44,052 bases of DNA from Oscillatoriales cyanobacterium M59_W2019_021. Lineage in GTDB: Bacteria; Cyanobacteriota; Cyanobacteriia; Cyanobacteriales; Geitlerinemataceae. Position 1 is the stretch's first letter. Each line of letters begins with the position of its first letter. Of this stretch, positions 1-44,052 are shown one piece after another. Under the pieces are notes generated by a model that ran no database searches, was not told where the DNA came from, and was given only the letters and a program-made list of their open reading frames with translations. Position numbers and translations under genes: made by a program. Where the stretch lies: assembly GCA_015295945.1 (NCBI GenBank), contig DVED01000117.1, positions 1-44,052 on the forward strand, given 5' to 3'.

Positions 1-1643
1 GCGAATCCCTACTGCGGCTCAAAAAGCACCAGCGAGACCTCTGCGACGGCTTAACCCAACTCCAAGAAGCCCTCAGCGGCATTCCCCTCAACTCCGATGC
101 GGAAAAGCGCTTGCAAGACGTGCAAGCCAAAGGACGCCAATGTCAGGAAATGCTGGTCGAACGGCTCAACGAACTCGATTTATTTGCCCGTCGGTCGGCT
201 AACCTCTCCGATAGCCTGTATCGGGAAGTGATTTCCTCCCATATGCGACCCTTTGAGGATGGCGTCAACAAGTTTTTCCGAATGGTGCGGGATTTGGCAA
301 AAAATTTGGGCAAACAAGCCAAATTAGAACTCATCGGCAAATCTACCCAAGTCGATCGCGATATCCTGGAAAAATTAGACGCCCCCCTCACCCACATCCT
401 CCGCAATAGCATCGACCACGGCATCGAAATGCCCGAAGACCGCATTGCTGCCGGAAAACCACCGCGCGGGCAAATTCGCCTCGAAGCCGCCCATCGCTCC
501 GGAATGCTATCGATTACCATCTCCGATGACGGTCGGGGCATTGACTTGGACAAATTGCGCCAAAAGGTAGTCAGTAAAGGCTTTACCTCCGCAGAAATGG
601 CTGAGAAAATGAGCGAAGCCGAACTGATGGAATTTCTGTTCGTACCGGGGTTTTCCACCGCCGCCAAAGTGACGGAAATTTCCGGACGCGGAGTGGGGTT
701 GGATATCGCCTTGAGCATGGCGCAGGAAGTGGGGGGGACAGTGCGCGCGGTGTCGCAACCGGGCAAAGGCATGAGCTTTCACTTTCAACTGCCGCTGACG
801 CTCTCGGTGATTCGAACGTTGATCGTGGAAATTTCCGGCGAACCCTATGCGTTTCCCCTCACCCGCATTGATCGCATTTTACTCGTCGCCAAATCTCAAA
901 TTTCCACCATTGAAAGCCGCCACTATTTTACGTTGAATGGGGAAAATATCGGGTTGGTTTCCGCCTCTCGGGTGCTAGAATTAGCGGGGGCGAATTTGAA
1001 ACTGGATGCTATCCCGATCGTGGTTGTCGGCGATCGCGACAGCCGTTACGGGTTAGTGGTCGATAAGTTTTTAGGGGAACGGGATTTAGTCGTGCGCCCC
1101 TTAGATCCCCGCCTGGGAAAAGTGCCGAATATCAGCGCGGCAGCTTTACGGGAAGATGGATCTCTGGTTCTGATCGTCGATGTTGCCGATTTAGTCCGAT
1201 CGATCGATACTCTGCTTGCCAGCCAGGACTTGAGCCAAATCGAACAAGACGGAAACGACAACGAGGAAAACCCGCAAAAGCGCGTTCTGGTCGTGGACGA
1301 TTCCCTCACCGTTCGCGAAATGGAACGCAAGTTACTGGAAAATCACGGCTACCACGTCGAAATTGCCGTCAACGGCATGGATGGCTGGAACGCCGTGCGC
1401 TCCGGGCAATTCGACCTGGTGGTCACCGACGTGGATATGCCCCGCATGACCGGAATCGAGTTCACGAGTTTGATGAGACAGCATCCCAAGTTAAAATCGA
1501 TTCCCGTCGTCATCGTATCCTACAAAGACCGAGAAGAAGATCGCGTGAAGGGACTAGATGCGGGTGCGAACTACTATCTGACCAAAAGTAGCTTTCACGA
1601 TAATACCTTTATCCGAGCCGTTCGCGACTTGATTGGAGAGTAG
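1..1643 (+). CDS. CheA-type hybrid histidine kinase/response regulator, 5'-truncated by window edge
   Basis: The reading frame is open from base 3, so the start and the N-terminal HPt (P1) domain lie upstream of the window. In order are a dimerisation segment, a CheA-type ATPase domain (about 387-800; N box HILRNSIDHGIE, G1 DDGRGID, G2 GRGVGLD), a CheW-like coupling domain (about 800-1205; starts SVIRTLIVEISGEPYAFPL) and a C-terminal receiver (about 1278-1640; VLVVDDS, acceptor Asp codon at 1428 in VTDVDMP, Lys in LTKS). CheA kinases read methyl-accepting receptors and phosphorylate response regulators that control taxis or type IV pili. Receiver-fused CheA proteins are usual in cyanobacterial Pix/Pil/Hmp-type clusters. 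The following cheB on the same strand supports a chemotaxis-like operon. Which system it belongs to cannot be told without the upstream genes. Confidence 0.95.
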   Translation, partial: ESLLRLKKHQRDLCDGLTQLQEALSGIPLNSDAEKRLQDVQAKGRQCQEMLVERLNELDLFARRSANLSDSLYREVISSHMRPFEDGVNKFFRMVRDLAKNLGKQAKLELIGKSTQVDRDILEKLDAPLTHILRNSIDHGIEMPEDRIAAGKPPRGQIRLEAAHRSGMLSITISDDGRGIDLDKLRQKVVSKGFTSAEMAEKMSEAELMEFLFVPGFSTAAKVTEISGRGVGLDIALSMAQEVGGTVRAVSQPGKGMSFHFQLPLTLSVIRTLIVEISGEPYAFPLTRIDRILLVAKSQISTIESRHYFTLNGENIGLVSASRVLELAGANLKLDAIPIVVVGDRDSRYGLVVDKFLGERDLVVRPLDPRLGKVPNISAAALREDGSLVLIVDVADLVRSIDTLLASQDLSQIEQDGNDNEENPQKRVLVVDDSLTVREMERKLLENHGYHVEIAVNGMDGWNAVRSGQFDLVVTDVDMPRMTGIEFTSLMRQHPKLKSIPVVIVSYKDREEDRVKGLDAGANYYLTKSSFHDNTFIRAVRDLIGE

Positions 1644-1668
1644 GCGATCGATAAAAATACGAAAGGTT

Positions 1669-1706
1669 TGTCATTGGTCATTGGTCATTTGGGGTTTGGG
1701 GTTGGT
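1669..1706. repeat. short tandem repeats (TCATTGG / TTTGGGG heptamers)
   Basis: The spacer between cheA and cheB contains tandem copies of TCATTGG running into TTTGGGG units. The same heptamer types recur in several other spacers of the window (for example 38667-38706 and 38812-38843). They are typical of cyanobacterial short tandemly repeated sequences; no function is evident. Confidence 0.6.
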
Positions 1707-1760
1707 TAGCCCTCTGTCCTCTACCCTCTGTCTTAAAACCCATTACCTATTACCCAAATC

Positions 1761-2786
1761 ATGAGAATCGGTATTGTCAACGATACGTTAATGTCTGTCG
1801 AAGCCCTGCGGCGAGTGGTGACTTCAGTTCCCGAATACGAAGTGGCTTGGGTTGCCCGAGATGGGGCGCAAGCCGTTGCCCTGTGCGCTGCCGATACCCC
1901 CGACTTAATCTTGATGGACTTGGTGATGCCGAAAATGAACGGGGCTGAGGCAACTCGCGAGATTATGAAAAACTCGCCCTGCGCGATTTTGGTAGTAACG
2001 GCGAGCATTAAGGGCAATTCGTCGAAAGTCTTTGAAGCGATGGGATACGGGGCGCTAGATGTTGTCAGTACGCCGTCTTTAGGGGCGCAGGGCAAACCCG
2101 GTGCCGCTCAAGTTCTGCTCAGTAAAATTGCCCGCATTGGCGCGAAAATCAAAAATCCGTCAACGGCAACGCGGATGGCAGCACCCGCCCCCAAAGCGCC
2201 CCCGCCAAAGACTGCAGCGACGCAGACGAGACCCACCGTGCCGCCGTTGGTGGTCATCGGCTCGTCTACGGGCGGTCCCCACGCACTAACCACGGTATTG
2301 ACGAGTTTACCCAAAAATTTCCGATCGGCGATCGCCATCGTTCAACACGTCGATTTACAATTCGCTCAAGGATTAGCCGATTGGTTGAATTGCCAAACCT
2401 CCCTCACCGTTCAGTTGGCAACGGCAGGTAGTCGCCTGGAGGCGGGTAAAGTCGTTATCGCCGCCAGTAACGACCACCTCGTCGTCGATGAGAACTTGAT
2501 TTTGCGATATACCCCCGAACCCCAAGACAATCCCTACCGTCCCTCCGTCGATGTCTTTTTCGAGAGTGTTGCCCAGCATTGGCCCAATCGAGGGAGAGCC
2601 GTGTTGCTCACCGGAATGGGACGAGATGGTGCCAAAGGGATGAGTTTGCTCAAAGCCAAGGGTTGGTATACGATCGCCCAAGATGAAAGTACCTGTGTGG
2701 TCTACGGAATGCCGAAAGCGGCAGTAGACATCGGGGCGGCGTCAGAAGTGCTGCCCCTGAATAAAATTGCGTTAGCGTTGGGTTGA
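1761..2786 (+). CDS. cheB: CheB: chemotaxis response regulator protein-glutamate methylesterase
   Basis: The 341-residue protein has the full CheB layout. An N-terminal receiver (residues 1-120) has its acceptor Asp53 in [14 protein letters not shown] Pro/Ala-rich linker (about 138-160) follows, then a C-terminal methylesterase. The catalytic residues are visible: Ser169 in GSSTGG, His196 in QHVD, and the Asp of LTGMGRDGA. The enzyme removes methyl groups (and deamidates Gln) on chemoreceptors for adaptation, and is activated when its receiver is phosphorylated by CheA. The ATG at 1761 opens directly on the receiver beta-1 strand (MRIGIVND), so the start is secure. It follows the hybrid CheA by 117 bp on the same strand. 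Many cyanobacterial taxis clusters lack CheB, so its presence suggests real methylation-based adaptation here. Confidence 0.96.
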
Positions 2787-2948
2787 GCGAAATTTGGGGA
2801 CAGGTCTCATACTGAGTTTTCGGGAAAGTTTGAGAGTCTGGGAAGCGCTCCGAAACCACCTCACCTAAGTGATACAAATACGGAGAAAATCGTCAGTTTC
2901 CTCCATCGTTCTAGGGGTAAAGCTCGGGCGTATCCCGCATTATTGCCC

Positions 2949-2976
2949 TTGCGTTTTTACCTTAAATATGTATAGT
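2949..2976 (+). promoter_or_regulatory. candidate sigma-70 promoter (TTGCGT-N16-TATAGT)
   Basis: TTGCGT at 2949-2954 is separated by 16 nt from TATAGT at 2971-2976. Transcription would begin near 2983 and run into the terminator at 3229-3251. The call rests on consensus match only. Confidence 0.4.
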
Positions 2977-3228
2977 TGCCAAAACTTTGAGGGATCTTTA
3001 ATCAAACTAAAGCGAACTTTGCCCCAACTCGATCGATGAATTGTTAGTATTTTCCCAGTTTTGTTTTACAGGATGCAGTTCTACCCGTCCATCCTCAGTA
3101 CTCTAAAAAATAAACTCAGTCGCTATCATAGGAACAACCCGAAACGATCCCCATTGCTAAGCGGCGACTGACCTGAATTCCCTAATGCCGATCGCTCGGT
3201 CTGCCGACTGCGCGATTTCCCCTCCCCA

Positions 3229-3251
3229 CCCGATCTCCCGATCGGGTTTTT
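3229..3251 (+). terminator. rho-independent terminator/attenuator upstream of the sigma factor
   Basis: A perfect 7-bp stem, CCCGATC / GATCGGG with a TCCC loop, is followed at once by TTTTT. It lies 440 bp beyond the cheB stop and 212 bp before the sigma start. It is therefore too far from cheB to be an obvious operon terminator, and may end a leader or small RNA. Confidence 0.65.
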
Positions 3252-3462
3252 CCCAGAACTCTCCGATCGTGTCGTGTTGAGAAATGTTACAATTATGAAT
3301 AAATCCGTTTGCAAAAGCCAACTCTGATGATATAAAACCCCCCACCCAGCGTCCTTCCTAGCCCCTCTGAAGACGTTGCCCCATCCCAGCCCTCGCGTTT
3401 TCCCCAATCGGATAACGCCTCCGAAATCATACTCGTCGAGATCGAACCAAGAGTATAGCGCC

Positions 3463-4419
3463 ATGAACACTGCCCAAACCTCCACAGACCTAGTCCGCAC
3501 CTACCTGCGCGAAATCGGTCGAGTTCCCCTACTCACCCACGAACAAGAAATCCTGTTGGGCAAACAGGTGCAGCGCTTTGCCGCTTTAAAAGAAATCAAA
3601 GAGCAGTTAGCCGAGAAACTGAATCGAGAACCGACCGAAAACGAGTGGTCGAACGCGGCGGGTCTTTCCCAACAAGAACTCCAAAAAGTCATTGATAGCG
3701 GAGAAGTCGCCAAGCGCAAGATGGTCGAAGCCAACCTGCGCCTCGTCGTTTCGGTGGCGAAAAAGTACCTCAAGCGCAATGTCGATCTGCTGGACTTGAT
3801 TCAGGAAGGAACCATCGGCATGCAGCGCGGCGTCGAAAAATTCGACCCGACTAAAGGCTATCGCTTTTCCACCTATGCCTATTGGTGGATTCGCCAAGCC
3901 ATTACTCGGGCGATCGCCGAAAAAGGTCGCACCATTCGCCTACCAATTCACATTACCGAAAAACTGAACAAAATCAAAAAAGTTCAGCGCCGACTCACCC
4001 AACAACTGGGACGCACAGCAACCACTGCCGAGTTAGCTGCCGAAATGGAGTTGACCCCCCGGCAAATTCGGGAATACCTGGAACGCGCCCGTCAGCCCCT
4101 CTCCTTAGATTTGCGGGTCGGCGACAACCAAGATACGGAGTTAGCCGACTTGCTGGAAGACGAAGGTCCTTCTCCTGAAGAATTCGCCGTGCAGTCGTCC
4201 CTGCGGAACGAATTAGAGGTGTTGATGGAAGATCTGACGCCGCAGCAGAAAGAAGTGCTATCCTTGCGCTTTGGCTTGCAAGACGGACAGTCGATGACGC
4301 TGGCGAAAATCGGCGCTCGCTTGCAAATCAGCCGGGAACGGGTGCGTCAAATCGAACGGGAAGCCTTGACTAAACTCCGCAAGCGCAAAGCCGATATGAA
4401 CGAGTACCTGGCAAGTTAA
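3463..4419 (+). CDS. Group 2 RpoD-family sigma factor
   Basis: The 318-residue protein starts [19 protein letters not shown], a usual opening of cyanobacterial group 2 sigma factors that begin straight at region 1.2 and lack region 1.1. Region 2 is intact ([30 protein letters not shown], and [19 protein letters not shown] for -10 binding and melting). Region 3 follows, and region 4 carries the -35-binding HTH ([18 protein letters not shown]). A TTG 87 bp upstream would add 29 residues without family similarity, so the ATG at 3463 is preferred. Such sigmas redirect RNA polymerase under stress, at night or under nutrient limitation. The subgroup (SigB/C/D/E-like) was not settled. The long leader with an internal terminator suggests control before translation. 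Confidence 0.93.
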
Positions 4420-4465
4420 GGATGAATGGTACTGAGGTCAGTCAAACCCTACCGACCTCGCCCCC

Positions 4466-4492
4466 AAAATCCCCCAATATTGGGGGATTTTT
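4466..4492. terminator. bidirectional terminator between convergent genes
   Basis: A perfect 26-bp palindrome (AAAATCCCCC ... GGGGGATTTT around AATATT) lies between the sigma factor and the convergent GGDEF-EAL gene. It is flanked by A/T runs on both sides, so it can serve both strands. Part of it recurs in inverted orientation near 43403-43421. Confidence 0.85.
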
Positions 4493-4519
4493 CTCTTTCA
4501 TGAATTCTGAAAAATGGTA

Positions 4520-6757
4520 TTACCCTAAAAAAGGAATGGGTTTGGCAATGCCGTACCCTTGAGCGCAGTCGATGCCTAATTTCTGCAATTGTTCGAGGGT
4601 CGATCGATCTTCGACAAACTCGGCGATGGTTTCGATATTCATGACGTGTGCGATCCGATGGCAACATTCAACCATGGTTTGATCGACGGGATCGCGCACC
4701 AAGTTTTTAATGAAACTGCCATCGATTTTCAGATAATCGATGGGTAGATGTTTGAGATAGGCGAGAGAACTCATCCCCACACCAAAATCATCTAAGGCAA
4801 AGCGACAGCCAAGTTGTTTGAGGGAACTAATGAACTGAGTTGCCTGGGCGAGATTGGAGATGGCTGCTGTTTCGGTAATTTCAAAGCAAAGGGTTTGCGG
4901 CACGATGTTAAACTGAGCTAGTTGCTGTTGGAGAAAGGTCAAAAATTGAGGGTTGCTAATACTCACGCCGGACAGATTGATGGCATACAGAATGTCGTCC
5001 GATCTCGAAGCCGCGATCGTGGCGATTTCGGACTGCTGATAGTCGGTCAAAAACTTCCGAATCACCCATTGATCGATCTCGCCAATGAGATCGTAACGTT
5101 CGGCAGCCTGCAGAAAAGCACCCGGAAGAATGAGTTGACCGTTTTCGTCCACCAAGCGCAATAAAATTTCGTAATGCTCTCGACGATTGCCCGGTTTGAG
5201 GGAAATAATTCGTTGTGAATACAAACAGAAACGGTTTTCTTCCAAAGCACTTTGAATGCGCAAACTCCACTGGCGATCGTCTTGTTTTTGGGTCAATTCG
5301 AGATCGTCTTCTCGGTAGACAAAAATGCAGTTGCGACCTTTTTGTTTGGCAGCATAACAAGCCGTATCTGCTGCCGAAAGAACGCTGGTGAGATCTGCAC
5401 TCTGATCGTTGATCGTCACTAAACCGATACTCACGCCGATCGCAAATGTTTTATTCTCCCAAAAGAATCGAAAATCGCGAATAATTTGTCGCAGTCGATC
5501 GGCGATCGGTTCGGCATCTGCCAGGGAACATCGATAGAGTAACAATGCAAATTCATCGCCGCCCAAACGAGCTAGCGTGTCGATTTCGCGAATGTGGTTT
5601 TGCATTAAAGCGGTGAGTTGGCAAAGCAGTCGATCGCCCGCTCCATGACCGCAGGTATCGTTAACAACTTTAAATCGATCGAGATCGAGATAGCAAAGAA
5701 CGTGTTGGGAATTATCAGATTTAGCAGTCGTAATCGTTGAATTTAGCACCCGCTCGAATTCCCGTCGATTGACCAATCCTGTTAGAGTATCGTGGCTGGC
5801 TTGCCAGGATAACTGACAGGCAATCTGGTGCGATTTGGTAATATCGTGAAAGACCAATACTGCTCCCACAATTTGACCGTCACGATCGCGAATTGGGGCA
5901 GCCGAGTCGTCAATGGCATACTCCGTCCCCTCGCGAGAAATGAGGATGGTCTCCTTCATTAAGGTGACGATACGACCTTCTCGTAACGCGACTTCTACTG
6001 GATTTTCGACGGGTTTTCTCGTGGTATCATTGACAATGCGAAAAATGTCGGAGAGCGGTTTTCCTCGGGCTTCATCGACCGTCCAACCCGTTAATTTTTC
6101 AGCAATGGGATTGCAGTCTTTAACGCAACCGAAAGCATCAGTCGTCATGACGGCATCGCCGATCGATTGTAGCGTAATTTGAGCGAGATCTTTTTCGCGA
6201 TGCAACGCCTGTTCTAGGTGCTTGCGATCGGTAATATTGCGTGCGACCCAAACGACAGAACTCTCAGAAATGGGAGAAATACTAGCTGTAAACCACATCT
6301 CTTCACTGGTGTCGATGTCTGTAGCAGAAAGATCGCCCATGCGTTTGTGTTCGAGGGTTAAGCTGTACTCAAAGATAACAGTTTGACGAGTCTCGAGAGC
6401 GCGTCGAATTTGACTAAAAAAGGTTTCCGCCCGATCGGCATTGCTGAGGGACAAAAATTGGGCGATCGTTAACCCGATGGCATCTCGATCAAACTCATCG
6501 GACAACGCAGCTTGAGTGGGCATGACCTCCATGCGCTCTCCCGTCGAGTCGAGAATTAAAACGATATCGGTCATTGCCTCTAAAACTGCCCGCATTTGAG
6601 CTTCGCTAGTGTAGAGTCTCTGCTCTAATAACTTCTGCTCGGCTAATGCCTGCAACAATTCTTGTTGCAAGTGTTCGATTTGGAAGCCTTGAGTTCTCGA
6701 AACAGGCTGTTGCATCTGCATCCCCGCTTTAAATATCGATCGGTAAGGTAGAGACAT
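4520..6757 (-). CDS. PAS-PAS-GGDEF-EAL cyclic-di-GMP enzyme
   Basis: The 745-residue cytoplasmic protein has two PAS domains (residues 51-175 and 188-310, the second ending in a HDIT-type PAC segment). A GGDEF domain (315-482) has an intact GGDEF signature at 399-403 and an inhibitory I-site RxxD (REID, 390-393). The EAL domain (about 495-743) has EIL at 530-532 instead of EAL but keeps the ExLxR glutamate, the Asn of INLSG, the EITE glutamates, the DD of LDDFG, the Lys of YLKIDG, the later Glu of AEFVE and the Gln of AQGYG. Both synthesis and breakdown of c-di-GMP are therefore possible, tuned by the PAS sensors. It probably influences motility versus attachment. No membrane segment is seen. 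The ATG at 6757 is a natural start, and the gene converges on the sigma factor. Confidence 0.94.
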   Translation of the reverse strand: MSLPYRSIFKAGMQMQQPVSRTQGFQIEHLQQELLQALAEQKLLEQRLYTSEAQMRAVLEAMTDIVLILDSTGERMEVMPTQAALSDEFDRDAIGLTIAQFLSLSNADRAETFFSQIRRALETRQTVIFEYSLTLEHKRMGDLSATDIDTSEEMWFTASISPISESSVVWVARNITDRKHLEQALHREKDLAQITLQSIGDAVMTTDAFGCVKDCNPIAEKLTGWTVDEARGKPLSDIFRIVNDTTRKPVENPVEVALREGRIVTLMKETILISREGTEYAIDDSAAPIRDRDGQIVGAVLVFHDITKSHQIACQLSWQASHDTLTGLVNRREFERVLNSTITTAKSDNSQHVLCYLDLDRFKVVNDTCGHGAGDRLLCQLTALMQNHIREIDTLARLGGDEFALLLYRCSLADAEPIADRLRQIIRDFRFFWENKTFAIGVSIGLVTINDQSADLTSVLSAADTACYAAKQKGRNCIFVYREDDLELTQKQDDRQWSLRIQSALEENRFCLYSQRIISLKPGNRREHYEILLRLVDENGQLILPGAFLQAAERYDLIGEIDQWVIRKFLTDYQQSEIATIAASRSDDILYAINLSGVSISNPQFLTFLQQQLAQFNIVPQTLCFEITETAAISNLAQATQFISSLKQLGCRFALDDFGVGMSSLAYLKHLPIDYLKIDGSFIKNLVRDPVDQTMVECCHRIAHVMNIETIAEFVEDRSTLEQLQKLGIDCAQGYGIAKPIPFLG

Positions 6758-6913
6758 TTCCCCTTCCGACCCGATGCTTCTATTTACCTATATAACTGAC
6801 TGATATCGCAATTCTGATGTGGATGCAGATGCCGAGGAGCGGATTTTGAGGGGTACAGCCGAGATCGAGCCAGGTTTCCCGGCTAGGGTGCATTTTCACA
6901 CCATTGGCGAGTG

Positions 6914-6948
6914 GGTTCGAGTTCGGGCTTTGCCCGAACTCTCGAACC
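6914..6948 (-). terminator. strong hairpin downstream of the L,D-transpeptidase gene
   Basis: GGTTCGA..TTCGGGC-TTT-GCCCGAA..TCGAACC forms a long interrupted stem starting 6 bp after the L,D-transpeptidase stop codon on the minus strand. No T run follows, so it is either a non-canonical terminator or a 3'-end stabilising hairpin. Confidence 0.5.
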
Positions 6949-6953
6949 GTGAC

Positions 6954-7487
6954 TTAATAGTGAACGACGACGGGCGTGCCGACAGAAGCCCAGTGGTACA
7001 ACCATTCGGCATGGTCTACCGCCACATTCGTACAGCCGTGACTGATGGGCGTGCCAAAGCTATTGTGCCAGTAAGCACCGTGAATTCCAAAGTTGCCATC
7101 GTAGTACATGACATAGGGAACGTCGTCGATGTAGTAGTCTTCCCCTTCCATGGAGGCTTCGGGTAATTTGGCGTAGATGGCAAAAACGCCTGTAGGTGTG
7201 GGGGTTTCGTCTTTTCCGGTGGAAACGATGACGGCATGAACTTGCGATCGCCCTTCCCAAGCGAATAATCTTTGCCAGGTCAAATCGATTTCGATCCAAC
7301 GGCGACCGGACTGTTTGAGATACGCGATTTCATCTTCGATATAATACTGAGCGACGACCGCCTCCGATGATTCCGGAAGTGCGACAGATGACGCGATCGC
7401 CGGCAAGAGACCGACAACAGACAAACTGAGTGCGGCTAACGTGCTAGCACGCAAAATGGGCGAACGATAAAACTGAAAAATAGACAT
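6954..7487 (-). CDS. Exported L,D-transpeptidase (YkuD domain)
   Basis: The 177-residue protein has an N-terminal signal sequence (basic start, then hydrophobic STLAALSLSVVGLLPAIASS). The YkuD catalytic domain follows: IDLTWQRLFAWEG, the TPTPTGVFAIYAK loop, an upstream His in GIHGAYWH, and the active-site Cys in SHGCTNV. These enzymes cleave and cross-link peptidoglycan stem peptides (3-3 links, or attachment to peptidoglycan) outside the cytoplasmic membrane, and usually resist most beta-lactams. The protein is short and has no LysM or PG-binding module, so it is a minimal enzyme. It is transcribed alone, in the same direction as the GGDEF-EAL gene but separated from it by about 200 bp and a hairpin. 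Confidence 0.92.
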   Translation of the reverse strand: MSIFQFYRSPILRASTLAALSLSVVGLLPAIASSVALPESSEAVVAQYYIEDEIAYLKQSGRRWIEIDLTWQRLFAWEGRSQVHAVIVSTGKDETPTPTGVFAIYAKLPEASMEGEDYYIDDVPYVMYYDGNFGIHGAYWHNSFGTPISHGCTNVAVDHAEWLYHWASVGTPVVVHY

Positions 7488-7740
7488 ACTGGGCTAATAC
7501 TCCTATTGCAAGGCAAACACCGATCGGCGATTGTCGGGACTGTTGTATCCGCCTTCCTCTCAAAAATTTAACGTAAAGCACCCTATTTAGGGGAAAACGG
7601 ATGCCTGAATTCTCGTGGCTGTGCCTTCAATATCATGGCAAACCTTCGGGGTTCCCGACAGATTTACAATTCTTCAACAGGCGATCGACTCACCCCAAAT
7701 CCCCAACCCCGAACACCCAATCCCAAGATATGTCAAACTA

Positions 7741-8186
7741 GAAGTAGAGAAAGTAGGTGATGGTGGTTGCGGGTTGAGTATCTCAATCTGAGGAAAGTCC
7801 GGGCACCCGAAAGACCAGACTTGCTGGGTAACGCCCAGTGCGAGCGATCGTGAGGATAGTGCCACAGAAACATACCGCCAATGAGTCATCCGTCAACGGT
7901 CATTTGTCATTTGTGTTTGCAGATGACAAGGGATAAAAGACGAAGGACAAATTTGGTAAGGGTGCAAAGGTGCGGTAAGAGCGCACCAGCAGCATCGAGA
8001 GGTGCTGGCTCGGTAAACCCCGGTCGGGTGCAAGGTCGAAGGAACGACGGTTGGTCTTTTACCCGTTCCGCCAAGAGCGAACCGCAAGAGGCGTTTGGTA
8101 ACAAGCGTCCCAGATAGATAACCGCCCTCCGGCTGCATGGCAGTTCGGGGAACAGAACCCGGCTTACGACTACTTTCTCTACTTTT
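7741..8186 (+). ncRNA. rnpB: RNase P RNA (type A, cyanobacterial), with enlarged internal hairpin
   Basis: The conserved core is plain: GAGGAAAGTCCGGGC near the 5' end, AGACCAGACTTGCTGGGTAA, CACAGAAACATACCGCC, GGTCTTTTACCCGTTCCG and ACAGAACCCGGCTTA at the 3' end. The ends are set by a perfect 15-bp P1 helix between 7742-7756 and 8170-8184. This RNA is the catalytic part of RNase P, which cuts 5' leaders from precursor tRNAs. Between the conserved ACCGCC and GGTAAGGGTGCAA blocks (7880-7954), where relatives carry a short hairpin (about 20-30 nt as remembered), there are about 75 nt. That stretch contains TTGTCAT/ATGACAA arms and resembles the window's intergenic repeats. Apparent open frames on either strand here are incidental. 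Confidence 0.96.
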
Positions 8187-8309
8187 CCCAGATTTTCGAC
8201 AAGTGCGAGGCGATCGATTCGCGAAGTTTTCGCTCTCGCTAGATTCCTTTAGCCTGGAGATGTCTAATAGCTGATATATAGCAATTATCGTTGGGATGCG
8301 ATACATTTG

Positions 8310-8368
8310 GGGGCGGGTTTTGATTGATAGATCTCTGATGTGGCAAGACTTTCGGCTAAACCCGCCCC
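8310..8368. repeat. inverted repeat GGGGCGGGTTT / AAACCCGCCCC
   Basis: Perfect 11-bp arms (8310-8320 and 8358-8368) enclose 37 nt. The spacer from rnpB to the Uma2 remnant (8187-8473) otherwise shows no gene. The arms resemble the common TGTAGGGGCG-type cyanobacterial dispersed repeats, which also appear at about 8435 and 40191. It is a possible small non-autonomous element. Confidence 0.5.
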
Positions 8369-8473
8369 TACAAGACCGTACCTCACTCAATTGAGAAACG
8401 CTATAGTGTTTTTATTTGAATTATGAAACTTTTGTAGGGGCGGAGCGAAGCGGAGGGAATCCCCCTGTGGTTG

Positions 8474-8877
8474 CCCCATCCCCTCTCCCAAAAATCGCGA
8501 CAGAAAGGCAAAACCGCTTGTAAAAAAGATATCTACGCTCGCGTTGGCGTGCCGTACTACGTCGTGTTCGACCCCCTGCGGCAACTTCAGGACGAATCCG
8601 AGATGGATGGGGCATTGCTGCGGGTTTGGGAACTCAATGCCGGACAATATCGGGAACTCACGACCGTTGAAGGCATTGTTGGCATCGGGCAGTGCGTTTG
8701 GCTGGATACGGTGGGATTGGGGCTGATGCTGTGGAAAGGCGCATTTGAGGAGTCGATCGATCGGCTGTGGTGGCGTTGGTGCGAACTGGGGCAGAACGTG
8801 CAGAACAAGAACGCCAACGGGCCGATCGCTTAGCGGCAAAACTGCGAGAGTTAGGCATCAACCCAGACGAAATTTAA
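8474..8877 (+). pseudogene. remnant of a Uma2-family (DUF820) nuclease gene
   Basis: Translation from about 8522 gives the C-terminal half of a Uma2-family protein (KKDIYARVGVPYYVVFDP, then WLDTVGLGLMLWKGAFEE). The N-terminal half that carries the other active-site residues is missing, and no family-like start precedes it. Near 8800 the frame breaks. The usual charged tail of this family (QERQRADRLAAKLRELGINP) continues in another frame to a stop at 8877. N-terminal loss plus a frameshift marks a decayed copy. Uma2 proteins are PD-(D/E)XK-fold putative endonucleases greatly expanded in cyanobacteria. Two intact members lie at 33952 and 34808. Confidence 0.8.
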
Positions 8878-8949
8878 ACGCCACGGGAACGACTCGTGCA
8901 GTCGTTCCCCCTCTTCTCCCGTACTGAACTCCTGAACTCCTGTATTCTT

Positions 8950-11469
8950 CTAGGTCAATTGTTTCTGGGGAATCTCGATCGAAAATTCCGTGCCGCGATC
9001 GACAATTGACTCCCACTCCAACCGACCGCCATGAGTTTCGACAACAATCTGATAGCTAATCGACAATCCCAAACCCGTCCCTTTCCCCACCGATTTCGTC
9101 GTGAAAAAGGGATCGAACAGCCGAGCTTGCACGGGCTTGGGAATACCCTTCCCATTGTCGGCAATGCGAATGGCAATCCACTGGTTCTCCAGCACTTCGG
9201 TGCGAATGCGAATTTCCGGGTTGAGGATTTCACCTTCTTCCAAAGCATCAATCGCATTCGCCAGCAGATTCATCAACACCTGATTGAGTTGTCCGGCATA
9301 ACACTCCACGAGCGGTAAATCCCCATACTCTTTGACAACCGCAATCTCCGGGAAATTCGACTTAGCTTTGAGGCGATGCTGCAAAATCATCAGAGTACTG
9401 TCGAGGCCTTCGTGAACATCCACGGTTTTGAGTTCGGATTCGTCGAGGCGGGAAAAACTCCGCAACGACCGAACAATCCCCCGAATCCGTTCGGTTCCCT
9501 CTTTCATAGAGTGAAGAAGTTTGGGCAAATCCTCCTGAATAAATTCGAGATCGATCGCCTTGAGGGTCTCTGCAATCTTGGGGTGCGGCTGGCGATCGAA
9601 TTTTTGATACAGTGCCAACAATTCCAGCAGATCTTCAGTGTAGCCTTGCAGGGGAGCGAGGTTGCCGTAGACGAAATTAACGGGATTGTTAATTTCGTGG
9701 GCGATGCCCGCCACCAGATATCCCAAACTCGACATCTTTTCGGCTTGAATCAGTTGCGCCTGGGTGCGTTGCAGTTTTTGCAACGTTTCTCGCACTTCCT
9801 GAGCTTGGGCAACCGCAGCCAGAGTGTTGGCTTGGCTGGTGGCGTAGAGATCGGCTTGGGTAACGGCTATCTCAATTTGCTTTCGTACTTCCCATAGCAT
9901 TTCTCGCTCCAGTTGGCTCCACTGACGGGACGAACATCCGTCACCCACGATCAAAATCCCCAACTCGGTCGATCGCTCGATTATCAATATTGCCAAGAGA
10001 GAACCGTAACCTCGATCGCGCAATAACAACTGTAACGGATCGTCCGCATCTGCCCCTTCCTCAACCCGGACGAACACCAGCGGTTCCTGCTGCAAGCGTT
10101 GCACCAGAGCGGCAATTCGCGATGCTGGATATGTCCTCAGCCAACTATCAACATTCTCAGCTTTGGCTTCTGCCACCATATTCCACTGTGGGGAGTCGCC
10201 ATCGGGACGATACCAACCAAAGGTACAGCAATCGACTTGCAACAACACTCGAGTTTCCCGCACCACCGTCTCCATAATAGTATTCAGTTCCAGAGAATCG
10301 CGGATTTGACTGGAAAGACGGTTTCTGAGCAGCTTTTCTCGCTGGGCAAAGTTCTGGAGTTCGGTCTCGGCGAACTGCTGCCGGGTTTGCGTCACTGCCA
10401 AGATTCCCGCACTGATGGCACTCAACACTAGCACCCCTCCGTACAAGGCTAACAGGGGTTGCGCGATCGATCGCGATCGCGCTTGCAACGTTGCTGGATC
10501 GATGCGAGATACCAATTTCCAAGGTTTACCCGTGGTGACGATCTTTATGGGAGTCTCTATCGAATCCGCGATCGATCGTTGGGCTGCCCGCATCGGATAC
10601 ACCGTCGTAAACACAAACAGCCCTCGGGGGGTTTCCACCCGTCCCGACTCTACCGTTGCTATTTGCTTCCAGGCGATCGGATAAACCTTAGAAAAGATCT
10701 TGTCCCGGCGTTCCGGTAGCTGAAAACCCCATTCATCGTTGGGATTGGGACTGTGCAGCCAAAAGCCTTCTCGGTTGAGCAGCGAGATTTCCCCCAGACT
10801 GATAGCATCGGTTCGGTGGAGGCTGTCTTGCAAGTTGTCGGCAAGATAGTTGAGCATGAGGATGCCGCCTTTGTTGCCGTTGCTATCGAATACGGGTGTG
10901 GCGATACGGATGGTGGGTTTGAACGGTCTTTTGATCTGTTGGTTGTCGCGGTTGAGTTCTAACCGCGAGATAAAGACTTGTCCGCGATCGAGAACGACGG
11001 TTTCTTGGAAAAACGCCCGCTCTTCTTTCGACTGGAGTTGGGGGGCGGCAACCACTTGAGGATTGCCTCGATCGTAGTTAAGGCGGAGAATTTCTCGACC
11101 TTGAAGATCCAATAAGCTAATTTGATTGTAGATTTCCTTCTCTTGAAGAAAAGCCGTGCCGTCTCGCACCAGTTGCGGGAGTAGCGTTGAGTTGCCAGCT
11201 AAAAAGCTTTCCACATTTTTTTGACGAGCGGCTAGCAACAGATCGTCTGTAATCGAGGTGAATATTTCTTCGATCTCTCGAGACTGCACTTGGATTTCGA
11301 TATTCATTTGCCTCTCGAAAATCTGTTTTTCGTATCGGAAGTTATTGCGGTAGAGCATCCAGAGGGCAGATCCGATGGAGATCGAAATGGGCAAAAACAT
11401 CGCCATAAACTTTCTAAGGGTTGAGGTTTGCCTGAAGACAGTCCAATTTTGGGTTAGCATATTAATCAC
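8950..11469 (-). CDS. Membrane sensor histidine kinase (Cache-like sensor, GAF, HisKA/HATPase)
   Basis: The 839-residue protein has an N-terminal membrane segment (about 21-41), a large extracytoplasmic sensor region (about 42-335, dCache-like by layout) and a second membrane segment (about 338-358). A GAF-like domain (about 395-540), a coiled coil and a kinase core follow. The phospho-acceptor is His591 in VAGIAHEINNPVNF; the ATP-binding site shows LLANAIDAL (N box), DNGKGIP (G1) and GKGTGLGLS (G2). It should sense an outside or periplasmic ligand and phosphorylate a response regulator not seen nearby, so it is an orphan kinase here. The start is either GTG at 11469 or the in-frame ATG at 11460, since residue 4 is Met. 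The spacer upstream is long and AT-rich. Confidence 0.94.
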   Translation of the reverse strand: MINMLTQNWTVFRQTSTLRKFMAMFLPISISIGSALWMLYRNNFRYEKQIFERQMNIEIQVQSREIEEIFTSITDDLLLAARQKNVESFLAGNSTLLPQLVRDGTAFLQEKEIYNQISLLDLQGREILRLNYDRGNPQVVAAPQLQSKEERAFFQETVVLDRGQVFISRLELNRDNQQIKRPFKPTIRIATPVFDSNGNKGGILMLNYLADNLQDSLHRTDAISLGEISLLNREGFWLHSPNPNDEWGFQLPERRDKIFSKVYPIAWKQIATVESGRVETPRGLFVFTTVYPMRAAQRSIADSIETPIKIVTTGKPWKLVSRIDPATLQARSRSIAQPLLALYGGVLVLSAISAGILAVTQTRQQFAETELQNFAQREKLLRNRLSSQIRDSLELNTIMETVVRETRVLLQVDCCTFGWYRPDGDSPQWNMVAEAKAENVDSWLRTYPASRIAALVQRLQQEPLVFVRVEEGADADDPLQLLLRDRGYGSLLAILIIERSTELGILIVGDGCSSRQWSQLEREMLWEVRKQIEIAVTQADLYATSQANTLAAVAQAQEVRETLQKLQRTQAQLIQAEKMSSLGYLVAGIAHEINNPVNFVYGNLAPLQGYTEDLLELLALYQKFDRQPHPKIAETLKAIDLEFIQEDLPKLLHSMKEGTERIRGIVRSLRSFSRLDESELKTVDVHEGLDSTLMILQHRLKAKSNFPEIAVVKEYGDLPLVECYAGQLNQVLMNLLANAIDALEEGEILNPEIRIRTEVLENQWIAIRIADNGKGIPKPVQARLFDPFFTTKSVGKGTGLGLSISYQIVVETHGGRLEWESIVDRGTEFSIEIPQKQLT

Positions 11470-12246
11470 AAAAACTTAAAGGATGAAGAAAAAAACAGGA
11501 AATCTCGATAGAAATGGAAGTAATCCCTCCCCAGAAATCGCTCTTGTGGGTAACTCCAAAAAACAAAAAAGCATTAACCTGATGTGAACTCTCCACAACT
11601 TTAAAATGATTGTTTTTAGAAGTAAAAGCTATTTTAGCTATTCTTAAAAAACGAAAAAATCACCTGTACGGATCGATTGCTTTTCATCATCAGCATGAAG
11701 TTGCGATCGCCCAATAGGTGGATGTAATGTAGCAGAAGTGTTGAATCTTAAGATTTGAGGGGTCGTTACCAATTCGTGCATTGTTCATAACGATCCCCAA
11801 ATTCAGGTGTTACTGACTCTATTCGCAATAATTTGGGGGGTTGGGGACGGGAGAGCGACATCGAAGTCCCTCGCTATTCTTGAAAAACGGTGTTAACCTA
11901 CCGGATTTGCAGATTTTTGTCAACCCCACCCACCTGAATCCTTACGTCGCACGAACGTGCGACACTCAAACGCGCTACCTAAAAAAGGGGTCTGGTCGAG
12001 GATTGAACAGGAACGTTATATGTAAGTTAGAGCAACTGATGTTGCAGCTAATAGAAAAGCCGATATCGCAAAATATCGCCGTTCGGGCTGCAATCTTCAA
12101 ACTGCAATCTTAAGACGGATTCCATCCGAATTTTGCGAAAAATTTCGCCTAGAGAATTCGAGGTATACCCGCACTCGCTGTTATCCGTTCGCTCCCTCGA
12201 ATCTCTCAACTTCATCCGATTACTAGAGTTTAGGAAGTTAAAACAA
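11470..12246. other. 777-bp spacer between divergent kinase and sigma genes
   Basis: No supported gene is present. An open stretch at 11841-12113 has no family features, no ribosome binding site and low-complexity ends. The spacer should hold both divergent promoters. It carries a HIP1 octamer (11703) and a 24-bp block (11814-11837, TGACTCTATTC...TTTGGG) that recurs at 43375-43399. A good AGGAAG ribosome binding site (12232-12237) precedes the sigma gene. Confidence 0.5.
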
Positions 12247-12942
12247 ATGTCTAATGCGGGAAATCGTCCGATGCGTAGCTTTACAGGTACGGCACGCCAC
12301 GCCAATGCCAGCGATCGCATCCTCTTGCAGCGACTGTCAACCGGTGATCGAGCAGCGTTTTGGCTGCTGTGGAATCAGCATCGCGACTATCTCTACCGTC
12401 GCTGTTTGGGGTGGACGGGTGGCAACCGAACTCACGCTGAAGAAGTTCTCAGTCAAGCCAGTTTGAAAGCTTGGGCGAAATTGCCTGGTTTTGCGGCTCA
12501 AATTGCCAATCCCAAAGCGTGGCTAATTCGGCTGACGTATAACCTGTGTGTCGATTGGCAGCGCCAGCGCAACCGCAGCGCCTTTGGGGTAGAAAATGTG
12601 GAAGAGTTGACCTCTAGCGTTACGGATGCGGCGATTTCGACGTTCGAGTCTCCCGAGTCGATGGTATTGCGCCGGGAAATGGGAGAGGAAATTCGCCGGG
12701 CGATCGATGAGTTGCCGCCGCGATTGCGCTATCCGTTTGTGATGCGTTTTTGTCGGGAAATGTCCTATGCCGATATTGCTCAACAACTAGATTTGTCGAA
12801 TAGTAACGCGCGCAAGCGGATTCAACAAGCTCGATCGCTCTTGCAAAAGCAACTCGCCCCGTATGTTGGGGAACGCTCCCATTCTCCGATCCAAAAATCT
12901 CCAACGAAAAAATTCACAAAAAGCGATCGCCCATCGTCTTAG
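12247..12942 (+). CDS. ECF-like sigma-70 family RNA polymerase sigma factor
   Basis: The 231-residue protein has a sigma region 2 (about 25-105: DRAAFWLLWNQHRDYLYRRC, then EEVLSQASLKAWAKL and PKAWLIRLTYNLCVDWQRQ) and a region 4 HTH (about 150-200: IDELPPRLRYPFVMRF, then MSYADIAQQLDLSNSNARKR). It lacks the region 3 of primary sigmas, which is the ECF layout. Open frame continues 38 codons upstream, but an AGGAAG site 9 nt before the ATG at 12247 decides the start. No anti-sigma gene is adjacent. It is followed on the same strand by two small peptidoglycan-binding-domain genes, suggesting an envelope-linked regulon. The tail (about 205-231) is basic, Ser/Lys-rich and probably disordered. Confidence 0.9.
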   Translation: MSNAGNRPMRSFTGTARHANASDRILLQRLSTGDRAAFWLLWNQHRDYLYRRCLGWTGGNRTHAEEVLSQASLKAWAKLPGFAAQIANPKAWLIRLTYNLCVDWQRQRNRSAFGVENVEELTSSVTDAAISTFESPESMVLRREMGEEIRRAIDELPPRLRYPFVMRFCREMSYADIAQQLDLSNSNARKRIQQARSLLQKQLAPYVGERSHSPIQKSPTKKFTKSDRPSS

Positions 12943-13020
12943 AGACAGAACGGAAGAGAAAGCAAAACTTCTCTAACCCAGTTCTAAAACCATCCCAGAA
13001 ATACACGAGGATTTTGAATC

Positions 13021-13617
13021 ATGTCTACGCTGATTGATGTTGAAAAGAACGGTGCTAACTCGAATTTGACGGCGATCGAATCGGCTCCTGCCGATAATCG
13101 GGTCGTTACTTCGGAAACCAAAGCCATTGCTGCTTATACAGTTTCCCTGCCCATTTTGAAAATCGGTCATGCCGGAGAAGCAATTCGTTTCCTGCAACAA
13201 CGTTTGATTTCTTTTGGCTATGCCATCAGCTTTAACGGGCAATTTGGTTTTCAAACTGATGCTGCCGTCAAGCATTTTCAATCCTACTACGGTGGCTTGT
13301 TAGTCGATGGCATTGTCGGTCCAAAAACCTGGCGGGCGCTGTGTGAAAATTCCTATCCTTTCGGGTACTATTTCTACTCCGAATTCATTCCCACTTTCTA
13401 TCCTTACGATACCCATATGCCCACGGTGGCACAAGGGGCGCAAGGTAATGCGGTGGAATGCCTGCAACTTCGCTTGCAAAACTTGGGATATCGCCTGTTA
13501 GTGGATGGAATTTTTGGCAATAATACCCGCACGGCAGTGGAACTGTACCAAAAGCAAGTTGGATTGAAAGTCGATGGTATTGTCGGTCGTCTAACTTGGC
13601 GTGAAATCGGTCAATAA
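13021..13617 (+). CDS. Tandem peptidoglycan-binding-domain protein
   Basis: The 198-residue protein has two PG_binding_1 domains: residues about 41-106 (LKIGHAGEAIRFLQQRL, then LLVDGIVGPKTWRALCE) and about 136-197 (GAQGNAVECLQLRLQ, then LKVDGIVGRLTWREIG). The repeated VDGIxG..TW signature is typical of this three-helix fold, which binds peptidoglycan and is usually attached to a hydrolase or transpeptidase. Here there is no catalytic domain, and the N-terminus (MSTLIDVEKNGANSNLTAIE) is not a signal peptide. How, or whether, it reaches the wall is unknown. It lies 78 bp after the ECF-like sigma gene and shares its domain with the next small gene. Confidence 0.88.
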   Translation: MSTLIDVEKNGANSNLTAIESAPADNRVVTSETKAIAAYTVSLPILKIGHAGEAIRFLQQRLISFGYAISFNGQFGFQTDAAVKHFQSYYGGLLVDGIVGPKTWRALCENSYPFGYYFYSEFIPTFYPYDTHMPTVAQGAQGNAVECLQLRLQNLGYRLLVDGIFGNNTRTAVELYQKQVGLKVDGIVGRLTWREIGQ

Positions 13618-13626
13618 TTTTCTGTT

Positions 13627-13735
13627 AGTACGGGATTAAGAGATTCCTCAACGAGGCTGGTAATGGGTAATGGGTAATGGGTGAAAATACAACCTATAAC
13701 CTATCACCTGTAACCCATACCAGTAAACCCGTACT
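13627..13735. repeat. 109-bp fold-back element with GGGTAAT tandem repeats
   Basis: Terminal arms AGTACGGG (13627-13634) and CCCGTACT (13728-13735) are perfect inverted repeats. Inside lie a second pair (CTGGTA... / ...TACCAG), three GGGTAAT-type heptamers and, on the other arm, related AACCTAT/AACCCAT units in inverted sense. It sits directly after the tandem PG-binding gene and may fold into a transcript-end hairpin. It could be a small non-autonomous element. Confidence 0.5.
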
Positions 13736-13894
13736 GATGTTAATTTTGATCGGCTGTCTCCATCGAGCGATCGCTTAACGCCAATGATGCTTTAAAACAT
13801 CTATTCTTCTGTTGGCGACTCCCCCGACATAAGCGAGAGTGAAGACATCAAAAGAAACACAATAAACACAAACTTATTCACGGAGGATTTAACA

Positions 13895-14152
13895 ATGACC
13901 ATTTCTAAAGAAACTACCAAAACCCAGACTGTTCTCCGCAAAGGCAGCACCGGAGATGATGTAATCTACTTGCAAAATACCCTCAACTACATCTACGGTC
14001 CCGATCTGAAAGTCGATGGGATCTTCGGTGCCCAAACCGAAGCCACCGTCAAGCGGTTCCAAAAGGATTTCAATTTAGTCGTCGATGGAATTGTCGGAGA
14101 CAAAACTTGGGCTCGCTTGGTGGAACTTCGCAATGCTCCGGTAACCTGCTAA
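13895..14152 (+). CDS. Single peptidoglycan-binding-domain small protein
   Basis: The 85-residue protein is almost entirely one PG_binding_1 domain (about 13-80: LRKGSTGDDVIYLQNTLN, then LKVDGIFGAQTEATVKRFQ and VDGIVGDKTWARLVE). A CGGAGGA ribosome binding site 8-14 nt before the ATG supports the start. There is no signal peptide and no partner domain, as in its neighbour at 13021, whose C-terminal repeat it resembles. It is followed by a clear terminator at 14268-14295. It is probably a stand-alone wall- or polysaccharide-binding module, or an intracellular protein that reuses the fold. The role is unknown. Confidence 0.88.
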   Translation: MTISKETTKTQTVLRKGSTGDDVIYLQNTLNYIYGPDLKVDGIFGAQTEATVKRFQKDFNLVVDGIVGDKTWARLVELRNAPVTC

Positions 14153-14267
14153 GGGACTTGCTGAGAAATAAACGACCCTCCCTAAAAATGGCTAATAATG
14201 TGTAGTGAAGATGTGTGAAGGACGATCGGAAATTTCGATTTGATATTGAGATTGCGATCGGAACGAT

Positions 14268-14295
14268 AGGCAGAGTTAAACTCTGCCTTTTTTTT
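14268..14295 (+). terminator. rho-independent terminator after the PG-binding gene
   Basis: AGGCAGAG-TTAAA-CTCTGCCT forms a perfect 8-bp stem followed by a run of T. It lies 115 bp after the stop at 14152 and closes the sigma / PG-binding region on the plus strand. Confidence 0.88.
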
Positions 14296-14362
14296 GCGAA
14301 ATTTATCGAAATCTTGAAGTCTTCCCGAAAAGCAGAACGCATCTGAAAATCTCCATTTCTTT

Positions 14363-14396
14363 ACTTATTACTTATTACTTATTACTTATTACTTAT
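14363..14396. repeat. tandem heptamer (ACTTATT)x5
   Basis: Four full copies and one partial copy of ACTTATT are in head-to-tail order, in the 358-bp spacer before the ABC-class ATPase. Apart from the terminator at 14268 the spacer holds no gene. Confidence 0.85.
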
Positions 14397-14510
14397 CAAA
14401 TCGTGTATCCTGGTGAATTGCAACGGGCGGTTTTGGGCAAGCGATCGCGCAGCGACCACCAAGAAGGATCGCCCCATACACATTCCCATTGATTAACACG
14501 GATACGATCG

Positions 14511-16217
14511 ATGACTCATCGCGAACGACTGCGCCAGCAATTGCTCCAACTCGACGATCGCGGCTACAAAGCCTATAAGGACATTCAGGGAACCTACGAC
14601 TTCGGGGAGTTTACCCTGATAATCGACTACGTACAGGGCGATCCCTTCGCCTCGCCGAGTCAGTTGCGGGTGCGAGTACCGCAGTCGGTTGCCGGGTTTC
14701 CCGCCGAATTGTATCGCAGTCGATCGCGATCGATCGCCCTGCGAGATTATCTAACGCGCCAGTTTGCTGCCGCTTGTCGGGAGGTCAGCCACAAGCGGGG
14801 AACGGGGAAAAGCGGCGCCATGGGGGTTTGTTCCATGGGACAGGAAGTGCTGGAGAGGTCTTCGGCATTGGTTAGCGACGCCGAAATCGAAGTGCGTTTC
14901 GTGGTGGGATTACCCGCACAGGGACGGCGAATTTTGGGACGGCAAGCGGCGCAGATGCTGTGCGAAGACGTGCCGCAAATCGTTGATCGGGCGTTGAAAT
15001 TCGATCGCCTCGATGGGGCGGAGATCGCCCGTCACGTGGAAACCGTCGAAGATGCCGACTGGTTGCGCGATCGCCTGGAAGTGCTGGGATTGGTGGCATT
15101 TGTCGCCGACGGCTCGATTTTACCCCGACGCAGTAGCGTGGACGATCGCCCCCTCTCCGCCGATGCCGTTCCCTTCGAGTCGCCGCCGTCGCTGCGGGTG
15201 GAGTTCGACTGTCCCAATCGGGGCAAAATTTCGGGGATGGGAATTCCCGCTGGGATTACCTTAATCGTTGGCGGTGGCTATCACGGCAAGTCTACCCTAT
15301 TGCGGGCGATCGAACTGGGGGTTTATAACCGCATTCCCGGAGACGGACAGGAATTCGTCGTGGCGCACCCCGCCGCCGTGAAAATTCGCGCCGAGGACGG
15401 TCGTCACGTTGCTGGGGTAGATATTTCCCCGTTTATCAACAATCTCCCCCAAGGACGCTCGACGACGGCGTTTTCCACCGAAAACGCCAGCGGTAGCACC
15501 TCCCAAGCGGCGAGTATTATGGAAGCACTGGAAGTGGGGGCGCAAGTGTTGCTGGTGGACGAAGATACTTCGGCAACCAATTTTATGATTCGCGATCGGC
15601 GGATGCAGCAGTTGATCGCCAAAGACAAAGAACCGATTACCCCCTTTATCGATCGCGTCGGTCAACTGTTCGCCGAGTTCGGCATTTCCACCATTTTGGT
15701 CATGGGAGGCAGCGGGGATTACTTCGACGTTGCCGATACGGTGATCGGCATGGACGAATTTCGCCCTCGAGATTTAACCGAAAAGGCTAAGGCGATCGCC
15801 CGAGAGTATGCCACCGGACGCACCCCAGAAGGCAGCGAGACCTTCGGAAAACTCCCCCAGCGCATTCCCCTCCCCGACAGCATCGACCCCAGTCGCGGCA
15901 ATCGTGCCGTTAAGTGGAAGGCGCGAGATGTGGACGAAATTGCCTTCGGAACGGCAGAAATCGACCTGTCTGCCGTCGAACAGTTGGTCGATGTCGCTCA
16001 GTTGCGAGCCATTGCCGAAGCTATGGTGTACGCTAAGCACAAATACGCAGACGGACGACGATCGCTCGGCGAAATTCTCGATGCGGTGATGGCAGATCTC
16101 GAAAATCGGGGATTGGACGCGATCGCCCCCTTTCCCCAAGGCAACTTGGCTATGTTCCGCCGCTTTGAACTGGCAGCCGCCCTCGATCGCCTGCGAACGT
16201 TGCAAGTTATAACTTAG
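14511..16217 (+). CDS. ABC-class ATPase (COG3044-type predicted ATPase)
   Basis: The 568-residue soluble protein fits the 'predicted ATPase of the ABC class' family rather than a transporter subunit. It starts MTHRERLRQQLLQLDDRGYK and has the family's N-terminal GTGKSGA stretch. Walker A is GGGYHGKST (codons near 15274-15300), an ABC-signature-like FSTENASGSTSQA follows (about 15475), and Walker B is VLLVDEDTSATNFM (about 15547). No membrane partner or substrate-binding gene is adjacent. A distant relative, trypanosome MRB1590, binds RNA through this ABC-ATPase fold (remembered from the literature), so an RNA-linked role is possible. The bacterial function is not established. It is transcribed alone, 358 bp after the PG-binding gene. 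Confidence 0.88.
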   Translation: MTHRERLRQQLLQLDDRGYKAYKDIQGTYDFGEFTLIIDYVQGDPFASPSQLRVRVPQSVAGFPAELYRSRSRSIALRDYLTRQFAAACREVSHKRGTGKSGAMGVCSMGQEVLERSSALVSDAEIEVRFVVGLPAQGRRILGRQAAQMLCEDVPQIVDRALKFDRLDGAEIARHVETVEDADWLRDRLEVLGLVAFVADGSILPRRSSVDDRPLSADAVPFESPPSLRVEFDCPNRGKISGMGIPAGITLIVGGGYHGKSTLLRAIELGVYNRIPGDGQEFVVAHPAAVKIRAEDGRHVAGVDISPFINNLPQGRSTTAFSTENASGSTSQAASIMEALEVGAQVLLVDEDTSATNFMIRDRRMQQLIAKDKEPITPFIDRVGQLFAEFGISTILVMGGSGDYFDVADTVIGMDEFRPRDLTEKAKAIAREYATGRTPEGSETFGKLPQRIPLPDSIDPSRGNRAVKWKARDVDEIAFGTAEIDLSAVEQLVDVAQLRAIAEAMVYAKHKYADGRRSLGEILDAVMADLENRGLDAIAPFPQGNLAMFRRFELAAALDRLRTLQVIT

Positions 16218-16277
16218 AAGGAGTTCAGGAGTTCAGGAGTAAGTGCTTCGCACTGGCTACGCCTACAGGAGTTCAGA
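16218..16277. repeat. dispersed repeat AGGAGTTCAGGAGT...GTGCTTCGCAC
   Basis: Direct AGGAGTTC units are followed by an AGTGC-TTC-GCACT mini-hairpin and GCCTACAGGA. A close copy lies at 30444-30498 after purU. Shorter AACTCCTG relatives, the reverse complement, lie at about 8924-8944 and 21268-21300. All are in spacers next to gene ends. Confidence 0.7.
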
Positions 16278-16513
16278 AGGCAGAGGGCAGAAGGAGGAAA
16301 GGAGCAGGGGGACACGGAGATCGTGAATGCGAAAGCGCAAATCCCCAAATGACCCAAACCCCAAACGACCAATGACTAATGACCCGTGACCGATGACAAA
16401 ATAAAGATTTTGCGGAACGTCTCTAAAATAGAAGGAAATAAGTAGGAAGGTATCGATCGAGCCGGGTGCACTATCGTTTATAACCGTTTGGTTTGTCAAT
16501 TGGGGTTTTCCCG

Positions 16514-18967
16514 ATGTCCAGCCCATCTTGGAACCGCATAGTCTCTGCTATTGTGCGGACAGTTCCCCAAAAGACTGCCGCGAGTTTTCTTCCGGTGATT
16601 CCCATCCTGGTGGTGGTGGGTTTGGCAGGATATTTTTATGCGTTGCCCGATCGATCGTCCTCCGAATTGTCAACGACTCAGATCCCACAAGAGATTGCCG
16701 ATCGCATCGAACAACACCTCAGCAGCGAATTAGCCATTGCCGATCGCATTGTCACCCATAACACCGATGTCATTGCCTTGGGATTGCTAAATCTCGACGA
16801 TCTGTCCCGCTGGGAACCGTATCTGAAGCGGCAAATCCAGCAAGCAGATCTCCTGAGTACGATCGCCGTTGCCAATACCGATGGCGAACTGGTCAGCGTC
16901 AAAAAAATTAACGGTCGCGTTTTCGCTCACACTTCTGGGGGAACCCCGAACGCTGGATCGAATTCCCAACTGGCACTTCCCCCTTGGTACGAGACGACTT
17001 TGCAAGCACGCCAACCGATTTGGAGCGAAACCAGCTTGGAAGGAACGCCTCCCCAACGGGCGATCGGCATTGCCAAACCCGTTTACGACGCTCGGGGAAA
17101 GCTCGGCGGGGTGGTGGCGTGTTTCTTGAGTTTGGGGGAACTCGACGACTTTTTGCAAACGCTTCCTCTGGGTCGATCGGGAAGAGCGTTGATTCTCGAG
17201 GGTGCGGGACGAGCGATCGCCACTTCCGTCGAGTCTGGGGAGTCCGATCGCCTCATTCAAGCCGCAGCCACCTATTTAGCCGAACGCTCCCATAGGGAAA
17301 ACCCCACATCCAGTCCCCAAATCGGGGAATTCGAGGTGGGGGGCAAACGGCAGTTCCTGTGGGTGTTGCCGTTTTCCGTTGATCGAGGTATCGATTGGAC
17401 GATCGCCATCGTCCTGCCGGCATCCGACTTTGCCAACCCGACGGATGCGAAAACGCGGACGATTTTTGGGTTGGGGTTGCTGGCAATCCCCTTAGCGGCG
17501 ATCGCCGGAGCTTGTATCGGGCGAAAATTCCCTGCGTTAACGGCTACGGCATCGGGTACTCCCGAATCCGTGCCGCCTGACGATATAGCAGCGGTTGCCC
17601 TCCCGGAAAGTCCCGGAGATCGCCCGATCGCCTTTCGCGCAGGGACTGCGCAGGAATATCCGACCTTTCAAGGCAATCGACGAGCCGTCGTTCCCGCATG
17701 GCAACCCGGAACCCCGTCGATCGAATTTCCAGTTTCCTCCCTCAATGACGATCGCGACTCGAGCGATCGACCGATCCGCCTTCTCGTCGTCGATGACGAT
17801 CCCACCACTCTGGCAACCTTAACCGAATATCTTTCGTCGGCACAGTACAAAATTTTCCAGGCATCGAGCAGTTTGGAGGCGATCGATCGCATCGAAAATA
17901 ACTTGCAACCCGATTTGATTTTATTTGAGGCTCAGATATCCGACCTCGACGGTTGCCAATTTTGTCAGAAAATTCGGGAACGATTTCGGTTTTACGAACT
18001 GCCGATCGTGGTTTTGACCGAACCCACACCCGATGCCACCACCACAGAGGTTTTGGATTGGGGCGCCAATGACTATCTAACCAAGCCGATCGTCAAACAC
18101 GAACTCGTTTCCCGAATTAGAACTCACCTACACTTGGCTCATTTGAATGCGGCTTACAGTCGCTTCGTTCCCAAACAATTCCTGCAACTGTTGCAAAAAG
18201 ACAGTATTGTCGATGTCAAACTCGGCGACAATACCCTCAAAGAAATGTCGATTTTGTTTTCCGATATTCGATCTTTTACGACGATTTCGGAAAAGATGAC
18301 CCCCGAAGAAAATTTTCGGTTTATTAATTCCTATCTCTCGCGCATGGAACCCGTTATTATGGCAAATCGCGGGTTTATCGATAAATATATTGGCGATTCG
18401 ATTATGGCGCTGTTTAGCGGGAGTGCGGACGATGCCATTCAAGCGGGAATTGCCATGCTCCATACTTTAGTCGAATACAATCAACACCGTGCCAATGTTG
18501 GCTATCCTCCCGTCAAAATTGGCATTGGCATTAATACGGGTTCCCTAATGTTGGGAACGGTGGGGGGGATCAACCGCATGGACGGTACGGTGATCAGCGA
18601 TGCGGTGAACTTAGCTTCGAGAATTGAAAGCTTAACCAAAGAGTACGGCGTTTCTCTCTTAATTTCCCATCAAACATTTGCGAAGTTGCAAAATCCCAGT
18701 GCTTATAATATGCGCTTGATCGAGCGCCTTAAAGTCAAAGGGAAATCCAAATCTGTAGCCGTATTTGAAATCTTTAACGGCGATCCTCCACCCTTACGAG
18801 AAGCCAAATTAGCAACCGCCGGAATTTTTGAAGAAGGGGTTTTATTCTATTACGGCAGTTCGTTCCGCAAAGCCGCCCATCAATTCGAGGAATGCCTGCG
18901 CCAAAACCCCGAGGATAAAGTGGCTCAGATCTATCTCGATCGGTGTCGGCAGCATCAAATTACCTGA
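16514..18967 (+). CDS. Membrane class III adenylate cyclase with sensor and variant receiver domain
   Basis: The 817-residue protein (from ATG 16514; a TTG 21 bp upstream is less likely) has a membrane segment (about 25-43), an extracytoplasmic sensor (about 50-310, Cache-like), a second membrane segment (about 316-336), a linker, a receiver (about 421-540), a class III nucleotide cyclase (about 575-755) and a final TPR-like helix pair. Cyclase residues are present: metal-binding Asp in FSDIRSFT and in YIGDSIMALF, substrate-specifying Lys in FIDKY and Asp in VISDAVN, and the NxxxR of NLASR. This favours cAMP as product. In the receiver the acid pocket (VVDDDP), Thr and LTKP Lys are kept, but the phospho-acceptor is Glu472 (LILFEAQ, codon GAG at 17927), so normal phosphorylation is not expected. 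Confidence 0.93.
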   Translation: MSSPSWNRIVSAIVRTVPQKTAASFLPVIPILVVVGLAGYFYALPDRSSSELSTTQIPQEIADRIEQHLSSELAIADRIVTHNTDVIALGLLNLDDLSRWEPYLKRQIQQADLLSTIAVANTDGELVSVKKINGRVFAHTSGGTPNAGSNSQLALPPWYETTLQARQPIWSETSLEGTPPQRAIGIAKPVYDARGKLGGVVACFLSLGELDDFLQTLPLGRSGRALILEGAGRAIATSVESGESDRLIQAAATYLAERSHRENPTSSPQIGEFEVGGKRQFLWVLPFSVDRGIDWTIAIVLPASDFANPTDAKTRTIFGLGLLAIPLAAIAGACIGRKFPALTATASGTPESVPPDDIAAVALPESPGDRPIAFRAGTAQEYPTFQGNRRAVVPAWQPGTPSIEFPVSSLNDDRDSSDRPIRLLVVDDDPTTLATLTEYLSSAQYKIFQASSSLEAIDRIENNLQPDLILFEAQISDLDGCQFCQKIRERFRFYELPIVVLTEPTPDATTTEVLDWGANDYLTKPIVKHELVSRIRTHLHLAHLNAAYSRFVPKQFLQLLQKDSIVDVKLGDNTLKEMSILFSDIRSFTTISEKMTPEENFRFINSYLSRMEPVIMANRGFIDKYIGDSIMALFSGSADDAIQAGIAMLHTLVEYNQHRANVGYPPVKIGIGINTGSLMLGTVGGINRMDGTVISDAVNLASRIESLTKEYGVSLLISHQTFAKLQNPSAYNMRLIERLKVKGKSKSVAVFEIFNGDPPPLREAKLATAGIFEEGVLFYYGSSFRKAAHQFEECLRQNPEDKVAQIYLDRCRQHQIT

Positions 18968-19054
18968 GTTAATAGAAGGTAGAAGGATCGGGGGGAGAAG
19001 AAAGCAAAAGCGCGAAAGCGCAACTAGCAATAACCAACCCCAAACCCCTAACAC

Positions 19055-20134
19055 CTAACCCCTCTCCAAACCCAAGAGTTCCATCAGTAGATCGCAATTG
19101 AAATGCTCGTCCATCATTTGCCGTACGTAGTCGATTTTTCCTGCCTCGTGGAGGCGAACTTGACCGAATGCGCGATCGAGAATTTCCACTGTTTCCAGGG
19201 TATCGAGATCCACGGATAAAATCGGAATTTCTACCTCTTCGGCTCGCGCCAAAACCATGGGCGACGGGGCTAAATTTCCGGTTAAAATCAGACAGTGAGC
19301 CGATGTTTCCAATGCAGCGAGTTGGATATCCGCCCGATCGCCCCCCGTGACGATCGCCGAATTATGCGCTTGGTTGAAATATTGAACGGCGAGGTTCACC
19401 CCCATGGCGCCGATTTGAATGCCTTCAACCAGCAAATCGGTGCGATCACGACAGCTCAAAACTTGCGCTTTCAGTTTTTGGACGATTTCCCCGACGCTGA
19501 TGCTCCGCAACAACGCACTACTGGGGAGCAGACCCAATACCGGAATGCCTCGATCTTCCAAAAAAGGTTGAACGATCGTCTGTACGGTATCGAGGCGATC
19601 GCTGGGAATATCGTTGATTGCCACCCCCATCAGGCGATCGCCAAGATGTTTCTGTGCCGATAAGATGGTATCGACCAACAACACCGAATGATAGCGAGCG
19701 ACGATTAAGACGGAAGCATTCACGGCTTCTGCCAACTGCGGCAGCGACAGATCGAAGAGACTACCCTCTTCTAGGGTTCCCGGTCCTTCGAGCAAGACCA
19801 GTTCTGCATCGGGAATGGGAGGAGATTCGACCAGCGATCGATAGTAGTCCGTACGATCTTCTTGTAGTAAACGCTTGTGAATCGTGTCGGCATCGAGCAA
19901 TAACAATGCTCGCTGCACCCGTTCTGGCGGAAGACTCAGACATTGACGAATAAACCGCAAGTCTTCTTCGAGGTCGTCGGTCGGCGACTCGCTCAAACAC
20001 GTTCCGATCGGCTTGCCATAGCCAAAGTCAATCCCTCGGGACTGCAACTGATTGGCGATCCCCAAAATGGTGGCTGATTTTCCGCTATAAGCCTCGATCG
20101 ATCCGACAAGGAGATATTTTGCAAGATTTGGCAC
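19055..20134 (-). CDS. BioD-like / phosphotransacetylase N-terminal-type protein with DRTGG domain
   Basis: The 359-residue protein opens with a P-loop (LVGSIEAYSGKSATILG, residues 9-25) of the dethiobiotin-synthetase-like AAA_26 type. It ends in a DRTGG domain (about 215-325; IVTGGDRADIQLAALE). This is the layout of the N-terminal half of long bacterial phosphotransacetylases, but the acetyltransferase domain itself is absent. Such stand-alone proteins are common in cyanobacteria under names like 'phosphotransacetylase family protein' and have no proven reaction. They probably bind a nucleotide and sense a metabolite. The GTG at 20134 is the best start: a purine-rich AAGGGGTGAAG lies just before it, and the P-loop follows directly. 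It reads in the same direction as plsY, about 280 bp downstream of it. Confidence 0.88.
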   Translation of the reverse strand: MPNLAKYLLVGSIEAYSGKSATILGIANQLQSRGIDFGYGKPIGTCLSESPTDDLEEDLRFIRQCLSLPPERVQRALLLLDADTIHKRLLQEDRTDYYRSLVESPPIPDAELVLLEGPGTLEEGSLFDLSLPQLAEAVNASVLIVARYHSVLLVDTILSAQKHLGDRLMGVAINDIPSDRLDTVQTIVQPFLEDRGIPVLGLLPSSALLRSISVGEIVQKLKAQVLSCRDRTDLLVEGIQIGAMGVNLAVQYFNQAHNSAIVTGGDRADIQLAALETSAHCLILTGNLAPSPMVLARAEEVEIPILSVDLDTLETVEILDRAFGQVRLHEAGKIDYVRQMMDEHFNCDLLMELLGLERG

Positions 20135-20298
20135 ACCTTCACCCCTTTGCTAACATAACAGATTTCTATCTGGTGCTTTTGCCCGCTCGAGCGATCCTCA
20201 TTGTAACCGCCATTGGCAATCGGAATAGTTGGGAACGTGCAAAGCCAGGAGCTTTCTTGAGCAGAGGGAGCAGGGGAGGCAGGGGGACAGGGGAAGGG

Positions 20299-20336
20299 AG
20301 ACACGGAGACACGGGGACACGGGGACACGGAGACCG
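20299..20336. repeat. tandem GGACACGG-type repeats
   Basis: Units of GGAGACAC / GGGGACAC repeat head to tail in the spacer between plsY and the BioD-like gene. The trailing GGACACGGAGACCGTGAATGC also appears, slightly changed, at about 16310-16330. Confidence 0.65.
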
Positions 20337-20412
20337 TGAATGCAACTAGCAACTCCCCAATAACAACTAACCACTAACCACTAACAAACCCCAAACCCCA
20401 AATAACCAATAA

Positions 20413-21111
20413 CTATTCTGCAAACTCCGCGAATTTCTGTCCCACTTTGGGTTCGCTACCGTCGAGCAAGCGTTGGATGTTGGATCGGTGGCGCAGAAAG
20501 ATATAAAGGGTGGCGAGGATGGCGAATAAGGTATAAGGAAACGGTTGGTGGGTCGATAGCATTAAGACAGAAATGCCGATGCCGCTGAGCATGGAACTGA
20601 GAGAAACGTAGCGAGAAACCGCCAAAACGAATGCAAAAATGCCTAAAGTCGCCAATCCAATGGGCCAAGAGATAGCGAGTAACACACCCAAACCGCTGGC
20701 GACGGATTTGCCACCTTTGGCGAGGTTGGGGTTTCTGGCACTGCCGAACATCAACCAAAAAGATTGGCTGTGACCGAATAACGCAAACAGTCCGGCAGCA
20801 ACGATCGTCCAAGGCATCCAGGTATTTAAATTAATGCTTTCTGGTGCGAGTTGGGAAATAGCAGGATTTCCATAGCTCCAACGAACGATCGACACGGCAG
20901 CGACGGCTTTGAAAACGTCGATCGCCAAAACTAACAATCCCAGCTTTTTCCCAAATACGCGCCAAGCATTTGTCGCACCCGTGGAACCCGATCCGTGTTC
21001 GCGGATATCGATCCCTTTAAACTGCCATCCCACCCAATACCCCGTTGGAGTTGCACCCAAAATATAAGCAACAATGAGTAATAATCCGTTGAAACCTAAC
21101 CAACTCAGCAT
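20413..21111 (-). CDS. plsY: Glycerol-3-phosphate acyltransferase PlsY
   Basis: PlsY transfers an acyl group from acyl-phosphate to glycerol-3-phosphate, the first step of phospholipid and glycolipid synthesis, in the cytoplasmic membrane. The protein (232 residues from ATG 21111; a TTG 6 bp upstream is also open) is a multi-pass membrane protein with the family motifs: GSGSTGATNAWR (glycerol-3-phosphate site), a GH...GGKSVA loop, and the C-terminal RHRSNIQRLLDGSEPK. The second loop holds about nine extra residues (GSARNPNLA, 20719-20745) between the membrane helix and GGKSVA, where relatives run directly on. The reading frame and all motifs are intact, so the enzyme is probably active. Upstream on the same strand are the DUF3086 and DUF3119 genes. 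Confidence 0.93.
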   Translation of the reverse strand: MLSWLGFNGLLLIVAYILGATPTGYWVGWQFKGIDIREHGSGSTGATNAWRVFGKKLGLLVLAIDVFKAVAAVSIVRWSYGNPAISQLAPESINLNTWMPWTIVAAGLFALFGHSQSFWLMFGSARNPNLAKGGKSVASGLGVLLAISWPIGLATLGIFAFVLAVSRYVSLSSMLSGIGISVLMLSTHQPFPYTLFAILATLYIFLRHRSNIQRLLDGSEPKVGQKFAEFAE

Positions 21112-21310
21112 ATTCAATTAAATATTTAATTTAAAATTGCCCACTCATTGTAAGTCGCAAGTTGTCCTTATGTCATGAGTTATTGTTCCTTTGGGGTTGG
21201 GGGTTTGAGAGTTGCTAGTTGCCTTTCCCTTCACCTCCTCATCTTCTGCTTCCCCGGCTTTCTTCTACTGAACTCCTGTAACTCCTGTAACTTCTGAACT
21301 CCTTCTTCCA

Positions 21311-22459
21311 TTACCAATCTCGATCGCGCGGGTTGAGTTCCGATGGCGGTGCGGGTGCGAATGCTAACCACAAGGGGAATTGCAGTAACGACAAGCTAAT
21401 GAAATCTTCAGATTCGTCGATGAGAATTAAGGGGAGGCGATTGGCGCGAACCAGTCGATCGGCTTTTTGGACGAGGGGTTCGGGTTCTTCAAACAAGCCG
21501 ACACCGCGATCGGGTCCGAAGTCGGTGCGATCGATCCCCAAACAGTCCTGCAAACCCCGCCGCCATTCGCCCAAGCGTTCGGGACTGTTGGCGAGGACGA
21601 GGGTACACAGGCGCCGATCGTAGAGGCTGTACAGCACGGAAATCGCGGCTGAGGCGATCAGGATATTTTGCAGGCGAGACCCCATCGATCGCAGCGCACC
21701 CCGTCCCCCTTGCGCGAACAGCCAGTTGGACACCCGTTCGGCGTGGATCGGCTCGAAGGTACGGCGCAGTTGCCACGGTGGCGCGTAGTAGTCGGGTTGG
21801 TAGCGATATTCGTCCAGCAGGCGGCGAATTTGTTGGGTTTGGTCTTGGAAGCGCGATCGGGTAAATTGGGGGCGAATGTCTTCCTCGGGTTCGGCGAAGT
21901 CGTCTTCCGGTGGCAAGGATCTCCCCACGGGTTCCGGTTCCGGTTCGGGGGGTGCTAACTCCAGTTGTTCGGCGGTACTGGCGAGTTCTTGCAAGCTTCC
22001 CACCAGGTACTCTTTGAAGCCTTGGACCCGCATGGCGAGTTCTTGGGAGGCTCCGGCGAAGGTGGTGCGCATTTCTTGGCGAATCCGTTCTTCCCGGCGT
22101 TCGAGTTGTTCGATCGACAGTTGTAAGGCTTGGCGGCGTTGTTGCAAGTCGCTTAAGCTGTCTTCGACCAGGCGTGCGAGATCGGCTTGCAGGCGATCTC
22201 GTTCTTGTTGCGCTTTGAATTTGGCAGCTTGCAGCGATCGAATTTCGTCTTTGAGGGTTTGCACCCGATCGCGCAAATCGCCAATTCTGCCTTCAGATTC
22301 GGAACTTTCCGCTTTGGGGGTAATGCTTTCGAGTCGCGATTTTGGCGTCAGGGAAATTGGCGTCGCGCGATCGATCGGCGGTTCCGGAGTCGTCGGCTTT
22401 CGATCGTCTTTGGAATCGTTACTTTGCGGATCGGGTGTAGAGGCAGCGTCTAAATTCAT
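21311..22459 (-). CDS. DUF3086 family cyanobacterial protein
   Basis: This 382-residue protein matches the cyanobacteria-specific DUF3086 family by pattern. A disordered, acidic/Ser-rich N-terminus is followed by a long coiled coil (about 55-165, rich in Gln, Glu and Arg). A Pro/Glu linker (EPEPEPVGRSLPPEDDF) leads to a conserved C-terminal domain (about 215-380; YAPPWQLRRTFEPIHAERV, RLCTLVLANSPERLGEW). No enzyme motif is evident. The ATG at 22459 (MNLDAASTPDPQ) is chosen because the 23 codons open upstream are translated from the spacer's tandem repeats. It lies between the DUF3119 gene and plsY on one strand, an arrangement that may be conserved. Function is unknown; a membrane- or lipid-linked role is only suggested by the neighbours. 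Confidence 0.85.
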   Translation of the reverse strand: MNLDAASTPDPQSNDSKDDRKPTTPEPPIDRATPISLTPKSRLESITPKAESSESEGRIGDLRDRVQTLKDEIRSLQAAKFKAQQERDRLQADLARLVEDSLSDLQQRRQALQLSIEQLERREERIRQEMRTTFAGASQELAMRVQGFKEYLVGSLQELASTAEQLELAPPEPEPEPVGRSLPPEDDFAEPEEDIRPQFTRSRFQDQTQQIRRLLDEYRYQPDYYAPPWQLRRTFEPIHAERVSNWLFAQGGRGALRSMGSRLQNILIASAAISVLYSLYDRRLCTLVLANSPERLGEWRRGLQDCLGIDRTDFGPDRGVGLFEEPEPLVQKADRLVRANRLPLILIDESEDFISLSLLQFPLWLAFAPAPPSELNPRDRDW

Positions 22460-22500
22460 GTAAGGGGTAATCGGTAATGGGTAATCGGTAATTAGGGTAA
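22460..22500. repeat. GGTAATCGGTAATGG tandem repeats upstream of the DUF3086 gene
   Basis: GGTAATCG / GGTAATGG units repeat imperfectly five times just before the DUF3086 start. They share the GGTAAT core with the repeat at 13650-13685. Confidence 0.65.
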
Positions 22501-22529
22501 TCGGTCGCGAACCACTAACCACTAACAAA

Positions 22530-22561
22530 AATGGTGCGTTTCGTGCCTCAACACACCCTAC
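22530..22561. repeat. dispersed 32-bp repeat AATGGTGCGTTTCGT...ACACCCTAC
   Basis: It is identical except for one base to 32367-32398. Here it overlaps the stop codon of the DUF3119 gene; there it sits between two convergent genes. GGTGCG and CACACC arms can pair with G-U, so it may act as a 3'-end hairpin. Confidence 0.7.
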
Positions 22562-22953
22562 GAGTTAATTTTCGGACAGCGATCTTCCAGGCAGGCTTGT
22601 AGGGTTTTGGGGTTGAAGAGGATGGGTAGAAAGTGGATGCTTTTGACTTCTTTGAAGTAGAAGAGAATGGGAACGGGCGACCAGAAAATGCGCCAATTTT
22701 GCCAATCGCGGTAGGGAAACTGACGAATCCGGGTTTCGCCGCGATAGATATCCAGGGCAATTTCGGTAAACTGTAAGCGCAGGGTAGCCGTTTGGAAGAG
22801 CAGAAAGACGCCGAAAAGGGCGATCGCGCTGGCAACCCAAATTTGTACCAAAAGTAGGGGAATGGCGATGGCGACGAGGACGATGGGTATGGTGTAGCTG
22901 GGTGCTAATTCGACGGTGGGGGTTAATTCGGTTGTCGAGGTGGCTGGGTTCAC
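22558..22953 (-). CDS. DUF3119 family membrane protein
   Basis: The 131-residue protein fits the cyanobacterial DUF3119 family. A short polar N-terminus leads to one long or two close hydrophobic segments (about 20-55; YTIPIVLVAIAIPLLLVQIW then ASAIALFGVFLLF). A cytoplasmic PH-like beta-rich part follows (about 58-131), with the family's PYRDWQNWRIFW, LFYFKEVKSIHFLPILFNP and a conserved Cys near the end. The start is GTG at 22953; no ATG lies before the first hydrophobic stretch. It is the first of three same-strand genes (DUF3119, DUF3086, plsY) and may be co-transcribed with them, though repeats interrupt the spacers. Function is unknown. Confidence 0.85.
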   Translation of the reverse strand: MNPATSTTELTPTVELAPSYTIPIVLVAIAIPLLLVQIWVASAIALFGVFLLFQTATLRLQFTEIALDIYRGETRIRQFPYRDWQNWRIFWSPVPILFYFKEVKSIHFLPILFNPKTLQACLEDRCPKINS

Positions 22954-23155
22954 GTCAGATCTCTCCCGATCGCAATACGTCTGAGTTTATAGCGTTTCTC
23001 TGGTGCGTGGAATCTGTCTCGAGAAGGGATTGGAAATCGCCCTTCTAGATAGACCGCATGCCAACGAAACTCAATATATAGTATTTTACGATCGCATAAG
23101 CGACTCCCTCTGGGAGTATCGCCCTCCATCGGCAATGGGAGATTTCCACCGCTCG

Positions 23156-25624
23156 CTACGGTCGGCACTGCGACGCTCTCGTCCAAGACTGGGGCGCAAT
23201 CGGACGGCTGGCAACCAATTCCACCACGCCATCCTGGCGTACTCTCCAACCCGTGGCTTCTACCAGTTCCCGCCGGGTTTGAGGTTTGGGAGGTGGCGGA
23301 TTGGGAACCAATTCTCCTCGTAACTCGGCATCTGCCGCAACATTTCGCCAATCTTCCCAGACGGTTTGAGCTTGGAGCGTTCCGGTGGGATCTGCCGGCA
23401 GTCCGCCGCGTCCGGTGATGGTGAAGGAATTGCCTTCGGCGGCGGCACACCCGGAGAGAATGCGATCGCTCGGATCTATCGTTTCGCCACTCAATTCGAC
23501 TAATCCCGAACTGGGATCGACGCCGGGGTTATTAATTTGCACCATGCCATCGACGCCGAGTTGGGAACTGGCGGTAATGGCACTGTTGGGGGAAGTGAAA
23601 ATCCCTTGGGTGTTAATTTGAATGTTGCCGCCTGCTCCTTGGAAAGCGTTAGCCGTGATGCGACTGCCTTCGAGCAAGGCGAGGGTGTTGGAGTCGAGGG
23701 TAATGTTGCCGCCGTTTCCCGTTCCTCCCGCCTCCGAGGTAATTTGGCTGCGGTTTCGCAGTTGTAGGGAATCGCGAATTTGCAGGGAGAGGTTGCCCCC
23801 TTCTCCAGAGGCAGTGGAAGCGGTGATGCTGCCATTGTCTAAGAAGATGGAATCTGCATCAATTAACAAATTCCCCGCATTCCCCGTCCCGTCGTTCTTT
23901 ACCGTCATCAGTGCGCCATTACTGACTCGCAGTTCTGGGGTATTCACCGTCACGTTTCCCGGACTGCCGGAGGGAACGGGAGGCAATCCCAAAAATTGTT
24001 GCAAGGCGGGGTCGGGAATATTCGCCGCCGAACCGATGAGACTGGGGGTAATTAACTGGGGATTGGGAACTGTACCGCTGACTTCGACGAATTCGGAGGC
24101 GTTGACGGTGACGTTGCCGGCATTTCCCGTGGCGATGGTATTGGCATCGACTCGACCCCCATCTTGCAAGGTTAACCGGGCGGTATTGACGATGACATCG
24201 CCCGCATTGCCTGCATTCAAACTGGTTGTCGAGAGGCTGCTACCAGAAAAATTGGGGTTAAATCCAACCAGTTCGATCGATTCAGCGGCATTCACTTCTA
24301 CATTACCGCCATCTCCGTCCCCGAAACTAAACGACGTGACCAATCCTCCATCTCTAACGGTTAACTGCCGGGTGGAGACGCGAATATCGCCCAACTTGCC
24401 GGAGTCACCGTTACTGAGGGTTAAGATGTTGCTGATAAAAGGTTCGCCGTTGAGATCTAGCGCAAATCCAGCCAGTAGCATAGAATCGGCAGCATTGACA
24501 ATGACATCTCCACTTCTGCCAGGGGCAAAAGTGCGAGTTCCCATCTGTCCCGCATCCAGAAAAATCAAACGCTGGGTCGAAATCTCTAGGTTTCCTGCAT
24601 CTCCCGAACCGATGGTTTCATTAATCAAACTACTCGGTAAGGGTCGTTCGGGGGCAAGACCGAGCGCCACTAAAGAGTCGGAAAGGTTTACCGTAATATC
24701 GCCACCCGATCGATCGCCCTGATTTTGCAACAACACGATCGACGCATCCCGTAAGGTGAGATTTCTGGCTTGAATGCGAATCGCTCCGCTCGGCTCGCCG
24801 CTGGCATCGACAGCAGACTTGGAAAGTAAGGTAATATCTCTAAAATCAGGGACGCCTGCATAGCCAAACGTCCAACCCGCCGCCGCCGGACTGAGGCTCA
24901 CCGTTCCCTCGGCAACGCTCCCCAGTTCGATTTGCCCGCTTTCGGCAGTCAGCATTCCCCCTTCGAGGGTGATGTTTCTACCCACTAACGCCAAAGTATT
25001 TCCCGACTGTACCTGCAACCCGGAAATCGCGCCTCGAATGTGGGGAGAAAGTTGGGGTTGCTGAATTTGATGTCCCAACCCTTCGACGCGAATTTCGCCG
25101 GAATTCGTAACGGTTGGGGAGGGGAAGGAATTAAACTGCAAGCCGATGGGAACGCTAATCGTCAGGAGGGGCGAAGAGTTGGGATTTGTGGCGCTAAAAA
25201 GGCTGCCGTCTTCAAATTGAATGCTATCGGCGGTACTACCCAGAAATGACCCGCCGATATCGAGTTTGGCATTAGCTCCGAAGAGAATTCCGGCGGGATT
25301 GATTAAGAATAAGTCTGCCGTCCCGTTGGCGCGAATTAGCCCGTCAATGTTAGAAATTTGCCCCCCAGTAACGCGAGTAATAATGTTTTCCACAGTGAGG
25401 GAATTATCGAAAAAAGCGGTTTCTCCTAAGTTGACATTAAATTGATCGAAGCTGTGAAATAAATTGCCCCCCGCTTGGGTTCCGCCGCTAATCCGTTGGA
25501 CGCTCTCTTCAACCGTGACGATCGAGTTATTGGGTAGAGTTGTATCGGATACAATTTGGGCGACGGCGATCTGGGGAAGGGCGATCGATGCAAAAATACT
25601 ACTAAAAACAACTTTAAGGGACAT
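23156..25624 (-). CDS. Two-partner-secretion exoprotein (filamentous haemagglutinin-type TpsA)
   Basis: The 822-residue protein (from ATG 25624; a GTG three codons upstream is also possible) has a signal peptide ending IAVAQIV. The haemagglutinin activity (TPS) domain follows (about 25-160: LPNNSIVTVEESVQRISGG, NLFHSFDQFNV, LFLINPAGILFGANAKLD, GGSFLGSTADS). A long beta-helix of GNAGNVTVNA-type repeats leads to a conserved tail with a single Cys (ILSGCAAAEGNSFTITGRGG) and TVWEDWRN. TpsA proteins cross the outer membrane through a TpsB (FhaC-like) pore and act as adhesins or surface fibres. No TpsB is in the window. A paralogue at 27192 is alike end to end. The pair flank a DUF917 gene. Confidence 0.92.
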   Translation of the reverse strand: MSLKVVFSSIFASIALPQIAVAQIVSDTTLPNNSIVTVEESVQRISGGTQAGGNLFHSFDQFNVNLGETAFFDNSLTVENIITRVTGGQISNIDGLIRANGTADLFLINPAGILFGANAKLDIGGSFLGSTADSIQFEDGSLFSATNPNSSPLLTISVPIGLQFNSFPSPTVTNSGEIRVEGLGHQIQQPQLSPHIRGAISGLQVQSGNTLALVGRNITLEGGMLTAESGQIELGSVAEGTVSLSPAAAGWTFGYAGVPDFRDITLLSKSAVDASGEPSGAIRIQARNLTLRDASIVLLQNQGDRSGGDITVNLSDSLVALGLAPERPLPSSLINETIGSGDAGNLEISTQRLIFLDAGQMGTRTFAPGRSGDVIVNAADSMLLAGFALDLNGEPFISNILTLSNGDSGKLGDIRVSTRQLTVRDGGLVTSFSFGDGDGGNVEVNAAESIELVGFNPNFSGSSLSTTSLNAGNAGDVIVNTARLTLQDGGRVDANTIATGNAGNVTVNASEFVEVSGTVPNPQLITPSLIGSAANIPDPALQQFLGLPPVPSGSPGNVTVNTPELRVSNGALMTVKNDGTGNAGNLLIDADSIFLDNGSITASTASGEGGNLSLQIRDSLQLRNRSQITSEAGGTGNGGNITLDSNTLALLEGSRITANAFQGAGGNIQINTQGIFTSPNSAITASSQLGVDGMVQINNPGVDPSSGLVELSGETIDPSDRILSGCAAAEGNSFTITGRGGLPADPTGTLQAQTVWEDWRNVAADAELRGELVPNPPPPKPQTRRELVEATGWRVRQDGVVELVASRPIAPQSWTRASQCRP

Positions 25625-25668
25625 CAAATTCACTAAAAATATCGCGTTAAAAATAACTTTATACCACT

Positions 25669-25700
25669 GGAGAGGTTGAGTTTATCGGTTCAACCTCTCC
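25669..25700 (-). terminator. hairpin between the DUF917 gene and the downstream exoprotein gene
   Basis: Perfect 10-bp arms GGAGAGGTTG / CAACCTCTCC enclose 12 nt, starting 22 bp after the DUF917 stop. On the minus strand AT-rich sequence follows but no clean T run. It probably separates the DUF917 transcript from that of the exoprotein. Confidence 0.6.
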
Positions 25701-25721
25701 GACGATGCACGAGATCGATAA

Positions 25722-26897
25722 CTATTGGGGAAAGGGTCGATAAGGAACTCGGAAGCCGAAATCAGCTAAGGACTTCTTAAAGCTGTTGAGAATCGTGCCT
25801 GTTTGCAGTTGGGATCGCGCGGTGATGCCGATCGTATATGCTTTTTGACCGATAATTCCTAAAGGTTCGATGTCGGCATTGGAAAATGGAATAACACTAC
25901 CATCCTCCTTCACGCATAAGTAACAAATCGAATCGGGAGCGGTAATCATTGCCGTCGTGGTTTGAGGATTCCAGACCAGCAAATTTTCGTTCTGGACGTA
26001 AATCCAAACTTCGTCGTTATTTTCGTTCCGTAAAGTAACGGTGCTGAAGTCAAATCCCCCTTGGGTTTTAGTTTCTGGCGTTTGCATGATGCCCGAAAAT
26101 ACGATATCTGCGGCTAAACCCGATGCGGAGAGCATTTGTAGAATGGCATTGATGGTTTCTTCTGCGGGTTTCCCCGCACTCGAGGTGAGAATTGCCCCCA
26201 CATTCTCGGCTAATTGCAGGGTATCGCGAATCGGAACCGCTTGATCGAGTAGAGCCTTATCCATCACCCACATTGCCAACCCCGCTTCTTCGCCAAAAAC
26301 GGCTAAAACAGGTCGAGCAAAGGCTTCTACTTCGGCAGCCGTACTGACAAAAATCGAGGTTCCAAAGTCAGCACTTTTGGCAAGAATCGCCGGATTTGAC
26401 GGCACATCCGCCACGGAAAACGTCGTCATGGTCAGCGAAGGCACGGCACGACCCGCACCGTCGGCATCAATCACCGGAATGCCTTTCTGAGCGGCGACGA
26501 GAATCGGAACGATGGAGTTGAGTCCGCCGACTTCAACGGGGATGACATGACCGATGTTATTATCAAACTGCTCGTTTAACTTGTCAAACGCGGCGATCGC
26601 TGGGTCTATACTATCGAATTTGAGCATTGCATCGGGCGATCCCATAAAAGCAACCATTGCTGTCAAGCCATCTGTATCGCTGACTTCATCGACTGTTTGG
26701 ACAATGGCGGTATTCCCGTCCCCCAGAGATTTCTCGATCAGGGATTCGACAGCTGTAGACAGACCGAGCAGTCCGTGGGTCGTACTGAGCGGTCCAACGA
26801 GGTTTTGTCCCGTTTTAAAGGGACCGCCGCCCCCACTTCCTAAGAAAGTCGCTCCGTAACAAATGTTCAGAATTTGCTCTTTGTTCAGTTCTCTCAT
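25722..26897 (-). CDS. DUF917 family protein (S-methyl-thiohydantoin desulfurase-like fold)
   Basis: The 391-residue protein starts MRELNKEQILNICYGATFLGSGGGG, the characteristic DUF917 N-terminus with its Gly-rich turn. It continues with family blocks such as VIPVEVGGLNSIVPILVAA, GIPVIDADGAGRAVPSL and PDSICYLCVKEDGSVIPFSNAD. Members often sit beside hydantoinase or creatininase-type genes and some act on thiohydantoins. Here no such partner is present: both neighbours are surface exoproteins. No signal peptide is seen, so it is cytoplasmic. Substrate unknown. A hairpin (26971-26991, GACTCGT/ACGAGTC) lies in its leader. The ATG at 26897 is a clean start. Confidence 0.88.
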   Translation of the reverse strand: MRELNKEQILNICYGATFLGSGGGGPFKTGQNLVGPLSTTHGLLGLSTAVESLIEKSLGDGNTAIVQTVDEVSDTDGLTAMVAFMGSPDAMLKFDSIDPAIAAFDKLNEQFDNNIGHVIPVEVGGLNSIVPILVAAQKGIPVIDADGAGRAVPSLTMTTFSVADVPSNPAILAKSADFGTSIFVSTAAEVEAFARPVLAVFGEEAGLAMWVMDKALLDQAVPIRDTLQLAENVGAILTSSAGKPAEETINAILQMLSASGLAADIVFSGIMQTPETKTQGGFDFSTVTLRNENNDEVWIYVQNENLLVWNPQTTTAMITAPDSICYLCVKEDGSVIPFSNADIEPLGIIGQKAYTIGITARSQLQTGTILNSFKKSLADFGFRVPYRPFPQ

Positions 26898-27191
26898 TTC
26901 ATTTTTCTCAGCTTGACGGATTTCTGTATTGCAGAAACACCCTGCCAGAAGCCATTTTTGGGTGATAGAAGACTCGTATTCAAAACGAGTCAGCCTGCCC
27001 CACGAATGTGGAAAATTATGCGGATTTTAACTCTGGATTGTGAAGGGATCTAAATGATTTTTCGATTCCTAAGTTCGGTTAGGCGTCGATTGCGGTTACC
27101 CGGATTGTCAGTATTGGCAACAAACGGACAATGAATGAATTTTAGTATAGACGATCTCCAGCGTTCCGGGACGATCGCCCTCGACATGATG

Positions 27192-29453
27192 CTAAAACGT
27201 ACCGCACGGGGGAATCTTTGCCTCCAGGTAGCGAGATCGATCGCCACGGGCTACCAATTCTACCACGCCATCCTCGCGCACTCTCCACCCCGTTGCCTCG
27301 ACCAATTCTCGCCTCGGTTCGATACTCGAAGGTGCAAAACTCGAAACCGATTCGGCTTCTTCTTCGGGAAACTCTATCAAATTGCGCAAATCTTCCCAGA
27401 CGGTCTCGTGTTGGAGGATCTCGGTCGGAGTGGCTGCCAAACCCCCGCGTCCGGTAATCACAAAAGAATTGTCCTCCGCCGCGCCACAACTGGAGACAAT
27501 TCTGTCAGTTGGATCGGTCACTTCGCTGGTTAATTCGATTAAACCCGAAGCCGGATCGACGGCGGGGTTATTAATTTCGACAATGCCATCGACACCCAAC
27601 TGAGAACTTGCCGTAATCACACTATTGGGGGCAATAAAAATCCCTTGGGTGTTGATTTGAATGTTGCCACCCAATCCCTTAAACGCATTGGCAGTAATTC
27701 GACTGTTTTCTAATAATGCCAAAGTTGACGTTGCCAGCGTCAGGTTGCCACCGTTCCCCGTTCCCCCCGATTCCGCCGCAATTTCGCTGCCTCCGCGCAA
27801 GACCACACTTTCCGCTTGCAAATCGACATTTCCACCAATTCCCGATGCCGTAGAAGCCGCCAGTTTGCCCTCATGTTCCAGGAGGATTCGCCCCGCTTCG
27901 ACGCGAATATTGCCCGCATTTCCCGGTCCGTCGTTGGCAACGGTGACATCGCCACCTTCAGCAATTCGCAAGAACGGCGTCGAGAGGAACAAGTTGCCCG
28001 AATCGCGGTTGACCGAGGGATCGTTTAACAAGTCTTCCGATAAATTATCGCTAATCGACGTATCGGCTAAAATGCGGCTGGGCGTGCCTTCTGGGTCTGT
28101 ACCCACCACTTCGATCGATCGGGTAGCATTGACGGTTACTTCCCCCGCCGGTCCCGTGCCAAAGGTGGCACTTTGTACCGTTGCCCCATCTCGAATCGAC
28201 AGTCGCCCGGTATTGACGGTGACGTTGCCCCCTTTGCCACTGCTAAAGGTGCTGGCAAGCAAACTACTCGCCCGCCGGGTGGTGGGGGAGTTGCCGATCA
28301 GTTCCACCGCTTCAGCAGCATTGACGGTAATATTGCCTGCATTGCCCGTACCGAAACTGGGGGCGGAGATTAACGCACCCTCTTGGAGGCGCAATCGGGC
28401 GGCAGTAATGGTGACGTCGCTGCCATTGCCCGCACCTAAAGTGCCGACGATGACGATGCTTTCGTTGGCGTCGAAGGGGTTGCTGCCTTGCAGTTCGACG
28501 GATTCGGAAGCCGAAATTGCCACAGCCCCCGAACTCCCTTCGGATAAGGCTCGGGCAAAGAGGATCGAGCCGTTATCGAGCAGGATATTTCGTCCTTGTA
28601 GTTGCATCGCTCCCCCAGCCGGACCTCCGGTATCCAACCCCGAAGCGGCAGATAGGGAGATATCTCGAAGGTCGCGAGTCGTTCCCGGATCGATCGTCCA
28701 ACCGTTGGGAGTGGGGTTTAACCGGGCAATGCCATCGCCGAAACTGGCGAGTTCGACCCGTCCGCCGATCGATCGCAGCGTCCCGCCTACCAGTTCCAGA
28801 TTGCCCCCAACTAACGCTAGGGTGCGACCGGGTGGCACGGTTAAGCCTTCTCCGCTAATTCCTCCGGTGGCAAAGGTAATCTCGCGATCGAAAAATTGCA
28901 GGTTCCCCGTTCCCCGCACTTGAATCGTGCCGGGTTGAGACCCCAGTTGCAAACCGATGGGAACGCTAATTGTTAGTAGGGGCGGACGATCCTCTACTTT
29001 GGCACTGAAAATGCTACCATCCTCAAACACGAGGCTGTCGGCGGTACTCCCCAAAAACGACCCGCCGATATCCAACCGGGCGTTTTCTCCGAAGACGATG
29101 CCGTTGGGGTTGACGAGAATTAGGTTTGCCGTGCTATTGACGCGAATTAACCCGTCGATGCTGGAAATTTGCCCCCCGGTGATGCGGGTGATGACGTTCT
29201 CGACGCTGAGGGCATTGTCGAACCATGCCGTTTCTCCCATGCGAACGTTAAAGCGATCGAAGCTGTGAAACAGATTGCCCCCCGCTTGGGTTCCTCCGGT
29301 AATCTGCTGGAGTTCGCCCTTGGGACGAACGATCGAGTTGTTCGGTAATGTCCCGTCGGGAACGATTTGAGCGTTGGCAATTGTCGGCATCGCGAGTATG
29401 CCCGAGATTAGCCCGAAAGTCCATCTTTTCCCAAGTCTTTGGTGATCGCACAT
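27192..29453 (-). CDS. Two-partner-secretion exoprotein (TpsA), paralogue of the one at 23156
   Basis: The 753-residue protein (ATG 29453; GTG two codons upstream possible) has a signal peptide ending PTIANAQIV. The TPS domain follows (LPNNSIVRPKGELQQITGG, NLFHSFDRFNVRMGETAWF, LILVNPNGIVFGENARLD, GGSFLGSTADSL), then beta-helix GNAGNITVNA repeats and the same C-terminal tail with one Cys (IVSSCGAAEDNSFVITGRGG), TVWEDLRN and ELVEATGWRVREDGVVELVA. It is shorter than the 23156 copy by about 70 residues, within the repeats. The likeness over the whole length shows tandem duplication, with a DUF917 gene now between the copies. It is presumably a secreted adhesin. No TpsB transporter is in the window. 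Confidence 0.92.
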   Translation of the reverse strand: MCDHQRLGKRWTFGLISGILAMPTIANAQIVPDGTLPNNSIVRPKGELQQITGGTQAGGNLFHSFDRFNVRMGETAWFDNALSVENVITRITGGQISSIDGLIRVNSTANLILVNPNGIVFGENARLDIGGSFLGSTADSLVFEDGSIFSAKVEDRPPLLTISVPIGLQLGSQPGTIQVRGTGNLQFFDREITFATGGISGEGLTVPPGRTLALVGGNLELVGGTLRSIGGRVELASFGDGIARLNPTPNGWTIDPGTTRDLRDISLSAASGLDTGGPAGGAMQLQGRNILLDNGSILFARALSEGSSGAVAISASESVELQGSNPFDANESIVIVGTLGAGNGSDVTITAARLRLQEGALISAPSFGTGNAGNITVNAAEAVELIGNSPTTRRASSLLASTFSSGKGGNVTVNTGRLSIRDGATVQSATFGTGPAGEVTVNATRSIEVVGTDPEGTPSRILADTSISDNLSEDLLNDPSVNRDSGNLFLSTPFLRIAEGGDVTVANDGPGNAGNIRVEAGRILLEHEGKLAASTASGIGGNVDLQAESVVLRGGSEIAAESGGTGNGGNLTLATSTLALLENSRITANAFKGLGGNIQINTQGIFIAPNSVITASSQLGVDGIVEINNPAVDPASGLIELTSEVTDPTDRIVSSCGAAEDNSFVITGRGGLAATPTEILQHETVWEDLRNLIEFPEEEAESVSSFAPSSIEPRRELVEATGWRVREDGVVELVARGDRSRYLEAKIPPCGTF

Positions 29454-29583
29454 CGTCACATCTAGCGTGGAGAATTGATTTCATTATCCTACTACTGCTT
29501 TCCCATCTGCGTCGTCGATCGGTCGATCGTGGGTAAAACACAAGGAAAACGAGATTTATTCCTTCTGCCTTTCTTAATAAACG

Positions 29584-30438
29584 TCACGAAAAAACAACAG
29601 TTCGATTTCCGTAAACCAATACCCGATGCTGTAAGTGCAAGCGCACCGCCCTGGCGAGGACGACTCGTTCTAAATCTTTGCCTTTGCGAATTAAATCCTC
29701 AACCGTGTCTCGGTGACTGACCCGCACCACATCCTGTTCGATAATCGGACCTTCGTCGAGATCGACGGTGGCGTAGTGGGCGGTAGCACCGATGATTTTC
29801 ACGCCGCGATCAAAGGCGCGATGGTAGGGATTGGCGCCGGGAAATGCCGGAAGAAACGAGTGGTGAATATTGATGATTTTGGGAAAGCGATCGATAAATT
29901 CGGGGCTGAGAATTTGCATATATTTTGCTAGAACGACCAAGTCAATTTTGTATTCCTGAAGGAGTTCTAATTGTCGGGCTTCGGCTTCGGCTTTGGTGGC
30001 TTTGGAAATCGGGACGTGGTGGTAGTCGATGCCAAATTGTTCGGCAATGCCGCGCAAGTTTTCGTGGTTGCTGAGAATTAGGGGAATTTCCGCCGGGAGT
30101 TCTTGGGCGTGTTGCCGCCAAATTAAATCTAGCAAGCAGTGATCTTGCTTGGTCACCCACAAGGCAATTCGGGGAATTTCGTCGGAAAAGTGCAGTTCCC
30201 ACTGAGCATTGAGGGGGGCGGCGATCGCCTCGAAAGCAGGGGCGATAATGTCGCGAGGCAAGTTGAACCCCTCCAGTTGCCACTCGATGCGGCTGAGAAA
30301 CAACCCTTGGGCAAAGTCGGTATGCTGGTCGGCGTGGACGATGTTACCGCCGTTGGAGTAAATGAAGTTGGCGATTTTGGCGACGAGTCCTTGTCGATCG
30401 GGACAGGAAATTAGGAGGGTGGCGGTGGGACTAATCAT
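29584..30438 (-). CDS. purU: Formyltetrahydrofolate deformylase PurU
   Basis: PurU hydrolyses 10-formyl-tetrahydrofolate to formate and tetrahydrofolate, balancing one-carbon pools and supplying formate for purine synthesis. The 284-residue protein has the expected N-terminal ACT domain (about 5-85; LLISCPDRQGLVAKIANFIY) and a C-terminal formyltransferase-like domain (about 90-284). The catalytic signature is IINIHHSFLPAFPGANPY, with GATAHYATVDLDEGPIIEQD after it. Length matches the family. ATG at 30438 starts just before the ACT domain. It reads away from crtH, with a repeat-filled 381-bp spacer between. Confidence 0.96.
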   Translation of the reverse strand: MISPTATLLISCPDRQGLVAKIANFIYSNGGNIVHADQHTDFAQGLFLSRIEWQLEGFNLPRDIIAPAFEAIAAPLNAQWELHFSDEIPRIALWVTKQDHCLLDLIWRQHAQELPAEIPLILSNHENLRGIAEQFGIDYHHVPISKATKAEAEARQLELLQEYKIDLVVLAKYMQILSPEFIDRFPKIINIHHSFLPAFPGANPYHRAFDRGVKIIGATAHYATVDLDEGPIIEQDVVRVSHRDTVEDLIRKGKDLERVVLARAVRLHLQHRVLVYGNRTVVFS

Positions 30439-30443
30439 ATTTT

Positions 30444-30498
30444 GAGGAGTTGCAGGAGTTCAGGAGTAAGTGCTTCGCACTCTTCTCGCCTACAGGAG
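30444..30498. repeat. dispersed repeat, second copy of the 16218-16277 element
   Basis: AGGAGTT units, GTGCTTCGCAC and GCCTACAGGA appear in the same order as at 16218-16277. It lies just upstream of purU, in the 381-bp purU-crtH spacer. The rest of that spacer holds GATGAGGGG / CCCCAAAC repeats and the crtH promoter. Confidence 0.7.
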
Positions 30499-30621
30499 AA
30501 TAGAAAGCAGGGGGAGAAGAGGGTGAGGAGATGAAGGGGTGAGGGGATGAGGGGAAGTTAACGAACAACCAACCCCAAACCCCAAACTCCTAACCCCAAT
30601 TGAAAACTATTTTTATCAGTG

Positions 30622-30650
30622 TTGACATTTACTTTCAACAAGTATATAGT
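30622..30650 (+). promoter_or_regulatory. strong candidate promoter for crtH (TTGACA-N17-TATAGT)
   Basis: TTGACA at 30622-30627 is spaced exactly 17 nt from TATAGT at 30645-30650. This is near-perfect housekeeping-sigma consensus and the best promoter match noticed in the window. Initiation would fall near 30657, giving a leader of about 160 nt before the crtH ATG at 30820. Confidence 0.7.
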
Positions 30651-30654
30651 GAAT

Positions 30655-30694
30655 TGCAGTGTTCTCCTCTCAATAATATGCAGTGTTCTCCTCT
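30655..30694 (+). repeat. 16-bp direct repeat at the predicted crtH transcription start
   Basis: TGCAGTGTTCTCCTCT occurs at 30655-30670 and again, identically, at 30679-30694, a 24-bp period. The first copy covers the predicted start point, as an operator would. Regulation is inferred only from position. Confidence 0.65.
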
Positions 30695-30819
30695 ACAGTT
30701 CTGGAGGGCGTGCAAGCGGGGTCGGTCTCGAGCAGACAGGCTCCGTATTTTCTTTAGACGCGACACCAGTTACAGTAAGGAACGGTAGTGTTTCGATCCG
30801 TTTTCATCCTCAGCTTCTC

Positions 30820-32358
30820 ATGACTCCAACTTCTCCCCTTTCTGCCGCTTCATCGCTTACTCCGTCTACAGTCTACGATGCGATCGTCATCGGATCTGGT
30901 ATTGGCGGATTGGTAACCGCCACCCAACTCGCCAGCAAAGGGGCAAAGGTGTTGGTGTTGGAAAGCTACGTGATTCCCGGTGGTAGTGCGGGCTATTTCG
31001 ATCGAGCGGGCTATCATTTCGATGTCGGGGCGTCTATGATTTTCGGGTTCGGGGATAAAGGGACGACCAACCTCCTCACCCGTGCCTTGGAAGCGGTCAA
31101 CGTTCGGTTGGAGACCATTCCCGATCCGGTGCAGATTCACTATCATTTGCCCGACAATCTGGAAGTGCAAGTTCACCGCAGTTATGAGAATTTCTTGCAA
31201 GAACTGGGCGATCGCTTTCCCCACGAACGAGACGGCATCCACAAATTCTACGATGAATGCTGGCAGGTGTTTAATTGCCTGAATGCCATGGAGTTGCTGT
31301 CGTTGGAGGAACCTCGCTACTTAATGCGGGTCTTTTTTCAGCATCCCCTTGCCTGTTTGGGATTGGTAAAATACCTGCCCCTCAATGCTGGAGATATCGC
31401 CCGAAAATACATTAAAGATCCCGAACTGCTGAAATTTATCGATATCGAATGTTACTGTTGGTCGGTGGTTCCGGCAGATTTAACCCCCATGATTAACGCC
31501 GGGATGGTGTTTAGCGATCGCCACTACGGCGGCATCAACTACCCTAAAGGTGGCGTCGGAAAAATTGCCCAGAAATTAGTGGAAGGATTGGAAAATGCAG
31601 GCAGCGAAATTCGCTATAAAGCCCGAGTTCGCGAAATTATCTTAGAAAACGGACGCGCGGTTGGAGTTAAATTAATCTCGGGGGAAGAATATCGCGCCAA
31701 ACGAATTGTTTCCAATTTAACGCGCTGGGATACTTTCGAGAAATTGCTGCCATCGGACAAAATGCCGCCTGCGGAACGGCGATGGCAGCAACGCTACCAA
31801 AAATCCCCCAGTTTCCTCAGCTTGCATTTAGGCGTCGAAGCGTCGGTTTTGCCGCCGGAGACGGCTTGCCACCATATAATTTTAGACAATTGGGAAAAGA
31901 TGGAAGAAGCAGGAGGAACCATTTTCGTCTCGATTCCCACCCTTCTCGACCCCGATTTAGCCCCCGAAGGTTATCACATTATCCATACATTTACCCCCCA
32001 TCTTATCGACGAGTGGAAAACACTGTCGCCCCCAGAATACGAAGAGAAAAAGGAAGAGGCGGCGTGGAAAATTATCGATCGCCTCGAAACCATTTTCCCC
32101 GGTTTAGATGCGGGATTGGATTATATGGAGGTGGGAACGCCGCGCACCCACCGCCGCTTTTTGGGACGCCAAGATGGCACTTATGGACCGATTCCCCAAC
32201 GGAAGTTAATGGGGTTATTGGGAATGCCCTTTAATCGGACGGCTATTCCGGGATTGTATTGCGTGGGCGACAGTACGTTTCCCGGACAGGGACTCAATGC
32301 TGTAGCGTTTTCCGGGTTTGCTTGCGCCCATCGGATTGCGGTGGATTTGGGGTTGTAG
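30820..32358 (+). CDS. crtH: Carotenoid (prolycopene) isomerase CrtH/CRTISO
   Basis: CrtH isomerises poly-cis lycopene to the all-trans form in carotenoid synthesis, an FAD-dependent step at the thylakoid or cytoplasmic membrane. The 512-residue protein starts with a dinucleotide-binding motif ([19 protein letters not shown], near residues 25-45), followed by [20 protein letters not shown]. It ends in the second FAD-contact region [23 protein letters not shown], all typical of the CrtISO branch. The frame is open further up to 30619, but those codons run through the promoter and direct repeats. The ATG at 30820 lies about 20 residues before the FAD motif, as in relatives. CruA/CrtO-type enzymes are related, but the motifs fit CrtISO better. 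Confidence 0.93.
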
Positions 32359-32366
32359 GAATAGGA

Positions 32367-32398
32367 AATGGTGCGTTTCGTTCCTCAACACACCCTAC
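32367..32398. repeat. dispersed 32-bp repeat, second copy
   Basis: Same unit as 22530-22561 with a single base change. It lies in the 43-bp gap between crtH and the convergent methyltransferase gene, where a bidirectional 3'-end hairpin would be useful. Confidence 0.7.
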
Positions 32399-32401
32399 CA
32401 A

Positions 32402-33352
32402 CTAACCCTTTTTTTTAGCAATAATCGTCCGGTGGCGGGGGTCGCTGGCGACGGTGGTGAGATACTCGAAACCCACGTCCCTTAGCGTTGCCTCGACATC
32501 GAAGGTGTAGTAATCGTCACTCCACGGTTCCGTACTTTTCATCAGGACGAATAACGCTGGGGATAAGTTTTGAATGACGGGGGATTTGGGGTTGTTGTCC
32601 ACAATGGCGAGGCAACCGCCGGGACGCAGAATTCGCAGCACTTCTCGGAAAATGTTGCGGCTGGCGTCGCGGGGGAGTTCGTGGAGGAGGAATTGCAGCG
32701 TCACCAAATCGAAGGAATCCGAGGCAAATCCGGTGTCTTCCGCTTGTGCGTGTCGCCATTCGGCGATTTCCCCTCGGGTATCTCGCGTTTTGGCAACCGA
32801 TAGCATATACGGCGATAAGTCCAAACCCACAGTTCGAGGGGGGGTTTCCTGGCGTTGGCTGTAGAAGCGGTGGAGGGGAAAGGTGGAGAGTCCGACGGAA
32901 CAGCCGATGTCGAGGATGTCGCCAACGGGTGGGGGTGCGTATTGGACGAGAACTTGATGAAAACTCGATCGCAATCGGTCTTGTGCGGCTTCCCAGGTGA
33001 GGCTTTCTTTGGGCCAAACCCGCAGTGCCATGGCTTGGGTGGCGGGTTCGGCTTCAAAGGCGGCTTGCCAGCAGAGGTTGCCGTTGGTGTAGGCGTGGAA
33101 GGGGACTTGGTAGTAGTCGGGATAGGTGATGTGGGGATTGGCGATGTTGTCGAATAGGGTTTTGGCGTTGGAGGCTTCGAGTTCTTTGTAGGTTTGTCGC
33201 CAGGGAATGCCGTTTTTTTCTGCCGTTTTCACCAGCACTTGTCTGGCTTGCTGTTTCATGACGGCATAAATGGGTTTGGTGTGGATTAAGACGTTGACAA
33301 CGCGGGATAGGAAGTCTTCGCCGGCCCAGTCGGGTTTGATTTTATCGTTCAT
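32402..33352 (-). CDS. Class I SAM-dependent methyltransferase
   Basis: The 316-residue protein has a long N-terminal helical extension (1-130). A Rossmann-type methyltransferase core follows: motif I DILDIGCSVGLST (about 145-157), the acidic loop VGLDLSPYML, motif III-like FDLVTLQFLLHEL and the post-motif LRILRPGGCLAIVDN. Substrate cannot be told; similar cyanobacterial proteins are annotated only as class I methyltransferases. The DNNPKSP step and the LHELP block resemble small-molecule (methylase_11-type) enzymes rather than nucleic-acid ones. It converges on crtH, and a carotenoid or quinone link is possible but unproven. ATG at 33352 is a good start. Confidence 0.88.
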   Translation of the reverse strand: MNDKIKPDWAGEDFLSRVVNVLIHTKPIYAVMKQQARQVLVKTAEKNGIPWRQTYKELEASNAKTLFDNIANPHITYPDYYQVPFHAYTNGNLCWQAAFEAEPATQAMALRVWPKESLTWEAAQDRLRSSFHQVLVQYAPPPVGDILDIGCSVGLSTFPLHRFYSQRQETPPRTVGLDLSPYMLSVAKTRDTRGEIAEWRHAQAEDTGFASDSFDLVTLQFLLHELPRDASRNIFREVLRILRPGGCLAIVDNNPKSPVIQNLSPALFVLMKSTEPWSDDYYTFDVEATLRDVGFEYLTTVASDPRHRTIIAKKKG

Positions 33353-33382
33353 CTAGCTACCTGAATTTTGCCCTTTTTTAGC

Positions 33383-33442
33383 TTACCGGAGTTGGGCGAT
33401 CGCCGTTTCGCTGGCGTCGGTTTGAACAAAATTGTTAATCAT
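33383..33442 (-). pseudogene. truncated copy of the small conserved gene at 38876-39151
   Basis: Reading minus from ATG 33442 gives MINNFVQTDASETAIAQLR and then a stop at 33383. The intact gene at 39151 begins MKPKSFVRTDATETEIAPP. The shared FVxTDAxETxIA stretch, and the same position divergent from an HTH gene (33544 here, 39283 there), show this is a truncated second copy. It may be untranslated debris, or its upstream region may be kept as a regulatory part of the HTH gene. Confidence 0.65.
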
Positions 33443-33543
33443 CTCTCTGAATATAGGCTGATTGGATCGCATTTATTGTCGATCGGATGAGATCCACTTG
33501 GCACACATTTACGGTATCGCGCTCCTCTGACACGATTAGGAGC

Positions 33544-33795
33544 ATGGGAAGAGCAGGTCAAGCACTCAAACAAGTTCTCGAAATCTACGGCATTAGCCAG
33601 AATAAATTGGCGGTGACGCTAGGGGTCGAACGCGGGAGCGTCTATCGGTGGGTTCATGAAATTCGCGATCCGACGGCGGAAACGGTTGTTGAGATCTTGG
33701 AATCTCTACAACAACTGAACCCGGATGCGGCGCAAGAATTTATCCGGTTGTATCTGGGGAAAGTTGTGGAAGGTAGCGACACCGAGGATTCTTAA
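33544..33795 (+). CDS. Small XRE-type helix-turn-helix protein (copy 1 of 4)
   Basis: From ATG 33544 it is an 83-residue protein, nearly all HTH: MGRAGQALKQVLEIYGISQN, then LAVTLGVERGSVYRWVHEIR, RDPTAETVVEILESLQQLNP and an acidic tail. It is paralogous over its full length to the three genes at 39283, 39552 and 39819. An ATG at 33487 would add 19 residues, part of which (FT....SS.T...) is alignable with the region before copy 2, so either start is possible. The recognition helix region and the W-x-x-E-x-x-D-P motif are shared by all copies. It is a likely DNA-binding regulator. Divergent upstream is a truncated small gene; downstream are two Uma2 genes. Its tail (GKVVEGSDTEDS) is closest to copy 4. 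Confidence 0.87.
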   Translation: MGRAGQALKQVLEIYGISQNKLAVTLGVERGSVYRWVHEIRDPTAETVVEILESLQQLNPDAAQEFIRLYLGKVVEGSDTEDS

Positions 33796-33836
33796 CTGCG
33801 ATCGAAAAGATTTCATATAACCAAGCGGACTGTCCC

Positions 33837-33854
33837 AACCCACGGAGGTGGGTT
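33837..33854 (+). terminator. hairpin AACCCAC/GTGGGTT after HTH copy 1
   Basis: A 7-bp perfect stem with a GGAG loop lies 41 bp after the stop of HTH copy 1, without a strong T run. A second palindromic stretch (TGTGG...CCACA, about 33868-33887) follows. It may be the transcript end, or part of the palindromic repeat family seen at 34623 and 40085. Confidence 0.4.
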
Positions 33855-33951
33855 TCGATTCTGTAGATGTGGTTTGAACCGCCACACCTAAAATGTTGGC
33901 GATCGTCCTTAACTAAAATAGAGAGTATCGAATCCATCCCCCTTGGTTGCC

Positions 33952-34635
33952 ATGACGCTCGCAAAGCCACCGATGCCGATCGTTCCGCCTTTGGAAAATG
34001 GCGATCGCTTAACTCGCACCGAGTTCGAGCGACGCTACCAAGCCATGCCTCACATCCGCAAAGCCGAACTGATTGAAGGAGTCACCTATATGGCATCCCC
34101 GCTTCGTATCAGAAGTCATGGCGAACCCCATGGTAATCTCGTCACTTGGTTGGGAACGTACAAAACATTTACCCCAGGGGTGATTCTGGGGATCGAACCG
34201 ACGGTGCGCCTCGATCCCGACAACGAACCGCAACCCGATGCCATCTTGATGATTCCCGGCGGACAAGCACGCATCGATGCCGACGATTATATCAGCGGTG
34301 CACCGGAATTAGTGGTGGAAATCGCCGCTAGTAGTGCGGCGATCGATCTTCACGATAAAAAACGGGCGTATCGTCGCAATGGGGTGCGAGAGTACATCGT
34401 CTGGCGCACGTTGGAGGGGCAGTTAGATTGGTTTCGCTGGCAGGCGGATGAGTATATTACCGTAGTGCCGGAAGAGGGAATCGTTCGCTCTCAAGTGTTT
34501 CCGGGGTTGTGGTTGGCGGTGGAGGCGTTGTTGGCGGGGGATATGGCGGCGGTGCTGTCGGTGTTGCAAAGGGGTTTGGGGACGAGAGAGCATGAGGAGT
34601 TTAAGCAAAGTTTGCCAGTTTCGCCGGGAACTTAA
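33952..34635 (+). CDS. Uma2-family (DUF820) putative endonuclease
   Basis: The 227-residue protein fits Uma2, a PD-(D/E)XK-like family expanded in cyanobacteria. Blocks are FERRYQAMPHIRKAELIEGV, then VILGIEPTVRLDPDNEPQPD, PELVVEIAASSAAIDLHDKK and YRRNGVREYIVWR. The likely acidic/lysine catalytic set is the Glu of AELIEG, Asp of PQPDAIL, Glu of VVEIA and Lys of HDKKRAY. Biological role is unproven; nuclease activity is inferred from the fold. ATG 33952 is preferred over a TTG 9 bp upstream. It follows HTH copy 1 by 156 bp, and its stop codon lies inside a 22-bp perfect palindrome. Confidence 0.9.
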   Translation: MTLAKPPMPIVPPLENGDRLTRTEFERRYQAMPHIRKAELIEGVTYMASPLRIRSHGEPHGNLVTWLGTYKTFTPGVILGIEPTVRLDPDNEPQPDAILMIPGGQARIDADDYISGAPELVVEIAASSAAIDLHDKKRAYRRNGVREYIVWRTLEGQLDWFRWQADEYITVVPEEGIVRSQVFPGLWLAVEALLAGDMAAVLSVLQRGLGTREHEEFKQSLPVSPGT

Positions 34636-34716
34636 GTTCCCGGCTAATAGCTGAACCCCATTAAAATGGACTGAATTTTTCCCAGTCTTATATGCGAAGA
34701 CTTTAGGTTTAAACCT
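34623..34716. repeat. palindromic repeat cluster, copy A
   Basis: A perfect 22-bp palindrome GCCGGGAACTTAAGTTCCCGGC wait-free in both halves (34623-34644) covers the stop codon of the first Uma2 gene. GCTAATAGCTGAA, an AGTCTT/AAGACT pair, and AGGTTTAAACCT (34705-34716) follow. The same kinds of palindrome, in the same order, occur at 40085-40300 (copy B), and the same 78-bp block follows both. Confidence 0.75.
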
Positions 34717-34726
34717 GTGGCGGTTT

Positions 34727-34804
34727 GTGGCAACAGATGCGATTGACCTCTACAATGAGATCCAACCGGAATTGATATCGCGTTGGCAGTTTGAGAGGCG
34801 ATCG
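34727..34804 (+). repeat. 78-bp duplicated block, copy A (encodes a MATDA...WQFERRS frame)
   Basis: This block matches 40306-40383 at 67 of 78 bases with no gaps. From GTG 34727 it is open, encoding MATDAIDLYNEIQPELISRW then QFERRS, and runs in frame into the second Uma2 gene. Six of its 26 codons differ non-synonymously from copy B and only three synonymously, which does not argue for strong protein-level selection. It could be a leader/promoter block instead. Its GAGAGG also serves as the ribosome binding site for ATG 34808. Confidence 0.75.
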
Positions 34805-34807
34805 AAT

Positions 34808-35371
34808 ATGGTACGAACACCCACCAAAACTCTGACTTTAGAAGAGTTTCTGCAACAACCCGAAACTACGCCAGCTAGCGAATATATCGATGGAAAAATC
34901 GTTCCCAAACCCATGCCGCAAGGAAAGCACAGCACGATTCAAGGAGAATTCGTTCCGGCAATTAATCAGGTCTTAAAACCCAAACGCTTAGCGCGTGCTT
35001 TTCCGGAATTGCGCTGTACGTTTGGGGGGCGTTCCACGGTTCCCGATATCGCCGTTTTCGTGTGGAGTCGAATTCCTCGAGATGAAAATGGCGAAGTTGC
35101 CAATACCTTTCTCCTGCCTCCGGATTGGACGATTGAGATTCTCTCTCCCGAACAAAGTCAAACGAAGGTCACTAAAAATATTCTGCACTGTCTCAAACAT
35201 GGGACACAAATGGGGTGGTTAATCGATCCCGATGAGAAAACCGTATTTGTTTATCGCCCCAAGCAAGAGACGGAAGTTTTCGATCGATCGGATGAGGTGT
35301 TGCCGATGCCGCCGTTTGCCAGCGAGTTGCAGCTTACTGTCGGCGATTTATTTTCTTGGTTACTCGATTGA
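34808..35371 (+). CDS. Uma2-family (DUF820) putative endonuclease, second copy
   Basis: The 187-residue protein starts MVRTPTKTLTLEEFLQQPET, a standard Uma2 opening. It continues with SEYIDGKIVPKPMPQGKHS, CTFGGRSTVPDIAVFVW, WTIEILSPEQSQTKVTKNI and MGWLIDPDEKTVFVYRP. The Glu of EYIDG, Asp of VPDIAV, Glu of IEILSP and Lys of TKVTKN form the expected acidic/lysine site. A GAGAGG ribosome binding site 9 nt before ATG 34808 supports this start; GTG 34727 would add the 27-residue product of the duplicated block. It is not closely similar to the Uma2 protein at 33952, so it is not a simple tandem duplicate. Role unknown; putative PD-(D/E)XK nuclease. Confidence 0.9.
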   Translation: MVRTPTKTLTLEEFLQQPETTPASEYIDGKIVPKPMPQGKHSTIQGEFVPAINQVLKPKRLARAFPELRCTFGGRSTVPDIAVFVWSRIPRDENGEVANTFLLPPDWTIEILSPEQSQTKVTKNILHCLKHGTQMGWLIDPDEKTVFVYRPKQETEVFDRSDEVLPMPPFASELQLTVGDLFSWLLD

Positions 35372-35408
35372 CTAGGGTGTGCTTCAAACTATAGCCACCT
35401 CATACAGC

Positions 35409-35448
35409 TAGGTAGGGTAATGTTTTTAGATACCCATTACCCTACCTA
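35409..35448. terminator. 14-bp stem hairpin between the convergent Uma2 and carB genes
   Basis: TAGGTAGGGTAATG / CATTACCCTACCTA is perfect, with a 12-nt loop. The right arm contains the carB stop codon on the minus strand. It is well placed to end transcription from both sides, although long T runs are absent. Confidence 0.65.
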
Positions 35449-38400
35449 AAAATAATCTTGCAACGCTTTCACCTCTTGGGTGTCCGATTGCAACGATCGA
35501 ATGGCTGCTGCCGTCGCCTTCGCCCCGGCAATGGTGGTAATAATGGGGATTTTATACCCCAAGGCGGTGCGGCGAATCAGTTGACCTTCAGCTTGGGCAT
35601 CTTCTCCGGAAGGGGTATTTAAAATTAACTGAATTTGCCCGTTTTTGACAACATCCAAAACGTTAGGACGACCTTCGGATAACTTCAGCACCAATTCCAC
35701 ATCGTCGATGCCGTGTTCTTGTAAGGTTTTCCGAGTTCCGGCAGTGGCGACAATTTTGAAGCCTAACTCCATTAAATCCTTAACCACGGGAACCACGCGG
35801 GGTTTTTCGCGATCGGTCATAGAAACGAACACCGTCCCTTCCAGGGGCAACCGTTCCCCTGCCCCCAATTCTGCCTTAGCAAAGGCTTTCCCGAAACCGC
35901 TATCGATGCCCATCACCTCTCCGGTCGATCGCATTTCTGGGCCCAACAGGGTATCGCTGCCGGGGAATTTGTTAAAGGGTAACACCGCTTCTTTGACGGC
36001 AATGTGTTTCGGCATCTGTTCTTCGGTAAATCCGAGGGATTCCAATGTTTCCCCGGACATGACTCGCGATGCCAGCTTCGCCAGGGGAACGCCAATCGCT
36101 TTGGAGACGAAGGGAACGGTACGGGAGGCACGGGGGTTGGCTTCCAGGATGTACACCTGTTCCCCTTGTACCGCGTATTGGACGTTCATCAATCCCACCA
36201 CTTTCAGTTCCGTTGCCAGTTGCACCGTCCATTCGCGGATGGTGGCGACTGCCGACTCCGATAACCCCACGTAGGGAATGGAACAGGCGGAGTCGCCGGA
36301 GTGAATCCCCGCTTGTTCGATGTGTTCCATGATGCCGCCGATGACCACTCGTCCGGTTTTATCGGCGATCGCATCCACATCCACTTCCACCGCATTTTCC
36401 AGGAACTTATCGATTAAAATCGGGTGGTCGGGTTCCACTTGTACCGCATAGGTCATGTACCGTTCCAATTCGGCGTCGGAGTAGACGATTTCCATCGCCC
36501 GACCCCCGAGGACGTAGCTGGGACGCACCACCACGGGATAGCTGACCCGCTTGGCAACGGAGAGGGCTTCGTTGTAACTGCGGGCGATGCCGTTGGGGGG
36601 TTGGAGGATGTCCAATTTCCGCAGAATTTGCTCGAACCGTTCGCGATCCTCTGCCGCATCGATGGAATCGGGAGAGGTTCCCCAAATGGGGGCGTTGACT
36701 TTGGCGAGGGGAACGGCGAGTTTCAACGGAGTTTGACCGCCGAATTGGATGATGATGCCGACGGGATTTTCCGCTTCGATGATGTTGAGAACGTCTTCTT
36801 TGGTGAGGGGCTCAAAGTAGAGGCGATCGCTGGTATCGTAGTCGGTGGAGACGGTTTCTGGGTTGGAGTTGACCATGATCGTCTCGTAGCCTTGTGCTTG
36901 TAAGGCGTAGGAGGCGTGGCAGCAGCAGTAGTCGAACTCGATGCCCTGTCCGATGCGGTTGGGTCCGCCGCCGAGAATCATGACTTTGGGCTTATCCGAC
37001 GGCATGACTTCCGACTCTTCCTCGTAAGTAGAGTAGTAGTACGGGGTGAAGGCTTCAAATTCTGCCGCGCAAGTGTCAACGACTTTGTAGGCAGGAATGA
37101 CGCCCAGGCGTTTGCGGTAGGCGCGGACTTCATCTTCGGTGGTTTTGGTGGCAAAGGCGATTTGCCGATCGCTAAATCCGTCCCGCTTGACTTCCCACAG
37201 TTGCTCTTTGGTAATTTGCGTAAGGGGGGTTCGCTTGAGGAATTTTTCGGTTTCTAACAGCAGTTGAAACTTATCTAAGAACCAGGGATCGATACCCGTG
37301 AGTTCGTAGATTTCTTCGACCGTCATGCCCATTTGCAGCGCTTGGTGGACGGTGAAGATGCGTTCTGGGTTGGGGGTTCGCAATCCGGCGCGAATGTGGG
37401 ATAAGTTGGGCAGTTTTTCGGCGCGATCGCACCCCCATCCGGCGCGTCCGGTTTCCAGGGAACGCAGCGCTTTTTGGAAGGATTCGGCAAACGTCCGCCC
37501 GATCGCCATCGCTTCCCCCACGGACTTCATCTGCGTCGTTAAAACGGGTTCGGTTCCGGGGAATTTCTCGAAGGCAAACCGGGGAATTTTGGTGACGACA
37601 TAATCGATCGTCGGCTCGAAGCTGGCAGGGGTTTTCTTGGTAATGTCATTATTGATTTCGTCCAAAGTATACCCAACAGCTAACTTGGCGGCAAACTTGG
37701 CGATGGGAAATCCCGTCGCTTTCGATGCCAGTGCCGAACTCCGAGACACGCGGGGGTTCATTTCGATGACGATGAACTCGCCATTGACGGGGTTGACGGC
37801 AAATTGGATGTTAGATCCGCCCGTTTCCACCCCAATTTCGCGGATAATGGCGATCGACGCATCCCGCAGGCGCTGGTACTCCTTGTCCGTCAGGGTTTGC
37901 GCCGGAGCGACCGTAATCGAATCCCCCGTATGAATCCCCATGGGGTCGAGATTTTCGATCGAGCAGATAATCACCACGTTATCCGCCAAATCCCGCATCA
38001 CTTCCAGTTCGTACTCTTTCCACCCCAACAGGGACTTTTCTACCAGGATTTGCGTCGTCGGCGAGGCGTCTAAGCCCCCTTGTGCCATTTCCTCAAATTC
38101 TTCCTGGTTGTAGGCTATCCCGCCTCCCGTCCCGCCGAGGGTGAACGCCGGACGGATGATTAGGGGATACGTGCCGATTTGCGCTGCCACTTGTTTGGCT
38201 TCGTCCAGGCTGTTGGCAATTCCCGACGGACACACGGCAACGCCGATTTTCTCCATCGCCTCTTTGAAGAGTTCCCGGTCTTCCGCTTTCTTAATGGCTG
38301 GGAGTTTTGCGCCGATGAGTTCTACGCCGTACTTCTCCAAGGTTCCGTCCTCCGATAGCGCCACCGCCAAGTTCAGCGCCGTTTGCCCCCCCATGGTCGG

Positions 38401-38661
38401 CAGCACCGCATCGGGTCGTTCTTTCTCGATGACCTTGGCGACGATTTCCGGGGTGAGGGGTTCGATGTAGGTGCGATCGGCGGTTTCCGGATCGGTCATA
38501 ATGGTGGCGGGGTTGGAGTTGACGAGGATTACCTCGTATCCTTCTTCCCGCAGCGCCTTACAGGCTTGCGTTCCCGAGTAGTCAAACTCGCAAGCTTGTC
38601 CGATGACGATCGGTCCGGAACCGAGAAGGAGAATTTTTTTCAGGTCTGTACGACGAGGCAT
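35446..38661 (-). CDS. carB: Carbamoyl-phosphate synthase large subunit
   Basis: CarB makes carbamoyl phosphate from bicarbonate, ATP and glutamine-derived ammonia (supplied by CarA) for arginine and pyrimidine synthesis in the cytoplasm. The 1071-residue protein has the family length and duplicated architecture. The first half starts [20 protein letters not shown] and has the ATP-grasp [10 protein letters not shown] loop. The second half starts [20 protein letters not shown] and has [16 protein letters not shown]-terminal MGS-like regulatory domain (about 940-1071; [21 protein letters not shown], with [10 protein letters not shown]) follows. ATG 38661 is the expected start. carA is not adjacent, as is usual in cyanobacteria. 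Repeats of TTTGGGG lie just upstream. Confidence 0.98.
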
Positions 38662-38666
38662 AAGGT

Positions 38667-38706
38667 GTTTGGGGTGTGGGGTTTGGGGTTTGGGGTTTGG
38701 GGTTGG
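38667..38706. repeat. tandem TTTGGGG heptamers upstream of carB
   Basis: Five consecutive GTTTGGG/GTGTGGG-type heptamers lie immediately before the carB start codon on its 5' side. The same unit is seen at 1690-1706. Confidence 0.75.
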
Positions 38707-38811
38707 TCAATGACCCATTACCCATGACCTCTTGATGAAATCCCAACCATTCTAAGGGGTAGAGGGGCGATCGTCGCGATCTCTTTTATCAAAATTTCCG
38801 GACTTTGCTAT

Positions 38812-38843
38812 TTGTCATTAGTCCTTCGTCATTTGTCATTTGG
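38812..38843. repeat. ATTTGTC repeat resembling the rnpB insert
   Basis: ATTTGTCATTAGTCCTTCGTC and a further ATTTGTCATTTGG lie downstream of the small gene at 38876. The words ATTTGTCATTTG and (inverted) GACGAAGGAC are both found in the extra hairpin of rnpB at 7901-7950. Confidence 0.65.
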
Positions 38844-38875
38844 ATTTGGCTGCCCACCCTACGAAAGTCTTCTCT

Positions 38876-39151
38876 CTACAGTTTCGAGTCTAAGCTGACT
38901 AGGCGTCGCAACAAACTCATCACTTCCCCCGGTTTTTGCGTGGGTTGCGGGGGACTCCACTCCCACACTCGCGCGAATCCGCGTCGATACAGCACTTGGA
39001 TGGTGTTGGTGACGGCATCGGGGGAACCTATCAGTATGACTTTGATGTATTCCCGGTTGTCGGTGGGGAGGGGGAGGAGTTGTTGGGTTGGCGGTGGAGG
39101 GGCGATTTCGGTTTCGGTGGCGTCGGTTCGGACAAAACTCTTCGGCTTCAT
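38876..39151 (-). CDS. Small conserved cyanobacterial protein of unknown function
   Basis: The 91-residue protein has a disordered Pro-rich N-terminal third (TEIAPPPPTQQLLPLPTDN). A compact domain follows with the pattern IKVILIGSPDAVTNTIQVLY, RRGFARVWEWSPPQPTQ and PGEVMSLLRR. I recognise this as a recurrent small cyanobacterial hypothetical family but know no function. No signal peptide or enzyme motif is visible. It is divergent from the HTH gene at 39283, with about 130 bp between their starts, so the two could share an operator region. A truncated copy in the same arrangement lies at 33383-33442. Confidence 0.82.
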   Translation of the reverse strand: MKPKSFVRTDATETEIAPPPPTQQLLPLPTDNREYIKVILIGSPDAVTNTIQVLYRRGFARVWEWSPPQPTQKPGEVMSLLRRLVSLDSKL

Positions 39152-39282
39152 AGTTACCTCAACTTTTGAGTGAATATTATCTTATTAGTTTACGTCACCT
39201 ATATTAAGTAGTCAACTATTTAGATAAATTAACCAAAATGATTGTGTTTACTAAAACGTCATCATCTGCCACGATGGAAATC

Positions 39283-39525
39283 ATGGGAAAAGCAGGTCAC
39301 GCCCTTAAACAAGCCTTAGACCGTCACGGTGTCAGTCAATATTCCTTGGCTGCTAAACTGGGCATTGAGCGCACGAATGTCTACCGATGGGTACACGAAG
39401 TTCGCGATCCGAGTGCCGAACGAGTGTATGAAATCGTCAAGGCGCTCAAGCAACTCAATCCCGATGCAGCGCGAGAATTTGTCCGGCTGTATCTCGGGGA
39501 AGTTGTAGAGGACATCGAATCCTGA
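39283..39525 (+). CDS. Small XRE-type helix-turn-helix protein (copy 2 of 4)
   Basis: From ATG 39283 it is 80 residues: MGKAGHALKQALDRHGVSQY, then SLAAKLGIERTNVYRWVHEV, RDPSAERVYEIVKALKQLNP and DAAREFVRLYLGEVVEDIES. Alternative in-frame ATGs at 39238 and 39274 would add 15 or 3 residues. It is the first of three tandem paralogues with 9-26 bp gaps, so it is probably one transcript. It is divergent from the small gene at 39151, with AT-rich sequence between. It is a likely DNA-binding regulator. Its nearest large downstream gene is the type IIG restriction-modification enzyme at 40468, so a controller (C-protein-like) role is possible but unproven. Confidence 0.87.
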   Translation: MGKAGHALKQALDRHGVSQYSLAAKLGIERTNVYRWVHEVRDPSAERVYEIVKALKQLNPDAAREFVRLYLGEVVEDIES

Positions 39526-39551
39526 GATTCCTGAACTTGTGACCGAAAATT

Positions 39552-39809
39552 ATGGGAAAAGCGGGTCAAGCCCTCAAAAAAGTTTTAGAAAGCTATGGCA
39601 TCAGTCAATATTCTTTGGCTAGTAAACTCGGTGTTGGAGGTGCCAGCGTTCACCGATGGGTACACGAAATTAGCGATCCGAATGCCGAACGGGTTTACGA
39701 AATTACCGAAGCGCTCAAACAACTCAATCCATCTGCGGCAAAGGAATTCGTGCGGTTGTATTTAGGGGAAGCTGTAGAGGATGGCGATACCGATAATCCC
39801 GAAGCATGA
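39552..39809 (+). CDS. Small XRE-type helix-turn-helix protein (copy 3 of 4)
   Basis: The 85-residue paralogue reads MGKAGQALKKVLESYGISQY, SLASKLGVGGASVHRWVHEI and SDPNAERVYEITEALKQLNP, with an acidic tail. An in-frame TGA four codons upstream fixes the start at ATG 39552, which in turn supports the MGxAG start for the other copies. It differs from its neighbours in the recognition-helix region (GVGGASVHRW versus GIERTNVYRW and GIERANVHRW). The copies may therefore recognise different sites. It begins 26 bp after copy 2 stops and ends 9 bp before copy 4. Confidence 0.88.
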   Translation: MGKAGQALKKVLESYGISQYSLASKLGVGGASVHRWVHEISDPNAERVYEITEALKQLNPSAAKEFVRLYLGEAVEDGDTDNPEA

Positions 39810-39818
39810 CTCAAGATC

Positions 39819-40070
39819 GTGGGAAAAGCAGGTCAAGCACTAAAACAAGCTCTAGAACGCCACAGTGTCAGTCAGTACGTATTGGCGGCAACATTGGGGA
39901 TCGAACGTGCCAACGTTCATCGATGGGTACGCGAAATTCGCGATCCCACAGCCGAACGGGTTTACGAAATTACGGAAGCGCTCCAACAATTGAACCCGGA
40001 AGCGGCGAAAGAATTCGTGCGGCTGTATCTGGGGAAAGTTGTGGAGGATAGCGATACTGAGGATTCTTAA
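39819..40070 (+). CDS. Small XRE-type helix-turn-helix protein (copy 4 of 4)
   Basis: The 83-residue paralogue starts at GTG 39819, aligned with the MGKAG starts of copies 2 and 3: MGKAGQALKQALERHSVSQY, VLAATLGIERANVHRWVREI and RDPTAERVYEITEALQQLNP. Its tail GKVVEDSDTEDS and the DNA around its stop are nearly those of copy 1 at 33795. This suggests copy 1 and copy 4 are the closest pair, or have exchanged sequence. Only 9 bp separate it from copy 3, so translation is probably coupled. A palindromic repeat cluster follows at once. Confidence 0.87.
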   Translation: MGKAGQALKQALERHSVSQYVLAATLGIERANVHRWVREIRDPTAERVYEITEALQQLNPEAAKEFVRLYLGKVVEDSDTEDS

Positions 40071-40084
40071 CAATTGCCAATCCC

Positions 40085-40300
40085 GCCTGGAACTTAAGTT
40101 CCAGGCTAATAGTGAAAGTCTTCTAAAGAAGACTAAAACTGAACTTATATAATATGTAAATTCACCTTCAAACCACCAGATGTAGGGGCGAATGGCATTT
40201 GTCCTCGATCGAGGTATTACCTCTGCGTCAGTCCTACAGGAAAGATAAAGAGTCCATTTCAATGGAGTTGAGCTATTAGCCAGGGGTTTAAACCCCTGGC
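40085..40300. repeat. palindromic repeat cluster, copy B
   Basis: Three perfect or near-perfect palindromes lie in order: GCCTGGAACTTAAGTTCCAGGC in halves about 40095/40096 (40085-40106), AGTCTTCT-AA-AGAAGACT (40117-40134) and a 22-bp palindrome centred on GGGGTTTAAACCCC (40279-40300). GGCTAATAG and its complement CTATTAGCC flank them in inverted order. The 397-bp spacer between HTH copy 4 and the restriction-modification gene otherwise holds only the 78-bp block. Copy A is at 34623-34716. Confidence 0.75.
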
Positions 40301-40305
40301 GGGTG

Positions 40306-40449
40306 ATGGCAACCGATGCGAGTGAGATCTACAATGAGATCCGACCAGAATTGATATGGCTGTGGCAGTTTGAAAGGCGATCGCACCCTACAGCTCAAAC
40401 GGCATCGCATCCAACACGAATGCCGAATTTAAGGCAAAATCTAAAGTAA
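40306..40449 (+). other. 47-codon open frame containing the 78-bp duplicated block, copy B
   Basis: From ATG 40306 the frame encodes MATDASEIYNEIRPELIWLW, QFERRSHPTAQTASHPTRMP and a short end. The first 26 codons match copy A (34727-34804) without gaps; after that the two differ. In copy A the frame fuses to a Uma2 gene; here it stops 18 bp before the restriction-modification gene. It could be a short leader peptide gene, the stub of a lost gene, or a non-coding regulatory repeat. The excess of amino-acid-changing differences favours the non-coding reading. Confidence 0.4.
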
Positions 40450-40467
40450 CTGACTTTCGATCGCCCT

Positions 40468-43206
40468 ATGCCGACAACTGCCCAAAATTTATCAGAGTTC
40501 GTCCGATATTGCCAGCAACATCTGCGAGGCGATGAGAAAAGCGAGGCGCAAACCTTTCTGACGCGGTTTTTTCAGGCATTCGGACACGAGGGGATTAAGG
40601 AAGCGGGGGCGGAATTTGAGGAGCGGTTGAAAAAGGGCAGTGCCAAGGGGAAAACGGGTTTTGCGGATTTGGTGTGGCGTTCCCGTCCGGGAATTCCCGG
40701 CGTGGTCATTGAGATGAAGTCCCGAGGGGAGGATTTGAATAAGCATTACTCCCAAGTGGAACGCTATTGGATGCGGATTACGCCGAATCGTCCCCGCTAT
40801 GCGATGTTGTGCAATTTTGACGAGTTCTGGATTTTTGATTTCGAGAACCAGGTAGACGAACCCGTGGAGAAAATCGCGCTGGAACGATTGCCCGATCGCC
40901 TGGGAGCGCTGTCGTTTATGGAGTTTGGCGGGCAGCGTCCGATTTTTCAGAACAACCAGGTGGAGGTGACGGAACGATCGGCGCGGCGGATGGGTGAGTT
41001 TTATCGGATGGTGCGCGATCGAGGAAAATCGCAGGGATTTACCGATTTTACGGAGGCGCAATTACAGCGATTTACGTTGCAATGCGTGTTGGCAATGTTT
41101 GCTGAAGATCGCCGTTTGTTGCCGACGGATTTGTTCGTGGCGTTGATTGAAGAATGCCAGCAAGGGGAAGGAAATAGCTACGATTTGTTGGGGGGTTTAT
41201 TTCGGGAGATGAACCGATCGGGAACGACTCCGGCGGGGCGGTTTAAGGGGGTGGATTATTTTAATGGGGGGTTGTTTTCTGAAATTTGTCCGATCGAATT
41301 AACGGAGTCGGAATTGAAGGTTTTGGATGCGTGCGCTCGGGATGATTGGAGCAATGTACGTCCGAGTATTTTTGGCAATATTTTTGAAGGGGCGATCGAG
41401 CAGGAAATGCGCCACGCTCGCGGCATTCATTTTACTAGCGAGGTGGATATTCGGCAAATCGTCCGTCCGACGATTAGCGATTTTTGGGAGGAACGAATTG
41501 CGGCTGCAAATTCGATCGGAGAGTTGCAGGGGTTGCAGTTAGCGCTCCAGAGTTATCGGGTTCTCGATCCGGCGTGCGGGTCGGGAAATTTTTTGTACGT
41601 GGCGTATCAGGAGTTGAAGCGAATCGAGCAGTTGTTGCTGGAAAAGTTGGCATCGCGGCGGAAGGTGGAAAAGGATCAAATGGCGATGCAATTCGTGACG
41701 CCGTTACAGTTTTTCGGGATGGATACTAACCCTTTTGCGGTGCAGTTGGCGCGAGTGACGATGACGATTGCCCGGAAGATCGCGATCGATAAGTATCAGT
41801 TGTTTGAACCCGCCTTACCGTTGGATACGTTGGATGAGAATATTGTCTGTCGGGATGCGTTATTTTCGGAGTGGGTACGGGCAGATGCAATTATTGGGAA
41901 TCCGCCATTTTTGGGAGGTAAACAGTTACGCTTAAATTTGGGAGATAAATATATTGATCGGGTGTTTGGGCAGTTTCCCGAGGTGAAGGATTCGGTGGAT
42001 TTTTGTGCCTATTGGTTCCGGTTAGCGCACGATCGTATTGATGAATCGGGAAGAGTGGGGTTAGTGGCTACAAATTCGATCGCTCAAGGTAAAAGTAGGA
42101 AAGCCGCACTGGATTATATTACCCAACATGGCGGCATTATTCACGAGGCAATTTCCACTCAACCTTGGTCGGGGGAAGCGAACGTTCATGTCAGTTTGGT
42201 GAATTGGGCGAAACAACCGCAAACAACTTATCGATTGGATGGGAAAACTGTTTCTCAAATTAATTCTTCGCTAACGACAACTATTGATGTTTCTCAGGCA
42301 AAACGGCTCAAAGCCAATCTAAATTATTGCTTCCAGGGGGTAATCCCTGTGGGTAAAGGATTTATCGTAACTGAAAAACAGGTGAAGGATTGGATTGCTG
42401 CGGATGCTAAAAATCAGGAGGTGCTGAAGTTGTTTTCGATGGGGGCGAATTTGGCGAAGAATCCTCACGGAAAACCCGATCGATGGATTATTGATTTTAA
42501 CGATATGTCGTTGGAAGAGGCAAGTGATTATCCGTTACCGTTTCATCATGTTAAGACTTCTGTGAAGCCAGAACGCGATCGAAATCGTCGGGAAGTCACA
42601 AGAGTCAATTGGTGGAAGTATGGCGAAAAACGTCCGGCAATGAGAAAGGCGATCGCCCCGCTTTCTCAATATTTTGCCGTTCCCAGAGTCTCAAAATGGT
42701 CGATTTTTATTCCTATCCCTCTAAACTGGCTACCGGGAGATAAATCTGTTGTAGTTGCTTCTGATGATTGCTATGTTCTCGGAATTCTTGCATCAAGTAC
42801 CCATCGTACCTGGATGCACGCCCAAAAATCAACGTTAAAATCGGATATCGCTTACACCCACAAAAGCTGCTTTGAAACCTTCCCCTTTCCCCAAACTCCC
42901 AACCCCAAACTCATCGAACAAATCCGCAGTGCCACCCAAGATCTCCACGCCTACCGCACCACCCAAATGACCCAAAAACGATGGGGAATCACCCAACTTT
43001 ACAACCAATTTTTCCACGAAAGCGCCAGCCAACTTGCCAAACTCCACGCTCAACTGGATAAACTCGTTCTCAAAGCCTACAAGTTCAAACATACTGATGA
43101 TTTGCTGGAAAAATTATTAACACTGAATCTAGAGCTTGCCGAGAAAGAAAAGCGAAGCGAGACAATTATTGGACCTTGGGCACCGGACAATCCGCCTACC
43201 CGGTAA
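40468..43206 (+). CDS. MmeI-like type IIG restriction-modification enzyme
   Basis: The 912-residue single-chain enzyme has a nuclease domain at the N-terminus (GFADLVW...VVIEMKSRGEDL: Asp67, Glu82, Lys84, the D-ExK set of MmeI). A helical linker precedes an N6-adenine methyltransferase core with motif I DPACGSGNF (367-375), GMDTNPFAVQLARV, and motif IV NPPF (478-481). A target-recognition region (about 600-830) and a C-terminal helical tail follow. MmeI relatives methylate one strand and cut about 20 bp away, so one protein gives both modification and restriction. All key motifs are intact. ATG 40468 opens on the family's usual start. No separate methylase or specificity gene is needed. The tandem HTH genes upstream could be controllers. 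A BREX PglX-type protein is less likely given the N-terminal nuclease. Confidence 0.92.
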   Translation: MPTTAQNLSEFVRYCQQHLRGDEKSEAQTFLTRFFQAFGHEGIKEAGAEFEERLKKGSAKGKTGFADLVWRSRPGIPGVVIEMKSRGEDLNKHYSQVERYWMRITPNRPRYAMLCNFDEFWIFDFENQVDEPVEKIALERLPDRLGALSFMEFGGQRPIFQNNQVEVTERSARRMGEFYRMVRDRGKSQGFTDFTEAQLQRFTLQCVLAMFAEDRRLLPTDLFVALIEECQQGEGNSYDLLGGLFREMNRSGTTPAGRFKGVDYFNGGLFSEICPIELTESELKVLDACARDDWSNVRPSIFGNIFEGAIEQEMRHARGIHFTSEVDIRQIVRPTISDFWEERIAAANSIGELQGLQLALQSYRVLDPACGSGNFLYVAYQELKRIEQLLLEKLASRRKVEKDQMAMQFVTPLQFFGMDTNPFAVQLARVTMTIARKIAIDKYQLFEPALPLDTLDENIVCRDALFSEWVRADAIIGNPPFLGGKQLRLNLGDKYIDRVFGQFPEVKDSVDFCAYWFRLAHDRIDESGRVGLVATNSIAQGKSRKAALDYITQHGGIIHEAISTQPWSGEANVHVSLVNWAKQPQTTYRLDGKTVSQINSSLTTTIDVSQAKRLKANLNYCFQGVIPVGKGFIVTEKQVKDWIAADAKNQEVLKLFSMGANLAKNPHGKPDRWIIDFNDMSLEEASDYPLPFHHVKTSVKPERDRNRREVTRVNWWKYGEKRPAMRKAIAPLSQYFAVPRVSKWSIFIPIPLNWLPGDKSVVVASDDCYVLGILASSTHRTWMHAQKSTLKSDIAYTHKSCFETFPFPQTPNPKLIEQIRSATQDLHAYRTTQMTQKRWGITQLYNQFFHESASQLAKLHAQLDKLVLKAYKFKHTDDLLEKLLTLNLELAEKEKRSETIIGPWAPDNPPTR

Positions 43207-43374
43207 AGTGCGTACAAATGTCGATTGATGCTTTCGGGTTGGGGACAGTTTTAGGCAATAGATTTTGAAGTTCTAATGACGATCAATAATTGTTTTTCGT
43301 ACGATAAGTAGTCATAGCTTCGCCCTGAAATTAGATTACCACATCCGAAAACCCCCGTCAACTCGTTCTCCAAA

Positions 43375-43421
43375 TGACTCTATTCTCAATAATTTTGGGA
43401 AAATTGGGGGATTTTGGGGGC
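43375..43421. repeat. shared spacer repeats (TGACTCTATTCTCAATAA; ATTGGGGGATTTTGGGGGC)
   Basis: The first part (43375-43399) matches 11814-11837 with two differences. The second (43403-43421) is the exact reverse complement of 4460-4478, beside the sigma factor terminator. The 296-bp spacer shows no gene. A TACAAT box (43476-43481) before the antitoxin could be its -10 element, with no clear -35. Confidence 0.55.
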
Positions 43422-43502
43422 TGAGTGATCGCAGTGACACGAGTTTGCTACCTTAAACACTGAGATTCGATCGCCTACAATAAGAGAAAACCAGCTAATA
43501 CG

Positions 43503-43742
43503 ATGTTAAGTATAACCCTAGAGCAAATCCAGCGCGACCCCTTAAAGTATCTGCGACAAGTCGAAGCCGGTGTAGCTTTTATCATTCTCCAAGCCGATCG
43601 ACCGATCGCCGAACTCCGACCTATTTCGAGTAGCCGCAAACAGCTACGACCCTTTGGTTTGTGTTCGGGTGAGTTTTTAGTTCCCGATGATTTTGATGCC
43701 CCCTTACCCGAAGATATTTTGAGTGCATTTGAGGGCAAATGA
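43503..43742 (+). CDS. Type II antitoxin (Phd/YefM-like)
   Basis: The 79-residue protein has the short Phd-like pattern: MLSITLEQIQRDPLKYLRQV, EAGVAFIILQADRPIAELRP, then a toxin-binding acidic tail (DDFDAPLPEDILSAFEGK). The RPIAELRP segment is typical of antitoxins that precede PIN-domain toxins in cyanobacteria. It should bind and silence the next gene's product and repress the operon. Its stop overlaps the toxin start (ATGA at 43739-43742), indicating translational coupling. Confidence 0.88.
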   Translation: MLSITLEQIQRDPLKYLRQVEAGVAFIILQADRPIAELRPISSSRKQLRPFGLCSGEFLVPDDFDAPLPEDILSAFEGK

Positions 43743-44052
43743 ACATCCTGCTAGATACCCATATTTTCCTCTGGTTTATTAGTGGGGATAGTCGGTTATC
43801 GGCAGATGTTCGCGATGCGATTAGAGACTCGGATAATATCGTTTATCTGAGTGTTGCTTCGATTTGGGAGTCGATTATTAAGTATCAGTTAGGTAAACTT
43901 CCCTTGCCGGAACCCCCAGAAGTCTATCTGCCCAAACAACGGATTTTACATCAAATTTCCAGCCTTTCGATCGATGAAAGCAGTGTCGCTCTCTTAGCTC
44001 AACTCCCCGCACTACACCGCGATCCGTTCGATCGAATTCTCATTTGTCAAGC
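43739..44052 (+). CDS. PIN-domain toxin (VapC-like), 3' end beyond the window
   Basis: The frame starts at ATG 43739, overlapping the antitoxin stop, and is still open at the window end after 104 codons. It has the PIN acidic residues: Asp6 in ILLDTHIFLWF, Glu in SVASIWESIIK, and Asp in LHRDPFDRILI. PIN toxins are Mg-dependent RNases that cut tRNA or other RNA when the antitoxin is lost. About 20-30 residues should remain outside the window, based on family length. Confidence 0.9.
   Translation, partial: MNILLDTHIFLWFISGDSRLSADVRDAIRDSDNIVYLSVASIWESIIKYQLGKLPLPEPPEVYLPKQRILHQISSLSIDESSVALLAQLPALHRDPFDRILICQ

Follow-up and report, generated by a model that had tools for sequence, protein, structure and literature searches.

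The window analysed here, i.e., the whole 44,052-nucleotide stretch of contig DVED01000117.1 of Oscillatoriales cyanobacterium M59_W2019_021, harbors on its forward strand the gene rnpB (positions 7749..8181) coding for the class A RNase P RNA, which is needed by cells for making tRNAs. The locus matches the covariance model RF00010 with a score of 241.4 bits (gathering score 100) over its complete length (positions 1-367 of 367), and it is the sole RF00010 match across the 4.99-Mb genome. Its most conspicuous part is an insert of 75 nt (7880..7954, forward strand) between ACCGCC and GGTAAGGGTGCAA, which the Rfam alignment places in the distal part of helix P12. As read directly from the letters, the insert comprises a 5' arm of five degenerate heptamers (GAGTCAT CCGTCAA CGGTCAT TTGTCAT TTGTGTT; 7883..7917, forward strand), the loop TGCAG, and a 3' arm of four (ATGACAA GGGATAA AAGACGA AGGACAA; 7923..7950, same strand). 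Matches at a lag of 7 nt amount to 39/68 in the whole insert vs. 17.5 ± 3.6 in dinucleotide shuffles, none of which (0/5000) scored as high; of the other lags between 2 and 20, only lag 14 was equalled in fewer than 10/5000 shuffles. The periodicity resides mostly in the 5' arm (21/31 matches, 0/5000 shuffles) and is weaker in the 3' arm, where 60/5000 shuffles attained the observed value. The predicted fold is one hairpin (−29.7 kcal/mol, z = −4.4; 0/200 shuffles as good), with TTGTCAT (7904-7910) lying opposite ATGACAA (7923-7929). Both the enlarged hairpin of about 75 nt and the pairing of these two arms had been proposed in a preliminary description of this DNA and are borne out; at the same time, the heptameric build spans the whole insert, beyond the words and arms singled out there.

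The same repeat family occurs in the spacers. An intergenic array on the forward strand of the window (GTCATTA GTCCTTC GTCATTT GTCATTT; 38812..38843) has the 14-nt double unit GTCATTTGTCATTT in common with P12 on the same strand, and GACGAAGGAC of P12 is the reverse complement of GTCCTTCGTC in this array, so the words said earlier to be common to both places were indeed recovered. The genome-wide count suggested at that stage yielded 54 copies of ATTTGTCATTTG, a word located at 7902-7913 within the insert, and none of its reversed control; GTCATTTGTCATTT is present in 45 copies and is missing from all five other genomes of the same family in which it was counted. A BLAST search of the insert against its own genome returned 47 places at E ≤ 10, the insert itself included. 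An identical donor was not found for any P12, and outside rnpB the best match of the window's insert is confined to its positions 1-31 (94% identity); two further matches, with 71-73% identity, extend over 67-70 hairpin positions. Similarly built hairpin copies are thus present elsewhere in the genome as a minority, and predicted folding with z < −2 was recorded for 2/40 intergenic stretches carrying the word. In the array contexts examined, GTCATTT is often mixed with GGGGTTT, GGTTATT, and GGTTAGT units, and GTCATTT is possibly not the commonest unit of this genome. Tandem GGGGTTT units are also found in the window itself (38680-38706), ca. 100 nt before the array at 38812-38843, and arrays combining the two unit types, GTCATTT and GGGGTTT, are met repeatedly across the genome.

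Short tandemly repeated repetitive sequences (STRR) of cyanobacteria consist of tandem heptanucleotide units, and the arrays of this type inside the RNase P RNA of heterocyst-forming strains are reportedly heptameric and lie in P12. The insert at 7880-7954 conforms to this description in its tandem heptanucleotide units, its many dispersed genomic copies and its location in rnpB P12. Hence, the idea of the preliminary description that rnpB has captured a repeat holds insofar as the hairpin is made of the spacer repeat of its own genome, and fails insofar as the repeat was thought to differ from that of heterocystous strains, for it likewise consists of tandem heptamers, and in this order P12 commonly holds repeats of that kind. 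As a STRR, the insert is ordinary; what is unusual is the sharp contrast, documented below, between a conserved core and a repeatedly exchanged helix. To judge by its title, the report on STRR sequences in RNase P RNA of heterocyst-forming cyanobacteria (Vioque 1997, Nucleic Acids Res 25:3471) concerns the same likeness, i.e., heptameric tandem repeats inside cyanobacterial rnpB; as far as that title shows, the correspondence of P12 with a repeat of its host genome and the replacement in near-identical cores would be additions made here. Among the literature matches listed (titles and abstract openings), none dealt with P12 repeat exchange or with rnpB heptamers outside heterocystous strains; subscription papers were thinly covered, and this is weak evidence of absence.

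Dispersed heptamer repeats, e.g., TAACTGA, have been described in cyanobacteria and Beggiatoaceae with a strain-specific distribution and 7-nt indels (PMC4679880). TAACTGA is a unit of the 3' arm in many of the P12s examined, and the dispersed heptamers are of the same sort; those in the cited work are, however, mostly intergenic, and its text does not contain the word rnpB.

A survey of 340 genomes of the order revealed inserts matching a long pattern (57-117 nt) in 131 of them and a short P12 pattern (7-67 nt, a range overlapping the long one) in at least 186. Full P12s were analysed from 155 genomes; 106 of these are at least 57 nt long and comprise 104 of the 131 pattern matches together with G001 and G029, the other 27 matches staying outside the set (genomes, genera, contigs, and loci are designated below by our own labels where required). 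An additional 25 named loci, chosen by heptamer, were excluded from the period statistics. The best period was 7 in 99 of the long P12s, 14 in two, and another in five, and z ≥ 3 at lag 7 was obtained for 101/106 long P12s vs. 0/215 rnpB windows outside P12. Predicted folding gave z < −2 in 100/106 and z < −3 in 87/106. A chance origin of the heptamers is rejected on the lag-7 statistics of the window insert and of the 106 long P12s, and an assembly artefact is rejected because the same build is present in contigs of several Mb (contig C1 of G199, 6.66 Mb; of G239, 7.06 Mb; and of G297, 5.46 Mb).

The heptamer of P12 varies from lineage to lineage. Among the named records with a P12 of the GTCAT class are ones from Calothrix, Nostoc, Iningainema, Tychonema, Microcoleus, Symploca, and Hydrococcus. 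Two of these genera, Tychonema (Oscillatoriales) and Hydrococcus (Pleurocapsales), belong to groups not known to form heterocysts; the carriers here extend beyond the heterocyst-forming strains of the 1997 system. In the 12 P12s of the GTCATT class, GUC/GAC triplets appear as regularly spaced clamps that hardly vary. Covariation, sought in these 12 sequences as a proof of selection at the RNA level, was not found: there were no compensatory changes inside P12, and the three pairs changed on both sides all lie outside it.

Five rnpB cores of genus g88 (P12 removed) are 96-99% identical over 340 nt and carry P12s of four heptamer types as distinguished by eye (GTCATTA, GTTAGGA, TTTAGAT, and AATTAAA), the identity of P12 being 30-59% between the types and 85% within the one seen twice. 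The same picture emerged in g82 (core 99%, P12 38%), in g119 (97% and 42-46%), and in g39, where G119 differs from three congeners (96-97% and 33-38%). Slow growth of a single ancestral hairpin is consequently rejected as the sole cause in these four genera, and replacement is favoured over it, since cores this close bear unrelated P12s. Grouping by shared 9-mers, a rough rule (90/3000 shuffled pairs also share a 9-mer), revealed more than one P12 type in 12/19 genera with at least two long P12s available; the figure is 12 with 8-mers and 14 with 10-mers, and g88 displays three types under the 9-mer rule and four only with 10-mers. Close relatives with one type may still differ in unit number (65 nt in G277, 72 nt in G297). 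Both arms of P12 change together, as is evident from the 100 of 106 long P12s with z < −2.

The comparison with relatives proposed in the preliminary description showed a short P12 of 29-37 nt in 10/12 other genomes of the same family with P12 available. An enlarged hairpin of unrelated sequence in the relatives, which had been named as the sign of slow helix growth, was partly seen, but in each of the two other genomes of the family with a long P12, the heptamer found there is also abundant genome-wide. This is apparent from word counts in the genomes G000 (that of the window), G001, and G002, all of one family: 45, 0, and 0 for GTCATTTGTCATTT; 0, 31, and 29 for the word from the P12 of G001; and 0, 19, and 338 for that from G002, with 27 genomes searched. 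Across an 80-genome panel, carriers exceeded non-carriers for 5/5 words after subtraction of the P12's own copies (Mann-Whitney p = 0.0086, 0.0024, 0.0075, 0.0003, and 0.00015); these values are indicative only because carriers are often relatives and the panel was picked with the P12 types, although not the counts, known. Overall, the P12 word is enriched in its own genome in most of the carriers tested. Still, the strict rule that P12 carries the most abundant heptamer of its genome is ruled out: for 3/5 words the top count falls in a non-carrier (G257, G100, and G317), and the repeat-rich genomes G121 and G184 possess a short P12. The Microcoleus-like genomes of genus g7 (G014, G045, G182, G210, and G319) are a counter-example to simple capture, having only 0-3 copies of their P12 word GAGATTG outside P12; in G217, the P12 word likewise has no copy outside P12. 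Genus g7 is better explained by growth in place, or by persistence of a repeat family that has since vanished elsewhere, than by recent capture.

P12 thus seems to be a permissive site that takes up hairpin repeats, as a rule of the type present in the host genome, and exchanges them for others, since the heptamer differs between lineages while the near-identical g88 cores hold four types. We consider it probable that P12 is rebuilt from the heptameric repeat of the same genome, copied in as a hairpin unit and open to overwriting by other heptamer families. According to this scenario, P12 is a peripheral stem tolerating many stable hairpins, and the genomes of the order hold short arrays of a heptamer that varies between lineages, some of them being hairpins. 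Such a hairpin could be copied into P12 as a unit at the DNA level, e.g., by recombination, gene conversion, or template switching; copying as a unit would then explain why both arms change together with their pairing kept. Later, the hairpin might be overwritten by another heptamer family, and afterwards the unit number may drift through slippage. Selection would act mainly as a filter for the foldability of P12, with the insert presumably retained in the mature RNA and nearly neutral for RNase P. A unit with ends is hinted at by leaders of non-heptamer sequence at loci picked for containing the heptamer word: CTTTT[A/T]CAGTGA is common to P12 and the arrays in 8/10 loci fetched from G002, and two of the three arrays fetched from G044 begin, like its P12, with CTAGAAA(A)GTCAAAAGTC.

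The principal alternative is growth in place, i.e., expansion of a short P12 seed through slippage in steps of 7 nt, the two arms of the quasi-palindrome correcting each other, where similar slippage biases yield similar heptamers elsewhere and no copying between loci takes place. It would account for the near confinement of the g7 word to rnpB (in G210, 3/3 matches are within P12) and for the difference in unit number between G277 and G297. However, cores with 96-99% identity leave little time for stepwise change to unrelated heptamers in both arms, and the leaders that P12 and intergenic arrays have in common in G002 and G044 do not follow from it; as a general explanation, we regard it as unlikely. 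The same leaders give no direction and would also suit an origin of the hairpin in rnpB with subsequent spread into intergenic regions. The arrays of the window's genome, however, mix GTCATTT with GGGGTTT and other units absent from P12, the conserved flanks of rnpB were not seen beside the arrays examined (a subset of those in the genome), and the many non-carrier genomes with high counts point in the opposite direction as well, so P12 as the donor is the least probable of the explanations weighed here.

The heptamer hairpin might also have a selected function in RNase P, e.g., in protein binding or in tuning of stability, as its recurrence in many families and the pairing kept in nearly all long P12s could suggest. 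Yet its sequence is unconserved between congeners, the short pattern (overlapping the long one) is matched in more than half of the surveyed genomes, and P12 is described, with reference to Vioque, as sometimes dispensable in cyanobacteria (PMC2858038). Such a function therefore seems highly improbable, and rebuilding of P12 from the genome's own repeat remains the preferred reading.

A close parallel is known from another structured RNA. In Nostoc, both arms of the P6b hairpin of the trnL(UAA) group I intron consist of degenerate heptamers, which fall into two motif classes (TDNGATT and NNTGAGT), and the region has been proposed to be replaced in its entirety (PMC3488679, PMC4476775). The locus described here is rnpB, and ARAGORN found no tRNA in the window; P12 works alike without being a member of that system. 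It differs from P6b in the RNA concerned and in the number of motif classes, many in rnpB P12 vs. two, and a match to dispersed genomic copies was not seen in the available text on P6b. By analogy, one may tentatively envisage heptameric hairpin repeats as small gene-less mobile elements for which RNA stems, such as rnpB P12 and perhaps trnL P6b, serve as recurrent safe landing sites, repeatedly overwritten. If this possible, although rather doubtful, reading were true, one essential gene would offer a readable record of the repeat family active now or formerly in each cyanobacterial lineage. Irrespective of it, a known oddity, the repeats in some cyanobacterial RNase P RNAs, turns into a replicated natural experiment in which an essential ribozyme has had one helix exchanged many times while its core stayed nearly unchanged. 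It shows how freely a peripheral RNase P helix can vary, provides a single gene, easy to align, at which the mobility of cyanobacterial heptamer repeats can be tested, and argues for excluding P12 from rnpB phylogenies.

Several P12s displayed further peculiarities. In two different lineages (L114 from Nostoc sp. CHAB 5824 and L078 from G029), the heptamer array inside P12 contains a second palindrome, GCCAG...CTGGCG, of ca. 45-50 nt, so that within rnpB one repeat sits inside another. The P12 of L051 (G054) and, in part, that of L070 (G026) is the non-heptameric palindrome TGTAGAGACGT...ACGTCTCTACA, which we take to be a common cyanobacterial intergenic repeat; P12 may have taken up yet another kind of repeat there. 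In G022, two separate contigs, C226 and C150, each match RNase P RNA partially, in its P12 region, perhaps reflecting a split gene or a second copy. The rnpB of L115 (JAAUUT010000001.1), a contig titled Candidatus Gracilibacteria, exhibits the cyanobacterial P12 pattern and heptamers, so the contig probably represents a mislabelled or mixed bin. When phage records were searched for similarity to the rnpB region, one record was returned, MW495066.1 (Microcystis phage MaAM05), with an RNase P RNA of its own: a complete class A molecule (L262:1464-1863, 251.8 bits) with no annotated feature beneath, which is either phage-borne or bacterial DNA within the record.
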